This document shows, piece after piece, positions 1-64,000 of a stretch of DNA of 64,000 bases. This DNA is from Coleophoma eucalyptorum (lineage: Eukaryota > Ascomycota > Leotiomycetes > Helotiales > Dermateaceae). Both the position numbers and the translations under genes were made by a program. The number at the start of each line of letters is the position of its first letter. Within the stretch, counting starts at the first letter, position 1. Where the stretch lies: the NCBI GenBank assembly GCA_026120035.1, contig JALRME010000015.1:62001-126000 (forward strand). Direction: 5' to 3'. The notes under the pieces are model-generated. The model was not told the origin of the DNA. It worked only from the letters and a program-made list of their open reading frames with translations, and ran no database searches.

Positions 1-1740
1 GCTTCCTGAAGCCTTCGTCATTGAGACTAACAACGCCAACATAATCGATGTTTAGACAGGCCTGGATTGCGTTTCTGTAGCCTTCATAAATTTCATCGCC
101 CATCTTATCCAGCTGCTTTTCCGCTGTAATCCAATTCGTATTTGGGCCTTCCATACCATTTTCTGTATCATCAAATTCCCACAAAGATTCGATTGGTTTC
201 GATAGGTTGAGCTCCAATAGCAATACTCCAAGAGAGAGCAAGGCTGGGCTTGGATGGCTGTACATATTATCCGACTTCCCTTCTGAACTCGTGGATAGTG
301 GTTCGAATTGCGTTACGAGGTATGGTCTCATCAAATCGGGGCCTTTGCTATTGGCAAAGAAATTCACATGCTCCTTGTTCCAGTTATCTAATACCCAAGG
401 ACTTTCGCAATAGTGGAGAATAGCGTGGGCAAGAACTACCGCTAAAGCCCTCTTTTCCTTTAATTTCAATTTTAGTTTCGACTCTGAATCGAGCAAGGTC
501 TTGAGTGGAATTCCGATCTCCGGCTTAAGGACGACATGACTCCCACTTGATCTCGTTTGCCAGAGTTTCTCTCCATCGAAGACTAGCTCCAGACTTTTGT
601 TGTTCTTATGAGCTTCTTTAATCAAGGTACATACTGACTCGGTATCAATGAAACGATGGGAACCCCTGGGACTCGGCATGTCTTGAAGAGGGAATCTCTC
701 GTCCACGAACCTCACAGCTGGAATGGCACTTGTTGCTTCCTTAGCTAGTGGCCTGACATTAATCTCTTCCCTAGAAATCCATTAGTTAATGTCTTACTGA
801 TAGTTACTACTATCTTGACCTACTTATTGAGGAGTATCTGGATCCTACTTTCTAGCCAAATCTCATTGGCTTGGTCTGCACTCGCTATGGAGACTAGAAG
901 GTCGAGGTTCATGATTGGATCTACATCTTCTTGACTCATCAAACACTTTAATAGACCCAATCTTGCTTCATGGGGTGATGGACAAGGGCAGGACCAGTTG
1001 CGTGCAATTCTTTTATGGGCGTCAAGGGAGGCCCTGCGAGACCTATTGGTAGGAGGTCTTGCTTTCCGTTGAGAGCTCTTCTTAACTTCATCAAAGGTTC
1101 CAGTGGGATAACCGTGTACAAGCCGTTCTAGTTTCTTATTGCATTTGGAAATTCTCTTGATGTTCTTTTGACGCCGTTCAGCTTTGTTAGTGAACTGGAA
1201 TCGAGAGCGGAGGTCATGAATGGCCGAACCATTTTCCATGTCGTCACGAAATCTCTCAAGTTTTTTGAAAAGTACCGGGGAGTTAGTCTAGGTTTGACCG
1301 TGTCAGCATTAGTATGGCTCTCGAGGCTATTTACCTACTATATCGGAACTGATGAAGCGGAGAGATCTCTCGCTCACTACCTCATCCAAAGATTTCAGCA
1401 GCCGGATGAGGATGTCTGTGAAGGCATTCTCTGCACCACTACCCAATCTTGTCTTCAACGCAAGACTGACATCCTCCCGCTTCCATTGTTCTCGATCAAA
1501 GTTTAGTAACTGCTCTCTTCGGTTTTCAGGGAGTGTTGTAAGGTCAGAAATCAAACACCTTAAAGTATGTGCAAGTAGAGATACCTCGTCGTGAAGGTCT
1601 GCCACAAAATCTTCAAGTTCTTCGTCTGCGTCCTTCTTAGATGCTATGGCTTTAACTTTGCGATATAATCTTTGGTGGTGCTCAGTGGCTGCTATCACCA
1701 ATGGCACTATTGCGAAAGCCAACTCAAGGCCAATGATCAT
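1..1740 (-). CDS. DUF7580-type protein (3' end cut by the window)
   Basis: Function unknown; this family is common in filamentous ascomycetes and often lies near NLR and HET genes. Deduced exons on the minus strand are 1740-1339, 1287-824 and 770 to beyond position 1; both introns are GT-AG (51 and 53 nt) and keep phase. The protein starts MIIGLELAFAIVPLVIAATE, the usual hydrophobic N-terminal helix of such proteins, followed by charged helices. Exon 3 carries the conserved C-terminal region, including ALAVVLAHAILHYCESPW and a later run beginning ALLSLGVLLLELNLSKPIE, typical of the DUF7580 alpha-helical region that resembles a degenerate kinase fold. The stop lies outside the window. It is transcribed divergently from the NLR-like gene at 2127. 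Domain call from memory of the family; exon borders inferred. Confidence 0.8.
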
Positions 1741-2126
1741 TTTGCAGTCGAGGTCTCACAACAGAATAAGTGAATATAGAATAAATTTTGAATGGAGTGG
1801 AGATTCCACTTGCTTCTTAGCTGAAGGGTCGAGTTGTATATTTGAAAGGCAGCATCGTTGTTGCAGGGCGTACATACTCGCCCGAGATGTGTGAGATGCG
1901 TGGGGGGATGAGAGGCTTAGAGAAGTCTTACAGACAGCGGAATCAATAAGCAGCGCCCCCACCGCACACCCTCACTTTTATACAGTCTTGCAACGGGATT
2001 TCATGGTGGTGTGCAGCACGAGGCTGCCCACTAGTCCCCGCCCTTTTTCAGTTGGCTACGGATGGATCTTCGTTCTCTTCATTCTCCACTTCTCATTGAG
2101 CTTGTCTGTTCTGTTAACTACAAGCG
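1741..2126. promoter_or_regulatory. Divergent intergenic region between DUF7580 and NLR genes
   Basis: This 386-bp gap separates the start codons of two divergent genes and must hold both promoters. I see no RNA gene or convincing ORF in it. The short spacing suggests possible co-regulation, which is inference. Confidence 0.5.
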
Positions 2127-5100
2127 ATGGACTTCTTCGAGATCCGCCGCCGTGCTGACGAATGTCTCTCTGAATTTGATGTACTCGTAGTTGTGCAACC
2201 GACACCTGAGGATGGCCGCAGCGGAGACGATCTGGATGGCGACGAGCAAAGAGCACGATTTCTTATCTGGTCAGCGAACATTGGCGTCTGGGCAGATGGT
2301 CATGGTGAGTATTTACTGACTCAATTGTTGTTTCGTGAAGATGAGTTGGGGAGCTTCAAGACTGAATGTCTCTTGACCCATCTCAAATCTCCTAGTTCTG
2401 CCCCAAATAGTAGTGTACTAACCGTATGACCTTGCGCAGCCTCTCTCGACTACAGGTTACGAGACAGTGTAGAAGCCAGGAAATTAATGTTTGATCTGTT
2501 GACAAGTCTTAAGAATTACCTCCGACGAGGTTCGCAGCGCTCCAGTCCCATCTGAAGTATGAGAAAACTGGCTAATGCATAGCTAGCAACGGTCACTGTA
2601 AGACCAAGCGACGTTGAGAGAGGCCAATCCATTTCACAAGCCAGCTCCGAGTATAGCTTCAGTAGAGATAGTCTTCATCGAGCGTCATCATCTTCGGCCT
2701 TGTCATCATCATATCGTGCCTCAGAAACAGATGACTCGCTTTCAGTTTCAGTCGACCAAGACCGAACACCTTTCGAGCAACGACTTCATGGAGTTGAACA
2801 GACTATTGATCGCTTATACCGACTTTCCGTTGCTATTCGAAGGCCATCAATCATTAGTCAGAATATTAAAGCAGCAAATTTCGCCATTAGGGATGAAGAT
2901 GGCAACGATATTGGCGAACAATTCGGCCAGTTTGCATTGAAATGGATCACCCATCAATTTCCTGAGGCAGCTCCAGTAATTTGTGAACGTCTTGCAAAAT
3001 CTGTCACGTTGCGCAGAAAACGCTTTCTATACCGCCAAAGCCACCAAAGGAAATTGAGCACGAAATCTTATCTTTCGCCATCACCTGAAGCCGCAAGGTT
3101 TCCTTCACGGGGGTTAGATGGGGAGTCAACAGTCATAGCGAGAACCATCATCGAGAGTCCCACCCAGATTACTGTCAATAAACACACTAGTTTTTCCAAG
3201 CCAAAAGGTCAATCACAGACCTCCGCTTCGAAAGTATCCGGAAAATTCAATGCTCAAGGAATCTTCGAGCAGCCACCATCAAGGGCACCGACGGTTTTTT
3301 CTGGTGCCTTTACAGAGTACACTACCATTGCGATACCGAGTCCACCGAAACCATCAGCTGGTAGTAAAGAGTTTGAATGCCCCTACTGCTGTATGATACT
3401 TCCTATGAAGGAAGCCGTATTGTCCAATTGGAGGTAAGTGGGCTATTCAAGAACGATGCCACATCTAACAAATTTATACTAGGCATCATGTCTTAAACGA
3501 CCTTGAACCATATGTGTGCGTCTTTGAAGACTGTAGGAGTGCGCAAATATTGTTCCGCGACCGGGCGGCTTGGCTTTCGCATATGCAAGAGGCTCATACA
3601 AAACAATGGACCTGTACAGCAGCGGGCCACAAACCTCGTATCTTTGAAATAGAACAAGACTTTGAAGATCACATTCGATTGGATCATAGTGGAGGCTTCA
3701 AAGAAAGCCAATTGGTCTGGTATAAGAAACGTAGTCAAGGACCATCTGCAAGCACGTTCATTTCCTGCCCTCTCTGTGGATACGAACCAGCCGAGGAGAA
3801 AATTACAACTCTAATCGCTGCAAAAGGACTGCACTACAGCGAGAGGCATGAGCGTTGTAAGGCTATCTCAGATGACGTTGCTAAGCATCTATCTTCACAC
3901 TTGCAGACTCTATCTTTGATAGCCCTACCATGGCAAGAGGATGTGGAGGAGGAAGCTCCAAGTGAGAAAGAAGTTTCTAAGTATGCGGATGAGGGACATG
4001 AAAGTGATGATGATAGATCGTCTTTCTTGCTCATTGATACCACCGCATCGCTCCAGTTCGAAGATGAACCACAGCTCGCTCGGGAAATCGGATGGGATTC
4101 ACAGGTTTATGTGGTCACTGAGAGCGAGAACCAACTTAATTCTTATGAAAGTTACGAGGAGGAATGGGGATTTATTCGAAGGCCAGAATATTACGGCCAT
4201 GATAGAGATCCACTTCTGCAGAAACTACTCAGGAGACTCTACCTCGACTCTTCATCGGCTGCAGAGCACCGCACTGGACCAGTACTACCCGTCTATATGA
4301 TGCCTCCAACTCCTCTCAACCAGAACTTTTTTGGTCGTGATCACGCTTTGAAAGCAATTACATCAGAACTCTGCCCAAAATCTGTTTCTGAACCAGCAAA
4401 TAGTAAAGTAGTAACATACCCGCTTGCCTTTACAGTTTGCGCACCAGGTGGCATGGGCAAGACACAAGTTGCTATTCAGTTTGCCCTCACACACCAGAAT
4501 GACTTTGACGCGATCTTCTGGGTTAATGCAGACAGCGTTAATGAAATTGCTCAGGGATTCCAACGAATTGCTATACATCTTGGCCTTATCTCAGCGGGTT
4601 CTGCAGATACCAACGAGCTCCTGTACATCCGTGAGATAGTGAAACGCTGGTTGGTAAACCCACAAGCCCGTGACAACGATGGAGAACAAAAATCGGGTAA
4701 AATCATATCGTGGTTGTTGATCTATGATGGGGTACAAGACCCATATATCCTCAATGACTATTGGCCGTACGATGGACCTGGTTCGGTCCTCATTACAAGC
4801 CGCAACCCCTACTCCTGGACAAGGTCATTGACACTCATGCCGTTCACATCAAAGGAGGCTGTCGCCTTTCTCTTGCAATTGACTGGCCGAGATATATCTC
4901 AAGTCGATCCGGAAACTGTCGCCAGTGTCAGTAAACGACTAGGCGGACTTCCTCTAGCCTTGACACAGATGGCTAGTATTATTTTGACAAAACAGTTGAC
5001 TTTTAGAGAGTTTCTTGATTCTTATAATGAGAGGGAGAACCAACGAGAGTTATTGCAGTTCCAGACAGAGCTCAAGTCGCTGAGCTACGAGCATACTGTT

Positions 5101-6868
5101 GCCTCTGTTTGGGCATTTGAGACTCTCAAATACGGGAGGAAGTTACTGAACGTGCTATCAATGATCGATCCGGATAGCATTCCTGAGCGACTCCTTACGA
5201 GTGCTATGAAAGAAATCGACCTTCCTGGCTACCCCACCACTATCGAAGAATACAAGAATGCAAGAGCAGAGCTTCTCACCTGCTCTCTTGTAACACTGAG
5301 CAAGCAGGATAAAAGGTTGTTTATCCATAGACTCGTTCAAGACGTCGCGAGAGCCCGGATGGGCCAAGTAGAGCTTCAACAAACGCTTGCTGCCTGTGTG
5401 AAACTGGTCGCATCTATTTGGCCGTTCAACAACTTTGTATGGCGTCATGGAATTGCACGTTGGCCAATGTGTGAGGAGTTGTTTCCACATATTGCAAAGC
5501 TGCGAGATATTTTTCCTACGGTTCTGCCTTCATCGGAACTTTCAAAGGATTACGAATTTGCTAGGTTGCTCACCGGTGTGTACTCTCTCCTTCTTTTCCC
5601 TCATCATAGATTGCTTCAGATTAGGAAGACAGTCTTTTCTTTAATTACTTCTCTCGAGATGACATCCTTCTCTAGAAGCATTCTCGATATTCCTAATTCT
5701 TTCCACAAGAAAAGAATGCTGACTCGTAAATCCCGAATAGATGCTGCCTGGTAAGCTCTAAGTCTTCCCCTAAAATTGGCTATACTGACCAGTATCAGGT
5801 ACTTACATGAGCGTGCTAGACCTAGCGATATTCACTTGTTCAACGACATGGCTCAGTCAATTTGCGAGTCCCTCAAATCACGACTTACTGAAAATCCTAG
5901 TGCAGCTTCTTGTCTCGGTATCACGCTTGTAGAACTTGATTACACCTTAGCTGAACTTTACTACAATCGAGGTTGCATTGCAGGTGAGGCCAACAATGCT
6001 ATCGAAGCGATGAAAAACCACAAGAAATTCCATGGGATGATGGAACAGGAGCTTGGCAACGAGGTCCAGCGCACTGATATGCGACTAGGTCTTGCTTGCC
6101 ACGAACTTGGTAACGCCTACATGCTAAAGGAAGATTGGGCACAAGGTGAAAAGTATTTTCAGCGATCCATGAACTTGCTGCAACAGCTCGACAACTTTGA
6201 GCCGGTTTTGGTATCCCTGCCGTCAGTCAGTCTTGGTTATACATTCTGGCTGCAAGGCCGACTAAATGAATCATTTGCCGTCCTTGACAAAGGACTGAGT
6301 GATCGTGAACAAAGGTTCGGGATCGATGACCGGATTTCCTTTACGTAAGTTACAGCCTTTTATCCAACCCGCAATAGCAACTTGTGCTAACCTAACGTTC
6401 TGCAGCTCTGGAAGATTTTATCACGCACTTGGAAACGTAGCCTACGATCAAGGCTTTATAGAAGACAGCCTCAGTTACCACCACAAAGCCCTTCTGCACT
6501 ACAAAGCGACCCTCGGCAACAATCACCACCGTACAGCATCCGTCTTCGTCAAAGTTGCTGAGCATAATATCCGCGTACATCAATATGATACCGCTATAGC
6601 TCTGTTAGACCACGCTCTCAGGGCCTACTCGATGTCAAATAATTACTTACCCGAAATAACCCGTGCTTCGTTCAAGAGGGCACGTGCTCTACGTGCCTTG
6701 CGCCACGTCGATGAGGCAGATAGTGAGCTTCATAAGTGCTTTAAAGTTTATTCTCAGCTAGTCGTGGAGAAGATTGAAGTGACTGGAAAGCAAAGGGTTA
6801 TAAAGCATAGGGCTGAGAATCTCGTCGACAAGGACTTCGATGATCTGGTTGCGTTCTGGTCGAAATGA
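2127..6868 (+). CDS. NLR-like STAND protein: zinc-finger-like region, NB-ARC, TPR
   Basis: Likely intracellular signalling NTPase of the fungal NLR type, a class that includes heterokaryon-incompatibility and nonself-recognition proteins. Deduced exons 2127-2304, 2440-2529, 2587-3433, 3483-5750, 5799-6344 and 6406-6868 give 1463 aa with every junction in phase. The N-terminus (WADGHASLDYRLRDS, later LYRLSVAIRRPS) is a motif set often found before C2H2-like segments in fungal proteins. Cys/His-rich segments follow at about residues 350-480 (ECPYCC; YVCVFEDC with a distal His pair). The NB-ARC core has a P-loop GGMGKT near residue 695, Walker B WLLIYDG near 783, an LITSRNP sensor and GGLPLALTQMA near 860. 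The C-terminus from about residue 1125 has helical pairs of TPR type (ALGNVAYDQGFIEDSLSYHHKAL). The second intron has a weak donor (GTTCGC), and that junction is the least certain. Confidence 0.85.
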
Positions 6869-7782
6869 TATTTTGAAAAGCAGTATCAATATTGGTTTTT
6901 TCCTTACCTGGGGAAAAAAGCAAAATCTACTCTTGGGGATTGTTGAACTCCTGGTTCTCGACCAGGTTCGAAATATGTAATGGTCTGCAGAAGCTACTTG
7001 GGACACATACCCGTAGCCTCTGTTCTAGGGTGCTCTATATCATAAGTGGACAAAATCTGAATTTCTAGTCAACACGATTCCAATATCCATCATTATCTTT
7101 GCAAACGCCTGTATCTTTCGCTGAAACATCTTGCCTCAGCAACAATTGACTCAAACTAAAACTTCTTCAAAGTAATAAATGAGGGATCTGGGAAATTACT
7201 AATCCGAATTTTCAGAGAGACGAGTCAGATTTGAGGATCAACCAACATCAACTATGAACCACAGCGGCACAGAGTCTTGTGAGAACTGATCCTAGTAATT
7301 AGTGCTGCTCGCTTGTTACACGAGACGATCATGGTGATCAATTCAAGATTTAACAAAGAAGTATCGGCAACTTCGGATACCATACCCCTGTTTCAAACTT
7401 AACTGTATTTGAGAAGGATAATTTCACTGCCGTGTGGGATCTTCCTTGTTTGTAATATAGGATACGAAACTTTAGAAAATTTGTTCTATTCCTTTGCTGG
7501 TAATAATCAATATTTAGACCATAAACCCCCGCACCGGATATCCCTACTATGAATATATATGTGCTTCACTTTTAACACCGTTGTTACTTCCCCTGGCGTT
7601 CCTATAGCATTGACTGCCTGGCCAGGGGAAAGTTCCAGAGAAAAAGAAAACCACCCCCAAACAGGCATTCTAATATAGTATATATTACATTATCATTGAA
7701 AATCATTTGATATGTCTATTGTCATGATGGATGGTACCCAATACCAAACTATAAGAAACCGAATTCTAAAAGAAAAAGTGCT
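6869..7782. other. Convergent AT-rich intergenic region
   Basis: About 0.9 kb between the 3' ends of the NLR-like gene and the glucan synthase gene. It is AT-rich with no credible ORF, repeat or RNA gene. Terminators of both genes should lie here but show no distinct motif. Confidence 0.5.
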
Positions 7783-10700
7783 CTATGGCTTGTTGAGTTG
7801 AGCTTTGCGGAAGAACTTGATAAGATGTTAGCTGTAGTCTTTGAAGGGAGTCGATGTGTAGAGATGTGCATACCTTGAAATATCCAACACAAATAACAAG
7901 TTGGCATATAAGACAAATCCAAAAGTATACACTCGGGATGAACGTGTCACCAAAGTTGTGAAACACGGGTCCCGGTCCAATCTTGTTCGGTGCTGAGGCT
8001 CGAGCTATGATTGTGATGAATGCGCCCACGATTTGCGCGACGATGAAAACGAATGTGATGTGGACTCTGGTCAGTGTCTGTAAGAGAATCATACCGAAGC
8101 CAACATCTTGTACAGCATGAAGCACTCCGAGCCAGAGCCAAACGGAGCGACTAAAAAGTGCTCCGCCAACGGCACCAAGCCAAGGAATATGATTTGCAAT
8201 CCCAGAAATACCCCAGAGCATTTGGCACCATCCTGGTGCACCAAGACCGATAGCAAAGATAGGAATGAACCAGGAATGTTGTTTGGTGAAATGGCCAAGT
8301 ATTGTTAGTATACCTGCCCAGACGACCACGAAAAAGAACAAGATGAGAAGAGCGATTGCCCAGCCTGGCGCGTGTTGAGAAGACCAAAGGAATAGCCAGT
8401 TACGGCTGGTGGTTGGCGACATCCAGTAGCCCTGTAAGATGACCATAACCCAGAACCACTAAAAAGGTCAGTATAAATTTGTTAGATTTCATATGTATTA
8501 CCTACCAGAACAACGCCTTTTCTACAGACTGCAACATAAAACGAAGGTATAGCGCCTGGTCTCTGGCGGTAATAATCGGGCAGGCCAAAAAACAGACAGA
8601 TGCCAATTGCCCACATCAAAATAGCAAGGGGTATCGTAACAGCGGTCAATACAGTTGAAGAAGGAGTATAAACGGGAATTGATGTTCCCGAGGAGCTGCT
8701 TTGTGTCAAAGCGGCTCCGAAGAACCAAAGGAAAGCGATGATGAGTTGCTGAGTGCCAGTAATGACACAAGCGCGGAACGCCCATGCCTGCGGAGGAGTG
8801 CCACCTAAAATAATTAGCTTCGAAGTCACAACTCAATTTTTAGAGCAACTTACCTTCTGTGCCGAAGTTCATAGTAAAGTAAAGGGATCCAGCGGAGGAG
8901 CCAACTGTGTAGAAGCCAGTTGCAACATTATACACCCAACCTCTTGAGGATTCACCCTTTGCGCAGATTGCCATGCCTAGCAGGAAGAAGCAGAATCCGA
9001 TAAAAGCAAAAGGCGCGGATAAGACATATACAGCTTTCACTCTACGAAAGAGTACCCACCATACCAGTGAGGATGCAGCATAAAGACAGCATAAGACGTA
9101 GAGCTTGTTTGTTGGTTCACCAACGGCACCAACAAGCAGTGTGAGTTGCAGAGAACTTGCAGAAAGAATTTGACCCTAATAGGGAATTAGTAAAGTTGGG
9201 ATGGGAGTTAGATTACATACCAGTGCAAGCAAGAATGAGTACACAAACCATGTACCAATCTTCTTCTGCATCAGCAGCTTGAGACCAGATGGCGCCTCAT
9301 AACCGTTCCCAAGATATTCATCAAACTCTGCAAGTGATTCTCGCCTGTTGCTTTGGGTGTTGCCCTCGCTATTCTTCTCCTTTTTGTTCAAAAGAAGTGA
9401 GTTGGTTGACATCGATGCTCGATGGTAATTGTTGAACCATTCTCTCTGACTATCCACAATATAGTCTTCAATTGTGGTCTTTCCATTGGAAGACTTGTCA
9501 GCAAGCTTGTCGAGCTTCTTGGAGAAGCTGTCGTAATATTTGTTATTAGAATCGGTGAATAATGGCATGGGGTTTTGCTGCATCGCATATTCACTCCCTG
9601 ACATGGAGATCTCTCCAACACTGAGACGCCGTCCAGGGGTTGATCGTCCACTTTCGAGCCCGCTGGGAAAGCCTGAATAGACGGAGCCTGCAGGACTATG
9701 AGCAAATGGCCGAGGGGTTCCGGAGCCGCTTGCGGGTGCAAAAGTAAGAGAGGTATCTCGGCTGTGCATGTCTGGACGTGAAGCACCCATGGGAAGGCCG
9801 GAGACAGAACCACCAGGACTATGCATGAATGGGCCAGGAGTATTAGCACCACTTGGGGAACCAATAGTGAGAGATGCAGCACGGCTGTGCATATCTGGAT
9901 GTGGAGTATTGGCGCCACTAGGGCTACCGCTAACACTCGCCCCAAAGATCTTGCTTGCAAAGCCAGGAGTCAGATTTCGTGGGCCGTCACCTGAGGGAGT
10001 TCTTGAGCCAGAGTGCGGAAGTGCGAGAGACACCTTAGAGCTCATTGCGGACAGTTTGGCATACAGATCAGGTCGTGCTTTGGTCTTTATGGCCATTTGA
10101 ATCGAAGTGGATTGTAGTTCCTCCAAGTCCTCGATCCACTGAGCTACCGGAAATCTCTGTATAACGGAGTAAGCACGCATCAAGGCTCTGGTTTCATGGT
10201 CGGAAGCAAGCGCTGCTGAGATAGCGGATTTGAACTGCTTAATCATATGCTTGGATGTGACTGATTCAACCGTGAACCACCAGCCGGGCATATTTCCGAA
10301 TCCACCAACTCGACTGCCGACACAGATAGCACCCTTGCAGCCGAATTCGACAGCTACGAGTCCAAAAGGCTCATCACGAGAAGGCATAAGTGCAAACTCT
10401 GCGCCGGTGAAAAGAAAGGGTGGGAGTGCTGTAAATTCGGGTTTAGAATAGACACGGCCGGGATACTGGTGCATGAGCTTTTCCAGCTTCAGTGCTGCAA
10501 AGCGACCATGAAGATCGATGACTGGACCAACACAAACCAGTTGGACCTTTGGATGCTTCTCAAGGACCGAGGGGAAAACATCAGCAATAATATCGATACC
10601 TTTCTGAAGCGACCAGCGGCCAACGAAGATGAAGAGTTCAGCCTATTTAGATAATTAGTATGAACTTTGCCACGATAGCAGCCAGGACGGAACTCACTGT

Positions 10701-13700
10701 AGCGTCAACGTTAAGCCCAGCCCATTCTTGTGCCTGAACTCGGAAAAGAGCTCTTTGTTCTTCTTTCACAGCATCAACGTGGGCCTCTGGAAGTTTGGCA
10801 TTTTTGTCAAACGGAGCGATGTCTGATGGATCTGGGTTGGGCAAAGAGCCGATCTTGTCCAGACACCAGAAGATAGGATAACGCGCAAGTGATCGTTTAC
10901 CATATTTCTTTGATACACCAACAGCGCCGAATCCCTATACGAAGTCAGTCTGGATTCAAATCACCTCTCTTCAGTGACTTACCGCTTGATGAACATGAAG
11001 ATATCGCACAGCAGCGTGGAGTAGATTGAAAACATCGCCAAACTGCACATACTTCTTGACTACATCTTCGGACAAGTTGAAGACACCGCAAATTTCCTCC
11101 ATTTGTTGGGCCGTTTTAAGTGCCCACATGCCTTGGAACTCTGCGTTGTGCAGTGAGAGACAGCAAGGTATGGTGCCCGGCAGCAAATAGAGAGGAGCGC
11201 AAGCACCGTGGTAATCGTTGATGTGGTATAAATCTGGGTGAAAGCGGCGTACAGTTTCGGCGATACACTGGTTCCAGGTGGAATAGTATATTCCACTCTC
11301 CAAATCATCCATTCGGGGAGGATACGGCTCTGCCTTGGATCGCTTGCGGAAAATGGGTGCATCTAACAAGACATACGTGATGTTTTTAACGACATGGTAA
11401 TGAACAGTAACCTCGTACATTTGTCCCGAAATACCGACTTGCATAAACTCAGCGCGCTCATCTATAACTCATTAGCCACGCAATACATCCCACTTGAATT
11501 AATTACTCACCTGGTTCACATGGGTAATCAATACCACCCACGCATGGGATGACCCAGATCAGGTTCTGATGCTCGAGATTCTTGCCCATAAGAGATGCCA
11601 TGACACCCAGACCACCGATCTTGATTTTGATGCTCCATTCTGCAATCTCGTATTCCATGGTAGCAATCAAAACTGTTCTCCGACCGGTCGATCCAGCAGC
11701 AACTGCAAGCGCACCAACTTCGCCACCCTCACCGTTGCCGCGAGTGGCATCAACATCCGAGGTGCTCGTGTTTGCGCCGGCTGAGTACCCATCTTTCTTT
11801 CCCCGCCATTTGATGGTTTCCAACATTGGTAAAGCCATTGAGAATGGGAATTTGCTCTTCTCAGCTTGCATACCTATTTTGTTAAATTTGACCTTGTAGA
11901 ATGAGGCTCTGAATGCCCAGATGCCAAGGCAGGCGGAAATGACTGGAATCAAACAAATAAGTACAAGAGTAATCATCTGAGCTAAAGTCGAGCCATATGG
12001 CACGAGAGTGTAGCTCCAATTACCATCATTCACAACAAGCTTGTATGCCAAATAACCATGTGCTGGAGCCGCTGAGATATTGATGACGTTGTTTGCAAGA
12101 CTGTCGGGGGACAGCCAATCAAGAACTCCATCTCTGTCAACGTCTCCATATGCGGCACTCTTATCTGGCTGACCATCAGGATTCATACCCCAAACATTGA
12201 CCATGACATTGGTAGGCCATTCAGTGAACAGGTTTAAAGTCCATTCCCCAGCGCTATTTTGCGATAGCTTGTTGTGGAGGCCGGCATCGTATCCCCATTG
12301 GTTCCAGGTGCCTTCTACCCAGGCATGTGGCCATCGACGGATTGGTTTATTGTCCAGACCAACATCACTGTGTTGCTGATGATCACTACTGCCTGCCAGG
12401 CGACTCCAATACTGCACGACTACATGCTCTCCATCCCATTCCTGTGCTTTGGTCCCAGACCAACTTTGCTTTTCGATTGTCATGTTTCCTCCAGTATAGT
12501 TCTGCCAGTCACTGAAGCTTGATCCAAAGTTGGTAGAATATCGCATCTTGTCTGCACCTGCAGCCCTGGGGGAGAGATACAATGCTCCTGTGGAATCTAC
12601 GCCCAACAAGCCTTGCGTGTAATTTGATGTAGCCGGAAAAACCATTGGATTGTCGGATTGGCCAATGCGGAACATGAACCTGTCTCGAGAGCCGGTTGAG
12701 AGGGTGCCATTCGTGCTGCTGTTAGCAGCCGCTGTGGCATTGTCGACAGTAAAGCTATGAATACCATTTGCGACATTCTGTAGCTCCACCGAAATTGTCC
12801 AGCGTGTGGGAACTTCGCCAATATATCCTGGGGGCTGTTCTGGCGCAGCAACTGTGGTACAGAGTTTGCTTGTTTCGTTCAACTGGGCTGTGATACCTAG
12901 CTCGGTTGTGGAATTAACGACAAGCGAGTTGAATACTGCATCACAGTCCATCTCAGATGAGAATCCTATTTGTAATTGTATTGATTCTGTATCCTCATAA
13001 CCCACTGTAGATGATATTCTAGTATCATGGCTAGGAGATACACTTGTGATAACCGGTTTAGGCTGTTCCCATTCGTCGACAGGCACAAAAGCCTTAAACT
13101 CATAAGGACGGAAGTTAATGGAGGAAATGCAGCCTTGGACTGTAGTTGATCCCTCAAGCCCAAGACTGAATTCTGAGGATTCCAGAGTGTACTCGTCATA
13201 GGGGTAGAACAGATTCTTTATCGTTGTACCTTTGGCGAATGCCGATATAAAGGCTCCACCGCGCGCAGAGTTGTTGGTGCTCGAACAGTCAAAGGTGTAA
13301 GTGATGTTGTCCGGTTCGTTGTGAAAAACCTCCCAGACCGACTGGTTGCCCCGGCCAGTTCCACTTAAATCCTGTACATCGGTATTGCGACCTCTGTAAA
13401 TACTCCAGACACCGTGGGGAGATGGCATTCCCTCACTACCTGGCAGATAGATGTCGTAAAGGTGGGTTGACAAAGTCTGAAGTTCATAACCATCGTTAAG
13501 CACAGGATATTGTTGTCGCATCTCAAACATTCTCTTGATAATGTTTCTGAAAGGTCGCGAAGGGTCCCGCTTGTCCCGACTCACCCAATCATCGTGACAG
13601 CCTTGGCCTGAGCTATTGTATGGCATATTGACGTACAATTCTTCGCCGAGACCATAACATCCGTGAAGTTGCCAGGCCGGGGAGGAGCCAAAAGGAGTTC

Positions 13701-15231
13701 GACCGAAGACGTAGTCAGGCGCCAGGTTTTCCAAGACATAAAACTCCTGCTCTTCGCCAAAGAATATCATGGGAACGCCGGGCAGCTCCAAGGTAGTTAC
13801 GAAAAGTCCAAGTAGCTGCCGATGGGTGCCGTTGGCCAAAGCCGGCCAACGAAAGACATCTTGATTCGTGGTTCCAAACATATGGCGTGGGTCAAAGAGG
13901 CCGGTGTTGGCGTTGACCATATCGTGTGCAGAGAGAAATGTATTCCACATTTCAACCCAATCAACACCCAATGAACCCCAAGGACCATCGAGACCGAGGA
14001 ATCTTGTCATAGAGCCGTAAATATCATAGTGAAAGGCAGCACCGTCGAGCGCTGTGTGTCCAAATTCCCTAATAAACGTGGAGGCATCGGTTTCGTTGGA
14101 AGTGTAGACTGCCAGAGATGAATTTGATAGCTCTTGATCCGGTTCTTTGCCTCTTCCAACATAGACAGCCGCCAACCTTGGATCCGCTACAATCTCGCCC
14201 ACCACCAGAAAATTATCTTTTCCCAGCGCTTTGGCACATGCCCGCTGGGTTGTAGAGAAGTTGGCCAGAGCATCGACCGTTACCTGGACGGCTTTATCAA
14301 TACGATACCCATCTATGTCCAGCATGGTCATTTGTAAACAAGCCATGTTGTTGATTTTTTCGAGAGTTTCGGGCCGCCATTCGCGGAGTCGATCCTGCAC
14401 AGACGCAAATCGAGAGAATTGGTTGATATAACTTTCATATGAACCGGTACTTTTAATGTCACCATACATGTCGAACTCGCTGTCGCGGCATCCATTATAC
14501 TCAGCCGAGATATTCGCAGGTAAGAGGTATCCGTTCTGCTCCCAGATTCGGGGCATCTCACACTCGGGATTTTGCTCGTTGCCAATTTCGAAATCGAGAT
14601 AACGTCGATTGGGATCTTTCCAGACGGCATTATATTCACCAAAGTTGAATGGTACAGTCGCATTGAGGTATTTGCCTTCGAAGGCGAGAAGGTTGCCCAT
14701 GGTCGATACAGTGTGGTCGAAGACTATATACATACCCCGGCTATGAATCTTGTCGGTTAATGCTCGCCACTCTGCAATTTTGCCATGATGAGCGTCCAGA
14801 AGAGTAAAGTCCAATGGTCCGTATCCATCGGGTGACCAAGGCATGTTCAGCATCATACTGCCGGTAAAGTAGATGGCCTTGATGCCAAGACCTTGGATAT
14901 AGTCAAGATCGCTTTCCAGTCCAGCAACATCGCCACCAAAGCGGAACTGGTTGGACATCCAGTTCTTCTCGAAAACAGTGCCATTGGCGTTGTCATTAGT
15001 TGGGTCGCCATTGAGATAGCGATCGATGGTTAAAACGTAGAAGGGAAATCTCCAATTCTCGGGAGAAGGCTGATAAGTGTGGCCGTCCCATGATCCCGAA
15101 AAGTACTGGGCTTGGGTTGCGGTCTGATTCTCATTCAAGTTGTATCCGACGTATGCCGGGTCATATCGCAAAGCAGCACAGCACTGCAGCAGCAAAAAAA
15201 CGAATGAAAAGGAAAACATTGAAAACAGCAT
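7783..15231 (-). CDS. ags1: Alpha-1,3-glucan synthase
   Basis: Plasma-membrane enzyme that makes cell-wall alpha-1,3-glucan. Deduced minus-strand exons 15231-11511, 11461-10983, 10934-10698, 10642-9221, 9175-8854, 8804-8506, 8458-7874 and 7815-7783 give 2365 aa, close to the usual length of about 2400. Order: signal peptide (MLFSMFSFSFVFLLLQCCAA); GH13 amylase-like extracellular domain (GDVAGLESDLDYIQGLGIKA, DIDGYRIDKA); a membrane segment near residue 1075; an intracellular GT5 glucan-synthase domain with the nucleotide-sugar motif KIGGLG near 1205, FVGRWSLQKG and SRDEPFGLVAVEFG; a Ser/Gly/Pro-rich linker with repeats; then a multispan C-terminal domain. The last exon is only 33 nt and encodes FFRKAQLNKP and the stop, which matches the family's usual ending. 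Divergent from the amylase-like gene at 17216. Confidence 0.95.
9660..9960 (-). repeat. Imperfect tandem repeats in the glucan synthase linker
   Basis: The linker after the GT5 domain repeats units of the type GSPSGANTP-x-PDMHSR-x-SLT and GANTPGPFMHSPGGSVSG. There are about four half-units alternating PDMHSR and PFMHSP/PFAHSP. The DNA is repetitive too. It is rich in Ser-Pro and could be a phosphorylated, length-variable hinge (inference). Confidence 0.7.
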
Positions 15232-17215
15232 GACTGAGAAACGAAAGACTGGATGAACGAGAGTTGGGGGATCGAGAGGAATCTCTGGTACTCAAGTGGT
15301 TCTTAACATGGCCCCGTTGTTCCCACCGATAGTGATCTGCGGATCTCAAAGGCAATCATGACTATTTGGGGTAGGATGCAAAGGAACCACAAATTTTGGC
15401 CGTCTATTCTGGATGTGCAGGGAATGAGCTCGGCAGCAAGTCGTCTCTGTTGGTGATGCAGGCCGAGGCCGCCTTGGCGCTTCCTTCCAATGCGCAGCCC
15501 TTCGTATGCTTCGTAAGGGAATTCTGGGTGCCATGCATATCACATAAAACTGGCCCTACGGCACTGTGCGTACCAGACGATATCATATCGTACGGCGGTG
15601 GCTGCTGCTGCTGCTGATGCTGCTGCTCCTCCTCCTCCACCACCACCACCACCATTTTCTCCTCCTCCCCCCTCCCTTCTCTGCCTTTCTGCACCTCGCG
15701 AGTGTACATCGGACTTTACTAGACGAGGCAGGATTTTCGTATAGTGAACTCAGTCAGGCTGGATTGGTTGGCTCTCGGCCCTTGGAAAGCAACTTTTGCC
15801 CTACCTACTGCCTGCACCAGCTCACATAAGCTTTTCACTGGTGGCCAGCTGGCAAGTGCATGCAATGTATCTCTTCTAGCTTGCATTAATTGCTTCTGGT
15901 TCAGTGACCCTAGTTTTTTTTAATTCTACTAGATCATTGTGCTGTGCTGAGTTGTGTTGAGCTAGGTGCCCCTGAAGGATGGAAAAGGCTCACGCAATCC
16001 CATGCGATGGCCCCTATCTTGACATATGGAGACATGTGGAGAGTGGATCGAACGGTTTACTTATGGCCCAGTGGGAGGGACCTTTTACTCTCTTCCCCGT
16101 TGCTCGTCTCTGCCGCATCAGGCCAGCGCCGCCCACGCCACGAGATCGCACAACTCTATCTTCAACAATCTTTCGTTCATCTGTCCCCTAACTGGCGTAG
16201 TGCGGGCACAGACAGCGCTTGCAGGTACTTTCCGATCCAAGTCGGAAGCTTGACGCCCCACGGCTTCTCCCAATGTAGCCTATTGTACCGGAACGCACGT
16301 CCTGAAACACGACTACTGCAAAATGGACGGAGCTGGAAAACTCTGTTAGGACGTCGTCGTCGTCGTCGTGTTACGATAGGGCAGTTTCTCAGCTCGTCAA
16401 CAACCCCCGTCGTCCCAACCTGAGCTCTGCTGTGCCGTGTGTCAAGGTCGATGACAAGGTGGCTGGCTGACTGGGTGGGCACGAATAATGGATATCATCA
16501 TGGCACTGCAAAAGTCGCCTCACGAACGAGAGCCGTCGGGGCTCTGCCGCACAACTTCTGGATCCTGGTAGTCGGACTTTACACGATTTTCAATCTTAAG
16601 CTAGTCGTATACAATATGCTACCCCCCAACCCATGCATCCGCAGTCTCGCCTATACAACGTGCTGGGAGTTATTCGTCCAAACCCCTCCAGACGAGCGTG
16701 CCGGCAGGGTTCCTTTATCTTCAGAGGATGTCTTCGGCAGCATTGGCAAGGATAGATCTGGCAGTCTTACTGTGCTCTCCTGTGCTTTACTGTGCTGTTC
16801 GGACGCAGCTGTGTGCGCGGCAAGGTATCGCGATTTCGTCTGGTTTATCTCAGGCACCGTTTCTCGTGTCCAGCACGCCCCGCCAGGGAATAGTTCCCTG
16901 CCGGTGGACCCCTTATGTCAAGCTTGTTATCACATCGCCCACTCTATGCACTCTGGGACCCGCGCCCGGTTTGTGTTATTTGTCGATAAAAATAAGTATC
17001 GCGATTTCAAGCCCCATCGCTGCAGCTGCTGCTGCCGCATGGCAACACGAGAGACTGGGCATGGCCAACGTATAGTGCCATAAGCAATTCCTTGATTTCC
17101 GTCATTTCCAGCAGGAGGTGCAATCCTTGATCCGGTTTGGGGGTTAGGCCACAACCGTTACAAAACATCTTTTCGGTGTTCTTCGTAACACATCCAGTGC
17201 TGTACCAGCTTAATT
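15232..17215. promoter_or_regulatory. 2-kb divergent region between glucan synthase and amylase genes
   Basis: A long intergenic stretch between the start codons of two functionally related divergent genes, expected to hold shared control elements. It contains low-complexity tracts (CTG/CCTCCACC at 15598-15655, GTC at about 16351-16368). AGTATCGCGATTTC at about 16996 partly repeats GGTATCGCGATTTC at about 16823. ORFs here are short, overlapping and low-complexity; I support none as genes. Confidence 0.5.
15598..15655. repeat. CTG/CTC/CCA trinucleotide tract
   Basis: Consecutive runs of CTG, then CTC/TCC, then CCA/ACC trinucleotides. This explains the Leu- and His-rich spurious ORFs over it. 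Confidence 0.85.
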
Positions 17216-19211
17216 ATGATCCATCATGCTGAGCACATTCTCTTCGCAATTATTGCCTACTGTCTCGGGAGCTGCCATGCCGCTTCTTCGGCTGAATGGC
17301 GCAACCGGGCCATCTATCAGGTCTTCACCGATCGCTTCGCCAGAACAGATGGCTCAACGACTGCCTCCTGCCCCCCTGGCTATGAGGGATATTGCGGTGG
17401 CTCCTGGAAGGGCATCATATCCAAATTAGACTATATCCAAGTGAAGCTTAACAACCATTTCCGATTAGACTGATCATTGACACGATGCGATTCAGGATAT
17501 GGGCTTTACGGCCATCTGGATCTCCCCCGTGGTCGAACAGGTTTCTGATGAGACCCGGGCATACCATGGTTATTCGGCCACCAATATTTACGCCCTGAAT
17601 AGCCATTTTGGCACGGCTTCAGATCTCACAGATTTAGCCACAGCGTTGCATAATAGAGGAATGGTACGCGGGAGTAGCCTCGTCCCGTGTAGTTTATTTA
17701 TTGACCCGGATTGCGTGTAGTATTTGATGGTTGATGTCGTTGCAAATCACATGGCATACGATGGAACTGCTGAGACGGTGGATTATAGCAACTTGAACCC
17801 CTTCAACGATCAAGACTATTTCCATAATGTCTGCTGGATAGACAATTACAATAACCAAACCAATCTGGAAGATGCATGTCTCAACCCTCCTTCACTGACG
17901 AATTGGCTAACCTCCCATCTAGTGCTGGTTGGGATCGGATGCATATCCCCTCCCAGATCTAGATACCACATCAACAACTGTGCGGGATATGTTCAGCAGT
18001 TGGGTAACAGAGCTTGTTTCCAATTACTCCAGTAAGGTACTCCCTACCTTGTTGAGCTTTTAATAACCTCTTCAGTTGACGGATTGCGCGTGGATACTGT
18101 GAAGAATGTTGAGAAAGAGTTCTGGTCGATCTTCAACAACGCTTCTGGCATCTACAATCTGGGAGAGGTTTCCAATGGAAATGTGGACTACTTCTGTCCC
18201 TACCAAGCACATATGAATGGACTCATTGACTACCCAACGTGAGTCTCTCGCTGGCGAGGACGAGTTCTGGCTCACAACATTAGATATTATCAGGCTACAC
18301 AGTTCTTCTCCAATACTTCTGCGACGTCGACGAACTTTGTCAATGAAGTTCAAGCATTGAATAGTTCTTGCAATGACACAACCTTGCTTGGGACATTCTC
18401 CGAGAATCACGACCAGCCACGTTTTGCGTCCTACACGTCGGATATGACGGTACGTTCGGCGGGAACACCCTTATCTTGTCCGACTTCTAACTCTAGCAGC
18501 TTGCCAAAAATATCATCACGTATACCATGCTTTCAGATGGCATACCGATCAGTAAGTGTACCCAGCATACTTTTTAAATGCACAAAGCTAAGCAATATAC
18601 AACAGTTTATCAAGGACAGGAACAGCACCTCGACGGAGGCACGGATCCTTACAATCGTGAGGCAGTATGGCTTACGAAGTATCACATGCACTCTGAGCTT
18701 TATAAGACGATCAAGAACCTGAACCTCATCCGGGCGGTGGCATCGAATCAATCCTCCGCCTTTTTAAACTCAACATCCAACACCGTCTACTCGGATGATA
18801 ACACCGTTGCTTTCGGGAAAGGTGATTCCGATCATATGCTACTAACAGTAGTGAGCAATCTCGGCAAACATGCCAAAGATGCAACGATCACGATTCCCGC
18901 GGCTGGACTGCCCAAGAACATCCAGGTTACTGATGTAGTCAACTGCAAGTCAGTGGACGTGGACTCCAATGGCGGGGTGGAAATCAAGATCAAGAAGGGA
19001 GAACCTATGGTGCGTACTCCAGACTCATGGGGAGGTGTTTGGATCATCCGCTGACAGTCTGCGTTATCAGGTCTTCTATCCACGGTCGCTTATGGAGAGT
19101 ACGGATTTATGCAAGGGCAAGAAATCCGCAGCTACACCGACTTATAGACTGTCGGTAGTCAGCTTGGGGCTTGCATTCCTAGCCTGGCTTCTGCTAGGCG
19201 ATGGCTTTTGA
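17216..19211 (+). CDS. GPI-anchored alpha-amylase-like GH13 protein (AmyD/AgtA type)
   Basis: Secreted GH13 enzyme acting on alpha-glucan at the wall; in Aspergillus, AmyD-type amylases lie next to the glucan synthase gene and modulate alpha-1,3-glucan. Deduced exons 17216-17440, 17496-17663, 17721-17873, 17923-18031, 18076-18238, 18284-18449, 18497-18551, 18606-19009 and 19071-19211 give 527 aa. There is an N-terminal signal peptide, and the GH13 motifs are [19 protein letters not shown] (nucleophile Asp), LGEV (acid/base Glu) and ENHDQPRF (third Asp; the usual Asn after Asp is Gln). The C-terminus is a short spacer followed by a hydrophobic tail ([18 protein letters not shown]), as in GPI-anchor signals. 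The catalytic triad is intact. The third intron starts with GC (GCATGT). Exon 7 may start at 18497 or 18500 (CAG/CAG acceptor). Confidence 0.9.
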
Positions 19212-19515
19212 GGGTTTCCTTTTGTAGGTGTATTAAAAGAGATCGACGGCAGGACTGGCCCGGAACAGCATATACAGACAGCGAGCATTATAGACAGCGT
19301 GATATTTTTAATTCCCTCTGGGTTAGAATGGTAAAGTTTATTAAATTGTAGTATACCAGTATTCTTGATTAATCAATACATATATGCCCTGCATTGCCTG
19401 CATTGTGTTGGTGTGAGGGATATGTACCATGTACCTGTCCTGCTGAGAGGCTCTATAGCGAATGCAATAACATCCAGGCGTCATGCAAGTATCAGGAACC
19501 ACCCCGCCTCAGCTT

Positions 19516-21324
19516 TCAAGCAAAGTCCACTTTCCAGCCCCCGGGCATCAGATTGGTATACACTTTTGCAGGATCATACTTGTCGCGAATGCTTTGCAAC
19601 TTGGCAAGATTTCCACTCCCATAGTTTTGGAAGATTTCTTGGCCATACCCCGCATCGTTCATGTACTGATACTGGGCCCTTTCCCCAGCCGCGGTGAGCT
19701 TCGCATCGATGGCAGTCGTGACATTGACGGCAAAAGCATGAATCTTAGCATCATCGGCGGAGCTAGTCCATGAGAAGTTCTCGACCATCCCTAAAGAATT
19801 AAACTTCCCGATTACAGTGGGGGGTGGTGGGAGGAGGGGCGGGGTATCCGTGAACGATCTGGAGGGGTAGAAGGAACTTACAGAAATAGGGCGTACCCTC
19901 GACATCAACAGCTTGAGGATTTCCGCCTTTGGCAATCCCTTGCTGGATAAAGTTGCGCGCCACGGGCTGGAAGGCAACACTGGCCTGGATGCCCTCGACG
20001 TCCCAAATGTGGTCGAGGACCATCTGCACAAAGGCATCATGCACAATCTGCAATGCAGCTGCGGTGGCAAAGCTGCTCAGCACTCGGAATTCCTGCCGCG
20101 TCCCATCCCCAATCAGCGCATCGGTCCCGGCTACATATGTTGCTAATGTTGTCGCAGCGTATGAGTTGGCAATGGCGGGGATCGCCGTGAAATTTGATAG
20201 CGCTGGCTGGGTGCAATTCCCAGTAGTGTCGTAGAATAGCGCGGTGGTATAGACGGTGGTGTTGATGGAGCCGAGCATGAAAATCGAGGGGATGACGGCA
20301 GCCTTCGCATCGGCAGACCCGTATTGACCAAAGTTGGCGACCGCTGCCAGAAAGGGCTTCTGTTGGTCCAACGTATATTCCACTATCCCGGCGCATATGC
20401 TTGGGGAGGAATACGTGAGGAGGTCGAAGCGCGTAACAATTCCAAAGCTGTTCCCACCACCTTTCAGTGCCCAAAAGAGGTCCGAGTACTCAGAAGCCGT
20501 TGCAGTTACTATCGCCCCGTCGGCTAACACCACCTCGATTGCATATCAATACTAGATACCGATGGAAGATATTGACAACGCATTACTCACTTGATAAGCA
20601 ACCACATTGTCAGATGCAAAACCATACTGGTTTGAGTAGAAGGAGATGCCGCCTCCTAGAAGCAGCCCTGGAACGCCAACAAGGCCAACTCTACCACCAA
20701 GTGCAACGAGACCATATGGTTGCAGGTAGGAGTAGACTTCTTCCCACCTCCGCCCCGGACCAACGGAGACGTATGAACTGTCATTCGAGAGACTGATCTG
20801 ATTGATTTCTGGTAACGCGATCAACACTCCTCCGTTGATATTTGCATAGCCCGGTATTGGCATGTGCCCTCCTCCCCTCACCGCGAACTTGGCATTCAGT
20901 CTGGAAAGAGTCCGGACAGCGAATGAGACATCGGTAGCCGACGAAGGCGTGAAGATACACAGTGGCGACAAATAATCGGTTGGCGTCCAGAAATCTAAAG
21001 ATATGTTCTAGCATGCTTCTAAAAATAAAAGGGCACACACCACTGCAGAAACATACGCTCATTTTCGACCGTGTAATTGGCTTGACCTGGAAAAAGAAGC
21101 TTCTTGGGAAACGTCACTTCTAAGGCAGAGCAAGCGAGTACGGATGCATTTGCGTGAGTCCAGTTGGGGGTGCCTTCCCCAGGATATTGGGCAGCAGCCG
21201 AAGTGTCAGATGCAGTAGAACTCGCTGTTGGCCATGCATACTCACTTGAAGTCTGGCTGCTAGCACCTGAGTGGACTAGGCAAAAGACCGGCAAGATAGC
21301 GGAGAGAAGCATGTTATCAAACAT
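19516..21324 (-). CDS. Secreted FAD-linked oxidase (PCMH/BBE type)
   Basis: Flavin oxidoreductase of the berberine-bridge/6-hydroxy-D-nicotine oxidase superfamily; substrate unknown. Deduced minus-strand exons 21324-21039, 20994-20591, 20533-19882 and 19790-19516 give 538 aa. A signal peptide leads (MLLSAILPVFCLVHSGASS). The FAD domain has VRGGGHMPIPGYANINGG with the likely flavin-linking His near residue 139, then GVPGLLLGGGISFYSNQYG. The Cys used as a second flavin link in bicovalent relatives is absent from LGGRVGLVGVPG, so attachment is probably through His only. The C-terminal BBE-like end is YGSGNLAKLQSIRDKYDP. It converges on the amylase gene (304-bp gap). No biosynthetic cluster is visible around it. 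Confidence 0.88.
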
Positions 21325-21860
21325 GCTTTAGTTGAGAATAATTTGGGAGGAGAAAAGAAAAAAGTCGGACATGGTTGATACAAAAGTACTTGGTACGACG
21401 GATAATTTGTTCCATGGCTTGGGCTAAAATATTGCGCCACATAAGAATTTCTGCTCGAGCTCCCAGGTCCGGGTACTGCAATTGCAAGGGACTTGGATCG
21501 AACAGCCCTGTGATTGCTTCGGTCGGTAAGGGATCTCGGGTTCGGCATGCAGGTAGCCATGATGGGAAGGTCATATACCCGCGATCAAAATCCGGGTAAC
21601 TGGGGACCAAATCTCAAGAGGAGTATCACCAGGTTGCACAGAGCTAGACTGTATTAGAGTATCTAAAGGTACACGCATATCATCACATTGATTTATCTAG
21701 AGATGTACAAACAGCCATCTACTGAATATACAGATCCATCGTCCTCGAACAAGCTGACAACTGTCATACAAGCTACTTTTGTGCTCATTCTCCACAGTCC
21801 AAAACGCCAAACACCATCTATGACTATCTACTCTGGGGCTTGGCCCTTTGTACTAGTCGC
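21325..21860. other. Intergenic: oxidase promoter and aminotransferase 3' flank
   Basis: 536 bp upstream of the oxidase start and downstream of the aminotransferase stop. Overlapping short minus-strand ORFs do not resemble known proteins. I see no RNA gene or repeat. Confidence 0.45.
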
Positions 21861-23174
21861 TTAAGATTTCTCTTCAGCAGCAATCTCTTCAATCGCCTCT
21901 TTAATTATCTGGCATCCCTTTGCCATGTCTTCCTTGGTGATGTTCAGAGCAGGGATGAATCTCAAAGTATCGTAGATTGAGGTCGTCAGGACGAGCATGC
22001 CCTTCTCCATACACTTTGCTTGAACCTTTGCTGCGTAGCTTTTGCCGGGTGTGAACTCTGCAGCCAACATCAAGCCCAAACCTCTGACGTCCTTAATCAT
22101 GTGGCTCGTCTTGGGGTCCTTCCAGAGTCCATTAAGCATAGCCCTCATCTCTGCTCCTCTCGTGTTGACATTTTCTAAGATCTTCTCGTCCTTGAAAGCC
22201 TTGGCAACCGCAACACCAGCCGCACAAGAGACCGCATTACCAGCGTAGGTTCCTCCCATTGATCCGGGTGGTTGGGTGTCCATCAATTCCTTGCGGGAGA
22301 CAATGGCGGAAAGAGGGAATCCGTTAGCGATGCCCTTAGCCATGGTCATGATGTCGGGTCTGACGCCCCAGTGCTCAATGGCAAACATCTTTCCCGTTCG
22401 GCCAAATCCGGATTGGACCTCGTCAATGACCATGAGGATGTTGTGCTTGTCGCAGATCTCTCGGACCCGGCGAAGGTAGTCGGCTGGAGGAGGGACATAT
22501 CCACCCTCGCCCAAGACTGGCTCAATGAAGATAGCAGCAGTATCGGATGGGGCAGTTTCACGCTTCAACAACAGCTCAAGCTTGAGAATTGGGTCGTTGC
22601 AGCAGTTCTCGAAGCTGTACTTTCCATCTGAAGCAGATGAGATTGCACATTGAGAACAGTATGGGAAGTCTACGGAGAAGACTCCTGGCATCAATGGACC
22701 GAAGTTTTGACCATACACAGTCTTTGATCGGGTCATGGCCATAGTTCCGAAGGTTCGGCCATGGTACGAACCCTGCATGACAATGATGTTCTGCTTCTTG
22801 GTAGCATGGCGTGCAAGCTTGACGGCAGCCTCCACCGCTTCAGCTCCCGAGTTCCAGAAAAAGAAGGTATCCAATGACTTATGAGGCATCATGGGGAGAA
22901 GGGACTCGACCAACTCAAGGTATGGCTTCTGGAAGGCGATGTTGATTTGGCCATGGACAAGCTTGCCGACCTGGGCTTGAGCAGCCTTGGTCACAGCAGG
23001 ATGGCAATGGCCCAGGTTGGCAACTCCAATGCCAACGGTGAAGTCCAGATACTTGCGACCGCCAGCCATGGTGACATAGCTGCCACTGCCGCTTTCGATG
23101 ACTTCAGGGACCAGTCTGCCAACCCCTCTGGCAATATGCCGAGTGCCAAACTCAGCCAACTTAGAAACCGACAT
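21861..23174 (-). CDS. Class-III PLP aminotransferase (4-aminobutyrate/acetylornithine type)
   Basis: PLP enzyme that moves an amino group from an omega-amino acid such as 4-aminobutyrate to a 2-oxo acid. Single exon, 437 aa, the usual length for the family. Motifs seen: FTVGIGVANLGHCHP, the cofactor phosphate region NSGAEAVEAAVKLAR (108-122), GSYHGRTFGTMAMT (135-148), DEVQSGFGRTG (251-261) and the Schiff-base Lys280 in MTMAKGIANG. No mitochondrial presequence is obvious, since the conserved domain starts almost at the N-terminus, so a cytosolic or peroxisomal location is possible. Exact substrate cannot be fixed from sequence alone; 4-aminobutyrate is favoured by overall resemblance. Confidence 0.9.
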   Translation of the reverse strand: MSVSKLAEFGTRHIARGVGRLVPEVIESGSGSYVTMAGGRKYLDFTVGIGVANLGHCHPAVTKAAQAQVGKLVHGQINIAFQKPYLELVESLLPMMPHKSLDTFFFWNSGAEAVEAAVKLARHATKKQNIIVMQGSYHGRTFGTMAMTRSKTVYGQNFGPLMPGVFSVDFPYCSQCAISSASDGKYSFENCCNDPILKLELLLKRETAPSDTAAIFIEPVLGEGGYVPPPADYLRRVREICDKHNILMVIDEVQSGFGRTGKMFAIEHWGVRPDIMTMAKGIANGFPLSAIVSRKELMDTQPPGSMGGTYAGNAVSCAAGVAVAKAFKDEKILENVNTRGAEMRAMLNGLWKDPKTSHMIKDVRGLGLMLAAEFTPGKSYAAKVQAKCMEKGMLVLTTSIYDTLRFIPALNITKEDMAKGCQIIKEAIEEIAAEEKS

Positions 23175-24414
23175 CGTGCCAAGAAATTGGAGCTTAATGT
23201 AAGTATCAATGTAAGGGACCGGGATTAAGCGAAGCGATCAAGAGATTGAGTCGGGATGGGCCAGACGATGTTGAGGCCTTGTTCTTGTCAGAAAGATGGG
23301 ATTCACAGCTGAAAAACACGGAAAGGCTAGAGAAAAGAAAATGAGCGCATAACAAATGCCATACCACCGCGGGGTCTTCGGAGGGACTGACCGGCCAATC
23401 AACGGCGGCGGAAAAGTCAGCCACGCAAGTAAGCGAGTCAATACCGAAAAGGCTGAGGATTCTTCTGCTGCCCGTTTTAAGGCAAGGCTTGTCTGAAATG
23501 CATTCTTATGCTTTTTTGCATTTTAGATCTAGCTAATCCGATAACGTTTTCTCTTTGAACTACACGATATATCCACTTTGCTGGGGACCAAGTATTTATT
23601 GGATAAGTATCATGCCAACTCTCCCACGATCCCATGCTCGCTCGCTGGAGAATTCCCAGATGGCCATCCACTATTTTTATCCACTAGCTTGCATTACTTT
23701 CGCACAAGCTTTGGGCACCCTTCCAGTCCCGCTCGCTTGACCTTTTCTGCCGAAGCCTTCAAAGCAACACAGCCGGGGGATACAGGTATCCGTCGTGGTG
23801 AAAATCGAATGCTGGCTTTCTTCGTTATAATTGCGCTGTAGTTGCTTTAGTCAGTAGATAATAATGGAAAAGATGTTGGAGACGACACCGAATCTCAAGT
23901 GCCGGTATATGCTGAAGAAAACGTATATCTATTCTTGGCATGTGATACTACGTAGGTAGGGCATAGATAGAAGATAATAATTCTCCCACGTAAGTTAGAT
24001 TTAGCAATATTAATTTAGATTATAACTTAGTTGTAGTAATAGTACTTTCCTGTACTATTCTAACCTAGGGAGGCACTTCTAGGAAAGAAACGTTTATTTG
24101 ACTTGGATGTTTGTTGTTGCTATTGAAATTGTATAGAGGAAACTTTTTCTAATAGTTCTAGTGCAACTAACTTACAGATGATCGGATGGTATAAATCAAA
24201 GGTAGAAATACTTCTCAAAGTAAACCTAACCAAATTCAACCTCAACGTAATTGATTTCAGCGTAATTAATTCAGCATAATCGCCTCGGACCTTTTTTTTT
24301 AAACAGTATAATACTGATAGGTGTCAATGCCCTTTCTGTGCTTCAAGAATTTTTTTCTGCTTCCTATCTCTAAATTTCATATTGTGACGTAAGATTGAAG
24401 ATGAAAAGAACACC
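23175..24414. other. Intergenic region with left end of duplicated unit A
   Basis: Contains the aminotransferase promoter and, at about 23555-23770, a segment that recurs at about 28025-28236. From about 23850 to 24400 it is AT-rich with nothing recognisable. The ORFs at 23555-23841 lie in the duplicated non-coding segment and are not supported. Confidence 0.6.
23555..23770 (+). repeat. Diverged direct repeat, unit A copy (partner about 28025-28236)
   Basis: Shared landmarks in the same order in both copies are TATATCCACTTTRCTGGGGA, CCACGATCCCATGC, CTATTTTTATCCACTAGCTT, CGCACAAGCTTTGGGC and CTGCCGAAGCC. The copies are clearly homologous but carry many substitutions and small indels. Confidence 0.9.
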
Positions 24415-25660
24415 TTAAGAATAGTAACCATGCTTTATTTGCCATGTGTAATAGCGTTTAGCAGTAAGTGGTGGAATGGGAAGTGGAAAGAGGTCAGCAT
24501 AATGTTTCTGACGCTCAGGAGATAGTGCTTCCCATTCTGCAGGAGATACAGCAGCCCCAGCATCGAGAAGAAGCTTGACAACTTCCCTGTTGTTCGCAAA
24601 ATCACCGTCAGTGATCATGTTCACCAATGGTGTCTTGAAGCGCCATCCGATCGCACGTTCGATAATCGGTTTGGCATCCAGTATGAGTTTAGTCATCCGT
24701 GGTCCCGACCATGCTGCCGCATGCAAAGGTGTTGATTCTTTTTCAGAGTATCTTAAATTGCTCTTGTTGGCATCATATCCGCTCTGAAGGAGGGCCACCA
24801 TTTCCTCTTGACCAGACCGAATACCAATTATAAGTGCGTTAGAAGATCCCGACACAGGCTCGTTAACTCCCCCGTACTCAAGAAGAGTCTTTACAATGTC
24901 CATGCGTTTATGTTTGACTGCCATTGATAATGCTGTGATTCCGCTGGTACGGTTCGACCTTTCATGCACATCCTGGCCATTCTCGAGCAGCAACTTAACA
25001 ATGCTTTGATGTCCTTTTTTCACAGCGATGAAAAATGCGGCTTCCCCAGTGCTTGACTTTTTGTGGATGTCCTCTCCGTTATCGATCAGGATCCTAGCCA
25101 AGATCTCGTGGCCAGCTCGAGCAGCTAGATGCAATGCAGTTGTCCCTTTAAGGGAATCATCACCTGCATTTGCGTTTTCAGCAAGCAGTACTCTTATCTT
25201 CTTAGCATCTCCCTCTCTGGCTGCCTCAAGAAGCTCAAAGTCTAGTTTTGTTTCATGTCCTCTTGTTGGTTTTGCTTCCCCTATAGCCTGCTCATAGTAG
25301 ATGCGTATCGGATCGTCGCTGGGTAGATCCGCGTGGAATTGATGTTTCTCCTTCATGTGCTTCAATAGATGATCCTTGCGACTAGATCCACGGTATCTGC
25401 AGTCCGAAACCTTGCATTCAAATCTCACTCCAATACGTGCGTGTGTCAGCTTGTGACGTTCCATGTCGGTATTGAGGGCAAATGCTTTGCTGCACATGGC
25501 ACGGATATGGCCGCTCATGGGTCTTCTTATGTCGACTTTTTGGCAATGATAAGCAGATATGTTCAAAAGGTCTGCGGTAAACTTACTTATAGTGCATCCG
25601 TTTGTCGAATTTTTTTGAGCAATGTGCGCATCTGAAGTGTGTACTATTATTGCTCTCCAT
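24415..25660 (-). CDS. C2H2 zinc-finger/ankyrin-repeat protein, likely frameshifted in finger 2
   Basis: Possible regulator or recognition protein; function unknown. Exon 1 (25660-25587) encodes the Cys half of finger 1 (FRCAHCSKKF). With the natural acceptor (exon 2 from 25535) finger 1 is perfect (C-x2-C-x12-H-x3-H) and continues into the classic linker THERPYPC, but this frame soon stops. The rest of finger 2 (CSKAFALNTDMERHKLTH) is in another frame, as if 2 nt were lost from a GTGTGC near 25491-25498. A second acceptor (exon 2 from 25525) restores the main frame and gives 394 aa, at the cost of part of fingers 1 and 2. Downstream are a third finger (FECKVSDCRYRG...) and about seven ankyrin repeats (TALHLAARAGHEILARILID). 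It may be a young pseudogene, a splice-rescued gene or a sequencing error. Confidence 0.75.
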
Positions 25661-26301
25661 TTCTGCGATAGAAATGATTCTCCAAGCCTCGTAAAAAATC
25701 AAGTCACGATTGGAGGGTAGCAAGTAGAGCTGGGCTGAAGAAAACTCGTCGGGTCACCGGGTGAAGGCGCCCACTCCGCTCTATATATTCAAAACCGCTG
25801 TGGGATTAATGATTGTGATTGATGTTGAAACCAATGCAATTAAGATATCTGGGAGTAGGTGAGGGCTGGGGTGATGATATGGAAAGTTTAGGCTCTGATG
25901 GTAGGGGGTGCGCAGAGTAGGGCGCAGAGTAGGGCGGCGGCATGGAGCGGGTTTAGAGTTCAGGCGCATCTGCGACCAACTCTTCCACATTTTCTCGGTG
26001 TTCTCACTCTCTCTCTCTCTATCTCTGTCGTCTTTCAACTTGCCTTTCTGCTTTCTTCTCCCTCTTCTCTTTCTTTTTCATCACTTCATCTTCATTGATT
26101 CCATGTCCTTTGACTTTACTTGTGCCAGCATCAATTCAACAAACTACCAGCCGCCAAAAAGCTGGAGGATTAGGATATCACCAAGCTCGCTTTCGCACAC
26201 CTTACGCAAACACCACCCACTGCCCAGCACCGTTGCTATTCAGAATTGAAACCCTTTGCATCAGCACAGCTCCAGGACATCCGTCTAGGACTTTCTCAAC
26301 A
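25661..26301. promoter_or_regulatory. Divergent region between ankyrin/C2H2 and C2H2 genes
   Basis: About 640 bp holding both promoters. It contains a short GCGCAGAGTAGG direct repeat (about 25910-25933) and a CT-rich tract (about 26008-26090) just before the C2H2 gene. From about 25960 on it is homologous to the region from about 28236. Confidence 0.6.
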
Positions 26302-27424
26302 ATGGTACCGAACTGGAATTCCGGCCATTGCCAGCTACCTTCTGAGCACTTGCAACCTTCGTCCGACAACGTTTCCCGCGACAAACATACTGAGTGAGAC
26401 TTTTTTTTTTCGTCAGCTGACGGTATGCCCTCGGAGGGTTGGCAGTTCTCCAACACTGCCCCTCGGCGCCCTCCGCGCCCGACTTCTACAACACGCCAAA
26501 AATGGACAAATTAGCATCGATCTCGTATTGGCAGAGCTGGATGGCCTCCAAGCTCGCTTCCACCCGTTGTTGTCCACGTCGACATCGGCATCGGCTCAGC
26601 CCTGTCAGGCTTTCCAAGGATCCACCCAGGGCATCCTTGGATATGGTCAAGATCATCACAACACCACGGTCGAGAATGGTGCTGCGCTGACTTCCGCCAA
26701 TGAACCAGCAACCAACAATGCATCATGGATCCAAGCCGCTCCTGGATTTGCACAATACCCAAGTACTGTGGGTACTGATAGTGATCTCACACAACTACTA
26801 AGAAACGACTACCAGTTCGAGAATTGGGATTATAATGATGTCTCCTTCATGCCAGGCTCTGAAACTAATGATCAGAGTCTTCCAATTTTCCCAACCAGCC
26901 TCGATGTCACCTCGAGTACTCCGAACCAATCCATTGGCGCTTTTGACACGCCAGGCTTTGGTGAGGCTATCAGGTTCGAACCTGTTAGTGCTGGGTACGA
27001 CCTGGACGGATCCACTGGCGCAATCGACACACCAGTCTTTAGTGAGGTAATCGGGGTCGAACCTGTTAGCACTGGATATAACTTGGACGGCCTCCCTGCC
27101 ACCCCCAACATGCAATACATTGATCCCCGCCTCACCTGGGGCCAGGAACAAGTGCAGCAAACCAATGGCAACGCAAGCTCTGCAACTCCAGCTTTCCCTG
27201 CCCCTGCCGACCCTACATTAGCTGCTAGTCCCGGAGCTGCCACCACTCACAGGTATCGATGCCAAAATTGTTCAAAGCTTTTCACTCGAAGCAGTGATCG
27301 GGACCGCCATGCGAGAAAGCATGATCTCAATGCTCCTCAATTTGCTTGTCCTGCTCAGAACTGCAATAAGACTTTCTCGAGAAAAGACAAGTTACTTGAC
27401 CATCAACGTCGTGTGTCGCATTAG
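26302..27424 (+). CDS. Two-finger C2H2 protein, intact copy (unit A)
   Basis: Putative DNA-binding protein; target unknown. Deduced exons 26302-26393 and 26446-27424 (52-nt intron GTGAGA...GGCAG) give 356 aa. The start ATG is supported because the degenerate copy has an ATG and a 92-nt first exon at the matching place (28556-28647). The middle is low-complexity, rich in Ser/Thr/Pro/Asn, with an 81-bp tandem duplication (27 aa ending SAGYDLDG / STGYNLDG). The C-terminus has two adjacent fingers: YRCQNCSKLFTRSSDRDRHARKH (C-x2-C-x12-H-x3-H), then FACPAQNCNKTFSRKDKLLD and HQRRVSH (C-x4-C-x12-H-x4-H). The protein ends right after the second finger. No known orthologue recognised. Confidence 0.8.
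26936..27097 (+). repeat. 81-bp in-frame tandem duplication
   Basis: Two copies (26936-27016, 27017-27097), each starting GGCGC and ending near TGGACGG, encode 27-aa repeats of the type GA-x-DTP-x-F-x-E-x-I-x-x-EPVS-x-GY-x-LDG. The copies differ at several sites. Confidence 0.85.
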
Positions 27425-28024
27425 GGGTTGGGCTTTCATCACTGTGGCAATGGCCTTGATAAAGAAATTCAGCTGGGTGGCCAAAGAAACCGTTCAGAGT
27501 TGAGAATTGTAAGGGGTAGGAACCAAGTAACTGGAATTTAGTCGTATTATTTCAGGTGCTTGCTTGTTTAGGTCATACAAAGATCCTTTTTTCTTTTTGT
27601 TGAAGGTTTTGGATCTGAAAATGTGAGAACAATTGTGTGTATATTTTCTCGTATGGAATTGGACTGTTGAGCCACTACTTGGGCTCTTTCTCATACTAAT
27701 ATCCAAGTTGTAGGGTGATCACGACTGAGATAACTCAGAACAGTATTATACGGGTTTTGAGAATGTTTCAATCCCAACTTTATTGTACAAACATCGTAGA
27801 CCATGCCAGCATGATCCTTGGAAGTAACGTGATTCTTGTAGGTCAACACTTTTCCTTTCTGTCCTTATTTTGTTTAGAATTACACATTAGAGAGCGTACG
27901 AATGGGCCTGGTGTGCAGGATAGGGCATTGAGAGGAGCATCCTTTTCGGGTTCTTATCCCCATGGTTTATATTTTCCTCGTAATAGAATGGGTCTTTTCG
28001 AATTGCCTCTTGTATACTTGAACT
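27425..28024. other. 3' flank of the intact C2H2 gene, repeated after 31825
   Basis: Holds the 3' UTR. Several segments recur downstream of the chimeric gene: GGCAATGG-CTTGAT just after the stop, then CTGGTGTGCAGGAT-GGGA and CATCCTTTTC-GGTT around 27910-27960 versus 32060-32120. A 275-codon ORF across 27715-28542 lies in this duplicated non-coding DNA and has no recognisable domain. Confidence 0.65.
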
Positions 28025-29105
28025 ACAATCTATATCCACTTTACTGGGGACAAAGTATTTATTTGATAGAGTATCATGCTAACGTCCCCACGATCCCATG
28101 CCCGCTCGCTGAATGCCCAGATGGCCTTCCACTATTTTTATCCACTAGCTTTATTCACTTCTTTCGCACAAGCTTTGGGCGCCCTTACAGTCCCGGTCGC
28201 TTAACCTTCTCTGCCGAAGCCCTCAGGCGTCTGCGACCAGATCTTCCACAACCTCTCGGTGTTGGCTCATCAATCCATCTTTCTACTTTCCACTTTCTTT
28301 TCCTCCTCCTCCTCCTCCTCCTCCTCATTTCACCTTCGTTGGTTCCATATCCTCTCCCTTTACTTTGCGCCAGCATTGATTCAACAAACTACCAACCTAC
28401 AAGAAAACCGGAGGGATTAGGAACTCACCAAGCTCACTTTCTCCTTCGTACATCTTACCCAAACCGTACCACTGCCCAACATCCCTCGCTATTTAGGGTT
28501 TCAACCTTTGCGGTCAGCACAGCCCTAGGACAACTTATCTAGAGTCGTCTCAAAGATGGCATCAAGCTGGAATTTTACCTATCGCCAGCAACCTCCCGAG
28601 CACTCGCAACCTTCTTCTGGTAGTGTTTCCCACGACAAACTTACTGAGTGAGGCTCTATTTTTTTATTTAACTAGCTGACGGTATGACCTTAGAGCGAAG
28701 ATTGGATGACTTAGACCTCAAATCAGCGCCTTCCATGCCCGACTTCTGCAGCAATCATAAAATGGTCAATTCCGCCTCGATCTAGTATTGCCAAAGCTGG
28801 ATGGCGTTTAAGCTCGCTTCCACCCATTGTTGTCCACGTCGACGTCAACATCGGCTCAGCCACATCAAGCTGTCTAAGGGAGATATAGCTATCGCCCTAG
28901 CTTCCCTACCTCTGCCCAAGGCACCCTTGGATATGGCCAAAATCATCCCAATACCAATTTCGAGGATGGTGCTACTCTGACTTCCACCAGTAAACCAACA
29001 ATCAGCAACACATCCGAGATCCAAGCAGCTCCTGGACTCGCACCATACCCAAATACGATAGCTATTACGGTCATTACTTAAGTGATTTCACACAACCGTT
29101 AATTC
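28025..29105 (+). pseudogene. Decayed 5' copy of the two-finger C2H2 gene (unit B)
   Basis: Homologous in order to 23555-23770 and then to 25960-26805. The ATG (28556), a 92-nt exon 1 with the same splice donor, and the second-exon frame are recognisable (FHARLLQ; LDLVLPKLDG; FHPLLSTSTS). The frame is broken by TAA at 28758 and by TAA in GTTTAAGCT near 28808, with further indels after 28870. Similarity stops at about 29100, where unrelated DNA starts; the missing zinc-finger tail reappears at about 31613. It is no longer able to encode the protein. Confidence 0.85.
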
Positions 29106-29300
29106 TTTGTCGCTTGACTGACCACTAAATCTATACCGCTTACCGTGACAAGGCCACGGGTCGGGACGCAGCAAACCCCGCTAATAGAACTACACCATTG
29201 TGGCGCTTTCGACTTTCTGTCAACTGCGTCCAACCCATCCAGATCTTCTGAATACTGCCTTGTTTAAATCGCGAGTCGTTGGCCGTATCGCGGCCGAGTC

Positions 29301-31825
29301 ATGGCTGCTCCGTCCTTTGGTTTTTCATTCGGCGATATTGTAGCCGCGATCAAGATCCTTAACGATGTTCGCAAAGCCTTGCGGGATACCGGGGGAGCCA
29401 CGGATGAGTTTGAACAGGTCCAAATTGAGCTTCAACATTTGGAGATCCTTCTAGAGTACCTAAATCACGGTGCTTGGGGCGATGGCGCTGATGCTGGTCA
29501 TCTTAATGCCATCAAAGGAATGGCATCCACTTGCCAGGCTCCATTGCGAGAGTTCTTAGCGAAGATGCAGAAGTACCAGCTCTTGCAATCCAGCAACCTG
29601 GGAAGTTATCGGGACAGGCTCAGAACCCAGGGAAAGAAGGTGCAGTGGGCTATTGGTATGAATGAGGAAGTAGAGAAGTTCAGGGCTATAATCGTTGCGA
29701 AAGTTGTAGCCATTAACCTACTCATCCAGCCTTACATAATGTAAGTGTCCATCGAACGGTATCCCGCTGTCAGGTGCTGGCTAGTCTAACAACCCAAAGG
29801 GCTACGATGTTCGAGATAGAAGCTAGGTCTCAAGCGATCCTTGACAGCTCCGCGGCTTCTCAAACCTATATGCGAGAGTGCCAAGAAGAATTCAACGAAA
29901 TGACAAAGGAAATACAAAATACAGCCACAGATCGCACAGTTTTGAACAAACACAGTGATAGACTTCTTCGAATATGCGCAGATACGAGTGTTAAAGTGGA
30001 GGACTTCCGGAAATTCAGCCAGACCTGTCACGTACAAACAAGTCGCCGTCTCCGGCGGCTACAGCACAAACAGAACAGTGGCTTTACAATGCTAGTGTCA
30101 CAATTCCGAGTTCTTACTTCGAGTTTGAAGAGCCTAGAAAATCATGTCCGCCATCTTGTGACGTTGTTTGGAGGGTTCAGCTCTACTGTTCTAAAGACCC
30201 TCACTCAGTCTCTAATGAAAAATTTAGAAATATATGCATTGCTGAGCGAGGTCCACTATGCTATATTACGACAGCCGATTGTTGGAAAAGATGACTCTAT
30301 ACTTTTCACAGATGCTCTTGGGCGGACTCGGACACTCCCGTACGAGTTCTTTCAGCATTGGGAGGTTTTTGAGTCAATGCTTAGATGCGAATTCAAGCAG
30401 AAACCTGGCGAGCAACTGGTGAACCAAAGACAGTATCATCTTCTAAGGGGCTCGAGGACAAAGGAGCTTATCATAAACAAGAATAGATGGGATAGAGTTG
30501 TATTTCCAGGCTCTAATATTAGTATGTCTATGATTATTGCAGGACTGCTATTTCAAGAAGGTCTATGTCCAAGGTTTGCGTGTAGGACACGAAACTCAAC
30601 TCCATTAGATGGTTCTACCCTTATAGTCTGGTTGGTATATCTCTCTTGTTAGGTGCAAGTACTAACCAGTTTTAGCTCTACTTGCAATCTAGAATATCAT
30701 TGCGCAGAGGCGATTCACCCAAGTCCACAAGTCCTGGTCGAGCCTTTGGGCGAGAAGCTTGTACTCTCTCAGCAGCTAGGAGAAGATAGATGTAATAGTA
30801 GAAATTTCGAGGAAGTAACAGATGCTACCCCATCAGAAGATATACCCTCAGAAAACCATCAGCCAGTGTTCACGGCTGACGAATACTCAATTGGGGACGA
30901 ACTTGAAGCTTTCAAGTCTATTCATATTCAAACACAGCCTAAAATTGAGACACTTAAGGCAGAAGAGACTCTAGAACGCAAGAGCTATAGCAAAGAGACG
31001 GAGCATATCGATGAGAAGACCCACCAGACTATCAGCGAGAAATTAGAAGTGGAGAGTGAAAGAGAAGAAAATGAGGGAGAAGGGATTCCAGATTCTGCCG
31101 CAAAAACCATGACCTCACCGTCACCGCGCCACAAGACCACTTCAAAGATGGTTTCAACTTCATATCTGCTTTCAAATATGCACTGCCCATCATGCGTATC
31201 CCATATCCAGAATATCCTTCACGCTCTTGAACCCAAGCCAGCTGCAGTATCGCCGTCTCTTGTCTCCCACTGGGTGACCGTAGAGCATGCCGAAGCCTTA
31301 CTACCAAAGCAAATCTCGGACGCTCTTGAAGACGCTGGGTTTGACGTATGCAGTGTTTCCACTAATGATGGGTCGAGTGATGATGCGTTGGGAGACCTTC
31401 CGCTTGATTTTGGTAACGAGAATAGAAATCTCGATCTAGTCTTACATCGGTGGAGATCACGCAGCAGTGCAGCTTCACGACGAGAGAGGCAGTCACATAA
31501 GAATGTTAACAACTGTAAGCAGTGTCGATTAGCTATTAAGGGAAAGTACAATGCATCTGCAGTGTCATCAAAACCTACTTTAATAGAGCAGCAGTCATCA
31601 GAATCCGACAGCGATGGGTATAACTTGGACGGCCTCCCTGCCACCACTCACAGGTATCGATGCCAAAATTGTTCAATGCTTTTCACTCGAAGCAGTGATC
31701 GGAACCGCCATGCGAGAAGGCATGATCTCAATGCTCCTCAATTTGCTTGTCCTGCTCAGAACTGCAATAAGACTTTCTCGAGAAAAGACAAGTTACTTGA
31801 CCATCAACGTCGTGTGTCGCATTAG
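29301..31825 (+). CDS. Chimeric protein: STAND-type N-terminus, ubiquitin-like, HMA copper-binding and two C2H2 fingers
   Basis: Deduced exons 29301-29740, 29800-30630 and 30676-31825, all in phase, give 806 aa. Residues 1-147 are the helical N-terminal domain common in fungal STAND proteins (FGFSFGDIVAAIKILNDVRK). A ubiquitin-like (ULD) domain lies at about 305-395 (ILFTDALGRTRTLPYEFFQH, WEVFESMLRCEFKQKPGEQ). A charged linker follows. Residues about 582-710 look like the N-terminal metal-binding region of fungal copper P-type ATPases: LLSNMHCPSCVSHIQNIL with the CxxC pair, DALEDAGFDVCSV, and a trailing NNCKQCR. At residue 738 the sequence switches to the zinc-finger tail of the neighbouring C2H2 gene (751-806), with both fingers intact. 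The ORF crosses the junction without a stop. Function unknown. The second intron has a GTTGGT donor. Whether the full fusion is expressed cannot be seen. Confidence 0.8.
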
Positions 31826-32190
31826 GGTTTGGACTTTCATTACTCTGGCAATGGTCTTGATTCAGAATTCAGGGGAGTGATCTAAAGGAACCGCTCGGTG
31901 TTTTCAGAGTTAAGTGTTGCGAGATGTAGGGAGTAGGGAGTAGGGAGCAAGTCACTGGAAGTTAGTTGCAGACCTCAGGCGCTTATTCAGGCATGATATT
32001 ATTCTTTTTGTTTCTCTTACCTCTTTTCCTTTTTGGGAAAAACTCATTAGGTAGCTTACGAGTAGTGCTGGTGTGCAGGATCGGGAATTAAGAAGAGCGT
32101 CCTTTTCTGGTTTTTATCACTCTGGCTTATGATTCTTCATAAAAAAATCGGTCATTTCTAATTTCCTCTTACCCGTGACATGCAAATAAG
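31613..32190 (+). repeat. Zinc-finger tail and 3' flank, unit B copy (partner 27073-28010)
   Basis: 31646-31825 differs from 27245-27424 at only 3 of 180 positions by my count. Relative to unit A it lacks exactly 141 bp between two CTGCCACC repeats (27096-27103 and 27237-27244), leaving a single CTGCCACC at 31638-31645. The 3' flank to about 32190 is homologous but more diverged. Confidence 0.9.
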
Positions 32191-32872
32191 CTTCTCATTC
32201 AACTAGTATAATCATAACGGGCACGAGAGTTCATAAAAGAAAAATTTTGCTTCATCCACCTACGGACGAAGAGGTGAGGGATGTCGACAACTCAAACCCT
32301 CGTGAGGAAAGCTATAAAGTCGTCCTAAATGTTACATCTGTGAATAAAAACAGTCTGCTCTGATTTGCAGGAACCAGTGTATATCATACCCGTTCTACTC
32401 TCTTCGAAATGGATGCAGGGAGGTTGCCATTGCGATGTAAATATCAAAAGGAACTGTATCGATATAAGTCGTAGAACATATGTAGTTACTCTTGACTGCA
32501 CCTTAACATGACTCTGAGAAATATTTTTCAATCTTGTCCAAACCACGTGTTATGCCACTTAACATCAAACCTACACACAACACAGATCATAAACCTTATA
32601 CGAATTTTACTGAAGATTGTGAAGCTTTGCTGCAAATTCATTTAAAGCATTTAACAGATTTCGAACAAAGCTATGCTCGGTTTTGTGGATATATATTACT
32701 TACTCTATTTTAGCGAATGATCAGAGAAAAGGAGGGGGGGGGGTAGAATGTGAGAAAACCAAGCTTGCCACATCATTTTTAACTGCCAGCATAACTGGTA
32801 ATAAGAATAGTCTTTTAGTCTTTCTAAATATATTTATATAATTGCTGAATCTAGAAAAGCTCCAAGAAACAC
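32191..32872. other. Convergent AT-rich intergenic region
   Basis: Between the chimeric gene and the S9 peptidase. AT-rich, with one G9 run near 32734. No supported gene. Confidence 0.5.
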
Positions 32873-34917
32873 TCACTTCTGCACAAGCTGTTTCACCCAC
32901 CAAGCCTCCTCTTCCTCTATGGCTCTCCAGATATTGCGGCCAATCCTAAAGCCATGGCCTTCTCCCTGAAAGAAGATAAGCTTTACCACGCCCCCATTTT
33001 CCCTGACAATGCGCTCCATCTCTATCGCTTGGTTCGGCGGGACGACATGATCCTCCGTTCCTTGCAAGAGTAGTAGCGGAGCTACGATCTGATCTGCATG
33101 ATAAAGCGGACTTCGGTCTCGGAAGATCTTATCCTGCTCTTCTTTTGTGGCGTCTTCACCAAAGATCAATGGTTGAAGGTAGTGGCTTTCGAACTTGTGG
33201 GTATCGGCCATAAGCATCTTCAGATCACTCACGCCATACTCGCTCACACCACCGCTGAACACGTCGGGGTAATCGCAGAGCGCTTCGAGGGTTGCGTACC
33301 CGCCACCGCTCCCTCCTCGGATTCCAACCCGGTTCCCGTCTATCAGTCCTTGCTTAGCTAGGTACTTGACACAGCTAGCAGCATCAGCAATATCGACAAT
33401 GCCCCAGTTGAGATTCAACTTGTCGCGGAATGCTCGGCCATAGCCCGAGGAGCCAGTGAAATTGAGTTCTGCAACAGCAAATCCTCGCGATGTCCAGTAT
33501 TGCATACGAAGGTCCAGACCTGAGCTCGAGTGGCCGGTAGGTCCTCCATGGACACTGAGGATAAGAGGCGGTAGCTTTCCGGCCGGGCCAGTATACTCAG
33601 GATTGTGAGGTGGTAGGTAAAAGCAGTAAGCTTCTCCCGTTGTGTCGGTTCCAGAGCAACGTGGGAAGGTCATGTGCTGTGCTACTGAGAAAAGCGAGCT
33701 TGGATAGCCGCTTTCAACCAACATTGCTGCTTGGCTCTTGTCTGATTTTATGTCCAAGACGTACAATGACTGTAAGGAAGTAGTGGTTCTTCCAACCATT
33801 ACGATGCTGGAGCTACTTTTCCTCGTCAGGCAATCACCATTGGGATTCATTATAGGCCAATCAGGATACATATAGGTCTCAGAGTGCAAGTCAATAATAA
33901 CCATCTTAGTGGCGGCGTTTTTCGTCACACCAGCAACCAGCTTTTCAGAAGACAATGGCACATATGTGCATCTGCAATGGATGAGTAAGTCTCAGTATAC
34001 CATTTGTTTGAGATTCACCTACTGCCCAATTATCCAGTCAGGATTCGAGAACTCAGAGGTTTCCAGTCCCTCCAGAAAGACCCTTTTCGGCTTTGACACG
34101 CCCTTACGGAGGAGGTAGAGCTGATGGTATCCAGTTTGATCGCTGCTGTAGAAGAGAGTTCCGTCAGGGCCCCATCGGGCCTGGCTTACACTTTCGATTC
34201 GTGCTTGACCAGCGATGTGAGTCGCACCACTGATTGAGCCAGCATCCCAGGAAGCAGTGTACAACTGCGTTCCGGTCCAGGGCATGTCTGGGAAATCAAA
34301 CTGGATCCAGCATATCGTCTTGCCATCGGGGCTGAATTTGGGGCTGTGGTAGAAATCGGCGCCCTCAACAATGACCTTTGAATCTCCAGTCTTGGTGTTG
34401 ATAGCGACCAGGCAATTCAGTACCGGGCTGGTGCGATGGTCCTCTCGAATCGCCAGGATCCATTCTGGCGCCGTGGGGCAGAAATCGAAGTTTGCATAGC
34501 GCAATCCCTCGTTAGCTTCTATCAAAGACTCAATCTTACCGCTGGCCGGATCCAGAGAGAAAATGCCAAGAGTATTGGCATCAGTGAAGATTAGCATCCC
34601 GTCGGGACGGATAGACAGAGCCCCACCACCGTACTCGTGGACCTTGGTGCGGGCATTGTACTTTTTCGGGAGGATGTCCTTCTTGTTTCCGTCCACGTAC
34701 TCAACTATGCAATTGCGCCCCTCCTCAGATGCTCTTGATTCAAGATAGTATGCGGCTCCCGTGGCTTCCTGGTCGCTTCTCAGCATGGCCTGTAGCCATC
34801 CGGGTGTTCGCGACTTACATTGACAACAAGCTCTTGGATCAAGTTGGTTTGTGAGGCCAAAATCTCAGCAGCGATGGGACTTTGCCAGGTGCCATAATCG
34901 GCGACTTTGGGGGCCAT
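32873..34917 (-). CDS. S9-family prolyl-oligopeptidase-like serine peptidase
   Basis: Likely cytosolic dipeptidyl- or acylaminoacyl-peptidase; no signal peptide is seen. Deduced minus-strand exons 34917-34819, 34768-34023 and 33971-32873 give 647 aa. The N-terminal half is a WD/beta-propeller-like region (KVHEYGGGALSIRPDG, SPKFSPDGKTICWIQFD, ARWGPDGTLFYSSD). The C-terminal alpha/beta-hydrolase domain has SVHGGPTGHSS, the nucleophile motif GIRGGSGGGYATLEAL (Ser near residue 505), the Asp in LLQGTEDHVVPP and the His in GEGHGFRIG, so the triad is complete. For intron 1 there are two in-frame acceptors, after 29 nt or 50 nt. I chose 50 nt because 29 nt is below normal size and the longer choice fits the family spacing. 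This family often acts on small peptides. Confidence 0.9.
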
Positions 34918-35355
34918 GTTTGCAGTCTCTCGAGTGAGGGAAGAGAGCACGATGTGGTGTTTCTCTTGGAAAGTGAGATAAGATAGGTTAGCGGGTTGAG
35001 TAGTGGGGGAGCGCGAGACCCTTCAGAAATCGAATTTATCAAAACGCGTTTTGCTTATTTCAATAGCTTACATTCCAAAAACACGTGGATCGCATCGAAG
35101 TACTGATAAGGAGTTTGTGTACGACTCAAGACCATTTTCATCACTTTTAGGATATATCATCGTACTACCTTCCTTCCTGGTGAGACGCCGGTAATCGAAA
35201 ACCCAGCTTCTACAAAAGGAGAGATTGCGCCGACGTGCTATCTTCCGAATATCTACCAGGCACAATAGTCGAATGCAAAAAGAATACTCCGAGCCCAAAA
35301 AAGTCGCCCTATGAACTTTTCATCAAGTATGGATCCAACCCCTGCCTTATTTGGT
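34918..35355. promoter_or_regulatory. Peptidase promoter region
   Basis: About 440 bp upstream of the S9 peptidase and downstream of the HET gene. Nothing else identifiable. Confidence 0.4.
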
Positions 35356-37674
35356 TCATTGGATATTGAATATTTCCATTATTCTCTCGCCCGATTCAAC
35401 TTCATCGACCACTTTGCCGTCCATGAACCGATTTACGTATGCGTCGCCTATGATGCACCACGCGTCACTGTCATCCCCTGCCTTCTTCCTTAGCACAATC
35501 GGAATAGCACAGCCAGAAAGCACAACTATTAAATCTCCAATTTTAACGCACTCGGGTCCTATAGCAAATTCGGCACCCGGAGTGCTTAGAGCCAGGAGCG
35601 TTCTGTCTTTTAGGCGATCCGTTGCACCAAAAACGTTGACCTCCGCGGCGCGATATCTCTCTGGTGTCGGGTCCGCTTCTACTTCAACAGGTCCTAGCAG
35701 ATCATGGAATTGCGATTCTAGTCCATCTTGCGAGTATCTTCTCACAAGAAGTTTCAAATCTTGCAAAGTTGTCTTGATGAAGGCATCTCTCTCGTTCTCG
35801 CCAATATCACCCTTATATAGTCCTCCCAATAAGACAAGATCCAAAAAGCCTCCTTGCCCTTCGAACTTTGCACCTCCGTCCTTGAAGAAGTTTAAGAACC
35901 ATGTTGTCAGGACCTCGTAGATAGGATGGAATTTAAACCTTCCTGGTTCCATAGCTGGCATCGAATAGCTAGCCTCTGTTACCGTTCCAATTCTGACCCC
36001 CGCTGCTGAAAGTATTTTGGAATCGTGAACGATGGTAATTTGTGGTTTGGTTAGTCCTGATGCTGATACGTAAAGCGCAGAACCTCGTTCAGAACCGTTA
36101 TTGGGCGTGGAGCCTGGCAGTAGTGTTTCGTTTGTAGGCAGAGAAGAGTACTGGCACCAATCTGAAATCCGGGACTTTTGACGAAGAGGTGGTAAACCAA
36201 AATTCGGCACCCAGGATGGAAGATCTAGACTATCCAAGGTCACGTCGGATTCCGAATCGGTCAGGAAGTGATGAGAAACGACATTGTCTGGATTGTTTGA
36301 GGGGTGTGATTTAGAAGTATGATCACCGGTCATCTTATCAACTGTATCATGATCCTTGTTGTCCGCGAGTATAAGAAGATCCTCCTCATGCTTGATCACG
36401 AAGAGAGTTGCTTCGCGAAATACAGTTGAAGTGTCAAGGTCGTAGTCGACAGGGATACGTTCCTTTGCCGGTGCATCGCAGAGAGCTAAGATGGCGAAGA
36501 CCTTATCTCTGGGATCTGTAGCATCCTTCCTTCTATGTTTTACCAGCATTTCACCTAACTTCCTTGATTGAATTCTCTTTGAGTTTTGGCCAACCTCAAC
36601 GATATTGGGCCCATCTTGCCACAACCTGGCACTCATATGTCCAATCTCTGTACCCCCAAGGACATCAATGATAATCGCACTATGTTTCCACAGAAGTTCC
36701 TGTACTCTCTGCAAATCCCTCCACTCGATGCTCTGACTTCCAACATGGAACAGGACGTCTTGCGCGAACTGCAACTCCTGCAAAACCCAGATTCTCCTCC
36801 AATAGTCCCTCGCGAATAGCTTCATGACAGCTCGAGCGTCACGCTCGATTCGATTCGAGCTCCGCCACGGAACCCAGCTTTCAGACATGGTCTTCTCCAC
36901 CCCACGCTTTAGCACCGAGCGAAAGAATTTGAATGCGTCCTCCGACCGCTCATACTCGTCTCCCAGCCATGTAATGACCCTCGTCGCCTTTTCATAGACC
37001 AACTTCATTTTGGAGACCTGGTGATTACGCTCATTCACATCAGACTGGTTGATACAGACGGCATCGGCCCAGATGAGCTTCTTTCTATCATGGTGAAAGA
37101 GCTCCTTCAGTGCAGACGCCAAGTTACTCGTGACCGCAACTTCGTGGCCGTCAATCATGATGGTGGTACTGATGTCTGCGTGCCCATAGCGGTCTGACCA
37201 GGTATAGCTGAGAGCTTCATAATGGCGTCTCTTACCAATCGCAAGACTGTCGTTGAAATCCAGAGATAGGTGGATGAGAGAGAAGTTCATCAATTCCCCG
37301 TGGATAGTTGGGGGCGAGCCGATCTCGAGAAGCCGAATTTCATGTTTTTCTGGGTCTAGCGCCTTGTATGGGTATGAATTATTGATGGTAACAGGATGGT
37401 TGGGAATCTGTCTTTGCAATTCCTTCATACGACGGCGTCGTAGATTATACGCCTCGGATTCTGCGAGGGTCATGAATCTCCCCATTTTGGCAGGCGGAAA
37501 GGCTAAAGACCATGAGATCTGGACAATATGTGGGCACGCTACATGTAGGAAGTTGGCTAGTGTCTGGAATCGATAATGATTGCGCGCAGTGACGTCTTGG
37601 TTGGCGTAGATGTTGATGGTTGGTGGCCATTGAGATGAGAGATCAGACGTGATAGAAGCGGGGAAGATTCCCAT
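35356..37674 (-). CDS. HET-domain protein
   Basis: Member of the HET family, whose founders trigger heterokaryon-incompatibility cell death; most members are uncharacterised. Single exon, up to 772 aa. HET signatures are HYEALSYTWSD (151-161), ITVTSNL-like AVTSNLASALKEL (180-192), LIWADAVCINQSDVNERNHQV (200-220), VYEKATRVITWLGDE and WRRIWVLQELQFAQDV. The C-terminal half is variable and ends with the common AWCIIGDAYVNRFMDGKV segment. The first 63 residues before MGRFMTLAES are not typical, so Met64 may be the real start. It lies in the same 38-kb arm as the NLR-like and chimeric genes. Confidence 0.92.
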   Translation of the reverse strand: MGIFPASITSDLSSQWPPTINIYANQDVTARNHYRFQTLANFLHVACPHIVQISWSLAFPPAKMGRFMTLAESEAYNLRRRRMKELQRQIPNHPVTINNSYPYKALDPEKHEIRLLEIGSPPTIHGELMNFSLIHLSLDFNDSLAIGKRRHYEALSYTWSDRYGHADISTTIMIDGHEVAVTSNLASALKELFHHDRKKLIWADAVCINQSDVNERNHQVSKMKLVYEKATRVITWLGDEYERSEDAFKFFRSVLKRGVEKTMSESWVPWRSSNRIERDARAVMKLFARDYWRRIWVLQELQFAQDVLFHVGSQSIEWRDLQRVQELLWKHSAIIIDVLGGTEIGHMSARLWQDGPNIVEVGQNSKRIQSRKLGEMLVKHRRKDATDPRDKVFAILALCDAPAKERIPVDYDLDTSTVFREATLFVIKHEEDLLILADNKDHDTVDKMTGDHTSKSHPSNNPDNVVSHHFLTDSESDVTLDSLDLPSWVPNFGLPPLRQKSRISDWCQYSSLPTNETLLPGSTPNNGSERGSALYVSASGLTKPQITIVHDSKILSAAGVRIGTVTEASYSMPAMEPGRFKFHPIYEVLTTWFLNFFKDGGAKFEGQGGFLDLVLLGGLYKGDIGENERDAFIKTTLQDLKLLVRRYSQDGLESQFHDLLGPVEVEADPTPERYRAAEVNVFGATDRLKDRTLLALSTPGAEFAIGPECVKIGDLIVVLSGCAIPIVLRKKAGDDSDAWCIIGDAYVNRFMDGKVVDEVESGERIMEIFNIQ

Positions 37675-38076
37675 GTGCCGGTCATTTTATCCCGTACAGG
37701 GTTATCAGAAACCTGGTATCACAGCAACTGCAGTCCTATGTGCATCACTAACTTTTAGCAGGGGGCAGAGAAAGGGAACTAGCGATGCGAGAACAATCAA
37801 GACAGGATTTCTTATCCAGTAAATATGTGCCGTATTCCAATTATTAGATTCAATCAAACCACCTTTCCATCCAAAGCTATGCTGAACACCATATGCGACA
37901 AAATGCAATAAATCCATAAAACTACAGCAGAAAATGATCCGCTATGTTCGCTCAGCAAACAATGGTATCTCAGAAGCAAAAGTGATCAGATCGAGAGGAA
38001 AAAACATCTCGAACATGCACCAGACTCCTAAACACCTTTCCCCCATGTTACCCGCTCCCAGATGCGCGACAAGTTA
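37675..38076. other. Intergenic region, HET gene upstream side
   Basis: 402 bp between the HET gene start and the channel gene stop. No supported gene. Confidence 0.4.
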
Positions 38077-41000
38077 TCAGAGAGAGTTCCCCCTGTTCGT
38101 GAAATGCTCCAAGATAGCACCTTCTGGGGTATCTATCTCCATGTCTTGCCCATTTTCATTCGCCTTTTGGATCCCGCCGAAACTAAGCATACCGGCATGG
38201 CTTGTTGGCCGTTCTCTCTCCTTTCCTTTCTTGCGTCGTCTCCGTTCTTGAGCAGCGCCTTGTTCGCTACCACCTGTATCAACCGGGGAGTTTGCCTTAG
38301 TAGTATTTGGTCTGCTCAAACCCCTAAACTCCCGAATGACTTCCTGGAAGCCTTCCTCCAAGGTTTTCATCCTCGCAAGCATTAGGCGGCCCATCATGCC
38401 TTCAGTCTCGTCGTTTCCTGTTCGTTTTGCTGCTCCAGTCGCCATAGCCATTTGCGTTGCGAAGCTAGAAGGTACAGCACCAGCCAGGTTGTCACCCATA
38501 CCAAGTTCCGACATACCCATATCCAAACTCGAACGTCGGTGACGCATGCGTGGCCGGTTGCCGCCAGTCATGGTTGAATCCAAATTCATCTTGCCAAAGT
38601 TAGGGACGGACTGGAAATTATTGCGTGATGGCATTATCGGGCGAGGCCTGCTAGCAGGGTTTGCCGCATTAAACGTTGATCGTTTTGGGGAGCGTTGGCC
38701 AGCTGCCATAGGTGTATGAGTGCCACTTCCTGGACGTCGCACGGTCGAAGGAGTCGGTCGCGATTTTGGTGGAGAAGATGATGAGGAATTGTGAGTAGCT
38801 AGAATGGTTTAGTAGATGGCATTTGAATAAGGGTGCTTGACTTACAGGCAAGTGGGTTGAACAGAATGGTATTGGTAGACATATTTCGGTCATGCATAGT
38901 TCGACGGGCAATACTCGTGGGTGGTGCAAGTGCATCCGGAAAACGATTCCGGGAAGATGCCAACGACGATGAAAGATTTGATGCACCAAAGCGGGCAGCA
39001 GTCGGAGTCCTGAAATAACCACCATTGTCCTTGTCCGAGTCGGCCGGATGACTGTGAGACAATCGGCTGCGTTTATCAAAAGTCATGCCTTCGTCATCAT
39101 TCTCATCATTGGTAACGAGTTCATCGTCGCCATCGGCATCAGACTGTCCAGCCATCTCATCCGGTGGCATCTCCAAATCAGGTGATCGATCTCGATCATG
39201 AAATGCTCCGGAAGACATAAACTCAGCTGGATCACTAGCCACAGATCGTGTCCCAGATATCTCCCGACTCAACCCATGTCTTTTAAACATGCTTCCATTT
39301 CTTGCCCGCCTACCCATCTCAAGGCGCTCAACAATCGAACGATCTTGCTCAGGTGGCGAACTGGCGATGCCGTCATGAGTATTCATCCAGTTCTGAACGA
39401 CATTCTGAGTCTGCCTGCGTTCGAAACTCTTACGCGTATTACGAAGAGTATCAGCCCTCGGCGCTAGTCTAAACACCTCATCTAGAGCCTTGTCTTTCTG
39501 GAAGCCAGCCACAGACTCTTGACGCATTCTTACCCCAGGACTGAACACGCTCGTGTCACGGAATGAGACCAGCCTCTTTCGACCTTGACCCGCGTTTTCC
39601 ACCAGGTCTGTTGGCTCAAAGACGGACCGCGCAAGGAAGATCTTCTCATATGCAAAGATACTGAAGAGAAGCGGGAAATGGGTGACTTTGATGGCCGTGC
39701 GGTTGGCCTTGATAAATGATCGAAACGGTAATATGAATCTCAGCGGAGTCAAAATCCAAGCAAAGATATTGCTAGGCGCGACATAAGAGAACAGGGCATC
39801 GTTCTTGACCATCGAGATAGTGTTAACGGCGAAGACAAACTGGTGCTCTTCATTCGCATTTGAGACGATCGCCATGAATGAATTTGTAAGCACCGTAATC
39901 AAGATGGTCACTACCAAGAAGTGACAGATGAATAAAAAGAGCGCTAAAAGGGCCTTTCCTAGGAAGTTGTAGGTCTCCCAGGCTTCCCAGGCAGCCGGTG
40001 TGAAGCCCATCAAGATCTGGAAGATTTTATAGGCGACTCCAGCCGCATCGTATTCGTTCTTGCCGAACGACAATGTGAAGGCAACAAAGAAGCCACTGCA
40101 TGCAATGAGAATGAGCACGAAAACCGCGACCAAGTCCATAGCCATAATGCGGAAGGCAATAAGTAGCTGGGAGAAATAGCGATAATGGTCCAGTACGCTG
40201 AAAAGTCGAGGGAAGAGGAGAATTGCATTCGTTGCCAGCACATCATAAGCCATACTGTTCCAGTCATGTCTACCAACATCCACTAAAAATATGCCATACA
40301 ACCGCATGGAATAGAAGACGATCAACAGGAAGAGGATGCCGAGATCAAAAGCATTCCAAAAACTCATTATATAAAGCTGGAAGCCTTGTTCAGAGAAACC
40401 GACTAATTCATCGAGCATATATCCCGCACTCCAGAACCAAAAGACAATCTCGAGAGTGGTAATCTCAATGGAACGTTCTATGAGTACGGCTAGGAAAAGA
40501 CCAAGGAGGATTGCGAATGACAAAGTGGAAAAGAATTGGCGATATCGAGGCACGCGCAGTCTCGATAGCTTGAAGAGGGATGCATCCCGGGGGTCATATA
40601 AAGTGACAGTACGTCTTGTCATTATGGGTGCAGCACTCAGGCTATGGGGACTGGGGGAGGGCCCTTTATCTGGTGAGAATTGGATGGCAGGAGTGCTAGC
40701 AGTGCCATAGCCTGGGTTCTGCCCGGGAACCAGAAGATGGCGAGAGCTTTGGTCCGGTTTCTTGTACATCTGCGGCTGTCGTAGGGTCGGTTGAGGTTGC
40801 GAACGGTGAAGATTATCAGCCGCAGAGTGAAAAACGATTGATCCCGCCCAGATCGCTTCTAGCTGTTGCACAACCAATGGATGGGCGATGAAATGTTTAG
40901 CAGAGGCTCGAATGGCGACCTCCAAGGTGGAAATCCGAGCAGCAGCAGCTCGGGGCCGACTTTTCTCCCATCCAGCCCGTGGAGTCATTGTTCCAGACTC

Positions 41001-41724
41001 TGGCGTCAGGCCTTGCAAAGGATAGAAGTCGTAGGATAAAGCGTCGATAAGCTCGCGCGTGTTGTATTCTTTCAACAACTTGATCGCCAAAAGCTCGCAT
41101 ACCAAGGCTCTTGTCCGGCTATTGCCTGCCATACCAGCATTGCGCTCCCCTTCTTTTGTAAATTGCAGGCAGTTGGCCATCAGCGCATAGAGAGTCGCAC
41201 GCGAGAAGTGCGAGGACCGTATCTGTTGTTGCATAGGTTTGATGAGGAATTGAGAAACCTGTGGAGACCGGAGCTGATCCCAAGTCAAGGTGGTCTCAGT
41301 TCGTGGGAGAACAATTAATCGAATCGCATGGGTAAGGTTATATACTGGCAAGGCATCTGCGAAGATGATAGTTAGCTCGGTAGGACATTAAAGGGGAAAG
41401 GGAAAGCTGCAAAATACCAAGATGGGCAGCAGAAAAAATTGGAAGCAAGGGGGCATCCTCATCTCCATCCTCATCGTCATCATCACCTTCGCCGTCGTCG
41501 TCCTCCTCTTCCTCCTCATCGTCGTCATGGTGGTCCTCTAGATCTTCGTCCTCGTCCGTATTCTCGTCGTCATTCTCAGTCTCGGTGAAGTCTGCGGTGG
41601 CATGGCGAATAAACTGCCTACTCCGTTCGGCGACGGGAGAGGAGGGGTCGAGCAACGAAGAATATGGCGAATGCTGCTCTACACGTCGACGTCCTTTCTT
41701 GGGCCGCAGCAACGACGACAGCAT
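38077..41724 (-). CDS. yvc1: Yvc1-like vacuolar TRP calcium channel
   Basis: Putative cation channel releasing Ca2+ from the vacuole. Deduced minus-strand exons 41724-41418, 41356-38846 and 38798-38077 give 1179 aa. The N-terminus has a basic start (MLSSLLRPKKGRRR), a very acidic stretch of Asp/Glu (about residues 50-90), then the fungal Yvc1 cytosolic region (LPVYNLTHAIRLIV, CELLAIKLLKEYNTRELI). The channel core has about six membrane segments (LSFAILLGLFLAVLIERSIE, IMSFWNAFDLGILFLLIVFY, LVAVFVLILIACSGFFVAF) with a pore region before FKIFQILMG-type sequence (YKIFQILMGFTPAAW). The long C-terminal tail is Ser/Arg-rich and probably phosphorylated. An in-frame ATG 69 nt upstream (41793) would add 23 residues; I prefer 41724 because MLSS matches the family start. 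Confidence 0.9.
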
Positions 41725-43552
41725 ATTTTGTAAACTATGAACAAGGCTGCCGAAGCAATTGAGCGCGAATCGAAAGTAAATATGGTTGTACAATGGTATG
41801 GGCCCGTGGTCGAAGTTGAGAAGAGAAGATAGAATTAGAAGCGAAGTGGAAAAGCAAAGGACCAGAAATTAGAATTAGATTGTTATGGGCGGGTTTGTGA
41901 TGCGATTGAAAAATGCCCGGGTAGAGTCGTGGAGGGAGGCAAGGTAAACACCCACACGGCTACGGCGCTATGGTCTGGCTCCTCGTGGGGGTGCGGGAGT
42001 AGTGAGATTGGTTGGGCTCACCGCTCTGGGGAAAGGGAGGGAGAGGGAGGTGAGAGGGGAGAGGGAAGAAAGCAGAGGAGCGGAGGAGCAGAGAAAGGAG
42101 ACGAGAAAAGACAAAAGCGAATGCACAAAAAAGTTAGCCCCAAAAAGTATTAATGCAATTGTAAATGCAGATGGGAAATGCAAATGCAGACTCGGACTCA
42201 GACTCAGACTCAAACTCAGACTCAGACTCAGACTCAGACCCCGACCCCGACTCAGACATGCCTACCTACTTGATTGCTTGCTTGGTCGCTTGCTTCGTCC
42301 TCATCTCGCCCTCTTATCTCGCGCAGACATGCAGCGTGGAGCGAACATGGACATGGGCCGGGGCGGGGACAGGGCTCTATTTTCCCTCTGTGGATGATTC
42401 GACAAAGCACATGACGCAAAAAGATGCACAACACAATTCCATCATGACGGTAGGGACAATCCAAACCCCCCCAAAGCAGGCCGGAAGCCGATGTGATATG
42501 ACATGCTGGCCTGTGATAGAGAGACAGGCGGTGGGATGCAACCACTAGGAAGAGGCAAGTGTGGTAGTAAAATCTGCATTCCAATGCAATGCAGCAGCTT
42601 GTTAGTCGCACTGACACGAGCCAATCATATCACCGCTGCGGCTGCACTCCAGATCGTGATGGTGATCGTGGATGAATGGTTGGTCGCTTGGTTGCTTGGG
42701 GGGGCCTTTGCCTGGAGGTGCACGGTATAAGGGGTGGTTAGATGAGATGAGATGAGATGTGATATGATGTGAGAAGAGTTAATGGTAAGATGTTGCAACG
42801 GCTGATAGATAGTCATGACCGTAGGCCTTGTGGATCATGGTCGGCTTAGGTTGATGGTAATGTCCATGGACCCAGTGTCCTGAAACGGTCTAGAGGGTTG
42901 TATCTATGTGCAACATTGATTCACCAAGTATGCTGGCGATAGATAAACCCCCTCCAAAACATGCGTCTCAGTCTTCTCAGTGTCCTCCGTCTCCTCACAG
43001 GAAGCGACTCCGTAGTACGTTGTACGATATCGTACTGAGCCGCTGCAGTAGTAGAACTTGGCAAGCGAGCTCCAATCATGGGAATCATCCCATCTTTCTC
43101 TCGACCTTCCTACCGCCTTTTCGCCTCTCCTTTCCCCACAAGGCTGAAAATGAAAAAAAAAAAAAGCTGCAGCATCAAAGCACGTAAGACGCAAGGCTGA
43201 CAACTTTGTCTCATTCGATGACGAAGACGGGGCTGGCGCCGGCCAATTCTTGTTCCTGCGCCGTCGCGTCTCGTTTAGGATTCAAAAAAAGTTTAGAGCC
43301 GTCAAATCTTTTTGTTGCTTAATCCTGCAAATCATTGAGTTTGCTAGCATACCTCACCTCATATTTCTCTCTTTTGTTTCTCGCTCTCAGCCTCAAGATA
43401 ACAAGCTGGCGAGCTAGAGTATATCCTCACTTGTCCCTCATTCTGCCTTGCAGACTGTTGACGGGCAATCGTGTAACGGCTGCTACTTACGTGCTTGGAC
43501 TCGATCTTCGTCAATTCCCCTCCACGAAGACGCACGCCTGAGAAACGGCACC
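41725..43552. promoter_or_regulatory. Divergent intergenic region with simple repeats
   Basis: 1.8 kb between the channel and CAD genes. It contains GA-rich DNA (about 42028-42120), a CAGACT repeat (42189-42257), GATGA repeats (about 42743-42758), a poly-A run near 43148, and pyrimidine-rich DNA near 43360-43400 just before the CAD start. No supported gene; ORFs there arise from low complexity. Confidence 0.6.
42189..42257. repeat. Hexanucleotide CAGACT microsatellite
   Basis: About ten imperfect copies of ACTCAG/ACTCGG in a row, running into ACCCCG variants. Any Asp-Ser repeat reading is a by-product. Confidence 0.9.
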
Positions 43553-46500
43553 ATGTCTGCCATTCCTCATCCACCCGTGTCGGCTCAGATCCTTAACTCG
43601 ACTGACGATGATTCTCTCATCAGTCTCGAGTTGCAAGATGGCTCCGTCTACCAGGGCTACAGCTTCGGTGCTAAGAAGAGCGTGGCCGGAGAATTGGTCT
43701 TCCAGACCGGCATGGTGGGGTACCCAGAGTCTGTAACTGACCCTTCGTACCGCGGCCAGATTCTGGTCATCACATTCCCTCTGGTCGGAAACTATGGTGT
43801 GCCCTCGCGGGAAACCATGGACGACCTCCTGAAGGAGCTGCCGGCACACTTCGAGTCCTCCCAAATACACATCGCCGGTCTCATCACCGCCTCATACGCC
43901 GGCGAAGACTTTTCTCACTTTCTTGCCACATCGTCATTAGGCACCTGGCTGAAGGAGCAAGGTGTTCCCGCCATCTATGGCGTCGACACGCGAGCTCTGA
44001 CCAAGAAGATCCGAAGTGAAGGTAGTATGCTAGGTAGAATGTTGCTGCAGAAGGATGCTCCAGCCAATGGCCACGCCAATGGTGTCACAAATGGCAACAC
44101 TGCCTTGACATCATCCAAGGATTGGAGATCCGCTTTTGAGATGGTCGATTGGGTTGATCCCAATGCGACGAACCTTGTAGCAGATGGTGAGTCTTCGCTT
44201 GTTCTCAACCCAGGATTGTGGGTTGACTTAGTCTCGTAGTTTCGATCCGGGAACCTAAGCTGTACAAGCCCAATCCCTCGAATGCCCTCAAGCACCCATC
44301 TGGTAGACCTATACGTGTATTGTGCTTGGACGTTGGATTGAAATATAATCAATTGAGATGTTTGGTGAGGCGTGGTGTTGAGGTTTTGGTCTGTCCCTGG
44401 GACTATGACTTCCCAGCGCTTGCCGGCAAGGACTACGATGGTCTCTTCATCTCCAACGGCCCTGGTGATCCTGCAATGATGTCCAAGACAGTCCAGCACA
44501 TCAAATCCGCTCTGGAGGAGAACCGAACCCCAATTTTCGGTATCTGCTTGGGACATCAACTCTTGGCCCGCGCTGCTGGTGCCACGACAAAGAAGATGAA
44601 GTTTGGTAATCGTGGACACAACATCCCATGTACCAACATGCTCACTGGAAAATGCCATATCACCTCGCAAAACCACGGTTTCGAGGTTGACACCGAGAGT
44701 CTTCCAGCCAACTGGATGGAGCTTTTCGTTAACGCTAACGACGGCACCAATGAGGGTATCCGACACATTAGCCGACCATACTTCAGTGTTCAATTCCATC
44801 CTGAGAGCACCCCCGGACCTCGTGATACCGAATACTTGTTCGATGTCTTCATAAACACCATTGTCAAGACATTAGACGACAAGAAGCTGCTCGAGGCTCC
44901 GGTCGAGTTCCCTGGAGGCGATGCTGCGGAGAACGAGAGGCTCCACCCTAAGGTCGACGTCAAGAAGGTCCTTGTTCTCGGCAGTGGTGGTCTCAGTATC
45001 GGACAAGCTGGAGAGTTCGATTACTCCGGAAGTCAAGCTATCAAGGCTTTGAAGGAAGAGGGTATCTACACCGTTCTCATCAACCCAAATATTGCGACAA
45101 TTCAAACTAGCAAAGGCTTGGCCGACAAGGTCTACTTCTTGCCTGTCACTGCCGATTTCGTGCGAAAGGTTATTGTCCACGAGAAGCCCGATGCCATCTA
45201 CGTAACCTTTGGAGGTCAGACAGCCCTACAGGTTGGTATTCAACTCAAGGATGAGTTTGAAGAGCTCGGAGTTAAGGTTCTGGGAACTCCAATTGATACC
45301 ATTATTACCACCGAAGATAGAGAACTTTTTGCCCGTAGCATGGACTCCATTGGAGAAAAGTGCGCAAAGTCGGCTTCCGCAAACAACGTTGAAGAAGCCG
45401 TCAGAGTTGTCAAGGACATCGGATTCCCTGTCATTGTCCGAGCTGCATACGCTCTAGGTGGATTGGGCAGTGGATTCGCCGACAATGAGGCAGAGCTTGT
45501 CGCTCTTTGCAACAAAGCTTTTGCTGCCAGTCCTCAGGTTTTGATCGAGCGAAGTATGAAAGGATGGAAGGAGATCGAGTACGAAGTCGTCAGAGATTGC
45601 CGTGACAATTGTATCACGGTTTGCAACATGGAGAACTTTGACCCCCTTGGAATTCACACCGGAGACTCCATTGTTGTAGCGCCATCCCAAACTCTTTCCG
45701 ACGAGGACTACAATATGCTTCGTACCACAGCCGTCAACGTCATTCGTCACCTTGGTGTCGTTGGAGAGTGTAACATCCAATATGCTCTTAACCCTGACTC
45801 AAGAGAGTACTGTATCATTGAAGTCAACGCAAGACTGTCCAGATCCTCCGCCTTGGCATCAAAGGCCACTGGATATCCATTGGCATTTGTGGCTGCCAAG
45901 CTTGGTCTTGGTATCCCATTGAACAAGATCTCCAACTCTGTTACCAAGGTCACTTGCGCATGCTTCGAGCCATCCCTCGATTACGTCGTTGTCAAGATGC
46001 CCCGTTGGGACTTGAAGAAGTTTACTCGTGTCTCTACTCAACTTGGCTCCTCTATGAAGAGTGTCGGTGAAGTCATGAGCATTGGTCGCACTTTTGAAGA
46101 GGCGATCCAGAAAGCTATTCGAGCCATCGACTTCCACAATCTTGGTTTCAACGAGACCAAGGCGCTCATGTCAATTGATGATGAGCTTCAGACTCCCTCT
46201 GATCAGCGCCTCTTTGCCATTGCCAACGCTATGCACAATGGATACTCTGCCAACAAGATCTGGGAGATGACCAAGATTGACAAGTGGTTTTTGAACAAGC
46301 TGAAGGGTCTTAGTGACTTCGGCAAGATGATGACTAAGTTCGATACTAGCAGCATCCCATTGAACCTCCTCCGACAAGCCAAGCAGCTTGGATTCTGCGA
46401 TTTGCAGCTAGCTCAATTCTGGGGCTCCAATGCTGGTGCTGTTCGCAAGCTAAGAGTTGAGGCTGGCATTGTTCCAGTTGTCAAACAGATTGATACCGTC

Positions 46501-49500
46501 GCCGCTGAGTTCCCAGCCTTCACGAATTATCTTTACCTGACCTACAACGGATCAGAGAGCGATATTTCTTTTGACGATAAGGGAGTCATGGTTCTTGGCT
46601 CCGGTGTCTATCGTATTGGTTCCTCCGTCGAATTCGATTGGTGTTCCGTCCGAGCAATCCGAACTTTGCGTGAGTCTGGATTCAAGACTGTCATGGTCAA
46701 TTACAACCCCGAAACCGTCAGTACCGATTATGATGAGGCCGACCGACTCTACTTCGAGAACATCAATTTGGAGACCATCCTGGACATCTACCAACTTGAG
46801 TCATCTAGTGGTGTCTTAATTGCCATGGGTGGACAGACTCCCAACAACATTGCTCTGCAATTGCACCAAGCTCAAGGAGTCAACATCAAGGTTCTCGGAA
46901 CCTCTCCTGAAATGATTGATACCGCAGAGAACCGATACAAATTTTCTCGTATGCTTGACGGTATTGGTGTTGATCAGCCAACCTGGAAGGAGTTGACGAG
47001 CTTTGAGGAAGCCAAGGAGTTCTGTAACAAGGTTTCCTACCCTGTGCTTGTCCGTCCCTCATATGTGTTGTCGGGTGCAGCAATGAACACCGTCTATTCG
47101 CAAGCCGATCTTGAGTCATATTTGCAACAGGCCGCGGAGGTGTCCAGAGAACATCCAGTCGTTATCACAAAATACATTGAGAACGCAAAGGAGATTGAGA
47201 TGGACGCTGTCGCTAAAGGCGGAAAGATGGTTGGCCATTTCATCTCAGAGCACGTCGAGAATGCAGGTGTGCACTCGGGTGATGCTACCCTGATCTTGCC
47301 TCCACAAGATCTCGAGCCCACCACTATTAAGCGTATCGAAGAAGCTACCCGAAAGATCGGTGAAGCGTTGAACATCACTGGACCCTACAACATTCAATTC
47401 ATTGCTAAGGACAATGATATCAAGGTGATTGAGTGTAACGTTCGAGCTTCTCGTTCATTCCCATTTGTCTCCAAGGTCATGGGTGTGGATTTGATTGAGA
47501 TGGCTACCAAGGCTATCATGGGTGTTCCTTTCATGGAGTATCCTCCTACGCAGCTTCCAGAGAACTGTGTCGGTGTCAAGGTCCCCCAGTTCAGTTTCTC
47601 CCGTCTATCTGGTGCTGATCCAGTTCTTGGTGTTGAGATGGCATCCACTGGTGAGGTTGCTTGTTTCGGTGTCGACAAGTACGAGGCATACATCAAAGCA
47701 CTCATTGCCACTGGCTTCAAGCTTCCCAACCGCAATATCCTCTTGTCCATCGGTTCCTACAAGGACAAGAAAGAAATGCTTCCCTCAGTCATGAAGCTCC
47801 AGCAACTCGGCTACAAGCTGTTTGCCACTGCAGGAACTGCTGATTTCCTTCAGGAACATGACGTTCCTGTTCAATACCTCGAAATCCTGGGCAAGGATGA
47901 AGATGATGAGCAGAAATCAGAGTTCTCCCTTACACAGCATTTGGCCAACAACATGATCGATTTGTACATCAACTTGCCATCGAGCAATCGCTACAGACGA
48001 CCGGCCAACTACATGAGTAAGGGTTACCAAACTAGACGTATGGCTGTTGATTACCAAACGCCGCTGGTGACCAACGTCAAGAACGCAAAGATCCTTATTG
48101 AGGCCATCGCCAGGCACTTCGATATGGAAGTCAGCTCTATCGATGCTCATACCAGCCACCGCACCGTTGTCCTCCCAGGCCTGATCAATGTTGCTGCATT
48201 CGTCCCTGGTATTGCTACTCCTGGTAGCCACGACCTCCAAACTGTTACCAAGGCATCTGTCGCCGCCGGTTTTACCATGATCCGAATTATGCCTCTTGGT
48301 CTTGAAGGGTCTGTCACTGACGCTCGAGCTCTGAAGGCTGCTCAGCTGAACAGCAAGCGAGGTGCAAGCTGTGACTACAACTTCTCTGTTGCTGCCACCT
48401 ATTCCAATGCCGACCAGATCAGTCTTGTCACTGGCGAAGTGGGATCTCTTTTCATTCCTTTCAACCATCTTTCCGACAACATCAAGAAGGTTGCCACTGT
48501 CACTGCCCATTTTGAGGCCTGGCCAGACTTCAAGCCTATTGTCACCGATGCCAAGATGACTGATCTTGCTTCGATTCTGTTGTTGGCTAGTCTCCACAAC
48601 CGAAAGATCCATGTCACCAGCGTCACTACCAAGGATGATATCAAACTCATTGCACTCTCCAAGGCTAAAGGCTTGAAGGTTACCTGTGATGTGTCTGTGT
48701 ATGCCTTGTTCCTCTCCCAGGAGGATTTCCCTCAGGCCACCTTCCTCCCAACGATCAAGGACCAGAAGGCTCTCTGGGAGCACATGAGCGACATTGATGT
48801 CTTCTCTGTTGGCAGTCTGCCATATCAACTCGCCCAAGCTGCTGGTCAAACACCCGATGCTGCAGTTGGTATTGCCGATACTCTCCCACTTCTGTTCTCT
48901 GCTGTTGCAGATGGCCGACTCACTGTTGATGATGTCAAGCTCCGCCTTCACGACAATCCCAAGGAGATCTTTGAGCTTCATGACCAGGTTAGCGCATCTG
49001 TCGAAGTGGTGGCCGATAGACCTTACACCAGAGCTATCACTCCTGTTTGGTCGCCATTCCAAGGCAAGACTATGCGGGGCGCTGTCCAGCGTGTCATTTT
49101 CCAGGACAAGACCGCTTGTTTGGATGGCGAGCTGGCTACTGAGGTTATTGATGGCAAGGATATGTCCTCTCATCTTCTCATTCCAGCATCTCCAGTGGTC
49201 AAAGGACTTCAAGGTTCCCCAGCACCAACCACTCAAGGAAACGCTATTACAGCTCGCCGCCAATCAATGCTCAATGCTCCAGCAATGCGACCAGCAAACA
49301 GATCCAGATTCCTGGATGGAGCCTCAGCAGCTCCTCAGTCGCCACCAACATATAGTGGCTCCGCCATTGCTGAGGATTTTGGACCATCCCTCCGTTCTCA
49401 ACCTACCATCACACCGTCTCTGCAAAGCTTGTTGGGTTCGTCACCGTTCAAGAACCAGCATGTCCTCTCTGTCAACCAGTTCACTCGTCAAGATCTACAT

Positions 49501-50423
49501 CTGCTCTTCACGGTTGCACAGGAGATGCGCCTTGGTGTCCAACGTGAAGGTGTTCTCTCAATCCTGAAGGGCCGTCTTCTCTGCACAATGTTCTACGAGC
49601 CATCGACAAGAACTTCAGCCTCTTTCGATGCTGCTATGCAACGCCTTGGTGGTCGTACTGTTGCCATCGCTACCTCTCACTCCAGTACCGTCAAGGGTGA
49701 GAGTCTTGCTGACAGCATCCGTACCCTCGGATGCTATGGTGATGCTATTGTCCTCCGCCACCCTGAGGAAAGCAGCGCAGCAACTGCAGCCAAGTTCTCT
49801 CCAGTTCCAATCATCAACGGTGGAAATGGCAGCAAGGAGCATCCAACCCAGGCATTCTTGGATCTCTTCACCATCCGTGAAGAATTGGGCACCGTTGGAG
49901 GTCTCACCATCACTTTCACTGGTGATCTGAAGTATGGCCGTACTGTGCACTCGCTTGTTAAGCTTCTCCAACACTACGATGTCCAGATCCAGCTCGTGAG
50001 TCCAAAGGCTCTCGCTCTTCCAGCTGAGATCCGCGACCTCATCAAGTCCAAGCCCGGTCAACTCTTGGTTGAGTCCACCGAACTTACTCCCGAGATCATT
50101 GCTCGCAGTGACGTGCTCTACTGCACCCGTGTTCAAAAGGAGCGATTCGCTGATTTGGCAGAATATGAGAACTTGAAGGACAGCTTCGTCATCAACAACC
50201 GAACTCTCCGCAATGCGAAGAGCCACATGGTTGTCATGCATCCATTGCCAAGAAACAATGAGATCGGTGAAGAGGTCGACTTCGACCAGAGAGCTGCATA
50301 CTTCAGACAGGTACGTTTTCTCTTCCATATTTATTTTCCTGAAGCATACTAATTGGCAATCTACAGATGAGATACGGCTTGTACTGCCGCATGGCATTGC
50401 TCGCGTTGGTCTTGGCGCCATAA
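43553..50423 (+). CDS. ura2: Carbamoyl-phosphate synthase/aspartate transcarbamylase (fungal CAD)
   Basis: Multifunctional cytosolic enzyme catalysing the first two steps of pyrimidine synthesis. Exons 43553-44186, 44240-50310 and 50367-50423 give 2253 aa, the normal size. Order: small CPSase domain, glutamine amidotransferase with [15 protein letters not shown] (Cys near 311), CPSase large subunit with two ATP-grasp halves ([20 protein letters not shown] and [20 protein letters not shown]), an allosteric MGS-like domain, an inactive dihydroorotase-like domain (about 1520-1830), then aspartate transcarbamylase ([20 protein letters not shown] near 1997; [14 protein letters not shown]). The dihydroorotase His-x-His metal motif is replaced by [13 protein letters not shown], as expected in fungi, where a separate enzyme does that step. 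The ATG has good context (GGCACCATGT). The last exon encodes only [18 protein letters not shown]. Confidence 0.97.
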
Positions 50424-51674
50424 TTGTAGAAATTTGATGACCATTTCTAGGCTTGGCGGCGTTGTTTTTTTTTCACTTTTAAAATAAATTTGCAGGAGGA
50501 AAAGTTTGGATTTTGTGCACCATTTAAAGATATGTTTATATAACGGGCATTTATTATCTTTAGAGGATTCTGGTCGTCTCGGTATTGATTGCTTTGTAAT
50601 TGGAGTTAGGCATAGAGTTGACGTCGTGTGTTCAATACCCCTCATACCTACGTGTATGTAATTTATGTTATTTCATCTTCCGTCGTGTGTCACGTGTTTT
50701 ATTGTTTTTCGTCGTCCCCGTGCAATCGTGTATGTAAGCGACGGGTTAACCTCGTAACTTAGCTAACGGGAACTAAAAAGAACGGATCTAAAGCGATCAA
50801 ACGCCTCCTCCCACCACGAAACCATGTCAAAGAATGGTCAAACTTCTGAGAATTGAATTGAATTGGATTGGATTCGTAAGATTTAACGGTCCTCGATGGA
50901 TAATAGGTAGTCTTGGTCACGGATAGGCATAGTGAGGAGTGCTTCTCACCCGTACGTGAATAGTCCACGGGCTGGACAACTACTAGTTGGCTGGCTGGAC
51001 ATCCATGAGGCTCGCTCCTAAAAGCCCTTTGCTATGCCTTTTAACTGAATTGGCTCCGTATCCATATGACTACCACGCTCAAAGCGGTTCGTCAAGTGGA
51101 GAGATATTCCAGCAATGCCTGGACCAGAAAGTATTATATGCCCTAGTCCCTGGAATGTGCTTACGGAGGTCTGTATTGCGCTAGCGGTACTACTTATAGT
51201 CATTCATTCGGCCTTGTGCATGCCTAAGGTGCTTGGGTTTCGACCCAAGACGTTTCTTTCTTTCCTTTTTCCTGGATTGAATGTGCCACATTTTCGTTCC
51301 TGATTCGGGAATGCTCGTGTTGACTGTTTCGCCTTTGGATGTCAGTTGGATTAGCAGGTTTGTTTTACGGGATTCTCGCATAAGGACAAGAAGTCCGATT
51401 ACTGCAAGCATGGATATTTTGGCAGTGCTTTCTCAATTCTTTTATGTAGAAACTCTGCTTTTAAAGTGATACGGCGTCGATTTATCATACCTCTTTTAAA
51501 CTCCTCTCTGCATTTCCGTTTCATGCACCACCCTATACAACAATGTATAGTGAAGATATTTTGACTTCTTCACACATGGTTCAGTTCTATGATTCTCTCT
51601 TATGACCAGGAAATGCTGTAAATTGTTAGCAGATGTAGCATAGTCCGGTAGCGCAATTGGGCAAGAAACGCTTA
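50424..51674. other. Convergent intergenic region
   Basis: 1.25 kb between the CAD and ZIP gene 3' ends. Short ORFs only; no repeat or RNA gene seen. Confidence 0.45.
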
Positions 51675-52982
51675 CTATAACATGATTCCTGCTCCAGCAG
51701 CCATGGCCGCGAATTGCATAGCTGTCTTTCTCAACTCAACTCCACGGTCTTTGCCGGTTTCCAATAGCTCTGGGATGACAGCCACAGTACCAACATATAA
51801 AAAGGTTCCGGCAGTAAATGGTAACAGCATGTCGCCCCATGACAAGCTGGTGCCCATCAATCCCTCGGTACGTCCCAATAAGCCGTCGCTACTGTTTCCA
51901 CCATATTCTTGAACTGCAATACCGATAAGAGTACCCAAAAGAGCACCAAGAGCGGTAACGAATTGCGCACCCATTGCTTGTCGCTTAGAGAATCCAGATT
52001 GGATAAGAAGGGCAAAGTCACCGACTTCATGCGGGATTTCGTGGAAGAATACAGCAACAGTGGTGGTAGCTCCAATGGTTGGAGACGCGTAGAAAGAAGA
52101 GGACATTGCGAGACCATCGGTAATATTGTGAGTAAAATCGGCACTGTTCTGTCAGCGGCAACTCGACTTTTAGAGAAGAATAAAGAACTCACATCAGATT
52201 AAGATAACCAGCAAGCTTTACACTGGCATTGATCTCTTTGTCCTCTTCAACAACAGCTTGTACAGCCTTTCCATCCTCCTTCTTGCGCGAAGTGGCAGTG
52301 TTGGCTGAAGTATAAACTCCGGATGCAACAGCTGTTGGACTCTCGAGCTTGACAGCTTCTGCCTCATGAGAATGGCCGTGAGAGTGGTCATGGCCCTCAC
52401 CACCGGTAGCGATACGCAATCCCTTATCCATAGCAACAAAAGTAACGAAGCCAACCATAATGGCGACGCCAAGCAAGAGGTTCCGGTTTGGCTCCACCAT
52501 CACAAAGCGGACATGTTCCGGAGAGTCCTCGCCAAGAAAGATCTCAGGGAGGAGATGGAACAAAGTGTCACCCAACAATCCACCAACCGCAAATGCAACC
52601 ATCACAGACAGTGAGGAAGGATCAATGTTCGGCGGACATAAGGCGAGGAGGAAATTAGGCGGGCCCGAGATGTACAGGGTTGCCAAAATGGCATTGACAG
52701 CTGGCGAGCCAGGAAACAAGACGGCGAAAACTCGAGAAGTGAGGGAGGAAGTCTGTGGACTCGTTGCAAGCTTGTGGGCGTTGAGGTCTTGCACGAGAGG
52801 GCATTCCTGGAGCTGTCAGATAAATACGAGCTCATGCTTTTTGGTGGGGTTACCTGGAGCTGCGATTCAATCTCGGGAATGCTCATAGCAGCTATCGAAG
52901 CTGCATGCTTCTCGGCATATACATATGCCACTGCACAGAGCAGCAGCACAGCCACGCGGCGGGGGTGGAAGATGGGCATCAT
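51675..52982 (-). CDS. ZIP-family zinc transporter (Ke4/YKE4 type)
   Basis: Membrane protein that moves Zn2+ into the cytosol, probably from the ER/Golgi as in the Ke4 group. Deduced minus-strand exons 52982-52854, 52812-52193 and 52143-51675 give 405 aa. It has an N-terminal signal/anchor (VAVLLLCAVAYVYA), several membrane helices, a His-rich cytosolic loop (GHDHSHGHSHEAEAV), and the two ZIP signature helices HNITDGLAMSS and HEIPHEVGDFALLI that form the metal site. Intron 1 lies between two direct copies of CAGCTCCAGG, so its acceptor is ambiguous by 6 nt (exon 2 at 52812 or 52806, 405 or 403 aa). Two adjacent ATGs (52982, 52979) could start it. It is divergent from the gene at 54361. Confidence 0.92.
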
Positions 52983-54360
52983 GAAGAGAGGTTGTTGTTT
53001 TGTGGTAAATGTCACTGAGAGAAGCGAAGGGGAAGTCAATGTCGGAGCTCTTGCTGCGAGTTCACCGATCGCGGATTCCTGACATAAGCTTGGTACTAGT
53101 GACGGCAGGGGTACACCGTAAACTCACAACCCTTCTTACCTAATATCTATCACCAATACAGCATCGAGAGGTAATTCTTGGAAGAGGATTTATTGTGGGC
53201 ATTCAGACTTGATCGGCCACTTAATTAAATCGTCGTCCTCTCGCTTTGCTCTTGGATGTATAGGAACAAACACTTAAGCTCCGTGCCCCGCCGCCAAGCA
53301 GCCACCCCAGAGGGATTGAAACATGACATCAGTCTCCATATCGGCTGTGGTTCCGAAGATCCTCGAAACGAGGGACCGGATTGCTTGACGTGATTAAGAA
53401 TGTTAATGAGTAGATGGCTAAAGATATCTGTACTTCTTTACTGTGGTATTTTTGATTCCTAGGGACAATCCTCAAATGTGGGATTTGCGGCTGCCCCACT
53501 TGGATACTTATCAGTCTTCGTTGTACCCTGAGTTTTACTTTACAGTATGATTCTAACTTGACTTACAACAAAAGTCAGATTACAATTATCTGAATATGCT
53601 GTCGTAGGTAAGCTTATTAGTTCAGCGTGCTGACCCCCCAGGAATCCTTAACTTTCGAGTTCCTCTTCATGTGATCATTTAAATAACTTAGTAAGAGAAT
53701 CTCTAACCTTGACTCATCCAGAAGAATTTGCATTGAGTATTGAAAGCAAAGGTCTCTCGTATCATACTAAATCAAAACCTATTTTGATCTAAGTGGTTTG
53801 GAAAAAAAAAGAAAGAAAGAAAGAAAACATATAGCTACGTATAGTACAGATCATGCGATTTCCAGGACCACCAGATGGATTCCACCGAATCCAGACTCCA
53901 ACTGTCACTTACCTTAGCTATTCGGGATCCAGCAGAACATCCGAGGCGAACATCAAGCGACAGTATCTCCTGACAAACCTCGAAGTCTCAGTTCGCTGTG
54001 CAGCAAAAGGCAGCCACAACACACCCGCCATTACCCGTATCAGGATCCTGGAGTACCATTCCCCAAACCGTTCTCCAAAGTGAGCCGTACAGCCGCATGA
54101 TTGAGGGCGTGGGGTGATGCGGTATGCAGGCTAGGCTCGAAGTCGCTAGCGCCATGTCCCGCAAGCGATATGGAAGTTCAGCAAGTCGTCAACAGGAAAT
54201 AGATAGAAACGGATAGCTTAGGTACGTCTCGCATCCCGCATTTATACCAACCGACATCCCCAACAACAGACACCAACCCCGCAGTGGAAGTTGGACTTGA
54301 GAGAAAAAGGGCACAAATCCCCTCCTAGGACTCCCCATCTCCCTTTTTCTCCCGGGCACA
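52983..54360. promoter_or_regulatory. Divergent intergenic region
   Basis: 1.4 kb containing the promoters of the ZIP gene and of the gene at 54361. There is an A/G-rich GAAA tract near 53802-53827. A 76-codon ORF at 53853-54083 has no recognisable domain and is not supported. Confidence 0.45.
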
Positions 54361-54432
54361 ATGCTCAAGATCAGTCGAAACGCTGCGCTACACCGCGTGT
54401 ACGGAAGTCCGCAACAGAAAAGCGGCGGGAGT

Positions 54433-54478
<46 letters not shown>

Positions 54479-55369
54479 CCACACCACCAACCAACGACAC
54501 AAGCATGGCCCAAAGCATGGACTCCCTCTCGCTCAACAACAATAGCAGCAGTGTCCAAACACCCGCCAACAGCACAGCACACATCTTCCCCTTCCTCGCG
54601 CTCCCCGCCGAGATCCGCAACAAGATCTACGGGTATGCGTGGGTAGGCGCACGTGACAAAGACAGCAGCTACAACCTGCCCGACGTAATCGTGACGTCGC
54701 AGGGGCTGCGATGGACGAATATCCCCTTGGGGTTTGCGCTGTTCCAGGCGAGCAAGCAGGTGCGCGGCGAGAGCATGGCGGCGGTCAGCAGCGAGTGTTT
54801 CGCCGAGGTGAAGCTATTCCCGGATCCGTATGAGATGATAGCACAAGCCGCGCGCCCACGGCTCATCACGCATCTGCGGTCGGCATTCTTCCGCTCGCTA
54901 AGCTGCGAGGCCCGGTGCCTGAGCTTGGATATCAGCAGCCAGCGCTGGAAGCACTGGGCGTGTGATGCGCTGGTGAGTGCGGTGGTGCACGAGCTGGAGG
55001 GGACTCTGGGGAAGCTGGAGGAGGTCACTGTCAAGCTGGATGCGAGCAATTGCGACCCGCTCGAGATGGCGGGCGTGAAGGATGTTTTCCGGCTGGCGAG
55101 GATGAAGGGGGTGGTGTTGACGTTTGAGATGTTCTACCGTCCGCAGGAGTTGTATGAGTCGAAGAGCACGTGGGAGAAGATGATCTGGTATGGGGCAGAG
55201 GCTTGTGGAGTTCCGGATGCTGAGGTTCGTTTCTTTTATTTGCTTCCTTATATGTGGTACGATACAAAAAACTAACAGTGACCAGATCTGGATCGAATGG
55301 ACTAGGATGCTTGACGACCATCACCTGGAGCATGGCTGTGTGTGCGGCAACTGTTACAGATTAAGTTAA
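54361..55369 (+). CDS. Hypothetical protein with F-box/2EXR-like LPAEIRNKIY motif
   Basis: Exons 54361-55224 and 55286-55369 give 315 aa. After a short basic start the N-terminus has a poly-Ser then Asn/Ser tract (about residues 24-40) encoded by an AGC/AAC microsatellite. [20 protein letters not shown] follows, the leading helix of a large fungal family often annotated F-box-like or 2EXR. The rest has FQASKQVRGESMA, typical of the same family (loss-of-order motif LLxxNrqiR), and ends with a Cys-rich tail HGCVCGNCYRLS. Partner and role unknown; related proteins are numerous in ascomycetes. Confidence 0.8.
54433..54476 (+). repeat. AGC/AAC coding microsatellite
   Basis: About eleven AGC units followed by AAC/AGC units, encoding the poly-Ser/Asn tract of the surrounding gene. 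Length is likely variable between strains. Confidence 0.9.
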
Positions 55370-55955
55370 ATGTGGAAGTTCATTTGCTTTCTCGTTCTGC
55401 TTCTTTCTCACTCCATCAACTATGCTGAAGTCACCGCTCGAAATTCAAGACATTTACAATCAAGAATAAGCTGGATGATAGGTATGTCCCCATTGCGTCT
55501 ACTCGATGATTCATATGCGTATACCTTATATCAAGTATCTATGCTAATACTACATGCAGGTCCACCCATAACTAGAGAAATCATCAGGGAACGAAACAAG
55601 TTATTCAAGTTGTTCTGTTGAAGTCACTTAAATGCACAATCCCATTCTCGTTTAGTCGGTGGTAGTAAGCAGGAGATAATATCCCGGACGCTCCTCGCTT
55701 CGGAACAAGGGTTTCTTAAAAAAGGCGAGTTTATTAACTTATGGCTTACTTATTTATCATTGACTCATTCCAACATCTTCTCGTGCATATAAACCCTACG
55801 TCCGCACATACTATATACCATCTCGCTTGCCTGCCCCAGAGTCCATAGCTGAACCAAGCTAGCCATTCAAGATAAGTCTCCCAAATTCCCCGGCTGGGGC
55901 ACTACTGCGCAACACGCCACCAAATCCCTCGCTTTCTCTTTCCTTCACCCATCTT
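55370..55955. other. Convergent intergenic region
   Basis: About 590 bp between the LPAEIRNKIY gene and the iron permease 3' end. An 83-codon ORF at 55370 directly follows the stop of the previous gene but has no domain and is not supported. Confidence 0.4.
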
Positions 55956-57402
55956 CTAAGCCTTGATCTCAGCTCCCGCACTTCTCACTCTCGTGACATC
56001 AGCTGCGGTCTTTTCCTTCTCACTGCTAACCACACCAGAAGAGCCCAAGCTCTCCACGTCCACGACATTGCCCTCGGCACCCTTCTTTGGCTTCATCATA
56101 GGCCAATGACCGTTAACCTCCTTGTAGCGCATGGCAAAGAATCCAAGCATGATGCAGATCCAGTACAAGTTATACGAAATCACGGAGCCATAGGTGGCGC
56201 TGTTTTGCCAGCCGAGAATCGCATTGAAGATACCCCAGCCACCACCACCGTTGAGTTCTGGGTTACCGAACTGCAGCGGGGGTTAGTTCTCTGTTTGGGG
56301 ACGAGACGAGAGAAGAAGAAAAAACTCACGTTGACGTGCCACACGCTCTGGTCGATGTCGTACGAACCTGGACCGGATCCAACTTCAGAGGTATCGCTAC
56401 CAACAGCCTTGGCCCAGGCGGCGTTTTGGAAGTACCACACACCACGGGAGAAGAGACCGGCAGCGACGAGGTACAAGAGACAGGTGGAGATGACAAGGAA
56501 GTATTGGAGCTTGGCAGAAGCACCTCCCCTAGTTCAGGTTAGTATAAACATCAACGGATACGGAGTTGTGCAAAGGAAGAAACGTACTTGTACAACAAAT
56601 AGCCGACGAATCCACCAGCGATCAAACCAACCACGACCGGGATCGGCACACTGCTCGCGGGGGAGCTGAAGGTAACACCCGCAATAAAGACAATAGCCTC
56701 GAGACCTTCTCGCAGCACAGTGACGAAGGGCAGGACAAACATGACATATTTCTCTGCCCAGCGCTTCCAGCGCGCCTTGGCGCCCTCACCCTCGAGGTCG
56801 GCCTTCTTAGTAACCATAGCCTTTTCGAGCTTGGCGGCCCACTTCTCCTTCATCTTGCTCACGCGCAACAAGGCGGCGCCGAGGACAGCAATGACGATGG
56901 AAGCGAAGATGGCGAAGGAGCCCTCCCAGTAGTCCTCCGTGCCGGAGTAGTCGTCGACGCCGATGGTGTAGAAGGCACCGATCATGCCGGCGCCGATGAC
57001 GAGACAGATGAAGAGACCGAGACCCACGCCGTACCAGACCTGGAGGCAGAGCCGGCGGTAGACTTTGGGATCAGTGACCTGCGCGCTAAGGTCGGGGGTA
57101 CCGTCGGCATTTTGGCCGGGCGCGGTGTTGAGGGTTTGCTTGAGGAAAGCAAAGAGCACGGAGACAATGACGACGACCTCGAGAGATTCTCGGAAGACGA
57201 CGAAAAAGACTGGAGAGAAGAGGGGTTAGTATGGGGGGTAGAGAGGGGGAATGGACGGGAAAGGGTAAGGGCAAGTTAAAGCAATAAATATATATGGGTG
57301 GTAGGGTTGGTGGGGGTTAGAATAAGAATTGCCGACGATGCACCAGGGAATGCGCAAAGGAGAGTGAGACATACCCGGCACAGCAAACAGATCGACCGTC
57401 AT
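55956..57402 (-). CDS. ftr1: High-affinity iron permease
   Basis: Plasma-membrane Fe3+ permease of the reductive iron uptake system, normally working with a multicopper ferroxidase (Fet3). Deduced minus-strand exons 57402-57375, 57209-56588, 56528-56330 and 56270-55956 give 387 aa. Two Arg-Glu-x-x-Glu iron-binding motifs are present: RESLE at 16-20 in the first helix and REGLE at 176-180. About seven membrane helices are visible. The cytosolic tail is charged ([13 protein letters not shown]...). The first exon is only 28 nt (MTVDLFAVP plus one base). No ferroxidase gene lies next to it in this window, although FTR1 and FET3 homologues are commonly paired in fungi. Confidence 0.95.
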
Positions 57403-58632
57403 GATGGAGGGGAAAGTCGCCGTAGACGCGACCTTGAGGAGACAGGAATGAAGAATGAAGCTTCAGTCCAAGCAGCGCAAAGGGACGAGGGAAGCAGAAG
57501 GCAGACGAAGACCAGAGTGGACGCGGGACTTGTTATATAGAAGCAGCGCACTACCATCAGACGCCATGCACCATGCACCCTGCACCCTTCTCGCATCCAC
57601 ACCCACCGCAGCATGGAGGGAAGGGAGAGAGAAAAACTGGCGCGGTAGAGCAGGAGCAAAAGCAAAATCGGACCACCCAGCTCAGCAGTGCCAGTGGAAA
57701 CTAACCCAAGCCAACCTCGAAACGACAGCAAATGAAAAGCGCCATCTCTAGAATCAGATTAGATCCGCGAGTCCAGTGCCATCTGATTAGACAACCCAAC
57801 CGACCTCCCCCCCCAGCCGACCTTCGGCCGCCCCACCCGAGCAAATCCATCGCCGGGTCTAGTTGGCCACGGAGAGGGAGCGCACCCTGAAAAAGAAGGG
57901 AAACGACAGGCCATTCCCACCACCACAGCCAAGACCAGCGTTCGTGATTCGCCAAGTCAGTGGACAAAGCTTGTGCAAAGCTTGTTGGAGCAGCACGGCA
58001 GCCAATGGCCACCCGTCGCTTCTCCCCACCCCAGCCCACTCCCGCTCCACTCCCTTCACGCTCTTGGCCGCTTCAGGAGCGGTCTGGCTTGTATTTTGCA
58101 ATCTACCGTACACATCGGCACCCTACCTGCCCTACAGCCCAGGCCAGTCCCGTGCAGTCCTGTGCAGTCCTCTGCAGTTAATATCCCGTGCAGTTCTCCA
58201 CAATACCTTATTTCCCCAATCACCAGGGCCCGGTGACATGCTGCAATCTGATAACCCACCGCCCTTCCATTGGGACGCGGCCTCACCTTCCATTTGCAAG
58301 GCTCCGGCGCTGACAGCCTCAACCCCTTCGACTAAGCAGCAGCACAACTCCCTGGTGCCAAACCAAGTCACCTCCACCGAACTCGCAACTGCACCAAGAC
58401 TACAATCATGAGCCCGACGGCTTCCCCCCCCCCCCCTTCCCAGCTGGTTTCCGGTCCCGTTCCGTTTTATTCCATTCCTGGCTGCCTGCGGTGTTTCGTA
58501 CCGTTACATCTATCCACCTATTCGATTATCCAAGTGTGGTGTGGTCCTGTCTCTGATACTCACACATCATCCACATCGTCCTCTTCCGCTCCCTCTTCCT
58601 CACCCCCATCTCCATCCCCATCCCCATTATCA
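57403..58632. promoter_or_regulatory. Iron permease upstream region
   Basis: 1.2 kb upstream of FTR1 and downstream of TSC1. Holds an ATCTGATAA site (58246-58254), two near-matches (ATCAGATTA near 57753, ATCTGATTA near 57781) and a run of about 14 C near 58425. A TGCAGTCC-like short repeat occurs around 58156-58180. No supported gene. Confidence 0.55.
58246..58254 (+). promoter_or_regulatory. Candidate iron-regulatory GATA site (ATCTGATAA)
   Basis: Exact match to ATCWGATAA, the site bound by the iron-sensing GATA repressors of the SreA/Sfu1/Urbs1 group, about 845 bp upstream of the FTR1 start. Function is inferred from motif and neighbour only; a chance match is possible. Confidence 0.45.
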
Positions 58633-61600
58633 TCATCCAAATCCGCGAATCCCTCGAATCCCGCTCCCTTTCTTCGACGACCCATCCTCTTTCTTCTTGT
58701 CCGCCTTCTTGGGCTGTTTGCCGATGTTCTGCACTCCCCCTGTGTCATCGGCCATTAGCATTGTCCGACAAGCAAGCCCCTGGTCCGCCTTCAGAACCTA
58801 CCTCGACCGAACACCCGCACGTCACTCCCGGGCTTGATCTTGGGCTTCCCATCCTCTCCCACGTCGCCCTCCACCGCAAAGTTGCTCTTGATCGACTTGG
58901 GACTAAAGGGCTGGAAGTGGCTGCTGGTCTGACTGCGTGAATCCGAGGACCCTGATCCCATCGCTTCCCCGGCAAGTCGGACAGGGCGCACCGGAAAGTG
59001 TGATCCTGAGGTGAAGCTCGATTCGTAGTCCGCCGTCCCCGAGACCGTATGCTGTCGCAATCGACTAAACCCTGTCGGTGACGCGGTGCGGGAGAAGGTG
59101 CCCAGATCCGTTCTCGCGCGTGATATCCCGCCGGACAGGAGAGGCTCGTCGTGATAACCGGAGTCCATGATTTCCAGGTAGGATGATTGCAGTGCCGTAT
59201 AGCGATCGAGCAGGTGGTCGTGTGCCTTCTGCAGTTCGATGATGCGTGAGCGAGACGAAGCAAGTCCCTCATCCAGGAACGTCTGCATTTTGCTGGCTTG
59301 TTGGCCACGTCCAGCCTCTGCATCTTCAGCAACGCGTGACTTCATTGACTCGACCTCCTCTTCAAAGGCTTTCTTTGCCTTAGCCAGTTCGTTGTCCCGA
59401 GACGCAAGTTTCATCTTTAGTATTTCCACTTCGTTCTGCACTGCCTCAGCGCCCTCCTTCTCGCGCCGTATCTGGGTCTCATTCGCCTCATACTGCCGCA
59501 CCAACAGGTTGAGCTTGTCAACCTCTGCACGCAAGCGCTGCAATTCATCCATGTTAGACTCAATGGATTGTAATTTCTGCTGCGAGCCCAGTTCTCTCGA
59601 CTCGCTGTTCACGATCAACTGCCTCATATTGAAGAGCGCTGTGTGGGCAAAGGTAAGATCACGCTTCAATTGATCCCCCTCGATCGTCCAAGCCTTCTTC
59701 TCGTCCTTGAGCGCTCGAAGCTTGGCTGCAAGATCTGCTTCCCATTTACGGGAGTGCGATTTACTCTTTTCGGTCTCTCGTTTCATCTGCAAGTTGTTCC
59801 GCTTAGCTTCATCAAGCTTGCTCTTGAGTGCTCGGTTGGAATTTATCAGGTTTTGCGTTTCGGCTTCCACGCGGGCTTCGCGAATTTGTTGTCTTCGTAG
59901 TTGTCCAATGTGTGACAGATGTTGCTGTTTCAGAAATCTCTCGAAGCTTAGATCATTCTTCAGCAGCGTGAGCTCGCGATGCAAGTAGGCGATTACCATC
60001 TGCGCATCCGTTGCTGCATTGCTGCTCTCGGTCGAGGCTGCATTCAATGACTGAGGGCAAGTATCAGCATGGTTAGAACCATCATTGTTGTTACTCAGTG
60101 CCAGAGATTGTGCGCTTTCGTTCGCTAATGATACCTGAACTCCACCACGGAGTGTCTTTTGAGAATCCAGTATCGAATTAATATTAATCTGCGAAGGAGA
60201 CGGGGTGCCGCGGAGAGGTGCGAGGGTGGGGCTGTCAATGGCTTCCTCGTCTTTCTGTGCTTTAGCCCTCAAAGAAGGAGAGTCTGGAATTGATGGCAAC
60301 GAGAAACTGGTCTGTGAAGTTCTGCGGTACATCCCGGCAAATCCTCTTGCTCCATTGGGCAACGACATAGCTGTTGAAGTGTTGTTGCGCCAGCTGCTCT
60401 GTCGAGACGGATATGGTGTTATCTGTTCATTATCAAGCAATGGCTGTTCAGGCACATCTTCGTTTGAGCGCACCTTCGTGAGTTGCTCCCGATTCCTAGC
60501 CCTTGATGGCGGTTCGGGGGCCGAACCATCACCTGGACTAAACAGTGCCATACATTCAGCAACGACATCGGCTGATTGACTTTTCATCCATCGATTCGTG
60601 TCCGTGAGTTCCGACTCTATGGTCATGGTGAAGAAGTTCGAGTGCAATAAGTGCAGCTGTCTGAAGGTTTCCGAACGTTGCCGGATCTCTGTAGGTTCAA
60701 CATCCAGCTCATCTGCCCATGGGAAATTGGCATGTCGAAGATATCTCTGCGGTTTCCGAATGTAACTCATAAAATTAAGGGGGTAAAGCCCATAGAGGAA
60801 GGTAAAATAATGCAATAATTCTGGCACTGCTTCGTCCTCGGAATCTAGAAGGAAAGGTAGCTTTTCCCACTCGACCTCGCTTTTCTTCTCTGGAGCTGGC
60901 TGCTCAAGGCCGTCCTCGTCATCGTCGTCTATCTTTTCTTCCTTTGGCGCTAGGACTTCAGTACCGGTTCGTCGATACCTGTCCCAAAATAGCATTCGGC
61001 TGTATATATTGAAGAGCGATGGGAGATATTTTGCAAGAGAGCTAGGTACGTGTGGTAGAAACATAATGGTTGCCGTCATTGCCAATGATATTGCTCGGGT
61101 AGAGGTATCAATTTGTAGACAGCGAAGGAGATTATCGAAGAGAGGTGTTTCGAGCATTTGATGCAGATGGGGAGGTTGAAATTCGATAAAGTCGACTAAC
61201 AGAGAGAGGGCTGGAATTCTACTGTCCTTCTTAACCACAAACTTGTCCAAAACAGTCAAGAAATCCTATCCTGAGTTAGTTTAATTCTAAACATCCAAAG
61301 ATATCCGTATACCTTCGGACGCTTTCTGCCAAATTCCAGTAGAATAGATTTGATCTTTCTCTCCACAAATTGCGCCTCCGGATCCAGCTCGCCAGCAGTA
61401 GCCGTAACGAACTTGATGAGCCAGCTCGACAACAGGTTCTCTGTCAAAATTGCGCAACTGGCTTTGGCATCCTCCAGCTCCTCATCCTCCTCATCATACA
61501 CCAGAATATTCAGCAGGGTATGATGGGCCTCAGTCGGCAAACCCTTCTCTTCCCCAAGTTGTTCGAGGACCGGGCCGGCAAGTCTGTCCCACCACTGCAA

Positions 61601-61976
61601 CAGCCTGCCTGAACCCTGGATGGCCCTCTTCAGATGTCTTAGTATAGCCAGAAAGGCCGCATATCGCGACGGGTGGTCGACGACATCTTTTTCGTAGATG
61701 GCTAGCAGTTCCTCCTGCAGCTTCTGCTGGTCTGCCTCATCGTGACTGTCGTGCTTGTCAAGGTAGGCTTCGATGAGCTGCACGAGCTCATCTGGGAGGG
61801 GAAGGGTGGGATTCGAGATGGAAGACTGTAGTGCTTTCGTGAGGTCTTTCAAAGATCTGTGATAAATGGCAAGGCCATGTCAGCCGCGTGCGTCCGATCA
61901 CATCAAAGGTCCTTGAGCAGCGCGGCACCGAGCCGCTAAGCAATGAAAAATAAAGGCAGACCAACCCTGAAGACAT
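58633..61976 (-). CDS. tsc1: Hamartin/Tsc1 homologue
   Basis: Scaffold of the TSC complex that, with Tsc2, restrains Rheb and TOR signalling. Deduced minus-strand exons 61976-61966, 61856-61313, 61265-58802 and 58739-58633 give 1041 aa. The N-terminal alpha-helical hamartin domain covers about residues 1-400 (LLSSWLIKFVTATAGELDPE, MLETPLFDNLLRCLQ, LPHVPSSLAKYLPSLFNIYS). A disordered Ser-rich region follows, then a long coiled coil at about 600-870 (REARVEAETQNLINSNRALK). The C-terminus is basic (VQNIGKQPKKADKKKEDG...GIRGFG). The first exon has just 11 nt; the start is supported by phase (MSSGSLKDLTKAL). The last intron removes an early stop right after VFGRG. Confidence 0.9.
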
Positions 61977-63156
61977 GACGCCAGAGACATCGACATCTAA
62001 TCTAGCGACTTGGAGAATACACTTCGGCGGTGAGAATGCAAGGCTTTGTCGTTATTGGTGGGTTGAGATTGGAATGTACTGTAGCTTGCCAGCCGTGCGG
62101 TCCTTATCTGAATGGAGATGTGAGGGAGTTCCAAAGTCAATCTGCGGCGGGTCAAATAGCTATCTATTCGCACACCAAGATACGATAGCAATGTTGTATA
62201 TCAAGACGACGATGAGATGGCAACAAGTGAAGGCCTGCGAAAGACGTCAAGCTGGTAGCTTAGGTATTGTACAAATAATGGTCTGGCCCATGACCGAATC
62301 CGTCGAATTTGTCGCGTTCAACCATGACAGCGGAGCGGAGCGCGGCTGAAGAAACCGAGGAAAAAGACAAGCCTTCCATCTCGCATCATCCGTCCCGGCA
62401 CATCAACAACCACCAACGAAGAGGTTATGAAATTCACATAGAAGGTCTGGTTTACAAGAGTTATTCCGTTTGTAATACGCTCTGTGACCATTAGCTGGCA
62501 CATAGCATGATCAATAACTGCGCACATCTTGACACTAGATTGCAACTCTCTCTAGCTTCTCAATGATGGTTTAAGGTCTGCAGTTCAGGGTCCTTCAGAG
62601 CTCAATTAAATCACTATGGCACTTGGGGATGATGATACGAGTATACGATCAAGTTGCCAGCATAAAGAAGCATACCTACCCACTTCCTACCAGCCCTAAA
62701 AGCGGGCAAGGACAAGACAAGATAAGACAAGATGAGACATACGAAGACAAGGCTGAAAAGTTGTGTGGTTGAAATGCTCCATACTTAAATGACGTCCGCG
62801 ATGCGCCCTGCGCGCCTTGTACGCCCCATGTGCTCGAGATGTGTAGCTGTGAACCTAGCATGAATCGAACCTCTGCAACTGCGAAACCGCATCGGTTCTG
62901 CTTCGGCTTCAATGCCTCGAGTCAACTCTTACATTGGCCTCACTCTTTGCCACTACCCGACGAGCTCCTGACAAGCTCCATCCAAGGTCAAAATTGCTAA
63001 GCAGCCATTAGTTATTTCGTAAATCAAAGCAAAGATGAAGGTAGCTCGCTTAATCATGCAGCCAGAAGATGCGGAACAGATTGTCATTCATTCATAAGAT
63101 TCTAAGTCCATTTTGATCTAACACCTTACATCCCTCCCAGTAGCCAGAGATGATGC
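61977..63156. promoter_or_regulatory. Tsc1 upstream region
   Basis: 1.2 kb with an ACAAGA/ATAAGA imperfect repeat near 62707-62750. A tRNA-like T-loop string near 62850 was checked and rejected. No supported gene. Confidence 0.45.
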
Positions 63157-64000
63157 CTACAACAAATACTCATCGAACCAAGCAACAGCTTGCAAGAAAG
63201 CCTGTTCCTTGGCAAATTTCTCGTGCTTGACGCTGGTATCGCATCGGACGGTGAAACCGTGTACAACTCCACTGAAAAGGTTGATCTGGTATGGAAGCTT
63301 GGTCTCAATAAGGATAACCTCAGATCGGTGACGCTTCTCAGCTGGGAAGATCTGGTCGGTCTCAGCGGCAGCGATAGATAGAGGTCCAGTCATGGCCCGG
63401 AGTTCCTCCTCATCAACGAAGCTGTGTGGTATTAGCTAAAGTAATTTTGTTGCATCGCGCTGGACTTGTTGCAGTTATACGTACGATGGGTGAGCAACAT
63501 ATCCAACGTCAACACCACGGCCCTTGGCCATATATCGAACGGTGTACTTGGCACCGAAGCAGTATCCAACACTACCAATCTTAGTGTATCCCTTCTCCTT
63601 CAAGTAGTTCAAAGCCAAATCAACAACAGGCTCGATGTGGCTAACAGTGTGGTTGGAGATCCAAGCTGGGAAGTCAAAGTCGTCTGGTCGCTCAAGGGCC
63701 AAAGCATCACCCCGGAACAAGTCTGGGATAATAGTGTAGTATCCATTGGCAGCGTATTGATCAGCGATCAACTTGCTGTTTTGCCAGATGCTGATAACGT
63801 CTGGAAGGAACAGAATAGCCTTCTTCTCGTGAACCTTGCCCTTTGGCTCAGCAATGTAGGCCTCAATGTTGCCTAGCTTGATGAGGGTTCCAGTAGGCTC
63901 GCCACTATATCATCTATCAGTATATAATAGCATGCTGTCGGGGTGGTTCGTTGGGAAGCTTGAAGAGTGGAGTTTTGAACCCCTCATTCGCCAAGAGAAA
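63157..64000 (-). CDS. Dienelactone hydrolase family protein (5' end beyond window)
   Basis: Alpha/beta hydrolase of the dienelactone-hydrolase family; substrates of fungal members are mostly unknown. Visible minus-strand exons are 63904-63485 and 63421-63157. The first exon(s) lie beyond position 64000, since the acceptor at 63905 has no start upstream in view. The visible part begins GEPTGTLIKLGNIEAYIAEP and contains VISIWQNSKLIADQYAANGY, YYTIIPDLFRGD, the nucleophile-elbow GYCFGAKYTVRYM (catalytic Cys), an acidic residue in AAETDQIFP and the His in VVHGFTVR. The triad Cys-Asp-His therefore looks complete. Confidence 0.9.

Follow-up and report, generated by a model that had tools for sequence, protein, structure and literature searches.

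How a ubiquitin-like scaffold came to end in a heavy-metal-associated (HMA) domain and two C2H2 fingers, and whether this ending does anything for the cell, are the questions raised by a gene of Coleophoma eucalyptorum. The gene lies in a window of 64,000 bases, namely positions 62001-126000 of contig C8 in a genome of 45.26 Mb (101 contigs). Among named organisms, the closest relatives of its parts come from Helotiales. Coordinates given below are those of the window unless another contig or locus is named. The chimeric structure itself is seen in the sequence. The scaffold sits between the halves of a duplicated C2H2 gene and carries a piece of a copper ATPase and the fingers at its C-terminal end. 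The chimera may thus be a young and traceable swap of protein parts onto a possible immune-type scaffold.

Gene model and locus

Splice enumeration and translation gave a single open path of 806 amino acids on the plus strand, composed of the exons 29301-29740, 29800-30630 and 30676-31825, as the sequence-only reading of this DNA had proposed. The order of domains is a helical N-terminal domain, ULD_2, HMA and two C2H2 fingers. Exon 1, supported by its open reading frame, encodes the helical N-terminal domain of the scaffold. Exon 2 encodes a helical region and ULD_2 (the latter recognised with Pfam), and exon 3 the end of the scaffold, a linker, the HMA segment and the C2H2 tail. Intron 1 (29741-29799, 59 bases, GTAAGT..CCAAAG) is canonical. 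Intron 2 (30631-30675, 45 bases, GTTGGT..TTTTAG) has an unusual donor, and when it is left in, the frame ends at a stop at 30650-30652, ahead of the HMA domain.

These features of intron 2 would suit the reading that two or more separate genes, or the two sides of an assembly join, have been misread as one protein. We consider this most improbable. By eye, the paralogues at C40 and C35 admit an intron within this Cys codon (split between TG and C) and in the same phase, which supports the model of intron 2. A possible donor was also seen by eye at the matching place in C79, and no intron was seen there in the C19 copy. The spliced path contains no stop from the ULD through the last finger, so a transcript spliced in this way would make the fusion protein; the earlier reading had named a stop between the parts as grounds for refutation. 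The same holds for an assembly join at 31613, which is unlikely since neither side is a stray identical copy. The ATPase piece differs from its donor by 8% (42 of 510 bases), the fingers differ from theirs by 2%, and the flank past the fingers differs by 30% (23 of 77 bases), so that a misjoin of identical copies is not expected. The window contains no N bases.

About 3.5 kb downstream of the chimera, a gene with a HET (heterokaryon incompatibility) domain is found on the minus strand (35356-37686, 103.4 bits).

The scaffold half and its nearest relatives

The ULD_2 domain (PF22893) spans residues 310-393 (30287-30538, plus strand) and scores 90.9 bits against a cut-off of 24.5, and the ubiquitin-like domain noticed earlier can be retained. 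A ubiquitin fold is predicted for the corresponding domain in the model of the relative P0001. Among the columns that are invariant across all 24 rows of the alignment, the chimera included, are D318, R322, W334 and W377. The nature of the N-terminus is less clear. Exon 1 is 77% identical to residues 1-149 of P0001, and two alignments indicate that the chimera shares an FGFS-type N-terminal helical domain and a Cys motif after the ULD with its nearest relatives. HeLo and SesA profiles score below their cut-offs, the weak SesA match reaching 16.0 bits (cut-off 26.3). No NACHT or NB-ARC domain occurs among the 11 Pfam families listed for the protein at E up to 1. The identification as a STAND-type receptor, or NLR, was therefore dropped, as no NTPase domain was found.

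The two nearest relatives are P0001 (hypothetical protein EG329_000037 of Mollisiaceae sp. DMI_Dod_QoI, 989 aa), with 70% identity over 67% of the query, and P0002 (Halenospora varia, 946 aa), with 53% over 65%. In the tree, the chimera groups with P0001 at 93/95, just under the starred level, and both group with P0002 at 100/100. The scaffold half of the chimera is intact and has zero frame breaks. Its rate of change does not differ significantly from that of P0001 (42 vs 28 unique changes, chi-square 2.8; 13 vs 11 where both outgroups agree).

Both relatives possess the N-terminal domain, ULD_2 and the Cys motif, and P0001 also has the acidic linker. The similarity between the chimera and P0001 seems to reach into this linker, which is low-complexity sequence, and to stop close to the start of the ATPase piece. 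Unlike the chimera, the relatives continue from the ULD into a degenerating protein kinase, which we take to be Ran1-like, at the place of the HMA-C2H2 tail. Protein kinases have the DFG and HRDLK motifs and a glycine loop as reference. In P0002, NFA stands in place of DFG and the glycine loop is missing; P0001 retains DFG. The HRDLK motif reads HRD[IL]R in the two proteins. When the P0001 model was searched with Foldseek, no match at E 0.001 or better was obtained, and the best 50 rows were kinases.

The best match to the P0001 kinase in the C. eucalyptorum genome is an intact Ran1-like gene at C24, which is separate, has its own start and encodes 485 aa. A second ULD-kinase gene was not found in the genome, and the roughly 5 kb examined upstream of the C24 gene held no significant match to a ULD. 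Because the closest relatives carry a degenerating kinase in place of HMA-C2H2, the tail was probably swapped. In the simplest history, the ancestor would have had a decaying Ran1-like kinase tail, which the lineage of the chimera probably lost as the present HMA-C2H2 tail was joined on.

The tandem duplication and the C2H2 tail

The locus contains a unit of about 4.5 kb (23555-28011) that is tandemly repeated at 28018-32170. The 5' remnant of the duplicate (28018-29056, plus strand) consists of copies of 23555-23761 (at 28018-28225, 86% alike) and of 25960-26766 (at 28223-29056, 71%). At the other end, 31615-31902 corresponds to 27073-27103 plus 27237-27501, and 32042-32170 to 27882-28011 (77%). 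The part beyond the chimera's stop (31826-32170, plus strand) forms the 3' flank, which repeats 27425-27501 and 27882-28011. Inside the duplicate, the middle is replaced by the scaffold and the ATPase piece.

The parent is the neighbouring C2H2 gene, an open reading frame on the plus strand at 26246-27424, the start of which is approximate. When read over 26174-27424, it scores 31.4 bits for zf-C2H2 (cut-off 25.2). This gene also contains an internal tandem repeat of 81 bases (26929-27090), the units of which are 79% alike. An ankyrin-repeat gene (24415-25566, minus strand) lies inside the first copy of the unit; the second copy gave no match to this gene.

The C2H2 tail of the chimera (31615-31825, plus strand) aligns with 27073-27103 and 27237-27424 of the neighbour, and the intervening part is omitted. 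C2H2 fingers follow the pattern C-x2-4-C-x12-H-x3-5-H. Finger 1 (residues 751-774, 31655-31726) and finger 2 (residues 780-806, 31742-31822), both placed on the plus strand from the exon map, fit this spacing by eye. Finger 2 is the one matched by PF00096. The two fingers expected from the first reading are thus present in their Cys/His spacing, but the profile does not recognise them at its threshold: zf-C2H2 (PF00096) gives the protein 21.2 bits, short of the cut-off of 25.2. Their structure was not predicted with confidence (block-mean pLDDT of 31-38 over the last 60 residues).

The copying of the fingers from the neighbour, also suggested at the outset, is evident from the alignment of 31640-31825 with 27239-27424, in which only 3 of 186 bases differ. 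All three differences change the amino acid (K to M, D to N and K to R), and they fall outside helix positions -1, 2, 3 and 6. In the 77 bases past the stop, 23 differ. The near-identity ends sharply at the stop codon, which suggests that the fingers were later recopied or underwent gene conversion.

The HMA segment and its donor

The other part of the tail is derived from a copper P-type ATPase of the same genome. The matching segment (31078-31618, plus strand) covers the leader and the first 170 or so codons of the ATPase gene at C46 (C46:643655-644182, minus strand); its first 15 or so bases match poorly. A genome search with the ATPase-like segment returned this place with 92% identity over 528. 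Over residues 559-741, the chimera shares 86% identity with the beginning of the C46 ATPase, so the comparison proposed earlier with the copper ATPase of this genome gave the expected relationship. The match takes in the leader just before the ATPase ATG. From this ATG (31109) to the junction, 468 of 510 bases are identical, and the 42 differences include neither a stop nor an indel. The homology ends at about 31618, where it crosses into the C2H2 sequence over a shared TGG. The nearest relative of the segment outside the genome is the copper P-type ATPase P0024 of Coleophoma crateriformis (71%).

The core of the HMA domain (PF00403) spans residues 589-647 (31169-31345, plus strand) and scores 25.4 bits, just over the cut-off of 24.8. 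It contains CPSC at residues 594-597, unchanged from the donor. An HMA fold is predicted, with block-mean pLDDT of 82-96 over model residues 161-230, and the best PDB match of the model is ATP7B (6a71, target TM 0.92). Profile and fold thus agree with the HMA segment first recognised from its motif. The actuator and catalytic domains of the ATPase were not taken along: E1-E2 ATPase and hydrolase domains are absent among the chimera's Pfam families, and PF00122 is listed for all 12 matches of the HMA segment.

Selection on the captured segment

Is the captured segment maintained? It differs from its donor by 20 amino acids. When polarised with P0024, 14 of these changes fall on the branch of the chimera, 3 on that of the ATPase and 3 are undecided. 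Among the 11 of the 12 HMA-segment matches that were aligned, residues 674 and 700 are kept in 11 of 11 ATPases and residue 675 in 10 of 11. The chimera has lost all three, and all lie past the HMA core. The pairwise dN/dS between chimera and C46 segment is 0.34 (0.14 in the HMA core and 0.49 after it; Fisher p 0.09), a weak hint that the core is kept. Omega on the chimera branch was estimated with the measured transition bias, polarisation with P0024 and several assumed per-branch shares of silent changes. Depending on the share, it ranges over 0.52-1.08, which does not reject neutrality. The claim that the captured tail is under purifying selection was therefore given up, since the low pairwise value is indistinguishable from neutral evolution once polarised and transition-corrected. 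As selection cannot be told from neutrality, whatever is said of the function of this segment below is conditional.

The strongest evidence against a functional tail is this failure to reject neutrality. It is quite possible, if short of probable, that the gene is a young chimera with a tail that has no selected function, in which a rearrangement removed the kinase tail, and ATPase piece and fingers were joined in frame by chance and are drifting. Such drift would agree with an omega near neutral across the whole captured segment and with the loss of residues conserved in ATPases. Related copies at C19, C28 and C55 contain stops, and the similarity of only 71% in the 5' half of the duplicate shows that decay is tolerated in this region. 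In contrast, 42 differences have accumulated in 510 bases with no stop or indel, although the chance of zero stops under neutrality is as high as 0.31-0.43. The lower dN/dS of the HMA core, the retained pair of metal-binding Cys and the intact scaffold also speak against mere drift, as does the conservation of the fingers relative to the sequence past the stop, which recent gene conversion could explain too.

Tails across the ULD_2 family

With Pfam, 20 of the 23 relatives from the whole-protein search were scanned. Tails over the cut-off were a kinase in two, ankyrin repeats in one and a cullin N-terminus in one (34.8, cut-off 33.2). The remaining 16 have ULD_2 alone over a cut-off, and a captured tail is therefore not the rule. 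One of these ULD_2-only relatives has a cullin match under the cut-off (24.8). In the ULD proteins P0009, P0010 and P0014, the resemblance of the tail to the cullin family is confined to the family's N-terminal part. P0010 exceeds the cut-off and P0014 stays below it, and P0009 is assigned by a precomputed label only.

In the genome itself, ULD_2 was found at six places (the chimera, C35, C79, C19, C40 and C5). The gene at C35 (L050 1076-2819) ends in a GATA finger (44.0 bits, cut-off 26.8), and a further GATA finger, at C16, shares 72% identity with it over 43 aa. At C79, an ankyrin-repeat frame adjoins the ULD scaffold; the two were provisionally taken as one gene. The scaffold at C19 (L051, minus strand) is followed by a Myb-like piece that scores 17.5 bits, under the cut-off of 24.4, and shows 71% identity over 69 aa with a stretch within an open frame of 2133 codons at C101. 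Both the GATA and the Myb-like tail appear, from these identities, to be copies of resident genes. No family was found in two tail pieces scanned at C40, and the place at C5 has another architecture. The family also decays, as the C19 relative has in-frame stops and GATA-type copies at C28 and C55 are broken.

The similarity between C19 and C101 extends beyond the part matched by the Myb-like profile. The presence of donor intron DNA inside the Myb-like tail was considered and given up, as the C101 frame is open there.

Possible functions of the chimera

A chimeric scaffold gene, the kinase tail of which was replaced and which serves to hold interchangeable sensor tails, is the best explanation at present, and we give it an even chance. 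The HET-domain gene nearby counts in its favour. The scaffold would keep its fold and hold the tails, and the tail would decide what the scaffold meets, with the helical N-terminal domain and the ULD giving the output. The copied HMA domain would display a surface like that of the copper ATPase, and the fingers could direct the chimera to sites bound by the neighbouring C2H2 protein. The whole would then behave like an integrated-domain receptor that lacks a nucleotide-binding motor.

The HMA domain may accordingly serve as a bait, and this gains indirect support from the different tails of the relatives. In a wider form, the N-terminal-helical/ULD proteins of Helotiales would be a motor-less counterpart of integrated-domain receptors that captures pieces of the organism's own regulators and transporters as exchangeable baits. 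The pieces would be the copper-ATPase HMA, C2H2, GATA, Myb-like, Ran1-like kinase and cullin-like N-terminus, and the chimera would be a fresh capture with donors that are still identifiable. This generalisation is rather unlikely.

The GATA and Myb-like tails are as compatible with DNA-binding regulators as with baits. The chimera might thus be a copper-responsive DNA-binding regulator, in which the HMA domain senses Cu(I) and the fingers share the site of the neighbour, leading to competition or to recruitment of the scaffold. The retained CPSC, the predicted HMA fold, the placing of the finger differences and these two tails are in its favour. However, the zinc-finger profile stays under its cut-off in the chimera, and the recognised tails in other genomes are kinase, ankyrin and cullin-like, none of them DNA-binding; we regard such a regulator as improbable. 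The two functions differ in what they predict. A bait would require that surface residues of the HMA domain matter, and metal handling may not, whereas a regulator would show copper-dependent binding of DNA at the neighbour's sites.

To return to the holder of interchangeable tails, donor and copy are present in one genome, so that capture, age and fate are directly testable. Even with a neutral tail, the locus would be a well-resolved example of how tandem duplication and the capture of pieces of other genes give rise to a new multidomain gene.

Comparison with known systems

That no described protein is known to have this order of domains, as noted at first, agrees with three database searches. 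ULD and HMA did not occur together in any protein among the matches of the whole-protein (23), HMA-segment (12) and profile (34) searches; in the whole-protein and profile searches, scoring was confined to the roughly 7,990 candidates with the most words in common, and a relative may have escaped detection. Among the papers listed as matches, no title or opening of an abstract describes this fusion.

Judged by its domains, the chimera is by definition both a ULD_2 protein and an HMA protein, and neither a copper ATPase nor an NLR. Copper P-type ATPases (C46 and P0024, 86% and 71% identity) share the HMA segment with it, but have actuator and catalytic domains of their own, which the chimera lacks. 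In plant immunity, integrated HMA domains are well known from NLRs such as rice Pik-1 and RGA5. Like these, the chimera is a putative receptor-type protein with an additional HMA domain. It differs in that NB-ARC or NACHT was not detected, the scaffold is another one, and the HMA domain, which stems from a copper ATPase, has retained the CxxC. In NLRs with integrated domains as in the chimera, the extra domain comes from a resident gene; the NLR backbone is missing in the latter. The resemblance to integrated-domain (bait) receptors is, at the level compared here, one of anatomy only. If it held in function, a copper-ATPase HMA on a recognition-like scaffold, in a family with tails that vary within genomes and from one genome to another, would suggest that fungi use the plants' trick with other hardware.

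In fungi, putative integrated decoys have been proposed for NLRs of Sordariales (PMC12258605). The main text of this paper mentions neither HMA nor heavy metal nor copper (PMC12258605). The Sordariales systems are NLRs, which the chimera is not, and the decoys include a C-terminal kinase derived from CHK-2 (PMC12258605). The likeness to the chimera's family lies in C-terminal kinase or zinc-finger domains, which the paper discusses as captured resident domains (PMC12258605).
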